The notes under the pieces are model-generated. The model was not told where the DNA came from. It worked only from the letters and a program-made list of their open reading frames with translations, and did no database searches. Made by a program: the position numbers and the translations under genes. Shown in pieces: positions 1-64,000 of a stretch of 64,000 nucleotides of DNA. The stretch comes from an uncultured Allobosea sp. (GTDB lineage Bacteria > Pseudomonadota > Alphaproteobacteria > Rhizobiales > Beijerinckiaceae). Location of the stretch: positions 1 to 64,000 of the forward strand of contig NZ_CAMFKW010000012.1 of assembly GCF_945957345.1 (NCBI RefSeq). Reading direction: 5' to 3'. Numbering within the stretch: position 1 is the first letter of the stretch; the number at the start of each line of letters is the position of its first letter.

Positions 1-596
1 TCGACGAGCCCTGGATCCGCGCCACCATCTTCACGCCGGACGAGTATCTCGGCTCCGTGCTGAAGCTCTGCCAGGACCGCCGCGGCTTGCAGATCGATCT
101 CGGCTATGTCGGCTCGCGCGCCAAGGTCGTCTACGATCTGCCGCTCAACGAAGTCGTCTTCGACTTCTACGACCGCCTGAAGTCGATCTCGAAGGGCTAT
201 GCCTCCTTCGACTACCAGATCACCGACTATCGCGAGGGCGACCTCGTGCGCATGTCGGTTCTGGTCAATGCCGAGCCGGTCGACGCGCTCTCGATGCTGG
301 TCCACCGGACGCGGGCCGAGTCGCGCGGCCGCGCCATGTGCGAGAAGCTCAAGGAGCTGATCCCGCCGCACATGTTCCAGATCCCGGTCCAGGCCGCGAT
401 CGGCGGCAAGATCATCGCTCGTGAGACCATCCGCGCGCTGCGCAAGGACGTCACCGCCAAGTGTTATGGCGGCGACGCCACCCGCAAGCGCAAGCTTCTG
501 GAGAAGCAGAAGGAAGGCAAGAAGAAGATGCGGCAGTTCGGCAAGGTCGAAATCCCGCAGGAGGCCTTCATCGCCGCCCTCAAAATGGACGACTGA
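1..596 (+). CDS. lepA: Elongation factor 4 (LepA), C-terminal part
   Basis: This is the 3' end of a gene that begins before the window; the reading frame enters at base 3. The visible 197 residues match the C-terminal half of LepA/EF4, the ribosome-associated GTPase that back-translocates stalled ribosomes. Recognisable stretches are [35 protein letters not shown]-like text and the Lys/Arg-rich tail [19 protein letters not shown] that is diagnostic of LepA. The GTPase domain lies outside the window. The gene ends in TGA and is followed by a 19-bp inverted repeat that could end the transcript. Confidence 0.96.
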
Positions 597-630
597 GCCG
601 GACGCAGCCGGGCGATTCTGAGTAACAATC

Positions 631-683
631 ACCCTTGTCATTCCGGGGCTTCGCGCCATGGCGCGCCCCGGAATGACAAGGGT
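631..683. repeat. Perfect 19-bp inverted repeat after lepA
   Basis: The arms at 631-649 and 665-683 are exact reverse complements (arm ACCCTTGTCATTCCGGGGC) around a 15-base loop that itself contains the self-complementary GCGCCATGGCGC. There is no T-run after it, so it is not a typical intrinsic terminator. It resembles the dispersed GTCATTCCGGGGC palindromes found between genes of many Rhizobiales. It may still act as a bidirectional transcript end between lepA and the convergent GIY-YIG gene. Confidence 0.8.
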
Positions 684-709
684 TGCGCTCAGCGACCGCA
701 GTTGAGCGC

Positions 710-1045
710 CTAGAGCACTTCCGCTCCGAGCCTCGCCTGCCAATGGGCGAGGCGCTCCTTCAGTACGCGATCCAGCACATAGGCGATATCCTCGTCGTCC
801 AACCTTTCCAGCGCCTCGAAGCGGAAGGCCTCGGGGCCATGCGCGTTCCATGCGGCCTGCAGCGAGCGCTGCCGGTGGCTGCCATGGCGCAGCGTGAAGC
901 GCAGGCGGTTCTCGATCGTTGAAAGATCGGGCGCCCGGCCGACCCATGTCCGCCCGGCCGCCTCGCAATGGAAGGCGAAGATGCCCGCCACCGTCTTCCG
1001 TTCCTTGTAGGCGGCGGTCGCCGCCTTCCTCTCCGCGATCTGCAT
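710..1045 (-). CDS. GIY-YIG nuclease family small protein
   Basis: A 111-residue protein resembling the short GIY-YIG-like proteins common in Rhizobiales. The core AGIFAFHCEAAGRTWVG at residues 20-36 corresponds to the GIY...YIG strand pair in divergent form, followed by a helix with Arg and the conserved block LRHGSHRQRSLQAAWNAHG. The canonical GIY and YIG triplets are replaced by GIF and WVG, so catalytic activity is uncertain. The gene is convergent with lepA and divergent from csbD. The start ATG is at 1045. Role unknown. Confidence 0.72.
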   Translation of the reverse strand: MQIAERKAATAAYKERKTVAGIFAFHCEAAGRTWVGRAPDLSTIENRLRFTLRHGSHRQRSLQAAWNAHGPEAFRFEALERLDDEDIAYVLDRVLKERLAHWQARLGAEVL

Positions 1046-1081
1046 CGGTGCAACCTATCCTGTTCGACGGGGGCTAAATAA

Positions 1082-1118
1082 TACCCGGATTTTAATAGCG
1101 CAAGTTTTTATCCGGGTA
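1082..1118. promoter_or_regulatory. 9-bp inverted repeat between divergent genes
   Basis: TACCCGGAT (1082-1090) and ATCCGGGTA (1110-1118) are perfect reverse complements separated by 19 AT-rich bases. The repeat lies between the start of the GIY-YIG gene and the csbD promoter. The AT-rich surroundings fit a promoter or operator for the leftward gene; no regulator can be assigned. Confidence 0.45.
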
Positions 1119-1144
1119 ATTTATAGGGCGGCCGCATTTTCGGA

Positions 1145-1169
1145 TGAACAATCGTGATGCCGGCGCGTT
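1145..1169 (+). promoter_or_regulatory. EcfG-like promoter of csbD (one mismatch)
   Basis: TGAAC (1145-1149), 16 bases, then CGTT (1166-1169). The consensus for the alphaproteobacterial general-stress sigma factor EcfG is GGAAC-N16/17-CGTT, so only the first base differs. The site ends 36 bases before the csbD start codon, an appropriate distance, and CsbD-type proteins are typical general-stress targets. Confidence 0.65.
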
Positions 1170-1205
1170 CTTTCAGGGAAGCCACTCTCAAACGAGGAGG
1201 TCCCG

Positions 1206-1412
1206 ATGGACTGGAACCGCGTCGAAGGAAACTGGAAGCAGCTCAAGGGCAAGGTGAAGGAGCAGTGGGGCAAGCTGACGGATGACGATCTCGACGTCAT
1301 CGCCGGCAAGCGCGATCAGCTCGAAGGCAAGATTCAGGAGCGCTACGGCCTCGCGAAGGACAAGGCTCGCAGTGATGTCGACGCCTGGTACGGCCGCCAG
1401 ACCTGGCAGTGA
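1206..1412 (+). CDS. CsbD family stress protein
   Basis: A 68-residue, highly charged, soluble protein of the CsbD family. It starts MDWNRVEGNWKQLKGKVKEQ, the family signature, followed by WGKLTDDDLDVIAGKRDQLE and the second repeat-like stretch KIQERYGLAKDKA. The ribosome-binding site GAGGAGGT stands just upstream of ATG 1206. CsbD proteins are among the most strongly stress-induced small proteins in bacteria, though their biochemical role is unknown. The EcfG-like promoter upstream fits this. A strong hairpin follows the gene. Confidence 0.93.
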   Translation: MDWNRVEGNWKQLKGKVKEQWGKLTDDDLDVIAGKRDQLEGKIQERYGLAKDKARSDVDAWYGRQTWQ

Positions 1413-1445
1413 CCAGGGCGGCCTCGTGAGGCCGTAAAGGATTTG

Positions 1446-1474
1446 AGAGGCCCGGCGCGATGCGCCGGGCCTCT
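1446..1474 (+). terminator. Hairpin terminator after csbD
   Basis: A 13-bp perfect GC-rich stem (1446-1458 with 1462-1474) with a 3-base loop lies 33 bases after the csbD stop. The downstream T-run is weak (CTTCGACGTTT), so termination may be partial. Confidence 0.7.
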
Positions 1475-1544
1475 TCGACGTTTGGGCGCCTTGATCCCAG
1501 AGCGCGGCCGACCGAGACTTAGCTGTTCGAAGCGGGGATGCCTG

Positions 1545-2291
1545 ATGTTCGACGATCTCTCGGGAAAGAGCGCGCTGGTGACGGGAGCTTCCGGCGGGCT
1601 GGGGCTGCATTTCGCCAAGCTGCTCGCGCATCACGGCGTCGACGTCACCCTCGCGGCCCGCCGACAATCCGCATTGGATCGGGCTGGCGCGGAGATCGCC
1701 GCAGCCGGGGGCACCGCAAAGCATCTGGTGCTGGACGTGGCTGACGCGGCCTCGATCGCGGAAGCCCTCGACGGCCGATATTTCGACATCCTGATCAACA
1801 ATGCCGGCGTCAGCGGCGCCGGCCCGGCGGCCGATCTCGCGGAAGCGGATTGGGATGCGGTGCTCGACACCAATCTCAAGGGCGTCTTCCTCGTCGCTCA
1901 GGCCGTGGCGCGCGGCATGCGCGAAGCCGGCCGAGGCGGAAGCATCGTCAACATCGCCTCGATCCTCGGCCATCGCGTCGCCGGCGGCGTCAGCGCCTAT
2001 GCCGCCTCGAAGGCGGGCGTGATCCAGTTGACCAAGGCGCTGGCGCTCGAATGGGCGCGCGATCGCATCCGCGTCAACGCGCTCTGCCCCGGCTATATCG
2101 AGACCGACATCAACCGCGATTTCTTCGCGACCGAAGCCGGCTTGAACCTGATCAGGCGCATCCCGCAGCGTAGGCTCGGCCAGCCGGAGGAGCTCGACGG
2201 CGCCCTGCTGCTGCTCGCCTCGTCTGCAGGCAGCTACATCACCGGCTCCACCATCGAAGTCGATGGCGGCCACCTCGTTTCGTCCTTGTGA
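1545..2291 (+). CDS. SDR family oxidoreductase
   Basis: A classical short-chain dehydrogenase/reductase of 248 residues. It has the Rossmann motif TGASGGLG near residue 13, the NNAG motif near 84, the catalytic Ser in IVNIASI and the YAASK catalytic Tyr/Lys near 153. The C-terminus ITGSTIEVDGGH is typical of FabG-like enzymes. ATG 1545 was chosen because the family begins just before the Rossmann strand. It is the first gene of a tight three-gene operon with an acyl-CoA dehydrogenase and an APH-fold kinase, so it probably acts on a hydroxyacyl or ketoacyl-CoA intermediate. Substrate not known. Confidence 0.9.
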   Translation: MFDDLSGKSALVTGASGGLGLHFAKLLAHHGVDVTLAARRQSALDRAGAEIAAAGGTAKHLVLDVADAASIAEALDGRYFDILINNAGVSGAGPAADLAEADWDAVLDTNLKGVFLVAQAVARGMREAGRGGSIVNIASILGHRVAGGVSAYAASKAGVIQLTKALALEWARDRIRVNALCPGYIETDINRDFFATEAGLNLIRRIPQRRLGQPEELDGALLLLASSAGSYITGSTIEVDGGHLVSSL

Positions 2292-3517
2292 GCACGGCCA
2301 TGGATTTCGAGATTTCCCCCCGCATCGAGGATTACCGCGCGCGCATCGCCGCCTTCGTCGAGCGCGAGATCCTGCCGCTCGAAGCTGACCAGGCCTCCTA
2401 CGATGCCCATGGCAATATCGCGCTGCCCTTGCTCGACACCATGCGCGCCAAGGCGCGTGCCGCGGGCTTGTGGTGCCTGCAGCTCAAGCCCGAAACCGGC
2501 GGAGCGGGCCTCGGCAAGATGGGCATGGCCGTTTGCTACGAGGAGATGAACCGCTCGATTTTCGGCCCGGTCGTCTTCAACTCGGCCGCGCCCGACGACG
2601 GCAACATGATGGTGTTGGAAGCCCTCGGCACGCCAGAGCAGAAGGAGCGCTGGCTGAAGCCCCTCGTCGAGGGCAGGGTGCGCTCCGCCTTCGCAATGAC
2701 CGAGCCGCACCCAGGCGGCGGTTCCGACCCCTCGATGATCCAGACGAAGGCCGAGCGGCGCGGCGACAAGTACGTCGTCAGCGGCCGCAAATGGTTCATC
2801 ACCGGAGCGGAGGAGGCCAAGCACTTCATCCTTGTCGCCCGCACCTCGGACGATCCGCGCAACGGCCTCACCGCCTTCCTCTTCCATGCCGACCAGCCGG
2901 GCTGGCGCATCCTGCGTCGCATCGAGATCATGGGGCCGGAGGAGCATGGCGGCCATTGTGAAATCGAATTCGATGGATTGGAAATCCCCGTCGAGAACGT
3001 GCTGGCGGGCGAAGGCAAGGGCATGAAGGTGACGCAGGTTCGCCTTGGCCCGGCCCGCCTGACCCATTGCATGCGCTGGCTCGGCCTCTCCAGGCGCTGC
3101 ATCGAGATCGCCCAGGCCTATGCCGCCGAGCGCTATGGTTTTGGCCAGCGCCTTGCCGATCGCGAGAGCATCCAGCTCAAGCTCGGCGACCTCGCCATGC
3201 GCATCGAGATCGGGCGTCTGCTGGTGATGAAGGCGGCCTGGGAGCTCGATCGCGGCGGCTTCGCGCGTAAGGAAGTTTCGATGGCCAAGGTCCAGGTCGC
3301 CAATGTCCTGCACGATGCCGCCGATATCGCGATCCAGGTCAACGGCGCGCGCGGCTACTCCAAGGATACCGTGCTCGAATGGATCTACCGCTACGCCCGG
3401 CAAGCCCGGCTGGTGGATGGGGCCGATGAGGTCCACAAGATGGTGCTGAACCGTTTCCTCACGCAGGAGGGACGCGATTTCTGGCACTGGCCCGTGGCCG
3501 GGCGGGCGCAGGGCTGA
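2288..3517 (+). CDS. Acyl-CoA dehydrogenase (ACAD10/11-like)
   Basis: A 409-residue flavoprotein of the acyl-CoA dehydrogenase family. The FAD-binding segment SAFAMTEPHPGGGSDPSMI lies near residue 140 and the C-terminal INGARGYSKDTVLEWIYRYAR near 355. The RIEDYRARIAAFVEREILP start and the large insertion resemble the ACAD10/ACAD11 group rather than short-chain enzymes. GTG 2288 overlaps the SDR stop by four bases, suggesting translational coupling; ATG 2300 is the alternative start. The next gene, four bases away, encodes the APH-like kinase that is fused to this dehydrogenase in animals. Confidence 0.92.
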   Translation: MSTAMDFEISPRIEDYRARIAAFVEREILPLEADQASYDAHGNIALPLLDTMRAKARAAGLWCLQLKPETGGAGLGKMGMAVCYEEMNRSIFGPVVFNSAAPDDGNMMVLEALGTPEQKERWLKPLVEGRVRSAFAMTEPHPGGGSDPSMIQTKAERRGDKYVVSGRKWFITGAEEAKHFILVARTSDDPRNGLTAFLFHADQPGWRILRRIEIMGPEEHGGHCEIEFDGLEIPVENVLAGEGKGMKVTQVRLGPARLTHCMRWLGLSRRCIEIAQAYAAERYGFGQRLADRESIQLKLGDLAMRIEIGRLLVMKAAWELDRGGFARKEVSMAKVQVANVLHDAADIAIQVNGARGYSKDTVLEWIYRYARQARLVDGADEVHKMVLNRFLTQEGRDFWHWPVAGRAQG

Positions 3518-3521
3518 GGCG

Positions 3522-4559
3522 ATGGCAGCGCCGGCGCCGTCCAACATCGATTTCGATCCAGCCGCCCTGGCGAGCCTCTTGCGGGAGCGTTTCGGGCCCG
3601 GCGAACTCGCGCTCGAACGCATCGGTGGTGGCCAGTCCAACCCGACCTATTTCGTCGATTGGGGTGCACACCACCTCGTTCTGCGCAAGCAGCCGGCCGG
3701 GCCGATCCTGCGCGGCGCCCATGCGATCGACCGCGAGTTCCGCGTGCTCGAAGCGCTCTCGCGGACGAACGTGCCGGTGCCGCGCGCCGTGCTGTTCCAC
3801 GCCGATCCCGAGCCGCTCGGCACACCTTTCTACCTGATGGAGCGGCTGGAAGGCCGGGTCTTTCATGATTGTGCCCTGCCGGGGCTGGAGCCGGACGAGC
3901 GGCGCGGCCTCTATCTCGGCATGGCCGAGGCTCTGGCGAAGCTCCATGCGGTGAGGCCAGATGAGGTGGGGCTCGGCGATTTCGGCCGGCCGGGCAATTA
4001 TTTCGAGCGCCAGATCGCGCGCTGGACTAAGCAATTGCGGGAATCGCCGGGAGAACCAATCCCCGAGTTGGAGGCGGTCGCAGACTGGCTGCCGGCGCAT
4101 CTGCCCGACGATGATGGTCAGGTTTCGATCGCGCATGGCGATTTCCGGCTCGGCAACCTGCTCTTTCATCCCGAAAAGCCCGAGGTGGTCGGCATCCTCG
4201 ACTGGGAATTGTCGACGCTCGGCCATCCGCTCGCCGATCTCGGTTATTGCGCCATGCCCTGGCACACCACGCCCGACGAATATGGCGGCATCCTCGGGCT
4301 CGACCGGGCCGCGCTCGGCATCCCGGTCGAGGCGGAGTTCCTGGCGCATTACTATGCCCATGCCGTGCCGACGGCTCCGCTCCTGCGCTTCCATCTCGCC
4401 TTCGCGCTGTTCCGCTTCGCCGTGATCTTCGTCGGCATCGCCGACCGGGTCCGCGCTGGCACGGCTGCCGCCGCCAATGCCGCCGAGGTCGCGCCGCTCG
4501 CCCGACGCTTCGCCGTGCGAGCTCGGGAGGCGATGGAGGGGTCGGATCGCCTCGGTTGA
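3522..4559 (+). CDS. APH-fold phosphotransferase family protein (ACAD10/11 kinase-like)
   Basis: A 345-residue aminoglycoside-phosphotransferase-fold kinase. Visible motifs are the glycine-rich GGGQSNPTYFV near residue 34, the VLRKQP lysine strand, the catalytic loop HGDFRLGNLLF and the metal-binding ILDWELSTLGHPLADLGY. These match the kinase domain of ACAD10/ACAD11 and of LvaA-type proteins, which phosphorylate the hydroxyl of 4-hydroxyacyl-CoAs. The immediately preceding acyl-CoA dehydrogenase would then remove the phosphate and isomerise the chain. An antibiotic-resistance role is unlikely given this operon. Confidence 0.88.
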   Translation: MAAPAPSNIDFDPAALASLLRERFGPGELALERIGGGQSNPTYFVDWGAHHLVLRKQPAGPILRGAHAIDREFRVLEALSRTNVPVPRAVLFHADPEPLGTPFYLMERLEGRVFHDCALPGLEPDERRGLYLGMAEALAKLHAVRPDEVGLGDFGRPGNYFERQIARWTKQLRESPGEPIPELEAVADWLPAHLPDDDGQVSIAHGDFRLGNLLFHPEKPEVVGILDWELSTLGHPLADLGYCAMPWHTTPDEYGGILGLDRAALGIPVEAEFLAHYYAHAVPTAPLLRFHLAFALFRFAVIFVGIADRVRAGTAAAANAAEVAPLARRFAVRAREAMEGSDRLG

Positions 4560-4628
4560 TTGCAAGACGAGGGCAGGATTCGGGAGAACGTTGTCTTCGT
4601 CGTCTGGCGTTACTCTCAATGAATTCTG

Positions 4629-4653
4629 GAATAGATCTAATTTAGATCAATTC
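4629..4653. promoter_or_regulatory. 25-bp dyad before the iron-chelate ABC operon
   Basis: GAATAGATCTAA (4629-4640) and TTAGATCAATTC (4642-4653) form an inverted repeat with 11 of 12 positions paired around a single central T. It sits in a markedly AT-rich stretch 81 bases before the start of the binding-protein gene. Position and symmetry suggest an operator, presumably for an iron-responsive regulator. It does not clearly match a Fur box or an Irr ICE box, so the regulator is left open. Confidence 0.55.
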
Positions 4654-4733
4654 AAAACAAGCAGAATTGCTTTGCTGTCCCAAGATGAGCTGTGTTAGCG
4701 CGAGGGCATCTTCCCCGGCAGGATGCTCTTCCA

Positions 4734-5870
4734 ATGCCCGCTCCCCGTTGGCTTGCCCGTCTGTCTTCTGCCCTCCTGTTCGGCGTTTCCGTGCTCTTTG
4801 CCGGTGCTGCCGCCGCCGAGACGATCGAGGTCACCGATCTCGCCGGCCGCGTCGTCAACGTGACGCGCGACCCCTCGAAGATCGTGCTCAGCGAGGGCCG
4901 CCAGCTCTACACGCTGGCGATGCTCGACCGCGACGACCCATTCAAGCGCGTCGTCGGCTGGGGCAACGACCTGATCGAGAACGATCCCGGTGCCTGGGCA
5001 AAATACCTCGCCAAGTTCCCGAAGGCGAAGGACGTTGCGAACATGGGCAATCCCTATGCCGCCGATGTCAGCATGGAGAAGATCGCCGCGCTCGGCACCG
5101 AGGTCTACATCCTCGACCTCTCCAACTACTTCAAGGCGCAGGAGACCGGTCTGCTCGCCAAGCTCGAGAAGGCCGGCATCACCACCGTCTTCGTCGATTT
5201 CCGCCAGGACCCGACCCAGAACGTGCTGCCGAGCGTGCAATTGCTTGGCCGCATCCTCGGCCGCGAGAAGGAGGCGAACGCCTTCGCCGATTACTACATG
5301 CGCCAGACCCGCAGCATCTATGCTCGCGTCGGCGCGATCCCGGACAAGCAGAAGCCGATGGTCTTCGTCGAGCGCGCCGCCGGCCTGCTGCCCTGCTGTG
5401 CCACCTTCGGCCCGTTCAATTTCGGCCGCTATATCGAGGAAGCCGGCGGCCGCAACTGGGGCAGCCAGTTCTTCTCAGCCTTCCAGGCGCAGGCCGCACA
5501 GGAAAAGGTCCTCGCCGACAACCCGGACGTCTATTTCCTCACCGGCGCCAACTGGTACGGCAGCAATCCCGGCAGCAACGCGGTCGGCCTCGGCTATGAC
5601 GCGACGCCGGAGCAGGTGCAGAAGCAATTGGTGGCGCTGATGAACCGCCCGGGCTTCCAGCAGCTCAAGGCCGTGCAGGGCAAGAAGGTGATGGCCTTCT
5701 ACCATCAGTTCTACGACATGCCCTATTACTTCATCGCCGAGCTCGCCATGGCGAAGGAGTTCTATCCGGACCGGTTCAAGGACGTCGATCCGGAAGCGGT
5801 CTTCAAGGAATTCCACGAGAAATTCCTGCCGATCTCCTATTCCGGCGTGTTCTGGGCCAGGCTCCAGTGA
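4734..5870 (+). CDS. Fe-chelate ABC transporter substrate-binding protein
   Basis: A 378-residue periplasmic binding protein of the FepB/BtuF type (PF01497). ATG 4734 gives a clean signal peptide (RWLARLSSALLFGVSVLF then AGAAAAE), which an upstream TTG start would spoil. The mature protein begins ETIEVTDLAGRVV, the usual first strand of the family. A Cys-Cys pair (LLPCCATFGPFN) sits in the middle of the protein; a similar pair is present at the matching place in the second binding protein at 10491-11603. It leads an operon with permease, ATPase and a methyltransferase. Confidence 0.9.
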   Translation: MPAPRWLARLSSALLFGVSVLFAGAAAAETIEVTDLAGRVVNVTRDPSKIVLSEGRQLYTLAMLDRDDPFKRVVGWGNDLIENDPGAWAKYLAKFPKAKDVANMGNPYAADVSMEKIAALGTEVYILDLSNYFKAQETGLLAKLEKAGITTVFVDFRQDPTQNVLPSVQLLGRILGREKEANAFADYYMRQTRSIYARVGAIPDKQKPMVFVERAAGLLPCCATFGPFNFGRYIEEAGGRNWGSQFFSAFQAQAAQEKVLADNPDVYFLTGANWYGSNPGSNAVGLGYDATPEQVQKQLVALMNRPGFQQLKAVQGKKVMAFYHQFYDMPYYFIAELAMAKEFYPDRFKDVDPEAVFKEFHEKFLPISYSGVFWARLQ

Positions 5871-5887
5871 CGGCGGCCTGAGCGACG

Positions 5888-6949
5888 ATGGCCGCGACCC
5901 TGCCCATGACGGCAACCGCCACCGGGGATTATCGCCGGCGCAATGCGCGCCGGCTGAAGCTCGTCCTGTTCGGCCTCGTCGCGCTCGCCGTCGCGCTGGC
6001 GCTCGATGTCTCGATCGGGCCCGGCAATCTCCCGCTCGGCGACGTCCTGCGCACGCTGGTCGATCCGCAATCGGCCACACCGCGGCTCTCCGTCATCGTC
6101 TGGGACCTGCGCCTGCCGATCGCGCTGATGGCGCTCGCCGTCGGCGCCATGTTGGGCCTGAGCGGGGCAGGCATGCAGACCATCCTCGCCAACCCGCTGG
6201 CCGATCCTTTCACGCTTGGCGTCTCTGCCGCCGCGACGGTCGGTGCGTCCGTCGCGATCGTGCTGGGCTGGAGTGTCGTGCCCGGCGCCGGCCCCTTCAT
6301 CGTGACAGTGAACGCTTTCGTCTTCGCGCTGGCCGCCTCGCTCGTCCTGTTCTTCATGACCAAGCTGCGCGGCGTCAGCGCCGAGACGATGATCCTGGTC
6401 GGCATCGCCCTGCTCTTCACCTGCAACGCGATCACCGCGCTGCTGCAATACCGCTCGAATGAAGTGCAGCTCACACAGATCGTGTTCTGGACGCTGGGCA
6501 GCCTCGCCCGCGCCAGCTGGGAGAAGGTCGGCGTCGCAGCGCTTCTGATCGCACTGGCCTTGCCGTTCTTCCTGATGCGCGGCTGGGCGCTGACGGCGCT
6601 ACGCCTTGGCGATGAGCGCGCCGAGAGCCTCGGCGTCCGCGTCGACCGCTTGCGGCTTGAGATCCTGATCGCGACCTCGCTGCTCGCCGCCGTCTCGGTC
6701 TCCTTCGTCGGCGGCATCGGCTTCATCGGCCTCGTCGGCCCGCATATCGCGCGGCTGCTCGTCGGCGAGGACCAGCGCTTCTTCCTGCCGGTCGCGACGA
6801 TCGCGAGCGCTGTGCTGCTTTCGCTGGCCTCCACCGTCTCGAAGGTGATCACGCCCGGCGTGATCTATCCGATCGGCATCATCACGGCGCTGATCGGCGT
6901 GCCCTTCTTCATCAGCCTGGTCATGTCGATCCGCGGGCGGGGAGTCTGA
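5888..6949 (+). CDS. FecCD-family ABC transporter permease
   Basis: A 353-residue inner-membrane permease of the FecCD/BtuC type with about ten hydrophobic segments. Family marks include LRLPIALMALAVGAMLGLSGAGMQTILANPLADPFTLG and the coupling region VSVSFVGGIGFIGLVGPHIARLLVGEDQR... near residue 275. It starts 17 bases after the binding-protein gene and is followed after three bases by the ATPase. It is the only permease in the locus, so both binding proteins may dock to it. Confidence 0.93.
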   Translation: MAATLPMTATATGDYRRRNARRLKLVLFGLVALAVALALDVSIGPGNLPLGDVLRTLVDPQSATPRLSVIVWDLRLPIALMALAVGAMLGLSGAGMQTILANPLADPFTLGVSAAATVGASVAIVLGWSVVPGAGPFIVTVNAFVFALAASLVLFFMTKLRGVSAETMILVGIALLFTCNAITALLQYRSNEVQLTQIVFWTLGSLARASWEKVGVAALLIALALPFFLMRGWALTALRLGDERAESLGVRVDRLRLEILIATSLLAAVSVSFVGGIGFIGLVGPHIARLLVGEDQRFFLPVATIASAVLLSLASTVSKVITPGVIYPIGIITALIGVPFFISLVMSIRGRGV

Positions 6950-6952
6950 GCG

Positions 6953-7737
<785 letters not shown>

Positions 7738-7738
<1 letters not shown>

Positions 7739-8532
7739 TGTCCGCTCCTTCGACACATGACAATTTCACCCTGAAGGAAGAGATCCGAGCCTATTGGTCG
7801 GCGCGGGCCGAGAGCTTCGATCTTTCCTTCGGTCACGCCATCAAGTCGGACCGCGAGCTGAAGGCCTTCCAGCGCCTGATCGGCGATTCCTTCGGTCCTG
7901 AGCCGCTCGACGTGCTCGACCTCGCCTGCGGCACCGGTGAGATCACCCGCGCCTTGCTCTCGCTGAAGCATCGCGTCACCGCGCTCGACTTCTCCGAGGC
8001 GATGCTGGAACGCGCCCGCACCAAGCATGGCAAGGCCGCCCGCTTCCGGCTCGGCGATGCCGAGCGCCTGCTCGATGAAGACGCGAGCTATGACGCGGCG
8101 ATCACCCGCCATCTCGTCTGGACGCTGACCGATCCGGAAGCGGCGCTCAGCGAGTGGTTGCGTGTCCTGCGCCCCGGCGGCCGCCTGCTGGTGATCGACG
8201 GCGACTGGGTCAACCGCACGCGCTGGCAGGCGCTGGTCAACCGCTTCGGCACCTGGCTGCGCGAGAAGCGCGGCGCGGCCGTCCACCAGATCGATGCCGA
8301 CACCCATGCCTCGATCACCAAGCGCTTCTATTTCAAGGACGGCCTGAGCCGGCAGCAGCTCGAAACGATGCTGACCGCCGCCGGCTTCACCGACATCGTC
8401 CCGGCGGATTACCATCAGGTCGTGCGCGAGCAGCAGCGCGCGGCGCCGTTGCATGACGCGATTCGGCTGGCCTCCTCGACCCGTTTCGCCCTTCTCGCGC
8501 GCAAGCCTGCGGACGCTGCCGTTTCGCGCTAG
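7738..8532 (+). CDS. Class I SAM-dependent methyltransferase
   Basis: A 264-residue Rossmann-type methyltransferase. The SAM motif VLDLACGTGEITRALL starts near residue 58 and the acidic strand VTALDFSEAMLERAR follows. Motif LRPGGRLLVIDGDW near residue 145 supports the small-molecule type. It overlaps the transporter ATPase gene by one base, so it belongs to the iron-chelate operon. It may modify the imported chelator or a metallophore, but the substrate cannot be read from the sequence. Confidence 0.85.
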
Positions 8533-8586
8533 AAGATGCGGACAGCGGCCGCTTCCTCAGGCGGCGCCGCGGGACAGGAGTGAGCG

Positions 8587-9372
8587 ATGAACGCCAAGCC
8601 GGATTGGGATGCCGCGCAATATCTGCGCTTCGAGGATGAGCGGACGCGCCCGCCCGCCGATCTCCTCGCCCGCGTGCCATTGAACGAGCCCAGGCGCTGC
8701 ATCGACCTCGGCTGCGGCCCCGGCAACAGTACGGAGCTGGTCGCGGCGCGCTTTCCCGGCGCCGTCAATGAAGGCCTCGATTCCTCGCCGGACATGCTGG
8801 AGAAGGCGAGGAAGCGTCTGCCAAACCTCACTTTCGACCTCGGCGACGTGAACACCTGGTCGGATGCCGCGGGCTACGACCTGATCTTCGCCAATGCCGT
8901 GCTGCAATGGCTACCGGATCACCAGGGCCTGTTTCCGCGTCTGGCGCGCTCGCTGACCCCTGGTGGTTGCCTCGCCGTACAGATGCCGAACAACCTCAAC
9001 GAGCCGTCCCATGTCGCGATGCGTGAGGTCGCGGCGGAAGGCCCTTGGGCGGAGAAGCTCGCAACGGCCAAGGCCGAACGTTCGGCGATCGGTTCGTTCG
9101 GCGATTACCGGCGCTGGCTGATCGAGGCCGGCTGCCGCGTCGATATCTGGCAGACGACCTATGTCCATGCGCTGGCCAATCTCGAAGCCATCGCCGAATG
9201 GTTCAAGAGCACCGGCCTGAAGCCCTATCTCGACCGTCTGACGGCCGAGGAGCAGAAGGACTTCCTCGCCCGCTATCTCGGGCGCATCGCGCCGCATTAC
9301 CCCATCGAGAGCGACGGCAAGGTGCTGCTGCGCTTCCCGCGCCTGTTCATCGTCGCGGTGCGCGAGGGCTGA
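8587..9372 (+). CDS. tam: Trans-aconitate 2-methyltransferase
   Basis: A 261-residue methyltransferase with the features of Tam: the start [27 protein letters not shown], the SAM motif [13 protein letters not shown] near residue 42, and [19 protein letters not shown]. Tam methylates trans-aconitate, a by-product of citrate-cycle aconitase, with SAM. It lies 54 bases after the first methyltransferase on the same strand and abuts the stop of the convergent siderophore-interacting gene with no spacing. Confidence 0.88.
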
Positions 9373-10479
9373 TCAGGCCTTCCCGGCTTCCGCCTTCTTG
9401 GCGGCGACATGCTCCTCGTCGGAGGCTCCGGCGCGCCAGTAGGAGACGACGAGGTTCTGGTCGCGCTCCGGCCGCAGCTTGCCGCGCGATGCCGCTCGGA
9501 TTGCCTTGAACGCGGCATGTTCCGACGCCGACCAGAGATAGGTTGAAGGCCCGTCCTCCGGCCAGTCGATGGTCGCGAAGGCATCCTGCAGCAGCGGCAG
9601 GCTGCCCGGCGCGGCGTCCCCGCGATGCAGCCAGGTCAGCGCTATGCCGGCCGGGCGGCGCAGGGGCTGTTCCTCGCCGGCATCGGCGACCTCGATGAAG
9701 ACCTGTCCGGTTGCCTCGGCCGGCAGGTTCTCCAGCATCCGCGCCACGGCCGGCAGGCCGGTCTCGTCGGCGAGAAAGACATAGCGCTCGGCCGGCTTGA
9801 GCCCACGCCCGCCGGGACCTGCCATGCCGATCCGGTCGCCGGCTTTGGCTCGGAAGGCGAAGGCCGAGCCGGGGCCAGCATCCTCATGCAGCACGAAATC
9901 GACCGCGAGCGTGCCGTTGGCGACGTCGATCTCGCGGATCGTGTATTTGCGCACCAGCGGCCGGGTTTCCACGGGCGAGGGCAGCAGGAGACCGTCATCG
10001 CCGACCATCGGCCAGCTCGGCTTGGCAACGCCCTCTGGCGGGATGAACAGGCGCACATGCAGCGCGTCGAGATGGTCGTAACGCGCGAGATTCTCAGCCA
10101 CGAAGCGGATGCGGGCCATATGCGGCGTGATCCGCTCGACGCCGGTCACGGTCAGGATGCGGAACTCGGGCGGCAGGGCGGGGCCGGTGCCGTCGCCGGT
10201 CCAGCGCATTTCCGGCGCGGCGTCCTTCGGGGCGAACTCGATGACATGGCTGGCGATGGCCCGCTTCATGCCGAGCAGGGTGGACAGGTCCGGCGCCTCG
10301 ACGCGGACATCGAGCGCGGCTGTGGTGAGCTCGATCCGCGCGTGGCTGCCATCAAGCGTGATGATCGTCGTGCCGCCCTGTTCCGTGATGACGGCCTCGT
10401 GTTCGACGAGATGCTCGCAGAGCGGCTTCAGGACGCCTGCCGGGTTGGCGAGCGCGATCCGGGTCGAAGTGGCCAGCAC
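9373..10479 (-). CDS. Siderophore-interacting protein with N-terminal DUF2218 domain
   Basis: A 368-residue protein with two parts. Residues 1-90 (LATSTRIALANPAGVLKPLC...) match DUF2218; residues 105-345 match the ViuB/SIP ferric-siderophore reductase family, with the FAD-binding segment RPLVRKYTIREID and the NAD(P)H-side block YLWSASEHAAFKAIR. SIP enzymes release iron by reducing the ferric chelate in the cytoplasm. GTG 10479 is chosen because it begins the DUF2218 domain and is 11 bases after the upstream gene. It is the last gene of the leftward iron operon. Confidence 0.9.
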   Translation of the reverse strand: MLATSTRIALANPAGVLKPLCEHLVEHEAVITEQGGTTIITLDGSHARIELTTAALDVRVEAPDLSTLLGMKRAIASHVIEFAPKDAAPEMRWTGDGTGPALPPEFRILTVTGVERITPHMARIRFVAENLARYDHLDALHVRLFIPPEGVAKPSWPMVGDDGLLLPSPVETRPLVRKYTIREIDVANGTLAVDFVLHEDAGPGSAFAFRAKAGDRIGMAGPGGRGLKPAERYVFLADETGLPAVARMLENLPAEATGQVFIEVADAGEEQPLRRPAGIALTWLHRGDAAPGSLPLLQDAFATIDWPEDGPSTYLWSASEHAAFKAIRAASRGKLRPERDQNLVVSYWRAGASDEEHVAAKKAEAGKA

Positions 10480-10490
10480 GATGGTCTCCG

Positions 10491-11603
10491 TCAGGCTTTC
10501 GGCGGTGCCGCTACCCACAGCGTCCCGTCGAGCGGGATCGCCGAGAAGCGGGCGCCCTCGGCAAGCGTCGCGGCCGGGTCGATATCGGCGAAGCGCTCCG
10601 GATGGAGCCATTTCGCCAGAACCTCGATCGCGACGACATGCAGCGGGGTATCGTTGAACAGGTGCCAGAAGCCGAAGGCGCGCCGCTCCCCGATGGCGCT
10701 GAGCATCTTGAGCGAGGGCGTGCCGAGGAGCCTGGCGAAGCTCGCGGCCGCATCGGCTTCGCTGACGCCGAGGCCGAGCACGAGCCCGCCGAGCTTGGCG
10801 AGATGGGTGCCGCCGGTCGCGATATAGACGTCCGGATCGGCGCCGATCAGCTGCTCCAGCCCGATCTGCCCGGTCGCGCCCGGCAGCATCGCGGCGGCGA
10901 TGTTGCGTCCGCCGGCCGCCTGGATGAATTCGTTGAACGTGCCCTGCCCGGCCGTCATGCAGCAATCATAGCCGCCGGCATGGGCGTGGATGAAGACGGA
11001 GGGGTGCTTCGCGTCCGCGACCCGGCTCGCGATCCGCTTCATCCGCTCCTCGTAGAAGGCGATCAGCTTTTCCGCCCGCTCCTGCTGGCCGGTCAGAATG
11101 CCGAGCGCCCTGAGGCTCGGCACGGTATCGCGCAACGGCTCCAGGAAGAAATCGACGACCGCGACCGGAATGCCGGCCGCTTCCAGCTTCTCGACGAGAT
11201 CGCCGGGGCCGCGGCGCGTGCCGGCGAGCGATTTGCTGAGTACGACGAGATCGGGGCCGAGCGCGATTGCTCGCTCCAGCGAGAAGCCGGCGGCCGTCCC
11301 GCCGTCGCCGACGAGCGGAAGCGCGTCGATCGCCGGGAAGCGCGCCCGATAGCGCGCGAGCCCGTCGGGATTCTGCCGTTCGAGATCGCTGCCCCAGCCG
11401 GCGAGGATGCTGACGGGACCGGGATGGATGAGGCCGAGCGCGTTGAGCTGGCGGCCCTGCGCCAGCACGATCCGTTTCGCCGGGGCGGCGAGCTTGACGG
11501 TGCGGCCGAGCACATCGGTCGCGACGATCGGGCTTGCTGCGAGGGCCGGCACCACCGGCAGGCTCAAGCCGCCCAGGATCAGCGAGCGCCTGTCGAGCAT
11601 CAT
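10491..11603 (-). CDS. Second Fe-chelate ABC substrate-binding protein
   Basis: A 370-residue periplasmic binding protein paralogous to the one at 4734-5870. It has an exported N-terminus (RRSLILGGLSLPVVPALAA) and then the SPIVATDVLGRTVKLAAP first strand. It carries the pair Cys-Cys in GYDCCMTAGQGTFNEFI, aligned with LLPCC in the other protein. The ATG overlaps the stop of the esterase gene by four bases (ATGA). No permease or ATPase is encoded in this operon, so it probably uses the FecCD transporter on the opposite strand. Confidence 0.88.
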   Translation of the reverse strand: MMLDRRSLILGGLSLPVVPALAASPIVATDVLGRTVKLAAPAKRIVLAQGRQLNALGLIHPGPVSILAGWGSDLERQNPDGLARYRARFPAIDALPLVGDGGTAAGFSLERAIALGPDLVVLSKSLAGTRRGPGDLVEKLEAAGIPVAVVDFFLEPLRDTVPSLRALGILTGQQERAEKLIAFYEERMKRIASRVADAKHPSVFIHAHAGGYDCCMTAGQGTFNEFIQAAGGRNIAAAMLPGATGQIGLEQLIGADPDVYIATGGTHLAKLGGLVLGLGVSEADAAASFARLLGTPSLKMLSAIGERRAFGFWHLFNDTPLHVVAIEVLAKWLHPERFADIDPAATLAEGARFSAIPLDGTLWVAAPPKA

Positions 11604-12439
11604 GCGGCTTCCGCCTTGTCCTGGGCCGTGCCGGCGAGCGCGAAGGCCACGGCGCGCGAAAGCATCGATGGGATCACCGAGACATGGTTCTCGCCGGGAA
11701 ACTCGGTGAAGCTGCAATCGACGCGGCCCGAGGCGGACAGGCGCCCGGCCATCTCGGCGGCGTTGTCGCGCATCCGCGCCCGTGCAAGCCGCTCGGCCCG
11801 CTGGGGCGAGACGGAGAGCACGGGGTCCTGCTCATGGCTGCCGACTGTGATCAGGAGCCGCCCGGCGGGAGCGACGCTGCCGCATCGAAAGGATTCCTCG
11901 CTCGCGAGGACGGCGCGATCCTGCCACCAGATCGACGGGCTGCCGGCGACATGCGCTTCGAACAGGCCGGGCCGGGTGAACAGCACATGCAGGACGAACA
12001 GCCCGCCATAGGAATGGCCGGCGAGCGCGCGCCGTCCCGGGTCGAGCGGTGCGACCTGCGCGACGGCCGGCAGGATTTCATCGACGATCATGCCGAGGAA
12101 GCGGTCGGCGCCGCCGGTAACAGGCAGGAGATCGCGCTGGCGACGTTCCGCATCGAAGGGCCGTGCATCGGGATAGCCGATGCCGATCACCACGGCCGGG
12201 CCGATGCCGGTCGCTTCCGGGCGCTGCGCCTGCAGGCGAGCGGTCGTGGCGGCCAGCGGGAATAGTGCATGCCCGTCGACCAGCACGAGGCTGGGAAACC
12301 CGCGCGCCGGAGCAGCGCCTTCCGGCATGGAGATCAACAGCCGGTAGCGCGAACCGTCCTGCGCTTCGAAATCGCGCTGCCAGGCCTGCGGCAGCGTGAC
12401 CGGCGTGAATGTCGGATCAGCGAGGCTTTGCGGCTGCAT
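11600..12439 (-). CDS. Alpha/beta-hydrolase, siderophore esterase-like
   Basis: A 279-residue hydrolase of the Fes/IroE/esterase D type (PF00756). The nucleophile elbow is AGHSYGGLFVLH near residue 128; the likely acid is in GSHEQDP and the His in GENHVSV. Such enzymes hydrolyse ester-linked siderophores such as enterobactin to free the iron. There is no signal peptide at ATG 12439, so it is probably cytoplasmic. The start is eight bases after the TonB-receptor stop and the gene overlaps the following binding-protein gene. Confidence 0.85.
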   Translation of the reverse strand: MQPQSLADPTFTPVTLPQAWQRDFEAQDGSRYRLLISMPEGAAPARGFPSLVLVDGHALFPLAATTARLQAQRPEATGIGPAVVIGIGYPDARPFDAERRQRDLLPVTGGADRFLGMIVDEILPAVAQVAPLDPGRRALAGHSYGGLFVLHVLFTRPGLFEAHVAGSPSIWWQDRAVLASEESFRCGSVAPAGRLLITVGSHEQDPVLSVSPQRAERLARARMRDNAAEMAGRLSASGRVDCSFTEFPGENHVSVIPSMLSRAVAFALAGTAQDKAEAA

Positions 12440-12447
12440 CGGCGCGC

Positions 12448-14640
12448 TCACCAGCGATAGGACAGCGTCGCCAGCACGGTGCGGCGCAGGCCGAAGGAGC
12501 ACTGCGTCGTGCCGTAGCAGCCGGAGATATAGTCCTTGTCGAACAGGTTCTGGGCGTTGACCTGCACTTTCCAGCCCTTGAGCGCCGGGCTGGCCGCCGC
12601 GAGGTCGTAGCTGATCGCGGCATCGACCAGCGTGTAGTCCGACGTGGAGAAGGTGTTGCCGGGATCGCCCGCGCCGCCGCCGACATAGCGCACGCCGGCA
12701 CCTAGCCCGAAGCCGGAAAGCACGCCCGTCCGGAAGGTGTAGTGCGCCCAGAGCGAGGCGGTGTGGCGCGGCACGACCGGCGGGCGCTTGTGGAGGTCGG
12801 CGCCGTTGCTCTTGGTCACCTCGGCATCGGTATAGGTATAGGCCGCGACGAGGTCGAGATTCTCGAACACGGTCGCGCGAGCCTCGACCTCGACGCCGCG
12901 GGCGCGGATCTCGCCGGTCTGGATCTGGAAGGTCGGGTGGGCCAGATCCATCGTCGCGACATTGGTCTGGGTCAGCTGGTAGACCGAGGCCTGCAGGAAG
13001 GCGGTGGTGCCCGGCAGTTCGTATTTGAAGCCGGCCTCGTACTGCTCGCCCTCGGTCGGCTTGAACGGCGTGCCGCCGAAGGCCGTACCAGCGACCGGCT
13101 CGAACGAGGTCGAATAGCTGACATAGGGCGCGAAGCCGTTGTCGAAATTGTACATCAGCGCGACGCGGCCGGTGCGGGCGGTATCGTCCTGCTTGATCAG
13201 GACGCCGGTGGTCAGCGCGCGGGTGCGGGCCTCGGCCCTGTCGAAGCGGCCGCCGACGAGCAGCGAGAGCCGGTCGAGCTTGATCTGGTCCTGCAGGTAC
13301 ACGCCGTATTGCGCGGTGGTCTGCGTGGTGCCAGGCACGGCCGGCAGGATGAAGGGCAGGCGGCCATAGACCGGATTGGTGAAGTCGAGCGACTGCACCG
13401 TGCCCCCGGCGCCGGTGAAGGCCTTCGCGTCGGTCCAGTAACCGTCGACGCCGAACAGCACCTTGTGCGCCAGCGGCCCCGTGCGGAAATCGGCCTGGAG
13501 CTGGTTGTCGATGCCGGCGGTGCGGGCATGCTCGTTCGAGATCGTGGCGCGGCGCGTCAGCGTCTTCTGGTCGGCCGCGATGCCGCCGACTGCGACGGTG
13601 CGGTTGCGTGAATCGAGGTCGGAGAGCCGGACGTTCTGGCGGAAGGTGAAGACGTCGTTGAAGCGATGCTCGAAGGCCCAGCCGACATTGGCCTGGTTGC
13701 GGCTATAGCCCTCGAAATTCGGCTCGCCCGGGAAGAAATTGCTGCGGATTCGGCCGGCCCTGCTCGGCAGCACGGTTCCGATGGCGGGGATGAAGCCGTA
13801 GAAGCCGGTTTCGGGATCGCGCTGGAACGAGGTCAGCAGGGTGAAGCTCGTCGCGCCGTTGGGCCGATAGGTGAGCGAGGGGGCGATGAAGATGCGTTCC
13901 TCGCGGGTGTAGTCGACCTGCGTGTCAGCCGCCCGGCCGAGGCCGACGACCCGGTAGAGCCAGGTCTTCTCCGGATCGATCGGCCCGCCGAAATCGAAGG
14001 CCATCTGGGCGCGCTCATGGCTGCCGAACTGGAGCTGCACCTCGCCGTGGCGCTCGTCTTTCGGGCGCTTGCTGACCATGTTGACGATGCCGCCGGGCTT
14101 CACCTGGCCGAACACGACCGAGGACGGGCCGCGCAGCACCTCGACCCGCTCAAGCCCCCAGGATTCATAGGTCGGGACGAGGAAGTTGATGCCGCGCTGG
14201 TAGCGCAAACCGTCGAGATTGTTGACGAAGCCGGCCGTGCCGCCCGAGCCGCCGAAGCCGCGGATGAAGACGCTGTCATAGCGCCCCATCGAGAGACGGG
14301 TCTCGCCCAGCACGCCCGCGGTGTAGCGCAGAGCCTGGCTGACATTCTGCGCGCCCTGGTCATCCATCTGGTCGCGTGTGACGACGGTGACCGACTGGGG
14401 CGTCTCCATCAGCGGCGTATCGGTCTTGGTCGCGGTGTCGCTGCGGCGCGCGACATAGCCGTTGACCGGGCCGCTGGCGCGTTCGCCCTGGACCTCGATC
14501 GTGTCGAGACCGATCGCGGTGCCGGTTTGGGCAGCCGGGGCACCTTGCGCCAGCGCCGTGCCCGCTCCGCCGACGATGAGGGCGGCCAGTGCCACGCCGG
14601 CCCGTCCCATCGCGCGATTGCTGCTGTAGATCCCGATCAT
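12448..14640 (-). CDS. TonB-dependent siderophore receptor
   Basis: A 730-residue outer-membrane receptor. ATG 14640 gives a signal peptide (GRAGVALAALIVGGAGTALAQ). The plug domain follows with ETPQSVTVVTRDQMDDQGA and RGPSSVVFGQVKPGGIVNMVSKRP, typical of ferric-siderophore receptors of the FhuA/FoxA/FpvA type. The protein ends in an aromatic residue (LSYRW), as beta-barrel proteins do. It is the first gene of a four-gene leftward operon with esterase, binding protein and SIP reductase. The direct repeats upstream suggest control by the adjacent AraC-type regulator. Confidence 0.95.
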   Translation of the reverse strand: MIGIYSSNRAMGRAGVALAALIVGGAGTALAQGAPAAQTGTAIGLDTIEVQGERASGPVNGYVARRSDTATKTDTPLMETPQSVTVVTRDQMDDQGAQNVSQALRYTAGVLGETRLSMGRYDSVFIRGFGGSGGTAGFVNNLDGLRYQRGINFLVPTYESWGLERVEVLRGPSSVVFGQVKPGGIVNMVSKRPKDERHGEVQLQFGSHERAQMAFDFGGPIDPEKTWLYRVVGLGRAADTQVDYTREERIFIAPSLTYRPNGATSFTLLTSFQRDPETGFYGFIPAIGTVLPSRAGRIRSNFFPGEPNFEGYSRNQANVGWAFEHRFNDVFTFRQNVRLSDLDSRNRTVAVGGIAADQKTLTRRATISNEHARTAGIDNQLQADFRTGPLAHKVLFGVDGYWTDAKAFTGAGGTVQSLDFTNPVYGRLPFILPAVPGTTQTTAQYGVYLQDQIKLDRLSLLVGGRFDRAEARTRALTTGVLIKQDDTARTGRVALMYNFDNGFAPYVSYSTSFEPVAGTAFGGTPFKPTEGEQYEAGFKYELPGTTAFLQASVYQLTQTNVATMDLAHPTFQIQTGEIRARGVEVEARATVFENLDLVAAYTYTDAEVTKSNGADLHKRPPVVPRHTASLWAHYTFRTGVLSGFGLGAGVRYVGGGAGDPGNTFSTSDYTLVDAAISYDLAAASPALKGWKVQVNAQNLFDKDYISGCYGTTQCSFGLRRTVLATLSYRW

Positions 14641-14723
14641 GCCCGTATTCCTGCCCCTGGCGCCGTGGCGCCCTCGTCTGCGGGGTTCTTTCAGGAAGGC
14701 GGCCGAAGCGGCAACGCGGTTGG

Positions 14724-14756
14724 CTTTCGATCGCGACAGTATTTCTTTCGGTCGCG
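14724..14756. promoter_or_regulatory. 21-bp-spaced direct repeats before the TonB receptor
   Basis: CTTTCGATCGCG (14724-14735) and CTTTCGGTCGCG (14745-14756) are direct repeats with 11 of 12 identical bases, spaced exactly 21 bp, two helical turns. AraC-family regulators bind such same-face repeats, and an AraC-type gene lies next to this site. The repeats are 84-116 bases upstream of the receptor start. Confidence 0.6.
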
Positions 14757-14804
14757 TTTCGAACGCGTCCAAGCAAGAACGGGAAGGCCGATTCATCGCC
14801 GGAA

Positions 14805-15668
14805 TCAGCGCAGGGCGCTGGGCGTGACGCCGAAACGCTTGCGGAACAGCCCCGAGAAATGCGCCGGGCTGTAGCCGACCTGGAAGGCGGCGACGGCGAC
14901 GCTGGCCTCTCCGCTCGCGATCAGCGCATAGGCCTGTTGCAGGCGCTGCTCCTGCAGGTATTCGAAGACGCTCGCGCCGAATTCGGTCCGGAAGGCAGCG
15001 GTGAGCTTGGTCGGGTTGAGCCCGCTTTCGCGCGCCAGCTCGCCCAAGCTCAGTGGCTCCCGTAGCGTTTCGAGCAGGCGGTCGCGTACGGCATGGACCT
15101 GCTCGCGCAGGCGCGGATTGAGCCTTGCCGGACGGACGGGCCGCTCGCCCAGCATCTGGTCCAGCACCAGCGCGCCGAGTTCGAGCGCCTTGCCGGCGAG
15201 ATAGAGCGGGCGCAGCGTCTCGCCGACCGGACATTCCGCCATTTGCAGTGCGAGGGAGCGGATCGGCGCATCGGCAGGGCGTACCCAGATTCCGGCGTCA
15301 CCGGAGCAGGCGAGGCGCGCGGCCTTCGCCACATCCGGCCCGAACTCACGCCCGACGAAATCGAAATCGAACTGCATCAGGGCGCAGCGCAGCGCGCCGT
15401 CGGCGAGGCCGGTGCGCTGCTGCAGATGCTCGCCGCCATTGGCCGCGACAAGCACGGTCGGCCCGTCCAGCAGCACGGCGGGGCGGTCGTCGAGCTCCAG
15501 CGCCTGTCGGCCTTCGAGCATGACCGCGACCTTGAGGCCGGGCCGCATCGGGCCGACGATCCGCTCGCCCTCCTGGATCGTGAAGGTGCCGGCCGAGAGC
15601 GAGAGATTGCGTGAGAACAGCTCCAGGCTCGTCGCCGATTTGGGTGTGGAGCTGGAACCGGTGTGCAT
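14805..15668 (-). CDS. AraC-family regulator of the siderophore locus (PchR-like)
   Basis: A 287-residue regulator. Residues 1-180 form a ligand-sensing part with PchR-like text (MRPGLKVAVMLEGRQALELD), and the C-terminal 100 residues are the AraC HTH pair: LSLGELARESGLNPTKLTAAFRTEFG and VAVAAFQVGYSPAHFSGLFRKRFGVTPS. PchR-type proteins activate siderophore-receptor genes when the ferric siderophore is present. The gene ends 164 bases upstream of the TonB-receptor start on the same strand. Confidence 0.9.
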   Translation of the reverse strand: MHTGSSSTPKSATSLELFSRNLSLSAGTFTIQEGERIVGPMRPGLKVAVMLEGRQALELDDRPAVLLDGPTVLVAANGGEHLQQRTGLADGALRCALMQFDFDFVGREFGPDVAKAARLACSGDAGIWVRPADAPIRSLALQMAECPVGETLRPLYLAGKALELGALVLDQMLGERPVRPARLNPRLREQVHAVRDRLLETLREPLSLGELARESGLNPTKLTAAFRTEFGASVFEYLQEQRLQQAYALIASGEASVAVAAFQVGYSPAHFSGLFRKRFGVTPSALR

Positions 15669-15801
15669 TGCGACCTCTGCGAAGAGGCGCAGTTCTATCC
15701 GGTTCGGTAATAAAAATCAAATAATATCAATAGTTTACATAAATTCTAAGGTTTGTGCGACGTGGCGGCGCACATGCCGCTCGGCCGCCGGCTGCCGCTT
15801 C

Positions 15802-16380
15802 TCAAAGGTAAGGCGGCGTGCAGGCGCTGACCACGATGCAGCGTTCCGTGCCGATATTGCGGTAGCGATGCGGGATGCGGCTGTCGAAGAGATAGGCGTC
15901 GCCCGGCTTCAGTACCTTGACCTGGTCGCCGACGGTAATCTCGAGCTCGCCGGCCAGCACCACCCCGCCCTCATGCGACTCGTGCTTGAGCATGGCGGCG
16001 CCGGTATCGGCGCCGGGATCGTAGGATTCGTGCAGGATCTGCAGGTTATGGGCTTGCGCGTCGCCGACCTGGCGGAAGGACATCTGGCCGCGGCTCTCGC
16101 CGCCATTGACCTGATGCAGGCGCGAGGTCAGGTCGAGCAGGTCCGAGGCCTCGAAGAACACCTTGTCGCGCGGCGCCTTCGCCTCGTCAAAAAAATTCAC
16201 CATCGTCATCGGGATGCCGTCGAGGATCTTGCGCAGGGACGCGACCGACGGGCTGTTGCGATTCTGTTCGATCAGCGAGATCAGGCTATGCGTGACGCCT
16301 GAACGCGCCGCGAGCTCGCGCTGGGAAAGCCCGGCCGCCAGCCTGATTTCCTTCAGCCTTCCGCCGACATCAAAACTCAT
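15802..16380 (-). CDS. XRE-family regulator with C-terminal cupin (PuuR-like)
   Basis: A 192-residue regulator. An HTH_3 domain occupies residues 8-62 (LKEIRLAAGLSQRELAARSGVTHSLISLIEQ, written here in parts: helix LSQRELAARSG, recognition helix THSLISLIE). A cupin domain occupies about 110-185 with HESHEGGVVLAGELEI and the GDAYLFDSRIPHRY metal-binding motif. This arrangement matches PuuR-type repressors of amine and amino-acid use. It is divergent from the amidohydrolase/ABC operon and is the natural candidate to control it. Confidence 0.9.
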   Translation of the reverse strand: MSFDVGGRLKEIRLAAGLSQRELAARSGVTHSLISLIEQNRNSPSVASLRKILDGIPMTMVNFFDEAKAPRDKVFFEASDLLDLTSRLHQVNGGESRGQMSFRQVGDAQAHNLQILHESYDPGADTGAAMLKHESHEGGVVLAGELEITVGDQVKVLKPGDAYLFDSRIPHRYRNIGTERCIVVSACTPPYL

Positions 16381-16704
16381 GGCCGTTCCGTTTCCCCATT
16401 CTGCGCGCCTTGTCGTTCCTGCGCGTCATGCAGAGCCCGCCTGCTCGGCGGAGCTTGCCATGTTCAATATTCTGAGCGATGCTGCCGGAAAGCCAATAAG
16501 AAAATAGTGTCATGGGGAACCGGCGGAGTGGAATAGTTTTCGCGTTCAAAGCACACCGTCCAGACTAAAACCCCATTCGATACGAGAGGGCTGCATGCTC
16601 GCGCATAGCCGCGCGCATGGCACGGGAGATGCTTGCCGAAGACTATCGCTGCGCCAATGCCTCGTGACGAGAATTCAACAGGGAAAGCAGGATAATCCGG
16701 GCCG
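16381..16704. other. Intergenic region between XRE-cupin regulator and amidohydrolase operon
   Basis: This 324-base gap separates divergent genes and must hold both promoters. It includes an AT-rich stretch at 16459-16515. GGAAC at 16509 is followed at 16 bases by GTTT, not CGTT, so I do not call an EcfG promoter. No convincing operator or small gene was found. Confidence 0.5.
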
Positions 16705-18351
16705 ATGACGCAAGCTGAGACCGTTTTGTTGAATGGCCGCATCTTCTGCGGTCTGGCCGAAGGCTTCGTGGAGGCACTCGCGATCAGCGACGGCAAGGTG
16801 CTGGTGGCAGGTTCGGCCGCCGAGATCGCCGCCTTGCAGGGGCCGGCCACCAGGGTCGTTGACCTCGCCGGCCGCGTCGCCATTCCCGGTCTCAACGACG
16901 CGCATATGCACCTGCTGCCGCTCGGCCTCGCCATGAGCGAAGTCAACCTGCGCCCCGAGGAGGGCGTCAACAGCATTGACGAGATCCTGCGCCGCATCGC
17001 CGCCGCCGTGAAGGGCAAGAAGCCCGGCGAATGGGTCACCGGCCGCGGTTACGACCATAACGAGCTGGCCGAGGCCCGGCATCCGACGGCCGAGGAACTC
17101 GACCGCGTCGCGCCCAACAATCCCGTCTATATCAAGCGCACCTGCGGCCATGTCGGCGTCGTCAACACCCGTGCCATGGCGGCGGCCGGGATCGGCCATA
17201 ACACGCCGAGCCCGGCAGGCGGCCTGATCGAGCGGCGCGACAACAAGCTGACCGGCCTGTTGGCCGAAAGCGCGATGCGCCTGATCGTCGAGGCGATGCC
17301 GCAGCCGAGCATCGCGGAGCTGAAAGCCGCGATCGAGAAGGCCGGGCACTACATGCTCGCGCAGGGCTTCACCAGCGTCATGGATGCCGGCGTCGGCATG
17401 GGCGCCGGCATGGCCGAGATCGAGGCCTATGAGGAGGTCGCGCGCGCCGGCACGCTGCCGGTCCGCACCTGGGTCTGCATTTACGGCAACGCCGACGGCA
17501 TCGGCGATGAGGCCCATGCGGCGGGCTATCGCTTCGGGCGCGAGACCGGCCTCCTGCGCTACGGCGCTATGAAGGTCTTCGGCGACGGTAGTGCCGGCGG
17601 TCTGACCGCGGCGATGACCGAGCCCTACCTGGTCGGCGATTCCGATAATCGCGGCATCTTCATCTATTCCGATGCCGATATGCATCGCTATCTCCGGCAC
17701 TACCACGAGCTCGGCTATCAGCTTGCGATCCATGCGATCGGCGACGCTGCGATCGAGCAGGTGCTCTCCGGCATCGAGCAGGCCGACAGCCCCGCGCATC
17801 CGATCAAGGGCCGCCGCCACCGCATCGAGCATTGCGGCTTCCTGACCAACGGCCAGCTCGCGCGCATGGCCGCCGCCGGCATCGACCCGGTGCCGCAGCC
17901 GGCCTTCATCTACGAATTCGGGGATCTCTACGTGATCAATCTGGGCGAGGAGCGCGCCGGTGCCTCCTACCCGATGCGCAAATGGCTCAATGGCGGCCTC
18001 CATGCCGCTGCAAGCTCGGATGCGCCGGTCTGCGCCACCGACCCGTTCAAGAACCTCTTCACGATGGTCACCCGCCAGACCAAGCGCCACACCGAGATCG
18101 GCGGCGCCGAGAAGCTGAGCATGGAAGAGGCGGTCCACGCCTATACCTTGCTCGGCGCCTATACCCAGTTCGCCGAGGACAGGCTCGGCCGGCTGGTGCC
18201 GGGCCAGCTCGCCGATATCGCGGTGCTCTCGCATGACATCTTCGCGATCCCTGTTGGGCAGGTCGAGAACGAGGTGCGCTGCGACCTGACCTTGCTCGGC
18301 GGCGAGGTCGTCTTCGACCGGCACGGTCAATTCGCGGCTGCCGCGCAATAG
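16705..18351 (+). CDS. YtcJ-like metal-dependent amidohydrolase
   Basis: A 548-residue enzyme of the amidohydrolase_3/YtcJ family. The metal-binding HxH is in IPGLNDAHMHLLPLG near residue 70; further ligands are in AIHAIGDAAIEQ and RIEHCGFL, and the last Asp in HAAASSDAPVC. These enzymes hydrolyse amide or formyl bonds of small molecules. No signal peptide is seen. It opens an operon with an ABC importer of the dipeptide type, so it probably hydrolyses the imported compound. Substrate unknown. Confidence 0.88.
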   Translation: MTQAETVLLNGRIFCGLAEGFVEALAISDGKVLVAGSAAEIAALQGPATRVVDLAGRVAIPGLNDAHMHLLPLGLAMSEVNLRPEEGVNSIDEILRRIAAAVKGKKPGEWVTGRGYDHNELAEARHPTAEELDRVAPNNPVYIKRTCGHVGVVNTRAMAAAGIGHNTPSPAGGLIERRDNKLTGLLAESAMRLIVEAMPQPSIAELKAAIEKAGHYMLAQGFTSVMDAGVGMGAGMAEIEAYEEVARAGTLPVRTWVCIYGNADGIGDEAHAAGYRFGRETGLLRYGAMKVFGDGSAGGLTAAMTEPYLVGDSDNRGIFIYSDADMHRYLRHYHELGYQLAIHAIGDAAIEQVLSGIEQADSPAHPIKGRRHRIEHCGFLTNGQLARMAAAGIDPVPQPAFIYEFGDLYVINLGEERAGASYPMRKWLNGGLHAAASSDAPVCATDPFKNLFTMVTRQTKRHTEIGGAEKLSMEEAVHAYTLLGAYTQFAEDRLGRLVPGQLADIAVLSHDIFAIPVGQVENEVRCDLTLLGGEVVFDRHGQFAAAAQ

Positions 18352-18366
18352 GCCGGGGTCTCCACG

Positions 18367-19308
18367 ATGCTCAAACATACGCTGCAAAGGCTGCTGCTGG
18401 TCCTGCCGGTGATGCTCGGCGTGCTGCTGATCGGCTTCCTGCTGATGCAGGTCGTGCCGACCGATCCGGCGCAGGTCCGCGCCGGCCCGACCGCGACCCA
18501 GGACGTGGTGGAGGCGATCCGCCAGGAACTCGGGCTGAACCAGCCGCTCTGGAAGCAGTTCGCGATCTATATCGGGCGTCTCGCGCAGGGCGATCTCGGC
18601 GTCTCCATCATCAACAACGTCCCGGTGACGCAGGAACTCGGCAACACCATCGGCCCGACGCTGGAGCTGATGTTCGCCTCGCTGATCTGGGCGATCCCGC
18701 TCGGCATGGCCCTCGGCACGGTCGGCGCCTATTACCGGGGTTCGCTGATCGACCGCGCGATCATGGCTTTCTCTGTGGCCGGCGTCTCGCTGCCGGTCTT
18801 CTTCCTTGGTCTCGGGCTGATCTGGCTCTTCGGCTTCTATTATCCGATCCTGCCCTTCACCGGGCGCACCGGCCCGCTCTGGACCTGGGAAGGCATCCAG
18901 GGCGTCATCCTGCCGGCGATCACCTTGGGCGGCGTCTTCGTCGGCCCGGTCGCGCGCATGACCCGGACCTCGGTGCTCGACGAGCTCGGCGCCGACCATG
19001 TCCGCACCGCCCGTGCCAAGGGTCTGGGCGAGAGCACGGTCGTGCTGCGCCACACCCTGCGCAATGCGCTGGTCCCGGTCGTGACGCTGATCGGCCTGCA
19101 GATCGGCTTCCTGCTCGGCGGCGCCGTCGTCACCGAGACCGTGTTTAGCTGGCCAGGTATCGGCCGGCTCGCGGTCGGCGCCATCCTGTCCAGCGACCTG
19201 CCGATGGCGCAGGGCACGATCATCATGCTCTCGCTCGGCTTCATCCTGGTCAATCTCGCGGTAGACGTCCTCTATGCCGTGCTCGATCCGCGCGTGAGGG
19301 GCACCTGA
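18367..19308 (+). CDS. Peptide-type ABC transporter permease (DppB-like)
   Basis: A 313-residue inner-membrane permease with six hydrophobic segments. The N-terminal LLLVLPVMLGVLLIGFLLM and the DPAQVRAGPTAT...ELGLNQPLW region are typical of DppB/GsiC. The coupling motif is DHVRTARAKGLGESTVVLRHTLRNAL (as HVRTARAKGLGE then RNALVPV). The stop overlaps the start of the next permease by one base (TGATG). Confidence 0.93.
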   Translation: MLKHTLQRLLLVLPVMLGVLLIGFLLMQVVPTDPAQVRAGPTATQDVVEAIRQELGLNQPLWKQFAIYIGRLAQGDLGVSIINNVPVTQELGNTIGPTLELMFASLIWAIPLGMALGTVGAYYRGSLIDRAIMAFSVAGVSLPVFFLGLGLIWLFGFYYPILPFTGRTGPLWTWEGIQGVILPAITLGGVFVGPVARMTRTSVLDELGADHVRTARAKGLGESTVVLRHTLRNALVPVVTLIGLQIGFLLGGAVVTETVFSWPGIGRLAVGAILSSDLPMAQGTIIMLSLGFILVNLAVDVLYAVLDPRVRGT

Positions 19309-20231
19309 TGAGTTCCTCCGTGAAGCTTGAACGCAATGCGCTGCAGCCGGGCGCCAAGACGGTCGAAGCGGCCGTGAGCGTCGCTGCCGCCACGCCCGTC
19401 CGCCGCAAGACCGTGCTCCGGATGCTGACCTCCGATATCGGCTCCTGCATCGCGCTGGCGCTTGTCGTGCTCGCGATCCTCGGCGCGGTCCTCGCGCCCT
19501 GGCTCGCGCCGACCGATCCTTTCGGCAACGACCTCGCCAACACGCTGAAACCGCCCGGCGAGATGGGGCTGCTCGGCACCGACGGGCAGGGCCGGGACAT
19601 GATCACGCGCCTGCTCTACGGCCTGCGCACGACCCTGCTGATGGGTTCGGCCTCCGTCGCTTTCGGCTGCGCCATCGGCGGCATCATCGGCTTCGCCGCA
19701 GCCTATTATCCGAAGCTGTCCGGCGTGCTGATGCGGTTCATGGATGTCCTCCTGTCCTTTCCCGCGATCCTGTTCGGCCTCGCCATCGCCGCGATCTTCG
19801 GGCCGGGCCTGCTCGCGGTCATCATCGCGCTCTCGATCGCGACGGTGCCGCTGATGGCGCGCGTGGTGCGCGGTTCGGCGCTGGTCGTTCTCCAGCAGGG
19901 CTATATCGAAGCTGCCCGTTCGCTCGGCTTGAGCGATCTCCGCATCATCCTGCGCTACGTCCTGCCGAACTGCCTCTCGGCAATCTTCGTCTTCGTCACC
20001 TTGCGCTTCGGGCAGGTCATCCTGCTCGGCGCGGCCCTGTCCTTCCTGGGTCTCGGCGCCCAGCCGCCGACGGCCGAGCTCGGCGCGATGGCTGCCGACG
20101 GGCGCAATTTCCTGTTCTTCGCGCCGCATGTCTCGGTCCTGCCGAGCCTGGTGATCTTTGCGGTCGTGCTGGCCTTCAACGTGCTCGGCGATTCCCTGCG
20201 GGACGCCCTCGATCCCAAGCTGCGCAAATAG
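19308..20231 (+). CDS. Peptide-type ABC transporter permease (DppC-like)
   Basis: A 307-residue permease, partner of the preceding DppB-like protein. It has a long cytoplasmic N-terminus, then five or six membrane segments, with the LGTDGQGRDMITRLLYGLRT motif and the coupling loop YIEAARSLGLSDLRIILRYVLPN of DppC/OppC. The operon lacks DppD/DppF-type ATPases in this window, so ATPase subunits must be supplied from elsewhere. Confidence 0.93.
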   Translation: MSSSVKLERNALQPGAKTVEAAVSVAAATPVRRKTVLRMLTSDIGSCIALALVVLAILGAVLAPWLAPTDPFGNDLANTLKPPGEMGLLGTDGQGRDMITRLLYGLRTTLLMGSASVAFGCAIGGIIGFAAAYYPKLSGVLMRFMDVLLSFPAILFGLAIAAIFGPGLLAVIIALSIATVPLMARVVRGSALVVLQQGYIEAARSLGLSDLRIILRYVLPNCLSAIFVFVTLRFGQVILLGAALSFLGLGAQPPTAELGAMAADGRNFLFFAPHVSVLPSLVIFAVVLAFNVLGDSLRDALDPKLRK

Positions 20232-20274
20232 CGCCGTCATCAACCAAGAAGCGTCAAAAAAGGGGACTTGCTCG

Positions 20275-21864
20275 ATGCTGAAACTCTCAACTCTGCTGCT
20301 TGCCGGCGCGGCCGCGGCGACCTTCGCGGCGGCCCCTGCGGTCGCCCAGCAGAAGGCGCCGCTCTCGATCCTGCGCGTCATCGATGCCGACAATTACGAC
20401 CCGATCCGCACCACCGCGACCGCGGCGGCCGAGGTCATGTACATGCTGGCCGACACGCTGGTGACGGTCGATTTCGACATGAAGACGATCAAGCCCGGCC
20501 TTGCCGATAGCTGGACGATCTCGCCGGATGGCCTGACCTACACCTTCAAGATCCGCAAGGACGTGAAGTTCTGCGACGGCCGGCCGATGACGATCGACGA
20601 CGTCGTCTATTCGCTGAAGCGCTGGACCGACCCGGCCAACAAGTCGCCGGTCTCCTTCCGTGGCGGCCCGGTCAAGGATATCCGCGCCGACGGCGATTCC
20701 ACGCTGATCTACGAATTGAAGGAGCCCTATAGCGATCTGATGTTCCAGCTCGCTTTGTCCTTCGCCTCGGTGGTCGACAAGGCGACCGTCGAGAAGCTCG
20801 GCCCCAATTTCGGCGTGCAGGGCTTCAACGGCACCGGCCCCTATTGCTGGTCGAAATGGACCCCGCGCCAGGAGCTCGTGCTCAAGAAAAACCCGCATTA
20901 TTCGTGGGGCCCGCCGATCTACAAGAATCCGAAGCCGCAGATCGACGAGATCGTCTGGAAGGTCATCCCCGAGTCGAACACGCTGATGGCCGCGATCCAG
21001 GCCAAGCAGGCCGACGTGACCTATTACATGCCCTATATCGCGCTCGACACGATGCAGCGCATCCCCGGCATGACGGTGCAGCGGCAGGAAAACTACATCT
21101 ACGACATCTTCATGGGCTTCAAGGTCGACAAGCCCGTTTCGAAGGATCCGGTGATCCGCGAGGCCGTCAACATGGCCGTCGACAAGCAGGCGATCGCCAA
21201 GGCGATCTTCTTCGGCAAGGGCCAGGTCTTGCCCTCGCTGTTGAACCCGGCCGTGCTCGACTACGACAAGGATTCCGCCGGGAAGATGCCGAAGCATAAT
21301 CCGGCCGGCGCCATCAAGTTGCTGGACGAGGCCGGCTGGAAGCCGGGCGCCGACGGCATTCGCGAGAAGGACGGCCAGAAGGCCACCTTCGTGGTCTACG
21401 GCATCCGCAACGACGTGAACCCGCGCATCTCCGAGGCGATGCAGGCCGACCTGCGCAAGGTCGGCATCGACCTCAAGATCCAGCTCTGGGATGCGACCGT
21501 CGCCTGGGGCAAGCTCGCGACGCAGGAATTCGACGCCTTCTACATGGCCTACCCCTATGTGACGGCCACCGAGGCGCTGAACCTCTACTTCGCCAGCCGG
21601 CAGGTGCCGACGCCGAACCGGATGAACTGGAAGGATCCGAAGACCGACGAGTTGCTCAAGGCCGCGGCGACCGCCGTCGATGCCGGCAAGCGCAAGGAAG
21701 CGATCGGCGCGGTCCAGACCCAGCTCACCGAGGCGAATGTCTGGGTGCCGCTGGCCTCGCAGCCGCTTTGGGTCGTCGCGGGCGACCGGCTGGAGGGCGT
21801 CCGGGCCCACGGCATCTACGGCGCCGGCCTCTACAAGGGGCTCGACCTTAAGCTGAAGCGCTGA
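20275..21864 (+). CDS. Peptide-type ABC transporter substrate-binding protein
   Basis: A 529-residue periplasmic binding protein of the DppA/OppA (SBP_bac_5) family. ATG 20275 gives a signal peptide (KLSTLLLAGAAAATFAAAPAVAQ). Family blocks are LADSWTISPDGLTYTFKIRKDVKFCDGRPMT (seen as TYTFKIRKDVKF) and VREAVNMAVDK-like IREAVNMAVDKQAI. It stands 43 bases after the second permease and is followed by a strong intrinsic terminator. It fixes the substrate choice of the importer, but the ligand cannot be predicted. Confidence 0.93.
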   Translation: MLKLSTLLLAGAAAATFAAAPAVAQQKAPLSILRVIDADNYDPIRTTATAAAEVMYMLADTLVTVDFDMKTIKPGLADSWTISPDGLTYTFKIRKDVKFCDGRPMTIDDVVYSLKRWTDPANKSPVSFRGGPVKDIRADGDSTLIYELKEPYSDLMFQLALSFASVVDKATVEKLGPNFGVQGFNGTGPYCWSKWTPRQELVLKKNPHYSWGPPIYKNPKPQIDEIVWKVIPESNTLMAAIQAKQADVTYYMPYIALDTMQRIPGMTVQRQENYIYDIFMGFKVDKPVSKDPVIREAVNMAVDKQAIAKAIFFGKGQVLPSLLNPAVLDYDKDSAGKMPKHNPAGAIKLLDEAGWKPGADGIREKDGQKATFVVYGIRNDVNPRISEAMQADLRKVGIDLKIQLWDATVAWGKLATQEFDAFYMAYPYVTATEALNLYFASRQVPTPNRMNWKDPKTDELLKAAATAVDAGKRKEAIGAVQTQLTEANVWVPLASQPLWVVAGDRLEGVRAHGIYGAGLYKGLDLKLKR

Positions 21865-21872
21865 ACGTCCCC

Positions 21873-21903
21873 AGCGCCGCGCGGCCTCGAGCCGCGCGGC
21901 GCT
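21873..21903 (+). terminator. Intrinsic terminator after the peptide-ABC genes
   Basis: A perfect 13-bp GC-rich stem (21873-21885 with 21891-21903), a CTCGA loop and a following T-run make a textbook intrinsic terminator nine bases after the binding-protein stop. The next gene begins 33 bases later on the same strand, so this may attenuate rather than fully separate it. Confidence 0.85.
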
Positions 21904-21935
21904 TTTTCTATGTCTGACGCCAGGGAGGAACCATC

Positions 21936-23369
21936 ATGACGATCACGGTCATCAAGAACGCCGAAGTCGTTGTCGCCTGGGACGCGGAAGCCTCCCGGCA
22001 TGTCTATCTGCACGGAGCCGATGTCGCCTTCGAGGACGGCACGCTGCTTTATGTCGGGCCGCGCTATGAAGGCCAGGCCGACGAGACGGTCGACGGGAGC
22101 GGGCGCATGGTCATGCCCGGCCTCGTCAACATCCATTCGCATCCGTCGAGCGAGGCGCTGAACAAGGGCTTCCTCGACGAGCTCGGCTCGCCCGCGCTCT
22201 ACAATTCCTCGCTCTACGAGTTCATGCCGATCCTGCGGCCCGATGCCGAAACGGTGCCGGATTGCGTGCAGGTCGCCTATTCCGAGCTGCTGCTCTCCGG
22301 CGTCACCACGCTCGCCGATCTCTCGGTCGCCCATCCCGGCTGGATCGACCTTGCGGCCAATAGCGGCCTGCGCGTCTGCGTCTCGCCGATGTTCCGCTCG
22401 GCCCGCTGGTACACCAAGAACGGCCATGTCGTCGAATACGAGTGGGACGAGAAGGCTGGCGAGGCGGCCATGGAGACCGCCTTCGACCTCATCGAGCAGG
22501 CGCAGAAACACCCGTCCGGCCGGCTCTTCGGCATGGTCTGCCCGGCGCAGATCGACACCTGCAGCGAAGGCCTGATCAAGGGCAGCCACGCGGAAGCGAA
22601 GCGCCGTGGCCTGCCCTGGCAGATCCACGCGGCCCAGTCGACGGTCGAGTTCCACGAGATCACCCGCCGCCATGGCGTGACGCCGATCCAGTGGCTGGAG
22701 AAGCTCGGCGTGCTCGGCTCGACCAGCATCGTCGGCCACGGCATCTTCCTCGACGATTATCCGCGCGTCGGTTGGCACAGCCGCCGCGATCTCGCGCTGC
22801 TGGCCGAGACCGATACGGTCGTCGCCCATTGCCCGACGGTCTTCATGCGCCGCGGCATCGCGCTCGATGATTTCGGGCGCTATCGCCGTGCCGGTGTCCG
22901 CATCGGCATGGGCACCGACACCTATCCGCACAACATGCTCGAGGAGATGCGCCATGTCGGCTATGTCGCCCGCATGATGGCGGAGAACCCGCGCACGCTC
23001 ACCACCACCGACATCTTCGAGGCCGCGACCACGGCGGGCGCCGCCGCGCTCGGCCGCGACGATATCGGCCGGCTGGAAGCGGGCTGCAAGGCCGACCTCG
23101 TCATGGTCGATCTCAAGCACCCGATGATGCAGCCGCGCCGCGACCCCGTGCGCAGCATGGTCTATGCGGCCGCCGAGCGCGCCGTCGACCGCGTCTATGT
23201 CGACGGCAAGCTCGTGGTGCGCGACGGCACGGTGTTGACCATGGACTATCCGGCCGCGGCCCTGCGCCTCCATGAGGGCCAGAAGCGGACGGAAGCGGCT
23301 GCGCCCGGCAACGACTGGGTCAAGCGCCCGGTGACGGACTATTCCCCGCTGACCTTCCCGGTGAAGTGA
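21936..23369 (+). CDS. Amidohydrolase / deaminase (chlorohydrolase-like family)
   Basis: A 477-residue metal-dependent hydrolase of the TrzN/AtzA/SAH-deaminase group. The HxH motif is GLVNIHSHPSSEALNKG near residue 68; other ligand positions are in QIHAAQSTVEFHE, SIVGHGIFLDDYP and IGMGTDTYPHNML. A strong RBS (GGGAGGAAC) precedes ATG 21936. Such enzymes deaminate or dechlorinate nitrogen heterocycles or adenosine derivatives. Together with the YtcJ-like enzyme it brackets the ABC importer, suggesting uptake and sequential hydrolysis of one nitrogenous compound. Confidence 0.88.
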   Translation: MTITVIKNAEVVVAWDAEASRHVYLHGADVAFEDGTLLYVGPRYEGQADETVDGSGRMVMPGLVNIHSHPSSEALNKGFLDELGSPALYNSSLYEFMPILRPDAETVPDCVQVAYSELLLSGVTTLADLSVAHPGWIDLAANSGLRVCVSPMFRSARWYTKNGHVVEYEWDEKAGEAAMETAFDLIEQAQKHPSGRLFGMVCPAQIDTCSEGLIKGSHAEAKRRGLPWQIHAAQSTVEFHEITRRHGVTPIQWLEKLGVLGSTSIVGHGIFLDDYPRVGWHSRRDLALLAETDTVVAHCPTVFMRRGIALDDFGRYRRAGVRIGMGTDTYPHNMLEEMRHVGYVARMMAENPRTLTTTDIFEAATTAGAAALGRDDIGRLEAGCKADLVMVDLKHPMMQPRRDPVRSMVYAAAERAVDRVYVDGKLVVRDGTVLTMDYPAAALRLHEGQKRTEAAAPGNDWVKRPVTDYSPLTFPVK

Positions 23370-23381
23370 GCGGAACCTCTG

Positions 23382-23476
23382 CCGTCATGCTCGCCCTTGT
23401 GGCGAGCACCCACGTCTTGAGCACCGCATGGCATCCTTGAAGACGTGGATGGTCGGGACAAGCCCGACCATGACGG
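23382..23476. repeat. Cloverleaf-like intergenic palindrome
   Basis: The element has nested symmetry. The outer arms are CCGTCA (23382-23387) and TGACGG (23471-23476). Two side hairpins follow: TGCTCGCC/GGCGAGCA (23388-23395 with 23401-23408) and TGGTCGGG/CCCGACCA (23450-23457 with 23463-23470). A central stem is CACGTCTT/AAGACGTG (23411-23418 with 23440-23447). This form, with GTCATGGTCGGG half-units, resembles dispersed repeats seen in many Rhizobiales genomes. It lies between the deaminase and the next small gene. Confidence 0.8.
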
Positions 23477-23563
23477 CATATCGTGTTCATGGGTGTCTCG
23501 CTGCATCGTGAGCCCCCTGCGTCACGCCGCCCGCTTTCGGACGGCGTGATCCGGCGATAGGTT

Positions 23564-23746
23564 ATGCCCATGTCGCAGGCAGACGAGACAGCGCAGACGG
23601 AGGCCGGCTCTTCGAGCCGTCTTGGCCTCATGCTGATCGGCGGAGGCTTCTTCGCCCTGTTCCTCACCGGCCTGCTGCTTTGGTGGCGCGAAGGCGATCG
23701 GCTTTTCACCGACGGTCTGATCGCTGCCATCGTGGCTTGCTTTTAG
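23564..23746 (+). CDS. Small single-pass membrane protein
   Basis: A 60-residue protein with one hydrophobic helix (LMLIGGGFFALFLTGLLLWW) and a second short hydrophobic end (GLIAAIVACF). The run RLGLMLIGGGFF and WWREGDRLFTDGLI look conserved in Rhizobiales genes next to SCO proteins, which is from memory. ATG 23564 is preferred because AGG lies six bases upstream; ATG 23570 is the alternative. It stands 30 bases before the SCO gene and may assist respiratory-complex assembly, which is inference. Confidence 0.65.
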   Translation: MPMSQADETAQTEAGSSSRLGLMLIGGGFFALFLTGLLLWWREGDRLFTDGLIAAIVACF

Positions 23747-23776
23747 CGGCTGCGGCCGCCTGATGGGATAAATTCC

Positions 23777-24373
23777 GTGAATCGCCGTCTCGTCCTGCCC
23801 CTCGTCGTCTTCCTTGCCGGCGCGCTCGCGCTTGCCGCCGCCGCGATCCTGACCTTCTCGCCCGGCCGCCAGGGCGGTGGAAGCGGCGTCGCCAGCGTCG
23901 GCGGCCCCTTCACGCTGACGACGCAGGAGGGCAAGCCGCTCTCCGACACCGACCTGAAGGGCTCGCCCTTCCTGGTCTTCTTCGGCTTCACCCATTGCCC
24001 GGATATCTGCCCGACCAAGCTCTTCGAGATTTCGGAGGCCCTGCGCGCGGCCGGCGACGGCGCCAAGGCGAAGGGCCTGAAGGCCCTGTTCATCACGGTC
24101 GATCCCGAGCGCGATACGCCTGAGGCGATGAAGAGCTATCTCGGCTCCTTCGATCCGCGCATCGTCGGCCTGAGCGGCGATCGCCCGGCCATCGACGCGG
24201 TGATCAAGGCCTATCGCGCCTATGCCAAGAAGGTGCCGCTCAAGGATGGCGACTACACCATGGACCACACTGCGCTGGTCTATCTGATGGGCAAGGACGG
24301 CAATTTCGTCGGCGCCTTCAATATCGAGCAGCCCCCGGCGCAGGCGGCAGCGGAGTGGCTGCGTCACTCGTAG
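23777..24373 (+). CDS. SCO family copper-binding protein
   Basis: A 198-residue thioredoxin-fold protein of the SCO1/SenC family. A single N-terminal membrane anchor (LPLVVFLAGALALAAAAIL) precedes the periplasmic domain. The copper-binding CPDICP motif in GFTHCPDICPTKL is at about residue 75 and the conserved His is in DYTMDHTALVYL near 160. SCO proteins deliver copper to the CuA site of cytochrome c oxidase. The start is GTG 23777. The last 56 bases overlap the convergent glycosyltransferase gene. Confidence 0.93.
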   Translation: MNRRLVLPLVVFLAGALALAAAAILTFSPGRQGGGSGVASVGGPFTLTTQEGKPLSDTDLKGSPFLVFFGFTHCPDICPTKLFEISEALRAAGDGAKAKGLKALFITVDPERDTPEAMKSYLGSFDPRIVGLSGDRPAIDAVIKAYRAYAKKVPLKDGDYTMDHTALVYLMGKDGNFVGAFNIEQPPAQAAAEWLRHS

Positions 24374-26261
24374 CGTCAGGGATCGGCGCGCGCCGGCGCG
24401 CCAGCCCGTGTTCCGTCTTGTTCCAGGCGAAGCGGCGGTTGAAATAGTCGTAGAAGGCCATCCAGGCGGCGACCGAGACCAGCGCGTAGTAGAGCGGCAA
24501 CAGCGGCACGAGCAGCAGCAGGCCTGGTGCGCCCCGCCGCAACGCCCCGACGATCGGTGGCACGAACAGCGCGACGCTGCCCATAAGCCAGACCCCGAGC
24601 GCGATGATCGAGGTGAGGGTCGCGATGGTACCCACGGGCTCGAACAGCGACCCATCCCAATAGGCGATCATGGCGGCGATGGCGAAGGCGGGATAGCCGA
24701 GAGCGGTCGCGACCGTGCCGAAGACCAGCGACAGGAAGGCAAAGGTCGCCGCGAGGCCGGCTTCGCGCAATAGGCGCAGAGGCGCGCGCGAATGCGTCAC
24801 CAGCGTCTGGATATAGCCCTTGATCCAGCGCGAGCGCTGCTTCAGCCAGGCAGGAAGGGTCAGCGGCGCCTCTTCGCGCGTGTTCGAGGGCAGGTCGCCG
24901 ATGCGATAGCCGGCGCGGACCAGCCGGAAGCCGAGATCGGCATCCTCCGTCACGTTCCAGGCGTCCCAGCCGCCCACAGCGCGCAGAGCCTCTGTTCGGA
25001 AATGGTTCGAGGTCCCGCCCAGCATGATCGGCAGCTGGAACTGGAGCAGGCCGGGATTGAGCACCTCGAACAGCCCGGCATATTCCAGCGCGAACAGGCC
25101 GGGCAGCACGCCCTCCTCGGCATGGTCGATCACGAGCCTGGCCTGAAGGCAGCCGAGCTCCTTCGGGCCGCCCAGGAAGCGCGCCGCCGCCATGCGCAAT
25201 TGCTGGGGGTCGGGAATGTCCTCGGCATCGAAGATGGTGAAGAGCGATCCGCGCGCTTCGAGCAATGCCAGGTTGAGCGCGCGCGGCTTGGTCCGCGGCT
25301 GGCCGGGGGGCGCGATCGTCACCGAGAAATGCGGCGGCAGCGCCATTTGCGCCAATGCGCTGCGCATGCCGGTATCGTCGGCCTCGATCAGCAGGCGGAT
25401 GTCGAGCTTGGCCGGGGGATAGTCGAGCGCGCCGAGCGCATCGATCAATTGCCGGAGCACCGCGAGCTCCCGGTAGAGCGGCACCGCGACCGTGTAGACG
25501 GGCAGGCGGCCCTCGTCGATGCGCCAGCGATGGCTGTGCCAGAGATCGGGCGCCGAGCGCTCGATCGAGGCCGCAAGCCGCAGCAGGATCAGGCCGAGAA
25601 AGAGCGGTCCGAGCAGCAATGCGAGCCCGAAGAAGGTTTCGAGCGGGGCGAAGACGCCACCGAGCGCAGCGGTTGCCACCCCGCCTCCGGCGGCGATGGC
25701 CTGTCCGCGGCTGGCGCCGGTCCGGGCGCTGTCGCGGGCAAGGCCGGCGGGGTCGAGCCCCGCTGCGTGCTCGGCAAGGGTCTCGGCATTGCTGTGGCGC
25801 AAGGCGCCGGCGAAGCGGCGCGGCGTGGTCACGGCGATGTCGCCGCGATGGCGCGGCCCGGCTTCGAGCATGCGCCGCAAGGACGGTCCCTCGGGCGCGA
25901 GGATGAAGCGGAAGCGTCTGTCGTCGACGGTTGGGGCGATGCCCTGGCGCAGGATCGCGTCATGGCCGCCGCCTGGCATCAGATGCGGTGGCTGCGGCAG
26001 GAAGGCGACCCCCATCTCGTTTGCGAGTGCCCGGTAGAAGCCAGTCTCGTCGATCAGGCCGAGCGCGATCGCCTCGCGGACCGGTTCGGTGCGGCTGCGC
26101 CGGGATACTTCGGCAGCACGGACAAGAAGCGAAGGTGCCAGACCATGCCGCGCCAGAAAGGCGAGCTCGATCGGCAGGCCGGCTATGTCCGGCCCGCGCC
26201 CGATCGGACGGTCGTCGTTACCGCTGCCCCCCACTGGCCCCGGTTCCGCTCCACGCAACAA
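24318..26261 (-). CDS. Membrane glycosyltransferase family 2
   Basis: A 647-residue processive-type glycosyltransferase. Residues about 20-165 form a separate N-terminal region (LLVRAAEVSRRSRTEPVREAI, LIDETGFYRALANEMG) resembling the MshEN/GspE_N domain. A membrane pair follows near 195-235. The GT2 domain has VPLYRE, the IEADD metal site, FDAEDIP and the QRSRWIKG (Q/RxxRW) product-binding motif; four membrane segments close the protein. It probably polymerises or exports a polysaccharide; substrate unknown. The 3' end overlaps the SCO gene tail to tail. Confidence 0.88.
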   Translation of the reverse strand: MLRGAEPGPVGGSGNDDRPIGRGPDIAGLPIELAFLARHGLAPSLLVRAAEVSRRSRTEPVREAIALGLIDETGFYRALANEMGVAFLPQPPHLMPGGGHDAILRQGIAPTVDDRRFRFILAPEGPSLRRMLEAGPRHRGDIAVTTPRRFAGALRHSNAETLAEHAAGLDPAGLARDSARTGASRGQAIAAGGGVATAALGGVFAPLETFFGLALLLGPLFLGLILLRLAASIERSAPDLWHSHRWRIDEGRLPVYTVAVPLYRELAVLRQLIDALGALDYPPAKLDIRLLIEADDTGMRSALAQMALPPHFSVTIAPPGQPRTKPRALNLALLEARGSLFTIFDAEDIPDPQQLRMAAARFLGGPKELGCLQARLVIDHAEEGVLPGLFALEYAGLFEVLNPGLLQFQLPIMLGGTSNHFRTEALRAVGGWDAWNVTEDADLGFRLVRAGYRIGDLPSNTREEAPLTLPAWLKQRSRWIKGYIQTLVTHSRAPLRLLREAGLAATFAFLSLVFGTVATALGYPAFAIAAMIAYWDGSLFEPVGTIATLTSIIALGVWLMGSVALFVPPIVGALRRGAPGLLLLVPLLPLYYALVSVAAWMAFYDYFNRRFAWNKTEHGLARRRAPIPDATSDAATPLPPAPGAARY

Positions 26262-26359
26262 TGCCGATGCGGACGCACCGGCGACAATTCATGGTTGCCG
26301 TTGCCGTAGCGGAAGTCGAGAGGACGCGCCTAGAACTTTGGATGAGGCCGGCGGCGTGT

Positions 26360-27573
<1,214 letters not shown>

Positions 27574-27577
<4 letters not shown>

Positions 27578-28257
27578 GCCGTCAAACCTTCTTCCATTGC
27601 CGCCGCGGCCTTGCGGGCCGATGCGATGAATTTCGCGATCCGCGCGGGGTCCTTGACCCCCGGCGCGCTTTCGACGCCCGAGGAGACGTCGACGCCTGCC
27701 GGCCTCGTGATGCCGATCGCCTCAGCGACATTGGCCGGATCGAGTCCGCCCGATAGCATGAAGCGCTGCGAGGGGTCGAGGCCGGCGAGCAGGCCCCAGT
27801 CGAAGGGCTTGCCATGCCCGCCCGGGAAGGCTGCATCCTTCGGCGGCTTGGCGTCGAGCAGGATGAGATCGGCCGCATCGCGATAGCCGGCGACGGCCTT
27901 GAGGTCTTCCGCGGTGGCGATGCCGAGCGCCTTCATTACCGGCCGGCCGACGGCCCGGCGCAAAGCCGCGGTCTGTTCGGGCGTCTCGCGGCCATGGAAC
28001 TGGAGCCAGTCGGGATTGAGTGCCTCGGCGAGTTCCGCCGCCCGCTGCTCGCTCCAGTCGACGACGAGCGCGACGATCTCGGTCTTGCCGCGGGCGATCG
28101 CCGCCAAGTTCCTGGCGCGCTCCAGCGTCACGTAGCGCGGGCTCTTCGGGTGGAAATTGAGCCCGATCATGTCGGCGCCGGCCGCGAGCGCAGCCTCGAC
28201 GGTCTCCGGCGTCGAGAGACCGCAGATCTTGATCAGGAAGGGCGAACCATTGGACAT
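27574..28257 (-). CDS. trpF: Phosphoribosylanthranilate isomerase
   Basis: A 227-residue TIM-barrel enzyme of tryptophan synthesis. The catalytic Cys is in [13 protein letters not shown] near residue 12, and the catalytic Asp and phosphate site are in LLDAKPP and [19 protein letters not shown] 28257 is preferred over an upstream ATG at 28293, since the first strand of the barrel begins just after it. It overlaps trpB by four bases. Confidence 0.95.
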
Positions 28258-28307
28258 GGCCCGGCGTTTAGCACGGCCCGTTCGCGGGCGCATGCCGTAC
28301 TTGCGAC

Positions 28308-29657
28308 ATGATGGCGAAGGAAGCCATGTTCGGTGAGAGCGAAGAGGGGGGCGGATTGATCCGGCTGGGCATGACCAGGCGCGGGCTGGCGATGGCGGCG
28401 GCGTTGCTCGCCGTGTCCGGTCTGGCCGCGGCGGTGTTCTATTATGTCAGCCAGCCGCGGACCTTGCGTCTCGCCGTCGGGCCGCTCGGCTCGGAGGATG
28501 CCCGCATGGCCGCGGCCTTCGTGCAGGGCCTCAACCGCGACAAGGCCTCTGTGCGCCTGCGCCTCGTCCTGACCGAAGGCTCGGAGGACAGCGCCAAGCG
28601 GATCGATGCCGGCCAGGCCGATCTCGCCATGCTGCGCGCCGATATCGCCATGCCCTCGACCGCCGACACGGTGCTGATCACGCGGCGGACCTATCCCTTC
28701 TTCATCACCACGGCCGAGACCGCGATCGGCCGGATTGCCGACCTGCGCGGCCGCAGGATTGGTGTGGGGCGTAACCCCGCCGGCAACATGATGCTGCTGA
28801 AGCGGGTGTTGGCGCAATACGAGGTCCGGCCCGAGGAGGTCACGATCATCGGCCTCAACCAGGACGAGATCGTGCCGGCGGCGAAGGACAAGCGGATCGA
28901 CGTCTTCTTCTCGATCAATGCGGTGGGCTCTCACACCAATAACGAAGGTTTGCGCCGCCTGCGCGAGGCCTGGGGCAACGACCCCGTCCTGATCCCTGTC
29001 CGCGAGGCCGATGCGCTGGCCGCGCATTATCGCGCCATCGAATCCGGCGAGATCGTGCGTGGCGCCCTTGGCGGCGATCCGCCCCGCCCGGCCGAGAGCC
29101 TGCCGACAATCTCGATCACCTCGCGCCTCGTCGCGGCGCAGAGCCTCGATGACAATCTCGTCGGCGAGCTCACCAAGGACATCCTCGGCCTGCGTCTGAC
29201 GCTGGCTTCTGAACTCCCGGCCGTGCAGGCACTGGAGACGCCCTCGACCGACAAGGACGCGCCTTTGCCGGTTCATTCCGGTGCTGCCGCCTATATCGAC
29301 GGCGAGCAGGAGAGCTTCTTCGATCGCTATGGCGACTGGTTCTATATTAGCGCCATGGCGCTCTCGGCCGTGGGCACAGGCGGCGCGGCGCTGCTCGGTC
29401 GAGAGAGCGCCAACCGGCGCCGACGGGCGATGTCGGGCCTCGACGAATTGCTGGAGCTGCTCAATGTCATCCGCTCCTGCGAGGACGAGGCGGAGTTGAT
29501 ACGGCTCGGCCGCGAGGCCGACCAGATCCTGACCCGCGTGCTCGCCGACTACGCCAAGGGCGACCTCGACGTGGCGGCGCTCGCCGCCTATCGCCTCGCC
29601 ATCGATCAGGTCGGCCGGGCCGTCGCCGAAAGGCAGCGGACGCTGGCGGAGGCTTGA
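28308..29657 (+). CDS. TAXI-family solute-binding protein with C-terminal membrane segment
   Basis: A 449-residue protein. A single N-terminal hydrophobic segment (MAAALLAVSGLAAAVFYYV) leads to a TAXI-type TRAP binding domain: LRLAVGPLGSEDARMAAAF, GRRIGVGRNPAGNMMLLKRVL and INAVGSHTN. Near residue 345 (WFYISAMALSAVGTGGAALLG) is a second membrane helix, followed by a 90-residue cytoplasmic, Leu-rich helical tail. No TRAP permease lies nearby. The anchored form with a cytoplasmic tail suggests a sensor or anchor role rather than a free binding protein, which is inference. Confidence 0.82.
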   Translation: MMAKEAMFGESEEGGGLIRLGMTRRGLAMAAALLAVSGLAAAVFYYVSQPRTLRLAVGPLGSEDARMAAAFVQGLNRDKASVRLRLVLTEGSEDSAKRIDAGQADLAMLRADIAMPSTADTVLITRRTYPFFITTAETAIGRIADLRGRRIGVGRNPAGNMMLLKRVLAQYEVRPEEVTIIGLNQDEIVPAAKDKRIDVFFSINAVGSHTNNEGLRRLREAWGNDPVLIPVREADALAAHYRAIESGEIVRGALGGDPPRPAESLPTISITSRLVAAQSLDDNLVGELTKDILGLRLTLASELPAVQALETPSTDKDAPLPVHSGAAAYIDGEQESFFDRYGDWFYISAMALSAVGTGGAALLGRESANRRRRAMSGLDELLELLNVIRSCEDEAELIRLGREADQILTRVLADYAKGDLDVAALAAYRLAIDQVGRAVAERQRTLAEA

Positions 29658-29717
29658 GCCCCGAAGCTCACCTTGCCGATTGAGCCGACGGCATCAGTTT
29701 CCGTGTGCCGGGCTTTC

Positions 29718-30563
29718 TCAATTACCATCTAGACGTTCGGGCTTGCCCAGCGTCTTGCGGTCGTCCGAGGCGACGCGGCGTTCAACTTTCTTGATGTCCT
29801 CCGCAGCCGGAAGGCTTTCGGGGCGAATGCCGCGATCAAGCAATGTGTTTCTGACAGCCTGATTGTTGGTCACATGCTCGGTGGAAATAGCTCGTTCGGT
29901 CTTCATGGCATGTGCTCGCGCATTGAAGATCGTGATCTCGGTCGCAAAGTCCTTGGCTTTCAGGATAATCGTCGGGGCGAAGTCCGCCAGCGGGCGCCCT
30001 TCGGGGACATTCCATCGCTCTTTCATCGCTTGCGTCGAATGACCGAACAGCGCCTGATCGCCCTTGCTGCGGATCAGGGCAAAATCCTGGTTGCCGCCGG
30101 TCTGTTCGTAGATCAGCCCTGAGAGCTCTTTCTCAGTGGCGGTGAGTTTGCGGCGAGCGTGGAGGCGTTCGACCTCCAGCATCCGCTGTTCGATCAATTC
30201 GGCGCGTCGGGTCTGGATCGCGAAATAGCTCTGCGCGAAGGCGATCTCGCGCTTCGACGGATCGCCGTTTTGGGCGACCAGGTAGCAAGCGAACCGCGTG
30301 AGCATGACATCGTCGATCTCGCGGCGGCTGCCTGAACCCAGCTCGACCATTTTGTTGACGTCAACAAAATGGTGATCGACGGTATGCCCTGCGACCTCAC
30401 AGGCAACCTTGGCTTTGGTCAGCACATTCAAAAAATTGCGCCACTCCGCGTAACCCAACAAGTGCTGGATATCGCGCGCCAGCCAGTAATCGGTACCCGT
30501 TTCCGTTCGCTGCGCGTGCCCCTCAAACGTTTCGGTAAGTTGGACGATAACCTCGGTCTTCAT
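29718..30563 (-). CDS. dinD: DNA-damage-inducible protein D (DinD)
   Basis: A 281-residue protein matching E. coli DinD: YWLARDIQHLLGYAEWRNF near residue 25, KMVELGSGSRREIDDVMLTRFACYLVAQNGD near 80 (quoted here as GSGSRREIDDVMLTRF), and EIAFAQSYFAIQTRR. The N-terminus resembles a Bro-N fold. DinD binds RecA filaments in E. coli. Base use is less GC-rich than in its neighbours, which suggests acquisition. I find no GAAC-N7-GAAC LexA box before it. Confidence 0.9.
   Translation of the reverse strand: MKTEVIVQLTETFEGHAQRTETGTDYWLARDIQHLLGYAEWRNFLNVLTKAKVACEVAGHTVDHHFVDVNKMVELGSGSRREIDDVMLTRFACYLVAQNGDPSKREIAFAQSYFAIQTRRAELIEQRMLEVERLHARRKLTATEKELSGLIYEQTGGNQDFALIRSKGDQALFGHSTQAMKERWNVPEGRPLADFAPTIILKAKDFATEITIFNARAHAMKTERAISTEHVTNNQAVRNTLLDRGIRPESLPAAEDIKKVERRVASDDRKTLGKPERLDGN
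30346..30373. repeat. 28-bp perfect palindrome inside dinD
   Basis: ACCATTTTGTTGAC (30346-30359) is followed without spacer by its exact reverse complement (30360-30373). It encodes the conserved stretch HHFVDVNKMVEL, so the symmetry may arise partly by chance from that peptide. It could nonetheless form a cruciform. Confidence 0.8.
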
Positions 30564-30775
30564 CCTGCATCCTAGCGATCGAATCGGGAATCTAAGCCTC
30601 GGAACGATATAGCATATCAGGCTTCTCTTCGTTGAGAGGCAGAAGCTCCGGTTGCCCAAACGCTTCGGAGCGTTTATGTGCAGCGCAACGAATTCCAGAT
30701 TCACGTGAAACAGGCTGCGCCGGCGGGGCATCGCTCCAGACCGGCTCGTGGCCTTGAAAACAAGGCCCAACCCGC

Positions 30776-32599
30776 ATGTCCATGCGCAACATCGCCATCA
30801 TCGCGCACGTCGACCATGGCAAGACGACCCTTGTCGACAAGCTCCTGCAGCAGTCCGGCGCCTTCCGCGAGAACCAGCGCGTCGCCGAGCGCGTGATGGA
30901 TTCGAACGATCTCGAGAAGGAGCGCGGCATCACCATCCTGGCCAAGGCGACCTCGGTCGTCTGGAAGGATACGCGCATCAACATCGTCGACACCCCCGGC
31001 CACGCCGATTTCGGCGGCGAGGTCGAGCGCATCCTGAACATGGTCGACTCGGCCATCGTGCTGGTCGACGCCGCCGAAGGCCCGATGCCGCAGACCAAGT
31101 TCGTGGTCTCGAAGGCCCTGAAACTCGGCCTGAAGCCGATCGTCGCGATCAACAAGGTCGACAAGCCCGACGCCCGCACCACCGAAGTCATTAACGAGGT
31201 CTTCGATCTCTTCGCCGCGCTCGACGCCACCGACGAGCAGCTCGACTTCCCGATCCTGTACGGCTCGGGCAAGCAGGGCTGGATGGCGGATTCCCCGGAA
31301 GGTCCGCAGGATCAGGGCCTGGCGCCGATGTACGACCTCATCCTCAAGCATGTCCCGGCCCCGGCGGTCGAGGACGGCCCGTTCCGCATGATCGGCACGC
31401 TGCTGGAGGCCAACCCCTATCTCGGCCGCATCATCACCGGCCGCGTCACCTCCGGCACGGCCAAGCCGAACCAGACGATCAAGGTGCTCTCGGGCGACGG
31501 CACGACCGTCGAGACCGGCCGCATCTCGAAGATCCTCGCCTTTCGCGGCATCGAGCGCCAGCCGATCGAGGAAGCGGTCGCGGGCGATATCGTCTCGATC
31601 GCGGGTCTCGTGAAGGGCACCGTCGCCGACACCTTCTGCGACCCCTCCGTCACCGAGCCGATCAAGGCCCAGCCGATCGACCCGCCGACCGTGTCGATGA
31701 CCTTCTCGGTCAACGATTCCCCGCTCGCCGGCACCGAAGGCGACAAGGTCACCACCCGCGTCATCCGTGACCGCCTGTTCAAGGAGGCCGAGGGCAATGT
31801 CGCGCTGAAGATCGAGGAAGCCTCCGACAAGGACAGCTACATCGTCTCCGGCCGCGGCGAACTCCAGCTCGCGATCCTGATCGAGACCATGCGCCGCGAG
31901 GGCTTCGAGCTCGGCGTCTCCCGTCCCCGCGTCGTGCTGAAGCGCGACGAGGCCGGCCAGCTCCTGGAGCCGATCGAGGAAGTCGTGATCGACGTCGACG
32001 AGGAGCATTCCGGCGTCGTCGTGCAGAAGATGGCCGAGCGCAAGGCCGACATGCTGGAGATGCGGCCGTCGGGCGGCAATCGCCTGCGCCTCGTCTTCCA
32101 TGCTCCGACCCGCGGCCTCATCGGCTATCAGGGCGAGCTGCTGACGGATACCCGCGGCACCGCGATCATGAATCGGCTGTTCCACGCCTATCTCCCCTAC
32201 AAGGGCGAGATCGCCGGCCGCCGCAACGGCGTGCTGATCGCGATGGAGACGGGCGAGGCCGTCGCCTACGCGCTGTGGAACCTCGAAGACCGCGGCCCGA
32301 TGATGATCGAGCCGGGCTGGAGGGTCTACCAGGGCATGATCGTCGGCGAGCACACCCGCGAGAACGATCTCGAGGTGAACGTGCTCAAGGGCAAGAAGCT
32401 CACCAACATCCGCACGACGTCGAAGGACGAGGCGGTGCGCCTGACGCCGCCGATCCGGATGACGCTGGAGCGTTCGCTGGCCTGGATCGACGATGACGAG
32501 CTCGTCGAGGTCACGCCGAAGTCGATCCGCCTGCGCAAGGGCATTTTGGACCCCAACGAGCGCAAGCGCTCGCAGAAGCAGAAGGCCGAAGTGGCCTGA
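30776..32599 (+). CDS. typA: Ribosome-associated GTPase TypA/BipA
   Basis: A 607-residue translational GTPase. G1 is [15 protein letters not shown] at residue 9, G2 region [10 protein letters not shown]3 [14 protein letters not shown] and G4 NKVDKPDAR. The C-terminal BipA domain carries [14 protein letters not shown] and [17 protein letters not shown]. BipA supports ribosome assembly and stress growth. An intrinsic terminator follows. Confidence 0.97.
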
Positions 32600-32605
32600 G
32601 ACCAG

Positions 32606-32637
32606 ATGCCCGGGTGAGAGCCCGGGCATTTTCGTTT
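32606..32637 (+). terminator. Intrinsic terminator of typA
   Basis: ATGCCCGGG (32606-32614) and CCCGGGCAT (32621-32629) form a 9-bp stem with loop TGAGAG, followed by TTTTCGTTT. It stands seven bases after the typA stop. Confidence 0.88.
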
Positions 32638-32734
32638 CGAGGTCTGCGCCCAGCGCAGCCCGCGGATGACGCTTCGGCCGATTGTCCTTGCCCGCTCGCT
32701 CTGATCCTCTGCCAGCCTCTGGATCATCGTGTTG

Positions 32735-32783
32735 TCGCATCGGAGCTTTCCGAAAGTGGGGCCCACTTTTGGGTCCGATGCGA
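32735..32783. repeat. Intergenic palindrome before the aldo/keto reductase gene
   Basis: Outer arms TCGCATCGG (32735-32743) and CCGATGCGA (32775-32783) enclose inner arms AAAGTGGG (32753-32760) and CCCACTTT (32762-32769). The CGCATCGG...CCGATGCG form with an inner GTGGGCCCAC core resembles a dispersed palindrome family of Rhizobiales (from memory). It ends 19 bases before the ATG at 32803. Confidence 0.75.
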
Positions 32784-32802
32784 AAGGGGAAGGATCACCA
32801 CC

Positions 32803-33741
32803 ATGCAATTCCGCAATCTCGGCCGCTCAGGCCTACGCGTCTCGCTCGTCGGGCTCGGCTGCAACAATTTCGGCGGCCGCATCGATCTCGACGCGACGCG
32901 CAAGGTCGTCGATGCCGCGATCGAGCATGGCATCACCCTGTTCGACACCGCTGACATCTATGGCGAGCGCGGCGGCTCCGAGACGGCTTTGGGCGAGGTG
33001 CTGGGCGCGCGCCGCAAGCAGATCGTGCTCGCCAGCAAGTTCGGCATGGACATGGATGCCGAAGGCGTGAAGAAGGGCGGCTCGCGTCGCTACATCATGA
33101 GTGCCGTCGAGGATTCGCTGCGGCGCCTCAAGACCGACTGGCTCGACCTCTACCAGCTCCATCGGCCGGACCCGCTGACCCCGATCGAGGAGACCCTGCG
33201 CGCGATGGACGACCTCGTCCGCCAGGGCAAGGTCCGCTATATCGGCTGCTCGAACGTCGTCGCCTGGCAGGTCGCCGATGCCCAATGGACGGCGCGCGAT
33301 CTCGGCATTCCCGGCTTCGCCTCGGCCCAGGACGAATACAGCCTGCTGAAGCGCGGCGCCGAGAAGGACCTGATCCCGGCCATCGCCCATTACGGCATGG
33401 GGCTCCTGCCCTATTTCCCGCTCGCCAATGGCGCGCTCACCGGCAAGTACAAGCGCGGCGCGGCGATGCCGGAAGGCGCGCGTCTGACCAAGCTGCCGCA
33501 GCGCGCCGACGAAATCTTCAGCGAAGACAACTGGCGCCGCATCGAGGGGCTGACCGCCTTCGCCGAGCAGCGCGGCCATAGCCTGGTCGAACTCGCCTTC
33601 TCGTGGCTGGCAGCGCAGCCGGTCGTCTCCAGCGTCATCGCCGGCGCGACCAGGCCGGAGCAGGTCGCGGCCAACGTCAAGGCGGCCGACTGGGCGCTGA
33701 GCGCGGAAGATCTCGCCGAGATCGACAAGATCACCGCTTAA
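32803..33741 (+). CDS. Aldo/keto reductase
   Basis: A 312-residue NADPH-dependent oxidoreductase of the AKR superfamily (YajO/YghZ-like). Catalytic residues are visible: Asp and Tyr in FDTADIYGERGG, Lys in VLASKFGMD and His in LDLYQLHRPDPLTPI. The C-terminal cofactor segment is SSVIAGATRPEQVAANV. ATG 32803 begins the first strand MQFRNLGRSGLRVS. Physiological substrate unknown. It is convergent with the nitroreductase gene. Confidence 0.93.
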   Translation: MQFRNLGRSGLRVSLVGLGCNNFGGRIDLDATRKVVDAAIEHGITLFDTADIYGERGGSETALGEVLGARRKQIVLASKFGMDMDAEGVKKGGSRRYIMSAVEDSLRRLKTDWLDLYQLHRPDPLTPIEETLRAMDDLVRQGKVRYIGCSNVVAWQVADAQWTARDLGIPGFASAQDEYSLLKRGAEKDLIPAIAHYGMGLLPYFPLANGALTGKYKRGAAMPEGARLTKLPQRADEIFSEDNWRRIEGLTAFAEQRGHSLVELAFSWLAAQPVVSSVIAGATRPEQVAANVKAADWALSAEDLAEIDKITA

Positions 33742-33750
33742 TCGAGCGCC

Positions 33751-34416
33751 TCACAGGAAGGTCGCGATCTCCTCCAGCGGCTTCTTGCCGATGGCGGGGA
33801 CAGCGCAGCCCTCCCTGGGATAGCCGACGACGAGGAGGATCAGCGCCTTCTCGTTGTCGGGCCGGCCGCAGATCGCGTTGAGGAAATTCATCGGCGCCGG
33901 CGTATGCGTCAGCGTCGCGAGTCCGGCATCGTGCAGTGCCGCGATCAGGAAGCCGGTGGCGATCCCCACCGATTCCGGCACGTAATAGTGCTTGATCCGG
34001 TTGCCCTCGGCATCGATGCCCCAGCGCTGCGCGAAGATCGCGATCAGCCAGGGAGCGGTCTCCAGAAAGGGCTTGTTCTCGTCCGTGCCGAGATGGGCGA
34101 GCGCATCCAGCCATTCCTCGCCGGCACGTCCCGCGTAGAAGGCGCGCTCTTCCTCCTCCGCGCCCACGCGGATCAGCGCCTTGCGCTGGGGATCGGAGAT
34201 GCAGACGAAGCTCCAGGGCTGCTGGTTCGCGCCTGACGGAGCGGTACCGGCGACGCGCACGGCGGTCTCGATCAGCTCCCGCGGCACTGGCTTGTCCGAG
34301 AAGTCGCGCACGGTGCGGCGCTTGCGCATGTGGGCCAGGAAGGCGTCCGCTCGCCCCTGCATCTCCGCTTCCGGGACCCCTTCGAACACGAGGGGCATGG
34401 TGACATAGCGATTCAC
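33751..34416 (-). CDS. Nitroreductase family flavoprotein
   Basis: A 221-residue FMN enzyme of the nitroreductase family, close in form to the iodotyrosine-deiodinase-like group. The N-terminal FMN-phosphate Arg pair is in [15 protein letters not shown] near residue 34, followed by [19 protein letters not shown] 34416 is chosen because homologous proteins (from memory) start a few residues before PLVFEG; ATG 34398 is the alternative. It is divergent from polA. Substrate unknown. Confidence 0.88.
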
Positions 34417-34510
34417 GACGCTTCGCTCCTGACGCATTTTGGCCAGCTTGCTGCGAATCGCCGTCCGGATGCAATGGACCGGTTGCGTCGGCCCGCTTAT
34501 GGTCCGCGCC

Positions 34511-37500
34511 ATGAGCGAGACAGCCACGACCGCCCCCGCCCTGAAGCCCGGCGACCACCTCTTCCTGGTCGACGGCTCCAATTTCATTTTCCGGGCCTAT
34601 TTCCAGTCGATCAACCAGGACCGGAAATACAATGCCCGTTCGGACGGCTTGCCCTCCGGCGCCGTCCGGCTCTTCGCGACGAAGCTGTTCCAGTTCGTGC
34701 GCGAGGGCGTGCTCGGCGTCAGGCCGACCCATCTCGCCATCGTCTTCGACAAGTCGGAGAACTCGTTCCGAAAGGCGATCTACCCGGCCTACAAGGGCAA
34801 CCGCTCCGAGCCGCCGGCCGATCTCATTCCGCAATTCCCGCTGATGCGCGAGGTGGTGCGCGCCTTCGGCCTGATCCCGGTCGAGCAGGATGTCTACGAG
34901 GCCGACGACCTGATCGCGACCTATGCGAAACAGGCGCGCGAGGCCGGCGCCGACGTTCTGATCGTCTCCGCCGACAAGGACCTGATGCAGCTCGTGAAGC
35001 CGGGCGTCGCGATGTACGACCCCGCCTCCGGCGACCAGAAGAAGGGTGCCGGCTTCCGGGCCGAGCGCCGCATCGGCGAGCCCGAGGTCGTCGAGTATTT
35101 CGGCGTGATGCCGGACAAGGTCACCGACGTGCAGGCGCTGGCCGGCGATGCCACCGACAACGTGCCGGGCGCGCCCGGCATCGGTATCAAGACAGCGGCC
35201 CAGCTCATCGGCGAATATGGCGATCTCGAAACCTTGCTGGCGCGGGCGGGCGAGATCAAGCAGCCCAAGCGCAGGGAGACCCTGACCAATCCCGAGGTGA
35301 TCGAGAAGGTCCGCATCTCCCACAAGCTCGTCAGCCTCGTCGACGACGTGAAGGTCGAGACGCCTCTGGAAAACCTGACGCTGGAGCAGCCCGACCCGGC
35401 CAAGCTCATCGCCTTCCTCAAGGCGATGGAGTTCACCACCATCACCAAGCGCGTCGCCGAGGCCTATGAGGCGGATGTCGGCGCCGTCGATGCCAACCCT
35501 GACCTGGCGCCGGGCGGCGCACGCGCGGCCGAGCTCAAGGCGCTCTATGCCGGTGCCGATGCGATCGAAGACGCGGTTTCCGGCACGGCCCCGGTTGCGT
35601 CTCCTGCGCCGGCCGCTGCTGCCTCAGGCGCCACCGGCGGCGAAGATGGCTGGCTGAAGCCGGGCGATCTCGCTGCCTCCCGCAAGAACGAAGCCGTTGC
35701 CGGTAAGATCGACCGCACCGCCTATGAATGCGTCCGCACGCTCGCCGATCTCGAACGCTGGATCGGCTGGGCCTATGAGACCGGCCATGTCGCCCTCGAT
35801 ACCGAGACCAACTCGCTCGACGCGATGCAGGCGGATCTGATCGGCATATCGCTCGCGGTTGCGCCGGGTCGTGCCTGCTATATCCCGCTCCAGCACCGCG
35901 GCGGCGATGGCGGGCTGTTCGACGAGGGGCTGCTCGAAGGCCAGATTCCGCTGGCGCAGGCGGTGGCGGCGCTGAAGCCGCTGTTCGCCGATCAGGGCGT
36001 GCTCAAGATCGGCCAGAACCTGAAATACGACCTGCTCATCCTGGAGCGTCACGGCCTCACCGTGTCCCCGATCGAGGATACGATGCTGATCTCCTATGCG
36101 CTCGATGCCGGCAACAATACGCACGGCATGGACAAGCTCTCGGAACTGCATCTCGGCCACGAGACGATTCCTTATTCGCAGGTCGCCGGCACCGGCAAAT
36201 CGCAGGTCACCTTCGACAAGGTGCCGCTCGACCGGGCGACCGACTACGCCGCCGAGGATGCCGACGTCACGCTCCGGCTCTGGCTGGTGCTGAAGCCGCG
36301 CCTCGTCGCCGAGAAGAAGACATCGGTCTACGAGGTGCTGGAGCGGCCGATGGTCGAGGTTCTCGCCAGGATGGAGCGCCGCGGCATCGCCATCGACCGG
36401 CAGATCCTCTCGCGCCTCTCGGGTGATTTCGCGCAGGGGCTCGCCCGGCTGGAAGACGAGATCTACGAGCTTGCCGGCGAGAAATTCACGATCGGCAGCC
36501 CGAAGCAGCTCGGCGACATCCTGTTCGGCAAGATGGGACTGGCGGGCGCCAAGAAGACTGCGACGGGCCAATGGGCGACGGGCGCCGGTGTGCTGGAGGA
36601 ACTCGCCGAGCAGGGCCACGCGCTGCCCTCGAAAATCCTGGAATGGCGCCAGCTCGCCAAGCTGAAATCGACCTATACCGACTCGCTGCCGGGCTATGTG
36701 AATCCCGAGACCAACCGGGTCCACACCTCCTACGCGCTGGCGGCGACCACCACGGGCCGGCTCTCATCGTCGGAGCCCAACCTGCAGAACATTCCGATCC
36801 GCACCGAGGCCGGCCGGAAGATCCGCACCGCTTTCGTGCCCGAGAAGGGCTACAAGCTGGTCTCGGCCGATTACAGCCAGATCGAACTGCGCCTGCTCGC
36901 CCATATCGCCGAGATTCCGCAGCTCCGGCAGGCTTTTGCCGATGGTATCGACATCCACGCGATGACGGCCTCGGAAATGTTCAGCGTGCCGGTCGAGGGC
37001 ATGCCGAGCGAGGTGCGCCGCCGCGCCAAGGCGATCAATTTCGGCATCATCTACGGCATCTCCGCCTTCGGCCTCGCCAACCAGCTCGGCATCGGCCGGG
37101 AGGAGGCGAGCGCCTATATCCGCAAGTATTTCGAGCGCTTCCCCGGCATCCGCGACTACATGGACCAGACCAAGACCCATGTTCGCGCCCACGGTCAGGT
37201 CACGACGATCTTCGGCCGCGTCTGCCATTTCCCGGCGGTCGCCTCGAAGAACCCGTCCGAGCGCGCCTTCGTCGAACGTCAGGCGATCAATGCGCCGATC
37301 CAGGGCTCGGCCGCCGACATCATCCGCCGGGCGATGACCCGCATGGACGACGCGCTCGCCGCCAACCGCCTCAACGCCCGCATGCTCCTGCAGGTTCATG
37401 ACGAGCTCGTCTTCGAGGTGCCGGAGGAGGAGGTCGAGAAAACCCTGCCGATCATCGAGAAGATCATGGTCGAGGCGCCGCACCCGGCCGTGCAATTGCG

Positions 37501-37555
37501 CGTGCCGCTCGCGGTCGAAGCTCGCGCCGCCGGCAACTGGGACGAGGCGCACTGA
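34511..37555 (+). CDS. polA: DNA polymerase I
   Basis: A 1014-residue polymerase with all three activities. The 5' nuclease spans about 1-310 ([52 protein letters not shown]). The proofreading exonuclease spans about 400-600 with intact residues: [23 protein letters not shown] and [10 protein letters not shown]. The polymerase has motif [16 protein letters not shown], motif [15 protein letters not shown] and motif [15 protein letters not shown] 34511 is used as the family begins just before the LVDGSN strand. It is longer than the E. coli enzyme (928), mainly through a linker near residue 340-395. Confidence 0.97.
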
Positions 37556-37569
37556 GCCGCTGACCAACC

Positions 37570-37595
37570 GGAACCCGGTCGATACTTCCGGCGTT
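37570..37595 (+). promoter_or_regulatory. EcfG promoter of the AI-2E transporter gene
   Basis: GGAAC (37570-37574), 17 bases, CGTT (37592-37595): an exact match to the EcfG consensus. It ends 50 bases before the next start codon and lies right after the polA stop, so the transporter gene has its own stress promoter. Confidence 0.8.
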
Positions 37596-37645
37596 GATCC
37601 CTCCGACGCGCCAGGGGGGCGCGGATAGCGCGTTGGAAGCATCCC

Positions 37646-38788
37646 ATGCTCAATTCGTCGGCCTGGAGGCCGTTTCCGCGCTACATGGCGGAGCCGGAAT
37701 CGGTGGAAGACAGCACGGAGGTCACGGCCTACGAGCATGACCTCATCGTCCGCTACGCCATCGTCGGCATTTTCGTCATCCTGGCGACGGCCTCGCTGGC
37801 CCTGACCAAGGTCATCGCCATGCCGGTCGTGGCGGGTGTCATCTTCGGCCTCGTGCTCGGCCCGCTCGTCGATGTGCTGGTACGCTACCGGGTGCCGCAG
37901 CATGCGGCTGCGGCGCTGGTCGTGCTATTCTTCATCGGCCTCCTGCTTGGCGCGATCGCGATCCTCGCCGTGCCGGTCGCCGGATGGAGCGACCAGGCCC
38001 CGGCCATGATGGCGGCGCTCCAGGGCAAGCTCGCCGGCGTCTTCGCCTTCATGGACGAATTCAAGCGCGGCATCGCCTCGATCACCGGCAAGGGCGCCGA
38101 GCTCAGCGTCTCCCAGGGCAATCCGCTCTTCGACATCGCGCTGACCTCCTCGGCAGCGGCCGGCGGCATGCTGATCTTCGTCGCGACGATCTATTTCTGG
38201 CTGGCGACCCGCCGTCATCTCAAGGCGCGGGTGCTCAGGCTCTGCCTCGGCCGGGGCGCACGCCGCTCGGCCGGCTCCTTCTTCGAGGAGATCGAAACCC
38301 GCGTTGCCCGCTATTTCGCGTTGGTGACCACGATCAATTTCGGCATGGGCGTCCTCACCATGGCGATCGCCTGGATCGCCGGCCTGCCCTTTCCGGTCTT
38401 CTGGGGCGCGCTCGCCTTCCTGCTCAACTATCTCGCCTTCATCGGCCCGATCTTCGTCGCGATCCTGCTTCTGGCCGGCGCCCTGCTCGATGCGCCCTCG
38501 ATCCTGGCGGCGCTCTGGCCAGCGGCGGCGTATTACGTGCTGCACCTGATCGAGGGCAACGCGGTCACGCCCGTCTTCGTCGGCAACCGGCTGACGATCT
38601 CGCCTTTCCTCGTCTTCATCGCCTTCATCTTCTGGCTCTGGCTCTGGGGGCCGGTCGGCGCCGTGCTCTCGACGCCGATCGTCATCGTCGCCATGGTGGC
38701 GCAGGAGGAATTCGCGCGCTATCGCCGCGAGAAGGCCAAGGCTGAGGCCGAGGAGGTGGAAACGGGCGGCGAAGCCAAGGCTGCCTGA
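37646..38788 (+). CDS. AI-2E family transporter (PerM-like)
   Basis: A 380-residue inner-membrane protein with about eight hydrophobic segments in the usual 3+5 arrangement. The family marks are GVIFGLVLGPLVDVLVRY near residue 70, FWGALAFLLNYLAFIGPIF near 250 and HLIEGNAVTPVFVGNRLTISPF near 300. The family has been linked to autoinducer-2 or ion efflux; the substrate here is open. A charged tail ends the protein. The exact EcfG promoter upstream makes it a likely general-stress gene. Confidence 0.9.
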   Translation: MLNSSAWRPFPRYMAEPESVEDSTEVTAYEHDLIVRYAIVGIFVILATASLALTKVIAMPVVAGVIFGLVLGPLVDVLVRYRVPQHAAAALVVLFFIGLLLGAIAILAVPVAGWSDQAPAMMAALQGKLAGVFAFMDEFKRGIASITGKGAELSVSQGNPLFDIALTSSAAAGGMLIFVATIYFWLATRRHLKARVLRLCLGRGARRSAGSFFEEIETRVARYFALVTTINFGMGVLTMAIAWIAGLPFPVFWGALAFLLNYLAFIGPIFVAILLLAGALLDAPSILAALWPAAAYYVLHLIEGNAVTPVFVGNRLTISPFLVFIAFIFWLWLWGPVGAVLSTPIVIVAMVAQEEFARYRREKAKAEAEEVETGGEAKAA

Positions 38789-38797
38789 TCGTCTCCC

Positions 38798-38822
38798 GGA
38801 ACAGAACCACGGGGCATGCGTT
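38798..38822 (+). promoter_or_regulatory. EcfG promoter of the DUF883/holin-family pair
   Basis: GGAAC (38798-38802), 16 bases, CGTT (38819-38822), an exact match. It lies 9 bases after the AI-2E transporter stop and 82 bases before the DUF883-like start. Confidence 0.85.
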
Positions 38823-38904
38823 GCCCGTTTAAGTGGTGGCCCTTGCGGTCGCCGCGCCTCCTCGCCACCATCCGAATTCCAATCAGCGACAGGACGATAC
38901 TGCC

Positions 38905-39264
38905 ATGGCCACCACGACATCCGCGAAACGACAGGCTGCCGCCGCCGCCAAACGCGTGAAGGCTGAGGTCGAGGCCGGCGCCGAGGATGTCGCGGCCGAG
39001 GCGCGCCAGGCGGGAGCTCGCGCCAAGCGCCAGGCGAGCGCGCTGGAAGACACCCTGACGCGCAGTGCCGAGGACATCGTCGCCACCGTTGGCGAGCGCC
39101 TGCGCGCCGTCGGCGTCGACACCGACAAGATGGTCGACGTCGCCAAGGAGCAGGCGACCGAGCTGCAGAAGCTGATCGAGGACGAGATTCGCGAGCGGCC
39201 GCTGCGCGCGCTCGGCCTTGCGGCGGCGGTCGGTCTCTTCGTCGGCTTCCTGTCGGCGCGCTGA
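38905..39264 (+). CDS. DUF883/YqjD-like membrane-anchored protein
   Basis: A 119-residue protein. Residues 1-90 are a long, Ala/Lys/Glu-rich helix (AEVEAGAEDVAAEARQAGAR). The C-terminus carries the RPLRALGLAAAVGLFVGFLSAR anchor typical of DUF883/ElaB/YqjD proteins (quoted region: PLRALGLAAAVGLFVGFL). Members tether inactive ribosomes to the inner membrane in stationary phase in E. coli. ATG 38905 follows the EcfG promoter, which fits a stress or stationary-phase role. The next gene starts three bases after the stop. Confidence 0.87.
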   Translation: MATTTSAKRQAAAAAKRVKAEVEAGAEDVAAEARQAGARAKRQASALEDTLTRSAEDIVATVGERLRAVGVDTDKMVDVAKEQATELQKLIEDEIRERPLRALGLAAAVGLFVGFLSAR

Positions 39265-39266
39265 CC

Positions 39267-39692
39267 ATGTTCGGGGGGATTGGATCCTTCATCGCCGCGG
39301 AGGTATCCGGGGTGGTGAAGCGCAATGTCATCGTCTACGGCCTCTTCGGCCTCGCTGCCCTGCTTATGCTCTGTGCCGGCGGCTATGCCTTGAACGCCCT
39401 GCATACAGTCCTGGTGCTGCGCTACGGCGCGGTTGCCGCGAGTCTCTGGATCGCCGGCGGCTTGTTTGCGTCGGGGCTCCTGGCGATCTGCATCGCGCTC
39501 TTCGTCAAGAGCCGGCGTCGGCCGCCGCGTCCCGTTGCGACGGCGGCTCTCGCCGCGGCGCCGCTGGCGGCTAAGCTCATCGGCTCACGCCTGAGCTGGC
39601 GCATGGCGCTGGCTGGCGGCATCGTCGTTCTCGGCGCGATTCTGGGCCGCCAGATCGTCGCGGGCGGCGATGATGACGATGCGGAAGCCTGA
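39267..39692 (+). CDS. Phage-holin-family (DUF1469-like) membrane protein
   Basis: A 141-residue membrane protein with two central helices (VIVYGLFGLAALLMLCAGGYAL and LWIAGGLFASGLLAICIALFV, each longer run split here) and a third near 115. The arrangement fits the Phage_holin_3_6/DUF1469 family of YqjE-like proteins, which are commonly encoded after DUF883 proteins (yqjD-yqjE in E. coli). It ends in an acidic tail, DDDDAEA. It is co-transcribed with the DUF883-like gene from the EcfG promoter. Confidence 0.8.
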   Translation: MFGGIGSFIAAEVSGVVKRNVIVYGLFGLAALLMLCAGGYALNALHTVLVLRYGAVAASLWIAGGLFASGLLAICIALFVKSRRRPPRPVATAALAAAPLAAKLIGSRLSWRMALAGGIVVLGAILGRQIVAGGDDDDAEA

Positions 39693-39771
39693 TTCCGCAC
39701 CGATTCACGGCATGGACGGAGCATGTCTTTTTACATAGGGATGTCGCCATGCGTCCCTTAACAAGACCTGC

Positions 39772-41163
39772 ATGTCCGATCAGGTGAGGCCTCGCTCCCG
39801 CTTTCCGATCCCGGTCTTCCCGGCCATCGGCGCGCGCTTTCGCGCGGCTACGACCACGATCGTTGCGATCGCGGTCGTGGCGCTCGCCATCGTGCTCGCG
39901 GCCTGGATCAATTGGCAGGCGCGTCAGGCCGCGGACCTGGTCTCCCACGCGATCGAGATCCGCGAGCGGGCCGAGCGCTTCCTCGGCCGGATGCGCGATG
40001 CCGAAACCGGACAGCGCGGCTTCCTGTTGACCGGGGAAGCGGATTATCTCGATCCCTTCACCGAGGGCCGCGCCGCCGCCGGCCCCGAGCTCGACATCCT
40101 TGCAGCCCTGGTCGATTCCGATCCCGCTCAGAAGGAGCGGGTCGCATCGCTGCGCGCGGATATGGCCACAAAATTCACGGAGCTCGACCGGACGGTCTCG
40201 CTGGAGCGTGCGGGCCGCCGGCCGGAAGCGCTGGCGCTCGTCCGCAGCGACGCCGGCACGGCCGCGATGGACCGGTTGCGCGGCACCGTCCAGGCCATCC
40301 AGCAGAGCGAGAACATCCGCCTGATGTCGCTCTACCGCCGGGAGGAGCATCGCCGCCTCTGGGGCAGCACCGGCATCGTCGTTGCGCTCGCTGGCCTCGC
40401 CTTCGCCGCCTGGCAGCAGTTGCGCCGGCGGCAGCGCCGCAGCAATGCATTGGCGATCACCAATGCCGAGCTTGAGCAGATTGTGAGCGAGCGCACGCGC
40501 CAGCTCGAAAGCGAGCGCCTGCGCATCGAGGCGCTGCTGCGCGACGTCAATCACCGCGTCGGCAACAACCTCGCCATGGTTTCGGCGCTGCTCAACGTAC
40601 AGGGTCGGCAGACACGCGAGCCCGCGGTAAAGGCGGCGCTGGCACAGGCCCAGTCGCGCATCCAGGCGATCGCCGCCGGTCAGCGGCGCCTGCGCCTCGA
40701 TATCGAGACCGACGAGATCGATGCGCGGCCCTATATGGAAGACCTGCTGGCCGAAATCGGCAAGTCGGCCGAAGGCCGGCCGATCCGGATCGATCTCGAC
40801 ATGGAAGCGATCAGGCTGCCCGGCCGCGACGCCGTCTCCTTCGTCGTCATCGTCAACGAACTCGTGACCAACGCCATCAAGCACGCCTTCCCGGACGGCA
40901 TGACGGGGCGGATCGTCATCCGTTTCGTGCCCACCGATCATGAAGGCGAGCCCGCACTTGCGCTGTCGATCGAAGATGATGGCGTCGGCATGCCTGCGGA
41001 GGCGGCGAGCAAGGGGCTGGGGCAGACCGTGATCGCCAGCCTGCTGCGCAGCATGCGGGCGACGATGACCTCGCAGCCGCTCCATCCCGACCAGGCCGAG
41101 CGACCGGGCACAAGGGTGACGATCGTTTTTCCGAAGCGGGAAGCGCCCTGGGCCCAATCCTGA
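39772..41163 (+). CDS. CHASE3-type HisKA_2 sensor histidine kinase
   Basis: A 463-residue membrane sensor. Helix 1 (residues about 26-48) and helix 2 (about 198-215) flank a CHASE3 periplasmic domain with GRMRDAETGQRGFLLTGEADYL. The cytoplasmic part has the HisKA_2 H-box LRDVNHRVGNNLAMVSALL near residue 260 and a complete ATPase: N-box NELVTNAIKHAF, G1 EDDGVGMP and G2 GLGQTVI. Kinases of this class feed PhyR-type general-stress signalling. It is convergent with the response-regulator gene, the stops five bases apart. Confidence 0.9.
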   Translation: MSDQVRPRSRFPIPVFPAIGARFRAATTTIVAIAVVALAIVLAAWINWQARQAADLVSHAIEIRERAERFLGRMRDAETGQRGFLLTGEADYLDPFTEGRAAAGPELDILAALVDSDPAQKERVASLRADMATKFTELDRTVSLERAGRRPEALALVRSDAGTAAMDRLRGTVQAIQQSENIRLMSLYRREEHRRLWGSTGIVVALAGLAFAAWQQLRRRQRRSNALAITNAELEQIVSERTRQLESERLRIEALLRDVNHRVGNNLAMVSALLNVQGRQTREPAVKAALAQAQSRIQAIAAGQRRLRLDIETDEIDARPYMEDLLAEIGKSAEGRPIRIDLDMEAIRLPGRDAVSFVVIVNELVTNAIKHAFPDGMTGRIVIRFVPTDHEGEPALALSIEDDGVGMPAEAASKGLGQTVIASLLRSMRATMTSQPLHPDQAERPGTRVTIVFPKREAPWAQS

Positions 41164-41168
41164 AAAAG

Positions 41169-41549
41169 TCAGCCCTGCACCGTCTTGAGGGCGGGCATGG
41201 CGAGCGCGCTTTTCACGAATGCGGCGACCTCGCGCGTCGAGAAGGGCTTGCGCAGGAAGCGGACGCCGCGCAGCGCGGCCGGCACTTCATGTGGCGCCGA
41301 GCCCGAGACGAAGGCGAAGGGCGTGCCGATGTCCTGGAGCGCGCTCGCGACGTCGAAGGTCTTGCCGCCGACCACGTCGATATCGAGCAGGGCGCAGGCA
41401 AGCGGCTTCGCCGTCATCCGACGGGCTTCGGCCACGGATTCGACGACGATCAACTCGACACCATCGCCGAGCTGGTCGGCCACGGCGCTCTCGATGTCCA
41501 TCGCGATGAACGGATCGTCTTCTACGATGAGTACGCGGATATCAGCCAT
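41169..41549 (-). CDS. Single-domain response regulator
   Basis: A 126-residue receiver without an output domain. The acidic pair is VLIVEDDPFIAMDIE, the phosphoacceptor Asp is in CALLDIDVVGG near residue 57, and the Lys is in RFLRKPFS. The switch region PFAFVSGSA replaces the Thr-containing stretch of standard receivers and is reminiscent of the FAT-GUY receivers (SdrG, MrrA) that act in alphaproteobacterial stress phosphorelays, though not an exact match. It has an exact EcfG promoter and lies tail to tail with a HisKA_2 kinase, a likely partner. Confidence 0.88.
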   Translation of the reverse strand: MADIRVLIVEDDPFIAMDIESAVADQLGDGVELIVVESVAEARRMTAKPLACALLDIDVVGGKTFDVASALQDIGTPFAFVSGSAPHEVPAALRGVRFLRKPFSTREVAAFVKSALAMPALKTVQG

Positions 41550-41592
41550 CGACCGGCTCTCTCACTCACTGCAATCTCTGTTACGCGATCTC

Positions 41593-41617
41593 AACGTAAC
41601 AGGATTGGCGAAGTTCC
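41593..41617 (-). promoter_or_regulatory. EcfG promoter of the response-regulator gene
   Basis: Read on the minus strand: GGAAC (41617-41613), 16 bases, CGTT (41596-41593), exact. It ends 43 bases before the start codon at 41549. Confidence 0.85.
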
Positions 41618-41710
41618 TGCTTCGGCACGCCAGCATGACCGAAAGCTTGGAATTTGAGTCGAATTTGACCGGTCAAGGTTAGCAAAAGGTAATCCTGCCC
41701 CCATTTTGGA

Positions 41711-42208
41711 TCAGCGTCGGCGGCCTCCCGAGCCCGACAAGGTCAGCTCGAACTGCGTCACCCCGACGGCGGCATTGAAGCCGCGCACCGTTTGCGCCAC
41801 CCGCGGCTGCAGCGTGACCTTGTTGTCCTCACCTCCGACAAGCGTCGATCCGCCGGGGGTCCCGGTTTGGGTGGGGGCTGCATAAGTTCCGTTCAACGCC
41901 CCCAGGGGCGCCCGCGCGTAAGGCCCGTAGACATGCCACGCCATCCGCGTTCCGCGGATCGAGCCGAGGTCGATGCCATACTGGCGAACGATGCCGATAT
42001 AGTGCTGTGCAGGGCCTCGGCGTGGCCTGAAGCGGCAATCGAGTGGCTTCTGCGCCTTGGCGATGGCGGCAAAGCCGGCGCCCACGGTGCAGGAGAGACG
42101 TCCGGTCGGTGGACCACCGGCCTGTGCCGCAGCGGGCTCGTGCATTCCTATGAGGCCAGCGAGGGCAAGGACAGTTAGGCAGGAACGGGTATGCCCAAGG
42201 CTCATCAC
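41711..42208 (-). CDS. DUF992 family exported protein
   Basis: A 165-residue protein with a signal peptide (CLTVLALAGLIGMHEPAAAQA). The mature part GRLSCTVGAGFAAIAKAQK, LDCRFRPRRGPAQHYIG and YGIDLG matches DUF992, a family known mainly from Rhizobiales with no assigned role. ATG 42208 or the next ATG 42205 can serve as start. An exact EcfG promoter lies 27 bases upstream. Predicted to be periplasmic or surface located. Confidence 0.9.
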   Translation of the reverse strand: MMSLGHTRSCLTVLALAGLIGMHEPAAAQAGGPPTGRLSCTVGAGFAAIAKAQKPLDCRFRPRRGPAQHYIGIVRQYGIDLGSIRGTRMAWHVYGPYARAPLGALNGTYAAPTQTGTPGGSTLVGGEDNKVTLQPRVAQTVRGFNAAVGVTQFELTLSGSGGRRR

Positions 42209-42235
42209 GAATGCTCCTGGTGAACTGGCGGTACG

Positions 42236-42260
42236 AACGCCCCAAGAAACCCACAGTTCC
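42236..42260 (-). promoter_or_regulatory. EcfG promoter of the DUF992 gene
   Basis: On the minus strand: GGAAC (42260-42256), 16 bases, CGTT (42239-42236), exact. It forms a divergent pair with the plus-strand EcfG site seven bases to the right. Confidence 0.85.
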
Positions 42261-42267
42261 TAAGTAG

Positions 42268-42293
42268 GGAACCAAGGGAGAGTTTGTAGCGTT
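42268..42293 (+). promoter_or_regulatory. EcfG promoter facing the small gene at 42310
   Basis: GGAAC (42268-42272), 17 bases, CGTT (42290-42293), exact. Transcription would begin near 42300, leaving only about ten bases before ATG 42310, or about twenty before ATG 42322. Confidence 0.75.
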
Positions 42294-42309
42294 GGCGTTT
42301 CATCTTGGC

Positions 42310-42558
42310 ATGGGAATGTCGATGGCCGTGAGTCGTCTGCTTGGGGAAACCCCAACAATAATCGATCAGGAGTTCCTGACGGCACTGCCGCCGTTCTGGG
42401 AGCTGGAGGATTTGATCGCCGCCGGTCTCGATTGCGAGGCCGCCCTGGCCGTGATGGCCGCGCGCCGCAGCGGCCCCCGCCTCGTCGACGGTGTCGTGCC
42501 GAGCGGCGGAGAACAGAGCCTCCTGCAGCGCTTCGGATCATCCGACAACACCCACTGA
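42310..42558 (+). CDS. Small uncharacterised protein under EcfG control
   Basis: An 82-residue soluble, acidic protein with no family I recognise. Its middle (EFLTALPPFWELEDLIAAGLDCEAALAVMAARRSG, quoted in part as PPFWELEDLIAAGLD) looks helical and is coded with the strong third-position GC of real genes. ATG codons at 42310, 42316 and 42322 are all in frame. Choosing 42310 would make a very short leader. It is convergent with the extensin-like gene, the stops six bases apart. Confidence 0.6.
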   Translation: MGMSMAVSRLLGETPTIIDQEFLTALPPFWELEDLIAAGLDCEAALAVMAARRSGPRLVDGVVPSGGEQSLLQRFGSSDNTH

Positions 42559-42564
42559 GCCTCT

Positions 42565-43353
42565 TTACTGGCAGAAGTGCGACGCCCGCGAGCGCCGCTC
42601 CTGGATGTCGACATGCAGGTGATTGGCATGGGCGGCATCCGAACCCGGCCCGAGCGTGGTCATGAAGGCGCCGCAGGCGGATTGCCTTATCGCCTCGAGA
42701 AAGCGGTTCTGCGCCAGACCTTGCGGCTTCTCGACCGCGACCTGCAACGCCTCGGAGCCACTCCCCAGCTTGAAGGCGAAGATATCGAGCGCCTGACCGG
42801 TCGCATGCTCGCTGACCGGGCCGGCCGAGGCGCGGTTGCGCCGCCGGCATTCATGGCCGCCGCCGACACGCAAGGCCACGAGATCCCGCTCGAAATGGCC
42901 GCGCGCCAGGGGCTGGACGCTGCGGTCGAGCCAACCGGCAAGCGTGCTGGCCATGGCACAGCTCAGCAGGGGCGGGGGCTCGAAGGCCACGACCGCGGGG
43001 CCGCCTTGTCCCCGGATGGCAAGCGCCTCGACACGAACGGGGTCGCTGATCCGGCAGGCAGGATCGCTGTCCTGCGGGGCGGGACTGGCCGCCGTTACCC
43101 GGTTGCCGGGAAGCGCCGCCAGTGCCGAGAGGCATGAAGCCTGAACGGGCGGCGTCGCTGCTACGCTCGGGATCGAAGGCATGGCCGTCGCGGCAGGCGG
43201 CTCTGCCTTGCCGGCTCTATCCGGCACGGACGGCCGCAATTCGGGCGGGCGCGGCGGAGGCTTCGGTGTTGAAATCGGCGCGGTAGTCGGAGCTGCCGCC
43301 GCGACGGCCGGCGCAAGCCCGATGCCGATGGCGATGATCAGGGGAGCGAGAAT
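42565..43353 (-). CDS. Extensin-like C-terminal domain protein, start unresolved
   Basis: The frame encodes a secreted protein with a hydrophobic export segment (LIIAIGIGLAPAVAAAA), a Pro-rich linker (TPKPPPRPPELRP) and a C-terminal extensin-like domain (PF06904): SCAMASTLAGWLDR, RNRASAGPVSEHATGQALDI-like text and HANHLHVDI, resembling LAS/VanY-like peptidases with SEHATGQALDI and HLHVD metal-site motifs. There is no ATG, GTG or TTG between the end of the upstream 54-residue gene and the export segment. ATT 43353 or CTG 43341 could serve; GTG codons inside would cut off the signal. A cell-wall role is likely. Confidence 0.75.
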   Translation of the reverse strand: MLAPLIIAIGIGLAPAVAAAAPTTAPISTPKPPPRPPELRPSVPDRAGKAEPPAATAMPSIPSVAATPPVQASCLSALAALPGNRVTAASPAPQDSDPACRISDPVRVEALAIRGQGGPAVVAFEPPPLLSCAMASTLAGWLDRSVQPLARGHFERDLVALRVGGGHECRRRNRASAGPVSEHATGQALDIFAFKLGSGSEALQVAVEKPQGLAQNRFLEAIRQSACGAFMTTLGPGSDAAHANHLHVDIQERRSRASHFCQ

Positions 43354-43409
43354 CCGTTCGCCCGGGCGGCGACGGGCGCTTGCCCGGCGAAACCCGCCGG
43401 AACGCCGCG

Positions 43410-43574
43410 TTAGCTGTCCAGAGCCGAGGCGCTGACGATCGTGAGACCCGTCAGGCCGGCAAGGACCAAGGACAGGATGTCCGCACCCGGTGCGCCCGGT
43501 TGCACCATCCCGGAGAAGAGGGCTGCCCCGATCGATAGCGCCGCGATCGCGGCCGAGAAGCAGGTCGTCGCCAT
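43410..43574 (-). CDS. Small hydrophobic protein (54 residues) under EcfG control
   Basis: Two hydrophobic helices (CFSAAIAALSIGAALFSGMV and ILSLVLAGLTGLTIVSASAL) joined by PGAPGAD. Third-position GC is high in this frame, while the overlapping extensin frame is Arg/Gly-rich nonsense here, so this small gene is likely real. ATG 43574 has GGGGAGGG upstream and lies 46 bases after an exact EcfG promoter. No family recognised; predicted inner-membrane stress peptide. The extensin-like gene follows on the same strand. Confidence 0.65.
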   Translation of the reverse strand: MATTCFSAAIAALSIGAALFSGMVQPGAPGADILSLVLAGLTGLTIVSASALDS

Positions 43575-43620
43575 GGTCCACGCCCTCCCCAACTGCAAAC
43601 GAAACTGTCATTCATCGCGG

Positions 43621-43645
43621 AACGCATGATCATCATGCGGGTTCC
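43621..43645 (-). promoter_or_regulatory. EcfG promoter, near-palindromic, of the 54-residue gene
   Basis: On the minus strand: GGAAC (43645-43641), 16 bases, CGTT (43624-43621), exact. The same DNA read on the plus strand gives GGAAC (43619-43623), 16 bases, GGTT (43640-43643), the same form as the nepR-ecfG promoter. The site may therefore fire both ways. Confidence 0.8.
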
Positions 43646-43654
43646 TGCTCGGCA

Positions 43655-43690
43655 AGAAAAAAGGCCCGCGGTTTGCACGCCGCGGGCCTT
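43655..43690 (-). terminator. Intrinsic terminator of phyR
   Basis: On the minus strand the 11-bp stem (43690-43680 with 43671-43661), loop of eight bases, is followed by a run of U from the A-tract at 43655-43662. It stands 26 bases after the phyR stop. Confidence 0.88.
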
Positions 43691-43716
43691 GCTCGTCTTC
43701 GCACGAGGTCGAAGCG

Positions 43717-44511
43717 TCAGGCGGCCTTGCGGCCGGCGCGGCGATCGAAGAACAGGGCCTGGCTGATCGCCGCCTTCACGGCCTCCGGCTGGAACGGCTT
43801 GGTGATCAGGAAGGCCGGCTCCGGCCGGTCGCCGGTCAGGAGGCGCTCGGGATAGGCGGTGATGAAGATCACCGGCACGTCGATCGAGGACAGGATCTCG
43901 TTGACGGCGTCGAGGCCCGAGCTGCCATCGGCGAGCTGGATATCGGCGAGCACCAGGCCCGGCCGCTTCTTGGCGACGAGGGCGATGGCCTCGCGCTGCG
44001 TCCGGGCGACGCCGGTGACGCTGTGGCCGAGCTCCTCGACCATCGTCTCGATGTCGAGCGCGATGATCGGTTCGTCTTCGATGATCAGCACCTCGGTCGC
44101 GACCTGCTCGGCGATCTCCTGCCCGGCGGTCTGGATCAGCGCGGAGGCTTCGGCCGCCGTGATGTCCATCACCTTGGCGACGTCGTCGAGCGGGAAGCCC
44201 TCGACCGTCCGCAGCAGGAAGGCCTGGCGCGGGCGCGGCGTCAGCGCTTCCAGATTGCGCTCGGCCGGCGGGCGCGAGAGCTCGACGACCGGCGCGGCGG
44301 CATCGACGCTGGCCGAGGACCACAGCTTCAGGAAGGTCTTGTAGAGGCCGACGCGGGGATCGATGTCGCGTGGGAAGCCGCTGGGATCGGCGACGAGCGC
44401 TTCGAGCATGGCGACGACATAGGCGTCGCCGCTCGGCTGGCTTCCGCAGAGCGCCCGCGCGAAGCGGCGCAGATACGGAAGATGAGGCGCAATTTCTTTT
44501 GCAATCGACAT
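43717..44511 (-). CDS. phyR: General stress response regulator PhyR (anti-anti-sigma)
   Basis: A 264-residue protein with a sigma-factor-like N-terminal domain (residues 1-130: LPYLRRFARALCGSQPSGDAYV, PRQAFLLRTVEGF) and a receiver domain (138-264) with IIEDEPIIALDIE, phosphoacceptor D190 in LVLADIQLADG and Lys in LITKPFQP. Phosphorylated PhyR binds NepR and so frees EcfG. ATG 44511 is used because the sigma-like domain begins at MSIAKEIAPH. It is divergent from nepR-ecfG, the classical arrangement. Confidence 0.97.
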   Translation of the reverse strand: MSIAKEIAPHLPYLRRFARALCGSQPSGDAYVVAMLEALVADPSGFPRDIDPRVGLYKTFLKLWSSASVDAAAPVVELSRPPAERNLEALTPRPRQAFLLRTVEGFPLDDVAKVMDITAAEASALIQTAGQEIAEQVATEVLIIEDEPIIALDIETMVEELGHSVTGVARTQREAIALVAKKRPGLVLADIQLADGSSGLDAVNEILSSIDVPVIFITAYPERLLTGDRPEPAFLITKPFQPEAVKAAISQALFFDRRAGRKAA

Positions 44512-44588
44512 GGACGCGTCCCTTTTAGCGTGCTGGAATAATGGCTTAGCCTGCGCAAGAGACAAGGAATTTATTTTTGCGAGATCGT

Positions 44589-44613
44589 GGAACCTTGTTG
44601 GGAGAGGCCGGTT
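44589..44613 (+). promoter_or_regulatory. EcfG-type autoregulatory promoter of nepR-ecfG
   Basis: GGAAC (44589-44593), 16 bases, GGTT (44610-44613): one mismatch to the consensus. It lies 135 bases before nepR ATG 44749. Autoregulation of nepR-ecfG by EcfG is known in other Alphaproteobacteria. Confidence 0.7.
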
Positions 44614-44748
44614 ATTAAGGCGTATTGGTGTCGCCATCGCGACGTGGCTTCGGCATCGCCGGCAGGAAGTGGCAAGACCAGAGATGGTGGAATTCGAGAA
44701 TGCGGGATCGGCTGGAAAAGCCGACCTGTCGGTGGTGCGAGGGCTGAG

Positions 44749-44970
44749 ATGAATAGGTCGGATGTAGCGATGACGGAACCGGACGATCCCGATGAAGGCT
44801 TCGATCTGGTTCTGGACCCAAAGGTGCAGGAATCCATCGGCCGCTCTCTCAAGGCCCATTACGACGACATCGTGAACGCACCCGTGCCCGACAAGTTTCT
44901 CGTGCTGCTGGCGCAGCTTGAGGCGACCGAGCAGCGTGCAGCTGGAGCGTCGCGCGATGACTCCCAGTGA
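44749..44970 (+). CDS. nepR: Anti-sigma factor NepR
   Basis: A 73-residue protein with the NepR core DPKVQESIGRSLKAHYDDIV followed by PVPDKFLVLLAQLE, which binds EcfG or, after signalling, phospho-PhyR. An earlier in-frame start at 44587 would put the EcfG promoter inside the gene, so ATG 44749 (or 44770, giving 66 residues) is preferred. The 3' end overlaps ecfG by 14 bases. Confidence 0.93.
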   Translation: MNRSDVAMTEPDDPDEGFDLVLDPKVQESIGRSLKAHYDDIVNAPVPDKFLVLLAQLEATEQRAAGASRDDSQ

Positions 44971-45571
44971 TACAGTCCCTGCGAACGGCACCGAAACTCT
45001 GGCGCAGGAACGCCGGACCGAAGATTTCAAGGACGGCCTGATCCGCGAAATTCCGAATCTGCGCGCGTTCGCGGCCTCGCTTTCGGGCTCCATGCAACTG
45101 GCCGACGACCTCGTGCAGGACACTCTGTTGAAGGCTTGGGGCAATTCCGACAAGTTCGAACCGGGCACCAGCCTGCGCGCCTGGCTCTTCACCATCCTGC
45201 GCAACACCTATTACTCGCTCTACCGCAAGCGCGGCCGCGAGGTGCAGGACAGCGAAGGGACCTATGCCGAGCGCATGGCGACCCACGGCAACCAGGAAAG
45301 CCATCTCGACCTTGCCGATTTCCGCAAGGCGCTGGCGAAGCTCCCGGAGGAGCAGCGCGAGGTGCTGATCATGGTCGGCGCCACCGGGCTGTCCTATGAG
45401 GAGGCGGCGGAAATCTGCGGCGTGGCGATCGGGACGATCAAGAGCCGGGTCAACCGTGCCCGCACGAAACTCGCCGAATTGCTGTCGATCGGCAGCGTCG
45501 ATGATCTCGGACCGGGCCGCACCAACGCGGCTGCGATGCAGAGAGTTGGTTCCGAACCCGTTGGATCCTGA
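44957..45571 (+). CDS. ecfG: ECF sigma factor EcfG
   Basis: A 204-residue ECF15-type sigma factor. Region 2 is LRAFAASLSGSMQLADDLVQDTLLKAW with KFEPGTSLRAWLFTILRNTYYS; region 4 is LPEEQREVLIMVGATGLSYEEAAEI and GTIKSRVNRARTKL. It reads GGAAC...CGTT promoters of the general stress response. ATG 44957 is taken, since the upstream ATG 44918 would overlap nepR more. Its stop shares one base with the next kinase start (TGATG). Confidence 0.96.
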   Translation: MTPSDTVPANGTETLAQERRTEDFKDGLIREIPNLRAFAASLSGSMQLADDLVQDTLLKAWGNSDKFEPGTSLRAWLFTILRNTYYSLYRKRGREVQDSEGTYAERMATHGNQESHLDLADFRKALAKLPEEQREVLIMVGATGLSYEEAAEICGVAIGTIKSRVNRARTKLAELLSIGSVDDLGPGRTNAAAMQRVGSEPVGS

Positions 45572-47223
45572 TGCGTTTGCGGCGTTTCAGCACTGTCAGG
45601 GCGCGTCTGCTGGCTATGCTGGTCGCGATCGCCGTTCCCATCGCCTGCGCATCGGCCTTTGCCGCCTATGCGACCTATCGCGCCGCTGTCGTCGCGATCG
45701 AGGCGGCGCAGACGCGCGCCGTCGATGATTTCGCCGTGCGGACGCGCGTCTGGTATCGCGGCATGTCGCGCGCGCTCCTCGCCTTCGGTACCACAGCGGC
45801 CGAGGTGGGGCTCGATACGGCCGGATGCCGAAATGCCGGCGTCACGGCGATGGAGCGATCCGGAGGCTTTCGCGGCTTTCTGCTGCGCGGTGCGGATGGG
45901 CAGGTTTGCGCCGGTGCGCTCGATCCGGATCTTTCCGCCGCGATGCTGGACGGCTTCGCGAAGCAGCTTGCGAGCCGGCCCGCGGTCGGGATGTGGAACG
46001 GCGCCAATCTCGGCCGGATGCGTTACGATCAAGTCACTGCGGGCGGGCGGCGCTATCTCGCCATCCTGGCATCGGATTTTCCGAGCGGGAGCGGCGGTTT
46101 GCAGCAGGCCCTGCTGCTGACGGCTCCCGAATTGCTGGAGAACGTCTTCGATCTCGGCGAGGACGGCCAGGTCCTGAACGTTGCCCTGATCGGGCGGGAT
46201 GTCGGCGTCGTCGCCAGCCGTGGCGACAACCGCGACATGACCTGGCTACCGCGCTTGGACCGCGTTCCCGACAGGCATGCTCGCTGGACAGCTTCGAGCC
46301 GCGCCGGAGACGACAATGTCTATGCCGCCCGGATGGTCGCCGAGCCGGATTTCTATATCGTCGCGAGCTTCGATGACCGGCCGGCGGAGGCTGCCCGGCT
46401 GCAATTCATCGTGCTGCTTCTGGCGCCGCTCCTCACCTTGGCCCTGCTCTGCCTCGTCTGCATGAGGGCGATCGAGAAACACTGCCTGCGCTGGCTGCGG
46501 GGCATCGAAATGGCTGCCCGGTCGCGGACCTCGAGCAACCGGGTCAGGGCCGTGGTGGCGGACGGCATGCCCGGCGACATCCGCAGCGTCGCGGAAGCTT
46601 TTAACGGTATGGTCGAGGAGCAGGAGGTGCGGCAGCGCCGCCTCCAGACGGCGCTCGACGACAACCGCTTTCTCGTCCGCGAGCTGCATCACCGGGTCAA
46701 GAACAGCCTGCAGGTCGTGCAGAGCTATATCGGGCTGAGCAAACGCGATCATCGCGACGAGGCAAGGCTTGCGCTCGCCGATGCGGAATGCCGGGTGCAT
46801 GTTCTGTCGGCCGCCTATCGCTTCACGCTTGCCGATGGCGAGATGCAGCCGGTCCGCGTCGACCTTTTCCTCGACGACGTCGTCACCATGATCTCGAATC
46901 TGATCCGTGGCCGCGACCAATGGGTGGCGGGCCGGATCGAGACGGCGGCGACGCTCTCCGTCGACCGCATCATCCCGCTCGGCTTTCTCGTCGCGGATGT
47001 CGCATCGAGGGCTCTGCGCAGCACGCCCGGCGTGCGGATCGTCGTGGAGGTTGTGGATGTCGATGCTTCCGCGATCGAGGTTGGCCTCGAAGCCGATCGC
47101 GACATCCAGCACAGCGCTCCGCCCCGGCTTTTCGCAGGCTTGCTCACACAGATCGAAGCCGTGCAGACGCAGGAGCCCCACGGTCGCAGCCTTGGCCGTT
47201 GGCGGATCGCTCACGACTCCTGA
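45571..47223 (+). CDS. HisKA_2-type sensor kinase with degenerate ATPase domain
   Basis: A 550-residue membrane sensor coupled to ecfG. An N-terminal helix (LLAMLVAIAVPIACASAFAAY) and a second helix near residue 278-300 (IVLLLAPLLTLALLCLVCM) enclose a large extracytoplasmic domain. A HAMP-like linker leads to the H-box LVRELHHRVKNSLQVVQSYI near residue 370. In the ATPase region, LGFLVADVASRALRS stands where NELVTNA is expected, and no DNGxG or GLGL box is visible. It may act as a phosphatase, a histidine phosphotransfer partner or a regulator of another kinase. The context suggests input to PhyR. Confidence 0.85.
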   Translation: MRLRRFSTVRARLLAMLVAIAVPIACASAFAAYATYRAAVVAIEAAQTRAVDDFAVRTRVWYRGMSRALLAFGTTAAEVGLDTAGCRNAGVTAMERSGGFRGFLLRGADGQVCAGALDPDLSAAMLDGFAKQLASRPAVGMWNGANLGRMRYDQVTAGGRRYLAILASDFPSGSGGLQQALLLTAPELLENVFDLGEDGQVLNVALIGRDVGVVASRGDNRDMTWLPRLDRVPDRHARWTASSRAGDDNVYAARMVAEPDFYIVASFDDRPAEAARLQFIVLLLAPLLTLALLCLVCMRAIEKHCLRWLRGIEMAARSRTSSNRVRAVVADGMPGDIRSVAEAFNGMVEEQEVRQRRLQTALDDNRFLVRELHHRVKNSLQVVQSYIGLSKRDHRDEARLALADAECRVHVLSAAYRFTLADGEMQPVRVDLFLDDVVTMISNLIRGRDQWVAGRIETAATLSVDRIIPLGFLVADVASRALRSTPGVRIVVEVVDVDASAIEVGLEADRDIQHSAPPRLFAGLLTQIEAVQTQEPHGRSLGRWRIAHDS

Positions 47224-47244
47224 AGCGCGCTGAATTCAAGCGAG

Positions 47245-47296
47245 TGCGCGGCCGTCCAGGCTGGCCCCTTTCGAGGCTTGTCGGGACGGCCGCGCA
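47245..47296. terminator. 13-bp inverted repeat between convergent genes
   Basis: TGCGCGGCCGTCC (47245-47257) and its exact reverse complement (47284-47296) are 26 bases apart. The repeat separates the kinase gene from the convergent small exported-protein gene and may end both transcripts. No T-run is present. Confidence 0.5.
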
Positions 47297-47321
47297 TTCG
47301 CGGGGGAACAGGAAATCGGCG

Positions 47322-47603
47322 TTAACGGACGATATGCGTGACCGGCCCGTCGGCCATCGCCTGCTGCGACGGCGAGGCGATGGCGCGCTTCGCGGCGCTG
47401 CGCGAGCGGTCGGAGCGGTCGACGGCGGCGAACTGGACGGTGGCGGCAGCACCGTGCTCGGCCTTGGCGAGAGCGGTGCTCGTCGAACTCTGGTCGGCCG
47501 GCATCTGAAGCCCGGCCCCCAGGGTCATGCCGGACACGGCCGTACCCATGAGGCCGAAGAAGACGATGGCGCGCACGGCCGGCGCAAGGCTGGGCTTGAG
47601 CAT
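47322..47603 (-). CDS. Small exported or membrane protein under EcfG control
   Basis: A 93-residue protein with an N-terminal hydrophobic segment (AIVFFGLMGTAVSGMTLGAG) and a polar, Ala/Ser/Arg-rich remainder (DRSDRSRSAAKRAIAS). No family recognised. ATG 47603 follows an exact EcfG promoter by 48 bases. The hydrophobic stretch may be a signal peptide or anchor; the mature part looks disordered. Confidence 0.65.
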   Translation of the reverse strand: MLKPSLAPAVRAIVFFGLMGTAVSGMTLGAGLQMPADQSSTSTALAKAEHGAAATVQFAAVDRSDRSRSAAKRAIASPSQQAMADGPVTHIVR

Positions 47604-47651
47604 GGATGTCTCCAGGGCTTGCCGGCCGATTGACCGGCTTTCGGGATTGAA

Positions 47652-47677
47652 AACGCCGGAAATCCCGCTTCGGTTCC
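47652..47677 (-). promoter_or_regulatory. EcfG promoter of the small exported-protein gene
   Basis: On the minus strand: GGAAC (47677-47673), 17 bases, CGTT (47655-47652), exact. It is divergent from the Crp/Fnr gene promoter 38 bases away. Confidence 0.82.
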
Positions 47678-47715
47678 CCTGAAGGCGCTCGGTTGTGTAC
47701 GGCCCCCGTCGCCGC

Positions 47716-47741
47716 GGAACGCGGAGCGCCTTCGCCGCGTT
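47716..47741 (+). promoter_or_regulatory. EcfG promoter of the Crp/Fnr gene
   Basis: GGAAC (47716-47720), 17 bases, CGTT (47738-47741), exact. It ends 48 bases before ATG 47790. Confidence 0.82.
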
Positions 47742-47789
47742 GTTGGAAAAGCCGGATATCCGCCGGCGATCGGGGGATCCGATTCAGCC

Positions 47790-48545
47790 ATGAACATCGC
47801 CAGCCGGCCGGGGCGCCTCGGCACACCCTGCCTTGCCTGCCCCTTGCGGCTCAAACCCGCTTTCCGGGACAAGACCGATGACGAAATCCGCTTCATCCAG
47901 ACGATGAAGACCGATCATCGTGTCGTGCGTGCCGGGCAGGACATCATTCATCCAGGCCAGGAGGATGCGGAGCTCTACACGCTCTTCTCGGGCTGGGCCT
48001 TCCGCTACAAGTCGCTGCCGGACGGGCGGCGCCAGATCCTCAACTTCCTGCTGCCGGGGGATCTCGTCGGCCTGCAGGCTTCGCTGCTCGCGGCGGCCGA
48101 GCACGGCATCGAGGCTCTGACCGATGTCGAGCTCTGTGTCTTTCCGCGCAAGCGCCTCTGGGACCTGTTCGTGCGCATGCCGACGCTGGCCTACGAAGTC
48201 TCCTGGCTCGGCTCGCGCGAGGAGTGCATGGTCGACGACAACCTCACTTCGGTCGGTCAGCGCAATGCCGGCGAACGCCTCGCCGCGTTGATCATCTCGC
48301 TGCATCACCGCCTCGACGCACTCGGACTCGTCACCAATGATGGTTTCGATTTCCCGCTCTCGCAGCAGCAGATCGCCGATGCGCTCGGTCTGTCGCTCGT
48401 CCACACCAGCAAGACCTGGTCGCGTTTGCGCCGGGAAGGATTGTTCTCGCTGGCGGGCGGAAGGCTCACGCTGCTGAACCCGCATCTCACGGCGCGGATG
48501 GCGGCGGCCTATGAGAGGATCGTGGCGCCAAGGCCGCTGATCTGA
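47790..48545 (+). CDS. Crp/Fnr family transcription regulator
   Basis: A 251-residue regulator with a cyclic-nucleotide-binding-like domain (VVRAGQDIIHPGQEDAELY, LNFLLPGDLVGLQASLL) and a C-terminal winged helix with FPLSQQQIADALGLSLVHTSKTWSRLRREG (quoted in part as LSQQQIADALGLSLVH). Cys14 and Cys17 (CLAC) near the start might bind a metal, but the four-Cys pattern of Fnr is absent. An exact EcfG promoter upstream makes it a second-tier regulator in the stress cascade. Confidence 0.9.
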   Translation: MNIASRPGRLGTPCLACPLRLKPAFRDKTDDEIRFIQTMKTDHRVVRAGQDIIHPGQEDAELYTLFSGWAFRYKSLPDGRRQILNFLLPGDLVGLQASLLAAAEHGIEALTDVELCVFPRKRLWDLFVRMPTLAYEVSWLGSREECMVDDNLTSVGQRNAGERLAALIISLHHRLDALGLVTNDGFDFPLSQQQIADALGLSLVHTSKTWSRLRREGLFSLAGGRLTLLNPHLTARMAAAYERIVAPRPLI

Positions 48546-48667
48546 GGATATGGTTTGGGGCGACCCGGATTAAATGCTTGGCGCCGGCGCGCTCTTGACC
48601 CCATATGCCGCGCAGGTAACGTTGATTTGCGTCAGACGCGTCGTCTCTGCGGCGTTCAAGGGGTGTC

Positions 48668-49462
48668 ATGTCTTCGACGATTCGCCATCGCCCACCGCGC
48701 GCCGCTTCGCTGGCGGCCCGCCTCGGGCAGTCCCGCGTCGCGACCCGGATCGAGGGCGAGGTGCGCGTCACCGCGGCCGATCTCGTCGATCGCGTCGCCG
48801 AGGCGAAGCTGAAGGTCGCGGCCGTCCGCTACAAGGTCGAAGGCGAGGTCCGCAACACCGCGGAGAAGTTCAAGAGCCGCGTCAGCGAGGCCAAGGCGAA
48901 GCTCGGCGACGAGGCGCGCTTCATCAAGTCCTGGATCGACGACCCGCGCCGGACCGGCTCGGTGACACCGTCGAGTCCGGCGCTCGCCCGGCGCATGGCC
49001 TCCTTCGTCGATCCCGAGCAGCCTGGCCCGGTGATCGAGATCGGCCCCGGCACCGGCCCCGTCACCGAGGCGCTGATCGAGCGCGGCATCGACGAAAGCC
49101 GGCTGGTCCTCGTCGAATACAGCCCCGAATTCTGCGAATTGCTGAGCAAGCGCTTTCCGCGGGCGACTATCGTGCAGGGCGATGCCTATGCCCTGTCGGC
49201 GACACTCGCCGGCCATCTCCACGAGAAGGCGACCGCGCTGGTCTCCAGCTTGCCCTTGTTCAACCGCCCGCCGGCCGCGCGTTCGGCGCTGGCGCGTGAG
49301 GTTTTCCCGCTGCTCGCCGAGGGCGCGCCCTTCATCCAGTTCACCTATTCGGTGATCTCGCCGATTCCGCGGAAGGGTTCGGGTCTCAAGGCCTTCGTGT
49401 CCGACTGGGTGCTGCGCAACATCCCACCGGCGCGTGTCTGGGTTTATCGCCAGATTCGTTGA
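48668..49462 (+). CDS. PmtA-like phospholipid N-methyltransferase with helical N-terminal extension
   Basis: A 264-residue protein. The catalytic part (about 105-264) has the SAM motif GPVIEIGPGTGPVTEALIER, VLVEYSPEFCELL and SSLPLFNRPPAARSALAREV, matching the PmtA type that makes phosphatidylcholine from phosphatidylethanolamine. The first 100 residues are an unusual, charged helix with repeat-like text (VRVTAADLVDRVAEAKLKVA then VRNTAEKFKSRVSEAKAKLG), absent from short PmtA enzymes of about 200 residues. It may aid membrane binding. ATG 48668; no EcfG site is seen upstream. Confidence 0.78.
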   Translation: MSSTIRHRPPRAASLAARLGQSRVATRIEGEVRVTAADLVDRVAEAKLKVAAVRYKVEGEVRNTAEKFKSRVSEAKAKLGDEARFIKSWIDDPRRTGSVTPSSPALARRMASFVDPEQPGPVIEIGPGTGPVTEALIERGIDESRLVLVEYSPEFCELLSKRFPRATIVQGDAYALSATLAGHLHEKATALVSSLPLFNRPPAARSALAREVFPLLAEGAPFIQFTYSVISPIPRKGSGLKAFVSDWVLRNIPPARVWVYRQIR

Positions 49463-49605
49463 TTTTTCGATATATTGACGCAGCGTCACTGTGCTGCGCT
49501 GCGGATTTAGGCCGTTTCCACACGAAATCGTAAGACGTCGCTGTTAGGCAGCGCTCGCGATCAGGTGCCAATTGGCCTGTTCGGCAGTGAGGAGCCTAAC
49601 AGCCG

Positions 49606-50799
49606 ATGAGTGGCGCAGTCCTCCGCTACAGTTTGCCGCGTTGGCGCGTCACGCGTTGGCTGGCGGATGCCGGGCCGGACGTGCCGCCGGACATCCGGGT
49701 GGCGCTGATCGCCAACCTCTATGGCACCCTGCCGATCTTCATCGGCGGCGTTGTGAATTCGCTCGCGGTCTCCTTCCTGATCGCCTGGCGCATCCCGACG
49801 CTGCCCTTCATGCTCTGGTGCACCTACGAGCTCATCTGCTGCGGCATCCGCCTTGTCGTGCTGGTCAGCGCGCGCCGCCGCGCCGCGCGTGGCGCCTCGA
49901 CGCCGACCGATCTCTATCTCCTGCTCGGCGTGGCCTGGGCTGCCGGCATCGGTGCCGGCACCTTCCTCAGCCTGACCAGTGGCGACTGGGTCGCGGCGGC
50001 CTTGGCCTGCCTCTCGGCTGCCGCGATGGTCGGCGGCATCTGCTTCCGCAATTTCGCGGCGCCGCGCATGGCCGGCGTGATGATCGGGCTGACGCTCGGG
50101 CCTTGCGTGCTCGCGGCACCTTTCCTGTCCGAGCCGATCATGATGATCACCTTCATGCAGATCCCATTCTACCTCTTCAGCATGACGGTCGCCGCCTACA
50201 AGCTGAACGCCATGCTGATCTCGACCATGCGGGCGGAGCGCGAGAACGCCTTCCACGCCCGTCACGACATGCTCACCGGCCTGTCGAACCGGACCGGATT
50301 GGCCAAGGCCTTCGCCACCCGTTTCGAGAGCGAGACAGGTCCGCGCGGTCTCGCGCTGGTCTATCTTGATCTCGACGGCTTCAAGGCGGTCAACGACAAT
50401 TACGGGCATATGGCGGGCGATGCCTTGCTCCAGCTCGTCGCCGAGCGCCTGCGCGGCCTCGTCCGCAGCTCCGACATTGCGGCGCGCATCGGCGGCGACG
50501 AATTCGTCGTGCTTTCCGAGCAGACCGAGCGGACGCAGCTCCAGCGCTTCGGCGAGCGCATCGTGCGCGAGATTTCGGAGCCCTACGAGCTCGACAGCGG
50601 GCACCAGCTCAATATCGGTGCTTCCGTCGGCATCGCGCTCGCACCCGAGCATGGCCGTGACATGAACAGCCTGATGACGGCGGCCGATGCCGCGCTTTAC
50701 CAGGCGAAGTCACGCGGCAAGTCGCTCTGCGTCATCGCCGGGCAGCGTTCCGTCCTGGATGCGCGCACCTCAGCGGGGCGCCATCCGCGCTTGCAATAG
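49606..50799 (+). CDS. Membrane diguanylate cyclase (GGDEF)
   Basis: A 397-residue protein with about six membrane segments in residues 20-210 and a C-terminal GGDEF domain. The domain has [38 protein letters not shown] and the active site [11 protein letters not shown] near residue 300. An inhibitory RxxD site (RSSD) stands five residues before GGDEF. It should make c-di-GMP. The membrane sensor part is of MASE-like layout, signal unknown. Confidence 0.9.
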
Positions 50800-50857
50800 T
50801 CCACGATCCCGGCTGCGGCTTGACCGGCGGCGGCCGCTCTGGCTTGGCTTGCGGCCG

Positions 50858-51811
50858 ATGGAGAGCAGCCGGGGCGCGAGCGTGACGGATATCGGGCGGC
50901 TGGTCCGCGACATCGCCGATGAGATGCGGGGCGCCGAGGAGCGCGGCGAGGTCGCGACCTATATCCCGCCACTCGCCCGCATCGATCCCCGCCAGTTCGG
51001 GCTCTGCGTCGTGACGGCCGATGGCGAGGTCCATGCTGCCGGCGAAAGCGAGGAGCCCTTCTCGATCCAGAGCGTCTCGAAGGTCTTCGCCTTGACGCAG
51101 GCGCTCGGCAAGGTCGGCGACACGCTCTGGCGCCGGGTCGGGCGCGAGCCCTCGGGCACGCCCTTCAACTCGATCGTCCAGCTCGAGCGCGAGCAGGGCG
51201 TGCCGCGCAATCCCTTCATCAATGCCGGCGCCCTCGTCGTCGCCGATATCAACCTTGCCGGCCACGAGCCGCGCGTCGCGATCGGCGAGTTGCTGCGCTT
51301 CATGCGCTATCTCGCCGATGACGACACGATCGTCATCGACGAGGCGGTGGCGCGGGCCGAGCAGGCCACCGGCTTCCGCAATATCGCGCTCGCGAACTAC
51401 ATGAAGGCCTTCGGCAACATCACCCATCCGCCGGAATTGACGCTCGGCGTCTATTTCCATCAATGCGCCATCGCCATGAATTGCCGGCAGCTCGCCATGG
51501 CCGGGCGCTTCCTGATGCATGGCGGCTTCTACGAGCCCGGTGGGCCGCGCGTCGTCTCAGGGCAACGGGCGCGGCGCATCAACGCGCTGATGCTGACCTG
51601 CGGCCATTACGACGCCTCCGGCGATTTCGCCTTCCGCGTCGGCCTGCCCGGCAAGTCTGGCGTCGGCGGCGGCATTTTGGCGATAGCGCCGGGCAAGGCC
51701 GCGATCGCGGTCTGGTCGCCCGGCCTCAACGCCAACGGCAATTCCCTGCTCGGCACGCTGGCGCTGGAGCGTCTGACCGAAGCGACGGGCTGGTCGGTTT
51801 TCGCCAGGTAG
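50858..51811 (+). CDS. glsA: Glutaminase
   Basis: A 317-residue enzyme of the serine-dependent beta-lactamase-like glutaminase family, converting glutamine to glutamate and ammonia. The SxxK motif is in [16 protein letters not shown] near residue 72. Others are [31 protein letters not shown] and [18 protein letters not shown] 50858 gives a short extra N-terminus; GTG 50882 gives the usual 309 residues and may be the true start. Confidence 0.93.
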
Positions 51812-51819
51812 CGCAGCGA

Positions 51820-53442
51820 TCAGCTGCGCAGGCCCGGCGCTTCCTGCCCGGTGCGGGCGACGTACTCGGTATAGCCGCCGCCGTAGGCGTGGACGCCATC
51901 GGGGGTCAGCTCCAGCAGGCGGTTCGACAACGCGGCGAGGAAATGCCGGTCGTGGCTGACGAAGAGCATCGTGCCCTCGTAGTTCGAGAGCGCGGTGATC
52001 AGCATTTCCTTGGTGGCGATGTCCAGATGGTTGGTCGGCTCGTCCAGCACCAGGAAATTCGGCGGATCATAGAGCATCATCGCCATGACCAGCCGCGCCT
52101 TCTCGCCGCCCGAGAGCACGCGGCAGCGCTTCTCGACATCGTCGCCCGAGAAGCCGAAGCAGCCGGCGAGCGAGCGCAACGAACCCTGTCCAGCCTGCGG
52201 GAAGCGGTCTTCCAGCGCCTCGAACACGGTGCGCTCGCCGTCGAGCACCTCCATGGCATGCTGGGCGAAATAGCCGAGCTTGACGCTGGCGCCGATATTG
52301 ACCGTGCCGGTATCGGCCTCGGTCGTTCCAGTGACGAGCTTCAGCAGCGTCGACTTGCCGGCGCCGTTGACGCCGAGCACGCACCAGCGCTCCTTGCGCT
52401 GGATCTGGAAGTTCAGCCCGTCATAGATGCTGCGGCTGCCATAAGCCTTGTTGACGTTCTTGATGCTGACCACGTCGTCGCCGGAGCGCGGCGCCGGCTG
52501 GAACTCGAAGGCGACGGTCTGGCGGCGGCGGGGCGGCTCGACGCGGTCGATCTTCTCCAGCTTCTTGACGCGGCTCTGCACCTGCGCGGCGTGGGAGGCG
52601 CGCGCCTTGAAGCGCTCGATGAAGGCGATCTCCTTGGCGAGCATCGCCTGCTGGCGCTCGAACTGCGCCTGCATCTGCTTTTCGGCCAGCGCCCGCTGCT
52701 GCTGGTAGAATTCGTAATCGCCGGAATAGCTGGTCAGCGCGCCGCCATCGATCTCGATGATCTTGCCGACGATGCGGTTCATGAACTCGCGGTCATGCGA
52801 GGTCATCAGCACGGCGCCGTCATAGTTCTTGAGGAAGGATTCCAGCCAGATCAGGCTTTCGAGATCGAGATGGTTCGACGGCTCGTCGAGCAGCATCGCG
52901 TCGGGGCGCATCAGCAGGATGCGGGCGAGCGCGACGCGCATCTTCCAGCCACCGGAGAGGCCGCCGACATCGCCCTCCATCATCTCCTCGCTGAAGCCGA
53001 GCCCTGCGAGCACCTCGCGTGCCCGCCCGTCGAGCGCATAGCCGTCGAGCTCCTCGAAACGCCCCTGCACCTCGCCATAGCGGGCGATGATTTCTTCCAT
53101 CTCGTCGGCGCGGTCGGGATCGACCATGGCGGCTTCGAGTTCGGCAAGCTCGGCCGCGACCGTGCTGACCGGACCGGCCCCGTCCATCACCTCGGCGACG
53201 GCGCTGCGGCCGGCCATCTCGCCGACATCCTGGCTGAAATAGCCGATGGTGATGCCGCGATCGGTCGAGACCACCCCTTCGTCGGGCGCCTCTTCGCCGG
53301 TGATCATCCGGAACAAGGTGGTCTTGCCGGCGCCATTCGGCCCAACCAGCCCGACCTTCTCGCCCTTCAGAAGCCCTGCCGAGGCCTCGATGAAGACGAT
53401 CTGCTTTCCGTTCTGCTTGCTGATGTTCTCGAGGCGGATCAT
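51820..53442 (-). CDS. ABC-F family ATPase
   Basis: A 540-residue cytoplasmic protein with two ABC domains and no membrane part. The first has GPNGAGKTTLFRMITG and LSGGWKMRVALARILL; the second GVNGAGKSTLLKLVTG and LSGGEKARLVMAMML. A basic linker of about 80 residues (FIERFKARASHAAQVQSRVKK) joins them. ABC-F proteins bind the ribosomal E site; this one is closest in layout to YbiT. It ends nine bases from the convergent glutaminase stop. Confidence 0.93.
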   Translation of the reverse strand: MIRLENISKQNGKQIVFIEASAGLLKGEKVGLVGPNGAGKTTLFRMITGEEAPDEGVVSTDRGITIGYFSQDVGEMAGRSAVAEVMDGAGPVSTVAAELAELEAAMVDPDRADEMEEIIARYGEVQGRFEELDGYALDGRAREVLAGLGFSEEMMEGDVGGLSGGWKMRVALARILLMRPDAMLLDEPSNHLDLESLIWLESFLKNYDGAVLMTSHDREFMNRIVGKIIEIDGGALTSYSGDYEFYQQQRALAEKQMQAQFERQQAMLAKEIAFIERFKARASHAAQVQSRVKKLEKIDRVEPPRRRQTVAFEFQPAPRSGDDVVSIKNVNKAYGSRSIYDGLNFQIQRKERWCVLGVNGAGKSTLLKLVTGTTEADTGTVNIGASVKLGYFAQHAMEVLDGERTVFEALEDRFPQAGQGSLRSLAGCFGFSGDDVEKRCRVLSGGEKARLVMAMMLYDPPNFLVLDEPTNHLDIATKEMLITALSNYEGTMLFVSHDRHFLAALSNRLLELTPDGVHAYGGGYTEYVARTGQEAPGLRS

Positions 53443-53521
53443 GGAAATGCGGAACCTTGGAGGAATGCTCCCGCGGCACTAAGCCATCGGGGCGTATCGG
53501 GAAAGCTTGGAGAGCCTGCTA

Positions 53522-53995
53522 TCAGGCCGAGATGACGGCGCTGCGAGCATTGGCCGCGCTCAGGAGATCGGCTGGCGCCAGCGCGATCTGCAGCCCGCGC
53601 TGGCCGCCATTGACATAGACCAGCACTTCGGAGGAGGCGGGTTCGTCGACGATCGTCGGCAATTTGCGCTTCTGGCCGAAGGGGCTGACCCCGCCGACCT
53701 TGTAGCCGGTCAGGCGCTCGGCATCGGGCACCGGCATCATCGCGGCAGCCTTGCCACCGAAAGCCGCCGCGACCTTCTTCATGCTGGCCTCGCGGTCGGA
53801 GGCGAGCACGATGCAGACCGGCTTGCCATCGACCTGCGCGATCAAGGTCTTGAGCACGCGATTTGGCGGCTCGCCCAGGGCCTCCGCCGCTTGCAACCCG
53901 ACGCGCTCGGCATTCGGGTCATAGGTGTAGCTGTGCAGCTCGAAACGGATTCCGAGCTGCTTCAGCGCCAGCGTGGCGGGGGTCGTCTGGGCCAT
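53522..53995 (-). CDS. ybaK: Cys-tRNA(Pro) deacylase YbaK/EbsC
   Basis: A 157-residue trans-editing enzyme that hydrolyses Cys-tRNA(Pro). Family blocks are TPATLALKQLGIRFELHSY, the substrate-site Lys in PNRVLKTLIAQVDG, VLASDREASMKKVA and GYKVGGVSPFGQKRKLPT. Full length with no defects. Confidence 0.95.
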   Translation of the reverse strand: MAQTTPATLALKQLGIRFELHSYTYDPNAERVGLQAAEALGEPPNRVLKTLIAQVDGKPVCIVLASDREASMKKVAAAFGGKAAAMMPVPDAERLTGYKVGGVSPFGQKRKLPTIVDEPASSEVLVYVNGGQRGLQIALAPADLLSAANARSAVISA

Positions 53996-54343
53996 CGTCC
54001 GGACGTCGCGTGTAGCGTCTCAATAAAGTTGAATCCGGCCTAGCTCTAACTCGTTGATTTTCCTAAGAGCAGATTTCTGAAATTAAGAATCTAAATTCAG
54101 AAAAGTAGCCTTAAAAAACGCCATTCTCAAAAATCGCGAGTCTAGCGCGCGTCCAGATTACGAGTATCGCAGCGAAAGCAGCGGTGCAACATTTTGTTTA
54201 CTATCTTGGAGCGGGCGGGTGAGCGGGCAATCTGGACCATGTGCCTTCTCCGCGTCTGCTATTCGGGGGGATGCCACGTCGCTAACCAATGTTGTGCCGC
54301 GGATAGTGGGTGCGCAGGCGCCAGCTCCAAGCCGATTGCGGAT
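53996..54343. other. AT-rich gap at the edge of the decayed defence patch
   Basis: This 348-base stretch is clearly more AT-rich than the rest (especially 54045-54140). It contains an inverted repeat TTTCTGAA/TTCAGAAA (54074-54081 with 54096-54103) and no convincing gene, tRNA or attachment-site repeat. It marks the change from core genes to the worn genes that follow. Confidence 0.55.
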
Positions 54344-55712
54344 TCACTCTGTGGCTGGTCGCAAGTGCTGATCACGCAGGTGAACCGTGGTCTGATCGAT
54401 GCTCGGATAGACAGTGGTCGCGTTGATGTTGATGGCATCCAACTGCGCCAGAATATGCTCCTTGTTACCCACGGTTACTCGCGAAACCTCGATCCCGTCG
54501 TTGCCCCACTCCGGCAACGTTGCCTCATGACCGAAGAGAAGGAACGCCCCCGATTGGGACTTGATCCGGCTATTGGTCCTTTTTGCCTTGACACACACGA
54601 CAGAGCCGAGGTCGTCGGGCTTGATCCGACCTTCGAAATAGCTCTTTTCCGACTTGATGTGGTGGAGCAGTTTACGAGCGACATCAGTCTCGTTGAACTG
54701 CACGGCGTCCAGGCGAAGGTCGATCAGGCTCTTTTGGGAATGAGGCAGGTTCGAGAGGTTCGCTAGGCAGCTGACCGTATCGGAGTCGAAGTACTTCACC
54801 TTGTCGCGCGCAAGGCGAAAGACAATCACCTCCCCTTTCGTCTCCATGAGCTCCGGCTTGCAGTGACGGGCGAAGAACAAGGCGACGAGAGGATTGCCCG
54901 AGATATCGAGCAAGCGGGTGGGAAGGCCATAGTGCTGCATTCTCACCAAGCGATCGAAGCAGTACTGGTCGCCTTGGAACTCGTCGTAGTGAGCGATCAG
55001 CACTTCCTTGCAGAGCCGGTCCTCGTCCGGCATGTATTTCCACGATCCGTTCGGCCACTTTTCTGAGCAGCGACGGCGTTAGTTCGAACGTGCCATCCTC
55101 ATGGCCGCGGTAAAAGCTTTCCGCTGTCGGGTCCTTTTCGACGTCGAAAAGCACCTTGAGAAAGCTCTCGACGCTGTCGGCCTCGCCAATCTCATTCTTT
55201 CGGCGCTCGGGCGGCTCAGCCGCCACTCCGGCTCGTCCGTCGCCGTAGCGCGCGATGGCTTCCCGCCCACCGGCACTGAAGTCAGCAAGGTTCGTCAATA
55301 CGTCCCGGTAATTGCCAGGCCGCACCGCCCAATGCGTTCGATAAAGCTGGAAGTTGACGATTCCGAACGCCTTGCGAGCCGCCTCGACGCTTGGAAACTG
55401 GACTTCGCCAAAATTGACTGCGGTGCTGAATTGCGCAGCGACCACCTTCTTGTCGGCGCGGATTTGCCGCAGGTGTCCGAACCGGACGAGCATCGTCGGC
55501 TGGTCAGGGCCGGTGTCGATCTCGCTGCAGAGAAAGGTCGGCAACTTTTCCAGGAAGGCCAGCGCCGGCCCGTCCAAACCGACCAGTCGCTGTTCTGTGT
55601 CCGTCGGGGTATGCTCGAACATGCGGCCCCGGCCCATCTCGATCAACGTATCGTCCTCGGCAAGCCAGGAGCGGTTGCCAAACGAGATGTAGTTGAAGTT
55701 TTCGAGCATCAT
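54344..55712 (-). pseudogene. FRG-domain protein gene, broken by a one-base frameshift
   Basis: The gene reads on the minus strand. The first part, from ATG 55712, carries ESFYRGHEDGTFELTPSLLRK, the start of an FRG domain. Around 55057-55063 (an AAAA tract on this strand) the frame is lost. Skipping one base there continues the domain as KWPNGSWKYMPDEDRL, then RMQHYGLPTRLLDISGNPLVALFFARH (quoted in part), the FRG core, and runs to 54344. Restored length is about 455 residues. FRG proteins occur in mobile and defence regions; function unknown. A sequencing error remains possible. Confidence 0.82.
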
Positions 55713-55858
55713 TCCTCGAAGCGGCTAGTGACGTCTTTCACAACACAATTTGGAAAGGTTGCAGCTCACGGCCCTCGTTCCCTCACGTCTCAATCGTCAG
55801 CGGCACTCGGGTCTTCAGGGTAGCAATCGACGCTTCGGTCTCAGTGGCGAGGTCGACG

Positions 55859-56615
55859 TCAATCCGCGCGGTCTCGATCGAGGCGATCAGGGAAAATCGT
55901 ACGGTCTCCAACGGGTCTCCCGCGCCGCTGTTGTTCCGCCACCATCCATTGAGGATAAATGGCGATGGCGCCCATTTGGCTCAGATCGCTTGCGCGGCCT
56001 GTCCAAATGTCCTGCCGGATCGAACCGTTGGAGCGCTTTTTGTCGCCTAGGAGCCAGGTTCCCACCGGCTGCCTCGTCGGAAGCTTCTTGCCCGGCTCTC
56101 GGGCCAGCTTGTTGATCCTCGCAATTGCAAGCTCGTCGTGGTCGTCGGGATCTTTGATATCGAATTTGAGGTGATGAGAATGATAGTTTTGAGCCCTTTG
56201 AGCGTTGAGTGCGAGAGGGGCAGGGTCTGTAAAATAAGAAAGTGTGATCCTTAAACTAACGTCGGTTGTCCCGAGTGCCTCAAGCGCATCGATTGGCCAA
56301 GGAAGGCGATAATATCGCATAAGGGCGTGCTGCCACTTTTTATTTTTATTTTGCAAGAGCTGAAGCTCGTCCTGGATAATCATCGTGAGCGCGTTGTTCG
56401 CACTCTCAAAGACCCGCTTTTCATTGGGCACGCCCCAGCCGAAGCGGTGGAGCAAATTATCCACGGTGGACCGACTCACGCGACCGGCGCGAGCTTCCAT
56501 GGCCGGCGTCCAACGCGCGGCGTGGACGACAAGCCCGCGAACCGTCTCCGGCCAGAACTCGGGATATGCGGCCATCACCCGCGTGCAGAGTCCGCCAGCG
56601 CTCGACGGCTTGCAG
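55859..56615 (-). pseudogene. C-terminal remnant of a subtilisin-like (S8) peptidase, IetS-like
   Basis: The open frame starts abruptly near 56615, right at what looks like the catalytic-serine block (PSSAGGLCTRVMAAYPEF), and continues WPETVRGLVVHAARWTPAME, typical of the helix after the serine in large S8 peptidases. The rest, ending in ASDLSQMGAIAIYPQ and a polar tail, resembles the C-terminal part of the IetS protease of the IetAS phage-defence pair. The Asp and His parts of the triad and any IetA ATPase are absent. The first in-frame ATG is 56578. Almost certainly inactive. Confidence 0.68.
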
Positions 56616-56936
56616 CTTCGGCAGGCAATTCAGGTCATCGAACGGGCCGCCGTGCTCGACCTCCTGGGCTATGATGATCCGAATGCGGGGCTCTACGATC
56701 TTCATATGAATGCCGCCAAGGCACGAGCTCACGGCTTTCGCCTGATATGCGAGGGGCGCCTCGAGGCACTTCTCGACCGTGTTCATGCCGGCAATGTAGG
56801 CGACTGGATCTCGCTTATTCGGGATAGCATGGGCCGCTAGACGCGCGCGCTGGCCTAAGGGTCATGCGGGACAGATACAATGATACTCTCTGGGCGTGCG
56901 TCGGATGACGAGCCGAGCGGCAGCGATGGCCTGGAT
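56616..56936. other. Junction segment without a clear gene
   Basis: The S8 frame breaks at a TGA near 56615-56620. In this segment the plus strand stays open to 56840 with protein-like text (LYDLHMNAAKARAHGFRLI, LEALLDRVHAGNVGDWISLI), perhaps the tail of an unrelated gene whose start is lost. No RBS or start supports a whole gene. It looks like a deletion or rearrangement junction. Confidence 0.4.
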
Positions 56937-58214
56937 CTACTTGGCAGAAGGCTCGCTGAGGATCCAATCCGGAAACAGCACTTCGCGCAATCGGCCGATT
57001 GCGCTACGACGTCCCCATTCCTTGGCACTTTCTGCCCTCAACTTTGCTTGGGCCCTTTGAAGAGCGTTCTGCATCGAATTGCGCTCAAAAAGGTGCGGCT
57101 GCCAACGCTCGATTCCCTTGCGCACGAGCGTCAGCGCTCGATGGCCGCCGTTGGAATCGAAGTCGTTCGCGATGGAAATCAGCTTGGGGTGGCCAGATCC
57201 TGTGACCACTCCGGCTTCCAATGAAATCAAGAGTCTAACCAGTGAAAGGATGCAGGCCGAGCCGCTGTTCGGCCCAAACGGTGGCAGATCTGCCTGTTCG
57301 GCGGCCTCGTTGAGCATGTCGTACGGGTCCGGCAGGCCCGGCATATGGTAATATCCACCTTGATAGGTTTTTACCCATCGCTCCTTGAAATCATCGGCCC
57401 AACGCCTGGGCCGCGCACGAGCCGCCGCCTCTGCGATCGTGACGATGCTCGAATCCCAGGGCTCCTCTCGCTCAGCGTGGTAGGTCCACGCTCGCAGTCG
57501 AAAGCCGCCGTCAGCTTCGCATTCCGCAATCACTTCGCTATCGACAGAGAACAACAAGCCGCCCTGGTCCGCGATGATATCTCGAACGGAGGCCCGCATC
57601 GGTCCGGTCGGGTCGAAGTTTCGCATCACCCAGAGGAGAGCCGTTCCCATCCGATCGTAGAAGGCCCGCCGGCCATTGATGCCGTGCAGCGTGATGGTGG
57701 CGAGCTGGGCCTCCAGGACGACCTTCTTGCCTTCACATTCGAATTGAATGTCAGGAAATCGGCCGAAAGGGAACTCGAAGCGCATCTCGTCAGTCGGGCG
57801 TTCGTAAGCCCCCAGGGAAACCGAACCGACGTTTGGATCGTCCTCCGCAAGCCGCGCAAGCAAGGCAACCAGGTTCTTATGTGCCTCTCCTTCCTGCCGG
57901 CCATGGAAAATTCGCGCGTTGATCTGGTCGGGGGTCAGCTTCCTTTTGACTTCCAGCGGGCATTCATACGCCCCGCGGGGCAAGTGCGACCAAAAGTACC
58001 GCGCCCCATTGAAAACGGGAGCATGCGGATAAAGCTGCTGTCCACACGCCGGGCAGGTGAACTTTATCGGGCGACGTGTTCTCGTGCTGAGATGGGCAGT
58101 CGCCTGGAGGCGAACTGTCGAGCTTGGATCCTCCATCATCTCGGCGATGTCGGAGGCCGAGATCTTCACGTGGCGCTCGACGTCGATCGCGTAGGGAATG
58201 AGAAGCGGGCGCAT
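56937..58214 (-). CDS. CoiA/DUF6035-like putative nuclease
   Basis: A 425-residue protein. The N-terminal third has a zinc-ribbon-like stretch (FTCPACGQQLYPHAPVFNG, FWSHLPRGAYECPLEVKRK) with three to four Cys and His, as in CoiA-like proteins. The middle has FGRFPDIQFECEGKKVVLEAQ, whose D...E-x-Q spacing fits a PD-(D/E)xK-type nuclease core. The C-terminal half is helical. DUF6035 proteins share this layout. Intact, unlike its neighbours. A role in DNA processing or phage defence is inferred from context. Confidence 0.68.
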   Translation of the reverse strand: MRPLLIPYAIDVERHVKISASDIAEMMEDPSSTVRLQATAHLSTRTRRPIKFTCPACGQQLYPHAPVFNGARYFWSHLPRGAYECPLEVKRKLTPDQINARIFHGRQEGEAHKNLVALLARLAEDDPNVGSVSLGAYERPTDEMRFEFPFGRFPDIQFECEGKKVVLEAQLATITLHGINGRRAFYDRMGTALLWVMRNFDPTGPMRASVRDIIADQGGLLFSVDSEVIAECEADGGFRLRAWTYHAEREEPWDSSIVTIAEAAARARPRRWADDFKERWVKTYQGGYYHMPGLPDPYDMLNEAAEQADLPPFGPNSGSACILSLVRLLISLEAGVVTGSGHPKLISIANDFDSNGGHRALTLVRKGIERWQPHLFERNSMQNALQRAQAKLRAESAKEWGRRSAIGRLREVLFPDWILSEPSAK

Positions 58215-58327
58215 CGGTGAATCCTGCCCTGAACGTGCTCTGGCGAATCAATGACCACGCAATTTGTGATGGCCATTTCACTTGCTGTGTCAGTGGTCGT
58301 CCACCAGCGTGGATCGCTCTGTGTCAT

Positions 58328-58351
58328 GTATTTCTATCATTCTAGAAATAC
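58328..58351. promoter_or_regulatory. Operator-like inverted repeat before arsR1
   Basis: GTATTTCTA (58328-58336) and TAGAAATAC (58343-58351) are perfect 9-bp inverted repeats with a 6-base spacer, 39 bases before the arsR1 start. The half-site TTTCTAGAA recurs before the next gene (58732-58740). This is a good candidate for the ArsR1 binding site. Confidence 0.72.
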
Positions 58352-58389
58352 GAATTGACTCGATGTGGGACTCGCGCCAAACTCCCTTC

Positions 58390-58707
58390 ATGGTCACGAT
58401 CCAAAGCGCAGCCGCTCAACTCGAAGCCCTCGGCAATCCGACGCGGCTTTCGCTCTACCGTCTTCTCGTAAGAGCCGGCCACGACGGGCTATCTGTCGGA
58501 CAGTGCCAACAACGACTTGAGGTCGCGGCCTCAACGCTTTCCCACCATGTGAAAGCGCTCGTCATCGTCGGGCTGATCAGCCAGGAGCGCGACGGTACGA
58601 GTCTCATCTGCCGCGCGAATTACGATCGGATGAATGCGCTCGTCGAGTTCCTCGTCGCCGAATGCTGCGTCGACAGCCAGTGCGGCTCCAACCAGAGCGC
58701 TGCGTGA
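58390..58707 (+). CDS. ArsR-family repressor (first copy)
   Basis: A 105-residue winged-helix repressor. The HTH is LSVGQCQQRLEVAASTLSHHVKALVIVGLI (quoted in part as ASTLSHHVKAL), and GNPTRLSLYRLLV opens the domain. A C-terminal Cys group, ECCVDSQC, can bind As(III) in the manner of the C-terminal-site ArsR type. ATG 58390 is chosen because the ArsR domain begins a few residues after it. It controls the flavoprotein and MFS genes that follow, and probably itself. Confidence 0.88.
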   Translation: MVTIQSAAAQLEALGNPTRLSLYRLLVRAGHDGLSVGQCQQRLEVAASTLSHHVKALVIVGLISQERDGTSLICRANYDRMNALVEFLVAECCVDSQCGSNQSAA

Positions 58708-58730
58708 ATAGTCAGGCCTTCTATTTCAAT

Positions 58731-58740
58731 ATTTCTAGAA
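58731..58740. promoter_or_regulatory. Second ArsR1-like half-site before the flavoprotein gene
   Basis: ATTTCTAGAA, ending 18 bases before ATG 58759, shares TTTCTAGAA symmetry with the operator at 58328-58351. It may let ArsR1 act again inside the operon. Short, so tentative. Confidence 0.4.
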
Positions 58741-58758
58741 CGACAGCAGGAAAGGAAG

Positions 58759-60156
58759 ATGGCAGTGAAGAGCGTCGCTATCATCGGGGCAGGACCAGTT
58801 GGACTTGCTGCAGCTGCTCATGCGCTGGAGCGTGGCTTATCTCCCGTAGTCCTGGAGCGCGGTCCGGCGGCCGGGCATGCTATCCGGCAATGGGCACACG
58901 TCCCGATGTTCTCGCCCTGGGCCTTCAACGTCGATAAGGCGGCGGAGCGCCTCCTCGAGGTGTCGGGCTGGACGCGCCCCGATCCCGATCGTTATCCGAC
59001 GGGTGGTGATCTGATTTCGCAGTACGTCGCCCCTCTAGCCGAACGACTGCGGGATCGGATCAAGCTCAATGCCGAGGTGATCTCGGTTTCCCGGGCAGGC
59101 TTCGACAAGGTCAAGACGGATGGCCGCGAGGCAGCGCCGCTGCTGGTGCGCTATCGCAACCGCGATACGCTCGCGAGCTTGGCCGTGGATGCCGTCATCG
59201 ATGCGTCCGGAACCTGGTTCTCGCCGAACCCGGCTGGCGTCGGCGGTTTACCGGCGATCGGCGAGATCGAAGCGACCGAGCATATCGCTTACGGGATGCC
59301 GAACATCTCCGGAGCAGCCCGATCGCGCTATGCCGGCAGGCAGGTCGCCGTGCTCGGCGGAGGCCATTCGGCCATCGGCACCCTCATCGCGCTCTCCGAG
59401 CTTCAGGCCGAGAATCCCACAACCAAGATCACGTGGCTCTATCGGGGTCCGATCCTGGCGAAGGCATTCGGTGGCGGCGCCGCCGATCAGCTCTCCGCCC
59501 GCGGCGAACTCGGTCTCCAGATCGCGGATCTCGTTAAGCAAGGCCGCATCAGGACCCATACCGGCTTTCGTCTGGAACAAATCGAGCGCGATGCCTCCGG
59601 TTTGCGCCTGATCTCAAGCGACGAAAGCAAGCAGTCCGTCACCGTCGACGAACTCATCGTCGCGACCGGCTTCCGCCCGGAACTGGCTCTCCTGCGCGAG
59701 CTGCGCGTCGAGCTCGATCCGGCGCTCGAATGCCCGCCGAGCCTGGCGCCGTTGATCGACCCCAATGTCCACTCCTGCGGAACGGTGCGTCCTCACGGTG
59801 CCGCCGAGCTCGCCCATCCGGAACCTGGCTTCTACATCGCGGGCATGAAGTCCTATGGCCGAGCGCCGACCTTCCTGCTCGCGACGGGGCATGAGCAGGT
59901 CCGTTCGATCGTGGCTGAACTCGCCGGCGATCACGCCGCGGCCCGGCGCGTCGAGCTCGTCTTGCCGGAGACCGGTGTTTGCAGCGCGACGCCCGGTGGG
60001 CCGTCAGCTTCGACATCCAGCTGCTGCGGAGGTCCCGCGCCTGCGGCCGTCGATGCTTGCTGCGTCGATGACGCGGTTGCCAAGCAGTCCGGGAAGGTGG
60101 GATGCGGATGCTCGTCCAGCTCCCACGAAACCGCCCGCGAGACGGCCGAAGCCTGA
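58759..60156 (+). CDS. FAD-dependent flavoprotein with Cys-rich tail (ArsO-like)
   Basis: A 465-residue flavoprotein. The FAD site is IIGAGPVGLAAAAHALERG at residue 7, the NADPH site VAVLGGGHSAIGTLI near 195, and ELIVATGFRPELALL closes the fold, like FMO or ArsO-type oxidoreductases of ars operons. The last 70 residues carry three Cys groups: SSCCGGP, DACCVDD and GCGCSSS. These could bind arsenite or pass it on. The gene stop overlaps the MFS start (TGATG). Exact reaction unknown. Confidence 0.82.
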   Translation: MAVKSVAIIGAGPVGLAAAAHALERGLSPVVLERGPAAGHAIRQWAHVPMFSPWAFNVDKAAERLLEVSGWTRPDPDRYPTGGDLISQYVAPLAERLRDRIKLNAEVISVSRAGFDKVKTDGREAAPLLVRYRNRDTLASLAVDAVIDASGTWFSPNPAGVGGLPAIGEIEATEHIAYGMPNISGAARSRYAGRQVAVLGGGHSAIGTLIALSELQAENPTTKITWLYRGPILAKAFGGGAADQLSARGELGLQIADLVKQGRIRTHTGFRLEQIERDASGLRLISSDESKQSVTVDELIVATGFRPELALLRELRVELDPALECPPSLAPLIDPNVHSCGTVRPHGAAELAHPEPGFYIAGMKSYGRAPTFLLATGHEQVRSIVAELAGDHAAARRVELVLPETGVCSATPGGPSASTSSCCGGPAPAAVDACCVDDAVAKQSGKVGCGCSSSSHETARETAEA

Positions 60157-61379
60157 TGTCCAGCCTGTCGCTGCCTGTGCCCACTCCCACCGGAGGGCGT
60201 GGTCTCGCATTGATCACGGCGCTCGGCGTCACACAGGTCGCTGGTTATGGCGGCTTGTACTATGCCTTCGCCGTGCTGGCGCCGAAGATGACCGAGAGCT
60301 TCGGCTGGTCGCCCGAGTGGACATATGGCGGGTTCGCGGCCGGGCTGCTGATCGGCGGACTGATCGCGCCCGTCGCAGGGCGATTGATTGATCACTACGG
60401 CACCCGGCTGATGATGACCCTGGGTTCCGTACTTGCCGGCCTCTCGCTTCTCGGCTTGGCGGAAGCGCGTGGTCCGATCGGCTATGTCGCGGCCATGATC
60501 GCCCTGGAGGTTGTTTCGACCCTCGTCCTCTACGATGCGGCGTTCACGGCGCTGACGCAGTCACGCGGCCCAGGCGCAAGGCGCGCGATCAGCCAGCTGA
60601 CATTGATCGGGGGCTTCGCATCGACACTGTTTTGGCCGTTGACGACTGCTCTGCTCAATTCCTTCGACTGGCGCGACATCTACCGAATCTACGCGGTCGT
60701 CCAGATGGCTCTGTGCGCGCCGCTGCATTGCCTGCTGCTCCCGGGTCCGGCCCGCCGTGCCGTGGACTCTGTGTCATCCACCAACAACGCCGATGCCGCA
60801 CTCGCGGGCTACCTTGAGGGCAACGCCCGCCGCAATGCGTTCGCACTTCTGGCGCTGTCATTCTCGCTTCAAGGCTTCGTGGTATCGGCGATGTCAGTCC
60901 ACATGCTGACAATGCTTCAGGGACTGGGGCTGAGCGCGGCTGTCGCTGTCGGCATCGGCGCGATGGTCGGTCCCTCCCAGGTTGCGGGGCGCCTGATCGA
61001 AATGTTGTTCGGAGCCTCGATCGACCCTGTCACGACCGCCTGGACCTCTGCGGCATTGATGCCGGTCGGGTTCGTTCTGCTGACCATCGGCGGTTCCGCG
61101 GCCGGGCTCGCGGGTCTGTTCGCCATTGCGTACGGCATCAGCATGGGCCTGAGCTCGATCGTGCGCGGGACGGTTCCCCTGAAGCTCTTCGGTCCCGTCG
61201 GGTATGGGGCGATGTTGGGCAAGCTTTCCGCACCCGGGCTGGTCGTCAAGGCCGCGGCGCCGCTCCTCTTCGCCATGCTGCTCGAACGGGCCGGTTTGAT
61301 GCCGAGCACGTTGCTCCTGGTCGCCCTTTCCGGCCTGGCGGCGGCTGCGATGTACGTCCTGGCGCGCAAGCTGCGCTGA
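60156..61379 (+). CDS. MFS transporter of the ars cluster
   Basis: A 407-residue carrier with twelve hydrophobic segments. Helix 1 ([20 protein letters not shown]) and the loop [18 protein letters not shown] near residue 75 match the MFS motif A region. It is coupled to the flavoprotein and upstream of arsH. Arsenical exporters of the MFS type such as ArsK or ArsJ exist; no GAPDH partner for ArsJ is present, so an efflux role for arsenite or an organoarsenical is inferred. Confidence 0.82.
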
Positions 61380-61408
61380 ACTCCCTTCCGATTATCAAGG
61401 AGAACCTC

Positions 61409-62167
61409 ATGCCATTGCGTGAGCTGACCGATATTTCCTCGCTTCCAGCCCTCAAGCCCGAATTCGCGATGAGGCGCCCCGCCGGTCTGCCCGATCCGCT
61501 CGGACACCCGCCGCGCATCCTGCTGCTCTACGGCTCCCTGCGCGAACGCTCCTTCTCTCGGCTCGCCGTCGAGGAAGCTGCGCGCCTTCTGACTCTGTTC
61601 GGAGCCGAGATCCGCATCTTTGATCCATCCACCCTCCCCCTTCCTGACCAGGTCAAAGGCGACGACCACCCGGCGGTTCGGGAATTGCGCGAGCACGCGC
61701 TCTGGTCGGAAGGTCAGGTCTGGTGCAGTCCCGAACGCCACGGGCAAATCACCGGCGTGATGAAAGCGCAGATCGATCATCTGCCGCTGGAGATGGGCGG
61801 CATGCGCCCGACCCAGGGACGGACACTGGCGGTGATGCAGGTTTCCGGCGGCTCCCAATCCTTCAATGCGGTCAACACGCTTCGCCTGCTCGGGCGCTGG
61901 ATGCGGATGTTCACGATTCCCAACCAATCGAGCGTCGCAATGGCCTACAAGGAATTCGATGAGGCGGGGCGGATGAAGCCATCGTCCTACTACGACCGCA
62001 TCGTCGACGTGATGGAGGAACTGGTCCGCTTCACCGTCTTGCTGCGGCCGCATGCGGAGACGCTGGTCGATCGCTATTCCGAGCGCAAGCAGAAGCAGAT
62101 CGTCGCCGATCCGACTACGGACATGTCAGCCATCGCGATCGCTCACCAGCATCGCCGATCGGCCTGA
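61409..62167 (+). CDS. arsH: NADPH-dependent FMN reductase ArsH
   Basis: A 252-residue flavodoxin-fold enzyme. The FMN loop [20 protein letters not shown] near residue 36, YRGWEGQ-like [18 protein letters not shown] and [25 protein letters not shown] (quoted in part) are ArsH signatures. ArsH oxidises trivalent organoarsenicals such as methylarsenite to less toxic forms. RBS AAGGAG precedes ATG 61409. Confidence 0.93.
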
Positions 62168-62222
62168 CAACGCCAAGCCAGCCGCCCAATTCGAAGGTCG
62201 CCCAGCTTGCGATACATCCATA

Positions 62223-62240
62223 TATCCACTAACTTGGATA
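62223..62240. promoter_or_regulatory. Operator-like inverted repeat at arsR2 start
   Basis: TATCCA (62223-62228) and TGGATA (62235-62240) flank the 6-base CTAACT and end just before ATG 62242. A further ATCCA at 62216-62220 extends the pattern. Its sequence differs from the arsR1 operator, so the two ArsR proteins probably recognise separate sites. Confidence 0.6.
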
Positions 62241-62241
62241 C

Positions 62242-62613
62242 ATGGAATCAGAGCAGAGCATTCTGGCGCTGGCGGCTCTCGCACAGCAGACCCGCCTCGA
62301 CGTGTTTCGCTTGCTGGTGAAGCATGAGCCCGAAGGTCTGCCCGCGGGAGAAATAGCCCGCCGCCTTGCCGTGCCGCAAAACACCATGTCGTCGCACCTG
62401 GGCATCCTGGCCCGAGCCAAGCTGGTCCGAACCGAACGCCAGAGCCGCTCCATCATCTATCGAGCGGACCTGGAAGCGGTGCAGCACCTCGTCACCTTTC
62501 TGCTGAACGATTGCTGCGGCGGACGGACCGAGATCTGCGCTCCGGTGGTCGCGGCGCTCTCGGCTTGCTGCGCCTCCTCTTCGGCCGCGACCGAGATTGA
62601 GGAAAACGCCTAG
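62242..62613 (+). CDS. ArsR-family repressor (second copy)
   Basis: A 123-residue winged-helix repressor. LAQQTRLDVFRLLVKHEPEG opens the domain, and the recognition helix is VPQNTMSSHLGILARAKLV. Two Cys groups stand in the tail: DCCGGRTEIC, resembling the Cys95-Cys96-Cys102 As(III) site of Acidithiobacillus ArsR, and SACCASS. It heads the arsC-acr3 operon. The leader is very short as the operator abuts the ATG. Confidence 0.9.
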   Translation: MESEQSILALAALAQQTRLDVFRLLVKHEPEGLPAGEIARRLAVPQNTMSSHLGILARAKLVRTERQSRSIIYRADLEAVQHLVTFLLNDCCGGRTEICAPVVAALSACCASSSAATEIEENA

Positions 62614-62702
62614 ACCCCTCCCCCGACCGGCTCTGCGCCTCTCGATAGGCGGTTCGCGCCTTGCCGCCGGAGCACGAAACCTCTGTGCCGGAGTCACTTC
62701 AG

Positions 62703-63128
62703 ATGGACGTCGTCATCTACCACAACCCCGATTGCGGGACCTCACGGAACACGCTCGCAATGATCCGGAATGCTGGGGTCGAACCGCACGTCATCGAGTA
62801 TCTGAAAACGCCGCCCTCACGCAGAATGGTGCGCGAACTCGTCGATCGCGCAGGTCTTTCGCTGCGCCAGGCACTACGCGAAAAGGGAACGCCTCACGCC
62901 GAGCTTGGCCTGGACGATCTCTCGCTCAGCGATGAAGCCCTGCTCGACGCGATCGAGGCCCACCCCATTCTCCTGAACCGCCCCTTCGTCGTGACGCCGA
63001 AGGGCGTCCGGCTGTGTCGCCCGTCCGAGCGGGTGCTCGACCTATTGCCGCCGCAGTACGGCGAGTTCCGCAAGGAAGACGGGGAGCTTGTCGTTGATTC
63101 ATCCGGCCGTGTTCTCGCGGGAGCCTGA
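62703..63128 (+). CDS. arsC: Arsenate reductase (glutaredoxin type)
   Basis: A 141-residue reductase, the same length as E. coli plasmid ArsC. The active Cys11 is in HNPDCGTSRN, and the anion-site Arg residues are in ILLNRPFVVTPKGVRLCRPSE (quoted in part as LNRPFVVTPKGVRLCRP). It reduces arsenate to arsenite using glutathione and glutaredoxin. ATG 62703 is used, as an upstream ATG adds an unrelated tail. It stands five bases before acr3. Confidence 0.95.
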   Translation: MDVVIYHNPDCGTSRNTLAMIRNAGVEPHVIEYLKTPPSRRMVRELVDRAGLSLRQALREKGTPHAELGLDDLSLSDEALLDAIEAHPILLNRPFVVTPKGVRLCRPSERVLDLLPPQYGEFRKEDGELVVDSSGRVLAGA

Positions 63129-63133
63129 GAGCC

Positions 63134-64000
63134 ATGTCGACCTTCGAACGTTACCTGACCCTCTGGGTCACCCTGTGCATCGTCGCGGGCATCGCGCTCG
63201 GCCACATTGCGCCCGGCGTCTTCCAGGCGATCGGCGCGGCTGAGATCGCCAAGGTCAACCTGCCGGTGGCGATTCTGATCTGGCTGATGATCGTGCCGAT
63301 GCTGCTGAAGATCGATTTCGCGGCGCTCGGCGAAGTCGGGCGCCACTGGCGCGGCATCGGCGTCACCCTCTTCGTCAACTGGGCGGTCAAACCATTCTCG
63401 ATGGCCGCACTCGGCTGGTTCTTCATCTCTTATCTGTTCCGGCCGTACCTGCCGGCGGATCAGATCAACAGCTACATCGCCGGCCTGATCATCCTCGCGG
63501 CGGCGCCCTGCACGGCGATGGTCTTCGTCTGGTCGAACCTGACGAAGGGCGAGCCCCTGTTCACGCTCAGCCAGGTCGCTCTCAACGACGCGATCATGGT
63601 GGTCGCCTTCGCGCCAATCGTGGCCCTGCTGCTCGGCCTTTCGGCCATCACCGTGCCTTGGGACACGCTGCTGCTGTCGGTGGTGCTCTATATCGTTATC
63701 CCAGTGATCGTGGCCCAGCTCATGCGGCGTCAGCTTCTGGCGAGCGGCGGCCCCGCCGCGCTTGACCGCGTGCTCAGCGTTCTTGCCCCGATCTCGCTGG
63801 TGGCATTGCTGGCGACGCTGGTGCTGCTCTTCGGCTTCCAGGGCGAGCAGATCCTGGCGCAGCCGCTCATCATCGCGATGCTCGCGGTGCCGATCCTGAT
63901 CCAGGTGTATTTCAACTCGGGTTTGGCCTACCTGCTCAACCGGATGACTGGCGAAGCGCATTGCGTCGCCGGACCTTCAGCCCTGATCGGCGCGAGCAAC
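63134..64000 (+). CDS. acr3: Acr3 arsenite efflux carrier, 3' end cut by window
   Basis: The first 289 residues of an ACR3-family permease; about 60 more are expected beyond the window. Hydrophobic helices run throughout. The catalytic Cys lies in ILAAAPCTAMVFVWSNLTKG near residue 123, and the N-terminal YLTLWVTLCIVAGIALGHIAPG is typical. It exports arsenite made by ArsC. ATG 63134 follows GAGAGCC. The frame is open to base 64000. Confidence 0.95.
   Translation, partial: MSTFERYLTLWVTLCIVAGIALGHIAPGVFQAIGAAEIAKVNLPVAILIWLMIVPMLLKIDFAALGEVGRHWRGIGVTLFVNWAVKPFSMAALGWFFISYLFRPYLPADQINSYIAGLIILAAAPCTAMVFVWSNLTKGEPLFTLSQVALNDAIMVVAFAPIVALLLGLSAITVPWDTLLLSVVLYIVIPVIVAQLMRRQLLASGGPAALDRVLSVLAPISLVALLATLVLLFGFQGEQILAQPLIIAMLAVPILIQVYFNSGLAYLLNRMTGEAHCVAGPSALIGASN

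Follow-up and report, generated by a model that had tools for sequence, protein, structure and literature searches.

Among the closest described counterparts of the locus reported here is the phyR-nepR-ecfG locus as set out in the available part of a review (PMC8103513), with which it shares the joint presence of PhyR, NepR and EcfG, the divergence of nepR-ecfG from phyR, an adjoining HRxxN kinase, and an EcfG-type promoter on nepR-ecfG; an EcfG-type promoter on phyR is described there as usual, not defining. For the EcfG1/EcfG2 regulon of Sphingopyxis granuli TFA, the portion of the source available to us gives the same promoter, GGAAC-N16-CGTT, presents TGTT, CATT and GGTT as natural variants, and reports weaker in vitro transcription when CGTT is replaced by TGTT or CATT (PMC7083833). 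At the sigT-nepR-phyR-phyK locus of C. crescentus, the EcfG-type (SigT) motif is likewise shared by a near neighbour, the entericidin gene CC_3473 near sigT, which in the accessible part of that study is SigT-dependent under carbon starvation and lacks SigT dependence under osmotic stress (PMC3073932). As to signal input, the available excerpts describe a Pak-SdrG-PhyT-PhyR relay demonstrated in S. melonis (PMC5898713), and, for C. crescentus, PhyK as a phosphotransferase supplied by MrrA, together with the name and role of the FATGUY motif (PMC5964349).

Results

An exact-pattern search of both strands of the window, that is, the whole 64-kb stretch of Bosea DNA analysed here, returned exactly 8 GGAAC-N16/17-CGTT sites, at the same places and on the same strands as in the original prediction and with no others besides; shuffles of the window led to an expectation of 0.58 exact sites, and reached 8 in 0 of 100 cases. 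The near match noted earlier at 44589 is also real (GGAAC-N16-GGTT, one mismatch). Open reading frames and start codons bear out the earlier statement that all nine sites are intergenic, ending 16-135 bases 5' of a correctly oriented start codon.

Genome-wide searches, which used the exact pattern and the stretches around its sites rather than a weight matrix, found 87 exact sites, against 100 for the reversed control pattern. Because pattern and control are so alike, we rejected raw genome-wide counts as evidence; the signal is the placement of the sites, not a genome-wide excess. The genome's density of 0.155 exact sites per 10.2 kb agrees with the chance expectation of 0.15 given previously, and 5000 uniform placements of the sites put at most 6 in any 10.2-kb stretch. 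The phyR-nepR-ecfG stretch holds 8 and no other stretch in the genome more than 3, so that EcfG-type promoters crowd around the regulators, as predicted, far more densely than in the remainder of the genome, with equal density found nowhere else. The 79 exact sites outside the cluster comprise 48 promoter-like sites, 17 inside a called ORF and 14 otherwise between called ORFs, a split made for the EcfG pattern alone, and approximate because genes outside the window were called with a small codon-usage script, which overlooks some short ones (in the window, DUF992 and the 62-aa gene).

The units to the left of phyR are listed below; fractions give orthologous exact sites among the Bosea-type loci in which the gene was found.

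37570..37595, plus strand: EcfG-type promoter (N17) of the AI-2E family transporter; exact match, 16/18
37685..38788, plus strand: AI-2E family transporter (PF01594, E 8e-36; alternative ATG at 37646)
38798..38822, plus strand: EcfG-type promoter (N16) of DUF883, holin-like and CHASE3 kinase genes; exact match, 23/23
38905..39264, plus strand: DUF883 protein (PF19029 above cut-off; ElaB model far below cut-off)
39267..39692, plus strand: small membrane-like protein, earlier called a holin; no Pfam match at E 0.01
41593..41617, minus strand: EcfG-type promoter (N16) of the response regulator; exact match, 27/29
41711..42208, minus strand: DUF992 protein, GTG start (PF06186, E 3e-27)
42236..42260, minus strand: EcfG-type promoter (N16) of DUF992; exact match, 23/28
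42268..42293, plus strand: EcfG-type promoter (N17) of a small (88-aa) protein; exact match, 23/24 loci with a protein match, 11 of these 24 matches covering <0.6 of the query
42310..42558, plus strand: small (88-aa) protein of no known family (no Pfam or NCBIfam match); gene-like codon score, start at 42310 or 42322
42565..43611, minus strand: Extensin-like_C protein (PF06904, E 3e-43); frame open to 43611, true start uncertain
43410..43574, minus strand: 54-aa protein (62 aa if translation begins at the TTG at 43598), found in 20/31 loci; no Pfam or NCBIfam family match
43621..43645, minus strand: EcfG-type promoter (N16) of the 54/62-aa protein and extensin-like genes; exact match, 19/20 loci with the small protein

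Two starts are possible for some genes behind sites. The DUF992 promoter stands back to back with the site at 42268, 7 bp separating the -35 boxes, and the 54/62-aa gene overlaps the open frame of the extensin-like gene. The latter had been left unnamed among the predicted targets; the site at 43645 would serve it as well as the 54-62 aa protein. As the gaps are short, the DUF883, holin-like and CHASE3 kinase genes plausibly form an operon, in which the DUF883 promoter may drive the two downstream genes too; the holin-like gene has an exact EcfG site of its own in 0/24 rows, one row being without upstream DNA to scan.

The regulators themselves and the units to their right follow.

43720..44511, minus strand: phyR, anti-anti-sigma factor (NF006623 PhyR family above curated cut-off, E 1e-113)
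44589..44613, plus strand: variant EcfG-type promoter, GGAAC-N16-GGTT, of nepR-ecfG; at most one mismatch in 30/30 loci
44749..44970, plus strand: nepR, anti-sigma factor (PF18557, E 5e-14)
44957..45571, plus strand: ecfG, ECF sigma factor (PF04542, PF08281)
47322..47603, minus strand: 93 aa protein of no known family, found in 28/31 loci; no Pfam match, no convincing NCBIfam match
47652..47677, minus strand: EcfG-type promoter (N17) of the 93 aa protein; exact in 24/28, at most one mismatch in 28/28
47716..47741, plus strand: EcfG-type promoter (N17) of the Crp/Fnr regulator; exact match, 12/27, thus in part of the loci only
47790..48545, plus strand: Crp/Fnr family regulator (PF00027, PF13545; FnrL and FixK models below cut-off)

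PhyR combines sigma-like and receiver parts, and the gene for NepR adjoins that for the EcfG-type ECF sigma factor. The description of the promoters as the regulators' own holds for nepR-ecfG, as a variant site, and fails for phyR, upstream of which we found 0/31 exact EcfG sites, window included, and a single-mismatch site in 1 of the 30 other Bosea-type loci; phyR was accordingly rejected as an EcfG target in Bosea. Elsewhere, exact sites lie upstream of phyR in 19/19 Caulobacterales and 0/32 Sphingomonadales. The -10 box of nepR-ecfG reads TGTT in 14, CGTT in 9, GGTT in 6 and CATT in 1 of 30 loci, so that the site is exact in 9/30 and departs from CGTT in 21/30. To judge by these sites, the variant nepR-ecfG promoter and the missing phyR promoter suggest a loop wired unlike the textbook one. 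The M. extorquens consensus given in PMC4814048 allows GGTT, the box of the window's nepR, and "weakened" may therefore be the wrong word for this particular promoter.

The island is conserved in its anatomy: seven units keep an orthologous site in most of the 31 Bosea-type loci, whereas five neighbouring genes that have no site in the window, taken as controls, gave 0/124 exact sites and 5 with one mismatch. The crp site, exact in just 12/27, is unsupported as an old part of the cluster. Between loci, spacers are 34-65% and 12-base flanks 31-44% identical; the boxes are therefore not kept merely through closeness of the sequences. Since sites with more than one mismatch were discarded, box identity near 100% is in part a product of the selection, and the fair comparison is by numbers of exact sites. 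These numbers are neither independent nor unbiased, for the loci are related and the genes were picked for having a site in the window. Four genus loci were removed as duplicates beforehand, and the 31 include an outgroup, L042, whose regulator match (the 30th row) is false, lying inside phyR, and whose nepR match lies far from ecfG; both were left out of the regulator and nepR figures.

Together, 21 genus loci carry 136 sites outside the phyR/nepR gap, where 4.6 were expected and the reversed control gave 5; in 20 class loci there is a modest excess beyond the core (25 sites, 3.3 expected, 6 for the control pattern), expected counts being based on rounded genome sizes. The nearest named loci are from Bosea, and four genomes of the same genus carry phyR genes identical to those of L031, L032, L033 and L036, all labelled Bosea; an assignment to Sphingomonas was rejected. 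The comparison drew on 20 of 37 other genus genomes with a phyR match, 34 of 63 such genomes from other genera of the family (33 genera), and 20 of 25 from the class, where 108 of 134 genomes had no match at E 1e-30; several stretches were shorter than 12 kb because of contig ends.

Mean counts within 6 kb of phyR are 8.0 in Phenylobacterium, 7.7 in other Caulobacterales and 0.94 in Sphingomonadales. The first two groups carry 6-10 sites in this 12 kb in 12/12 loci, among which bacterium GS10 (L101) was grouped with Caulobacterales by us and looks like a near-duplicate of L110; Brevundimonas loci carry merely 2-5. In another genus of the family, the genomes G231 and G190 each have two phyR genes that face inwards and enclose about 20 kb with 21 sites, at a G+C of 66%. 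The clustering, which had been proposed to be unusual, is so within its own genome and not across the class, where Phenylobacterium, other Caulobacterales loci and this other genus are similarly dense or denser. Clusters made up of other genes are found among Caulobacterales and Devosiaceae and in several genera of the Bosea family; Cucumibacter has an AI-2E relative and a DUF883-like gene near phyR as a divergent pair, and an entericidin-like ORF stands behind an EcfG-type site, in the matching place, in 3/5 Caulobacter/Phenylobacterium/Brevundimonas-type loci (supported by Pfam for one). Sites outside the phyR/nepR gap are absent from 8/34 loci of other family genera and 5/20 of the class sample.

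Three further proteins of the cluster are candidates for a whole phosphorelay, on the strength of their domains and motifs.

39772..41163, plus strand: CHASE3 - HisKA_2/HWE sensor kinase (Pfam; best NCBIfam match PhyK, below cut-off)
41169..41549, minus strand: single-domain response regulator (PF00072, PRK13435 and PhyR receiver models all below cut-off)
45571..47223, plus strand: PhyK/PhyT-like HisKA_2 protein (PF07568, no HATPase at E 0.01; best NCBIfam match PhyK, below cut-off)

The kinase is intact, retaining HRxxN, N box and G box in 24/24 rows, with HRVGN as its HRxxN in all 24. The third protein bears the sequence marks of the PhyT type: HRVKN is kept in 31/31 rows, the ATPase part is degenerate (N-box stretch without Asn in 31/31, DxGxG in 1/31), and it is encoded at the phyR locus. 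The single-domain regulator retains Asp and Lys and reads FVSGS in 29/29 true rows, which rules it out as a FATGUY protein (SdrG, MrrA), given the motif letters that we take to define that group; its position in the relay is therefore a guess.

Discussion

Setting the relay aside, we are fairly confident that the locus constitutes a general-stress-response regulon island of Bosea under predicted EcfG control. We infer from its sites a PhyR-NepR-EcfG partner switch and at least seven further transcription units that would depend on ecfG. In this picture HisKA_2/HWE proteins would pass stress signals on to PhyR. The CHASE3 kinase (39772-41163), the single-domain regulator (41169-41549) and the degenerate PhyT-like protein (45571-47223) are the plausible intermediates, in an order that their motifs can at most suggest. 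Phosphorylated PhyR would then remove NepR from EcfG, and EcfG-RNA polymerase would act at the consensus promoters of envelope and small-protein genes, and of the regulator. The CHASE3 kinase is perhaps also EcfG-transcribed, by read-through from DUF883, which assumes read-through across two genes. EcfG would further act on its own nepR-ecfG operon, probably more weakly if the variant box is a guide, and phyR would stand outside the loop.

Targets of global sigma factors are usually regarded as spread over the chromosome. The similar or denser clusters with different genes in related bacteria suggest that stress genes were repeatedly gathered around their controller, and on balance we lean towards the reading that Alphaproteobacteria repeatedly assemble general-stress regulon islands, in which EcfG targets of lineage-specific content are drawn to and kept around phyR-nepR-ecfG, with up to 21 promoters in about 20 kb and, in Bosea, a candidate whole relay. 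A literature search on the closeness of regulators and targets found nothing useful. The main competitor, which we regard as possible and take seriously, is a vertically inherited syntenic block, namely an auto-regulated locus with chance stress-gene neighbours, whose promoters are real and whose closeness is functionless. Synteny across most Bosea-type loci, the 48 other promoter-like sites scattered over the genome, Sphingomonadales with about one site per 12 kb, and the 8/34 and 5/20 loci devoid of sites outside the phyR/nepR gap all speak for it; drift alone, however, does not readily explain why clusters of different content recur in Caulobacterales, Devosiaceae and several family genera, and the Cucumibacter pair is re-arranged yet still near phyR.

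A benefit of physical closeness itself, whereby near targets meet fresh EcfG first or share a supercoiling domain so that the cluster fires earlier, seems doubtful: recurrence in several lineages would fit, as would an EcfG kept scarce by a weak nepR-ecfG promoter, but a sigma factor is a freely diffusing protein, and most promoter-like EcfG sites are located well away from the cluster. That a mobile stress island was gained in one piece is improbable, for although the block is compact, its genes predicted to be co-regulated, and the denser G231/G190 island framed by two inward-facing phyR genes, the window's block adjoins polA and is syntenic across most Bosea-type loci, and no integrase or transposase turned up among the proteins put to Pfam. 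Finally, that such sites arose by chance at a genomic G+C of 66%, or that they belong to another ECF factor which recognises the same boxes, is hardly credible despite the unremarkable genome-wide count, given the density and intergenic placement of the sites and the lack of exact matches at control genes, and because the sites are conserved, chance is excluded.

If repeated assembly of regulon islands is the right reading, it would mean that a global sigma factor, and not local regulators alone, is subject to such a rule of genome organisation. Since the cluster recurs with different genes in several lineages, any benefit of closeness, be it timing, shared inheritance or feedback, becomes testable. 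The island also provides a short list of probable EcfG targets without known function that many Bosea-type loci retain (DUF992, extensin-like and three small proteins) and, within one cluster, a compact set of genes that may make up a complete stress phosphorelay.

The putative relay shares with that of S. melonis a HisKA_2 protein at the phyR locus (HRxxN, degenerate ATPase), a single-domain regulator and a separate intact kinase, and differs in that the Bosea candidates are all packed into 8 kb and that the FATGUY motif is missing from the regulator. For the S. granuli TFA regulon of 79 units, we found no mention of clustering at the locus in the available part of the source (PMC7083833). 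Caulobacterales differ from Bosea in their targets, which include an entericidin, a glycine-zipper lipoprotein and, by our reading of the sequences, diacylglycerol-kinase-like and DUF883-like proteins. Relative to the locus as described in the accessible part of the review (PMC8103513), Bosea has eight further EcfG-type promoters on both sides and none on phyR, and the nepR-ecfG -10 box is mostly other than CGTT.

Density of EcfG-type sites

The cluster proposed in the original prediction is present: all eight exact GGAAC-N16/17-CGTT sites were recovered at their positions, with no ninth in the 64-kb window, against 0.58 expected, and at least eight were reached in none of 100 shuffles. A relaxed scan also recovered the near match at 44589, and, judged from window ORFs and start codons, all nine sites are intergenic and end 16-135 bases upstream of a start codon, as had been claimed. 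Raw counts for the genome (5.20 Mb assembly, 110 contigs) show no excess of the pattern, since 87 exact sites compare with 100 for the reversed control. The proposed contrast in density with the rest of the genome nevertheless held, with eight sites in the cluster against a maximum of three in any other 10.2-kb stretch; when 87 sites were placed uniformly in 5000 runs, the densest such stretch reached six at most. The 79 sites outside the cluster divide into 48 promoter-like (correctly oriented and at most 300 bases ahead of a called gene), 17 within a called ORF and 14 elsewhere, a split which rests on approximate gene calls and covers the pattern itself only, without a control pattern classed alike. 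We take most exact sites in the genome to be real promoters, of which the cluster would then hold about 8 of 56.

Elsewhere in this genome (G000), smaller groups of two to four EcfG-type sites occur:

Smaller site groups in G000, by contig (C) and locus (L)
C27: L168
C26: L167
C10: 25916-34242
C13: 26900-26962, L152

A relative, G012, seems to carry counterparts of the C27 and C10 groups in the same order. Further dense spots of the exact pattern, at 62-65% G+C, occur in G012 (L199, L200) and a second relative, G010 (L238-L240), and four exact sites lie within 3.6 kb at G012:C1:4187952-4191580; promoters and composition are both possible sources of such spots.

Conservation among Bosea-type loci

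The named phyR loci closest to the window are those of Bosea: its PhyR is 97% identical to that of Bosea loci L031 and L069, and 96% to that of L041 (Hyphomicrobiales). Four genomes assigned to the genus of the window carry phyR genes identical to Bosea ones. Across 31 distinct Bosea-type loci, the best site from -300 to +40 bases of each orthologue was exact in the following proportions, which are to be read knowing that the loci are kin and the genes were selected for having a site in the window:

Orthologues with an exact site
AI-2E transporter: 16/18
DUF883 gene: 23/23
Response regulator: 27/29
DUF992 gene: 23/28
88-aa gene: 23/24
62-aa gene: 19/20
93-aa gene: 24/28
Crp/Fnr gene: 12/27

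Five neighbouring genes that lack a site in the window served for comparison, and no exact site was found at them in the Bosea-type loci scanned: holin-like (0/24), CHASE3 kinase (0/24), HisKA_2 protein (0/31; one mismatch in 4), methyltransferase (0/28) and GGDEF (0/17; one mismatch in 1). When sites with no more than one mismatch are compared between loci, identity is 34-65% in spacers and 31-44% in 12-base flanks (nepR flanks, 42-56%), and 90-100% in the boxes (nepR -10 box, 82%), the last partly built in by that selection. The observation of an EcfG-site cluster was correct, and is stronger than first stated because the sites are conserved.

The DUF992 and 88-aa gene promoters (window 42236-42293) stand back to back, their -35 boxes 7 bp apart. 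Pairs no more than 15 bp apart occur in 23 of the 31 Bosea-type loci (25 pairs, 22 of them at 7-10 bp, with identity to the DUF992/88-aa pair checked for part of them). Such pairs are likewise present in loci of Phenylobacterium, other Caulobacterales, Cucumibacter, Pelagibacterium and Methylobacterium, with different genes behind those examined. As two polymerases could hardly occupy such a pair simultaneously, the promoters may exclude one another.

Promoters of the master regulators

A nepR-ecfG site with at most one mismatch is found in 30/30 loci, with -10 boxes TGTT (14), CGTT (9), GGTT (6, including the window) and CATT (1). Because changing CGTT to TGTT or CATT reportedly reduced in vitro transcription in Sphingopyxis (PMC7083833), this promoter is likely damped, by analogy, in loci with either box. 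The same need not extend to the GGTT of the window, which is described as a natural variant in Sphingopyxis (PMC7083833) and is permitted by the M. extorquens consensus as given in PMC4814048.

The orthologue scan found no exact site at phyR in Bosea-type loci (0/31). Across lineages, sites within 250 bases upstream of phyR were as follows:

Sites upstream of phyR
Bosea-type besides the window: exact 0/30; one mismatch in 1
Other genera of the family: exact 15/34; one mismatch in 12 more
Class sample: exact 6/20; one mismatch in 9 more
Caulobacterales: exact 19/19
Devosiaceae, Rhizobiaceae and others: exact 11/13
Sphingomonadales (32 loci among L045-L108): exact 0/32

In 30/32 Sphingomonadales loci the best EcfG-like site has two mismatches, reflecting either chance level or a variant box of the Sphingomonadales.

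Spread of clustering across lineages

Sites were counted up to 6 kb each side of phyR, excluding the phyR/nepR gap, against an expectation from each genome's own total; reversed-control counts cover the whole stretch.

Sites near phyR
Genus, 21 loci: 136 vs 4.6 expected; control 5
Family, 34 loci from 33 other genera: 72 vs 6.0 expected; control 6; none in 8/34
Class, 20 loci: 25 vs 3.3 expected; control 6; none in 5/20

Mean sites within 6 kb of phyR, named loci, gap included
Phenylobacterium (5): 8.0
Other Caulobacterales (7): 7.7
Bosea-type (13): 5.5
Devosiaceae (5): 4.0
Brevundimonas (7): 3.6
Rhizobiaceae and relatives (6): 3.0
Sphingomonadales (32): 0.94

The degree of clustering is lineage-dependent, as these varying counts show, and gene content around phyR also differs between lineages. 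Caulobacterales loci carry entericidin and glycine-zipper lipoprotein genes (Pfam match for one of each), together with diacylglycerol-kinase-like and DUF883-like proteins labelled from reading the sequence. One published case lends direct support: CC_3473, an entericidin gene near sigT in C. crescentus, is described as having the motif and as SigT-dependent under carbon starvation, but not under osmotic stress (PMC3073932). In Cucumibacter (L059), an AI-2E relative (tblastn) and a DUF883-like protein (PF19029 marginally under cut-off) form a divergent pair near phyR.

The genome G231, which belongs to another genus of the family, carries 117 sites, of which 21 fall within 19.6 kb, flanked by two inward-facing phyR genes with an ECF sigma gene behind each; nepR was called at a single end, and the left phyR was read in two frames by the gene-calling script. 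G190, of the same genus, likewise has 21 sites within 20.6 kb, again flanked by two inward-facing phyR genes.

Stretches holding the islands of about 20 kb
G231:C2:1451500-1483200 (L235 and L208)
G190:C89:112000-139000 (L236 and L237)

Proteins of the G231 island match DUF3309, low-affinity iron permease, glycine zipper, short-chain dehydrogenase, CHASE3-HWE and PAS-HisKA_2 kinases, response regulator, Ku and mechanosensitive channel, with a holin family match marginally under cut-off. A DUF883-like then a holin-like gene behind an EcfG-type site near phyR is common to Bosea and this genus (window 38905-39692; L208:8665-9518, the G231 labels partly from reading the sequence).

A candidate relay and comparison with known systems

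The HisKA_2 protein after ecfG has HRxxN in 31/31 rows; its Pfam search gave no HATPase match, its N-box stretch lacks Asn in 31/31, and DxGxG is present in 1/31. In this it resembles PhyT of S. melonis, described as combining HRxxN with a degenerate ATPase domain (PMC5898713). In 24/24 rows the CHASE3 protein retains HRxxN, the N box and the G box; PhyK is the top NCBIfam match, below cut-off, for both proteins. The single-domain regulator retains the acidic pair, Asp and Lys, with FVSGS in 29/29. We infer that a relay from kinase to regulator to phosphotransferase to PhyR may be encoded in this single cluster, whereas the SdrG and kinase genes of S. melonis are reported as scattered (PMC5898713).

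In the parts consulted of a mostly open-access literature, no account was found of a regulon cluster around phyR, and a wider rule behind phyR-centred regulon islands is plausible. Bosea, whose phyR lacks an exact site, departs from the loop described in review PMC8103513, because there both the nepR-ecfG and phyR units are presented as driven by the general stress response. We read the Bosea cluster as a conserved, putative general-stress regulon island built on the known phyR locus, a variant of that same locus that would be new.
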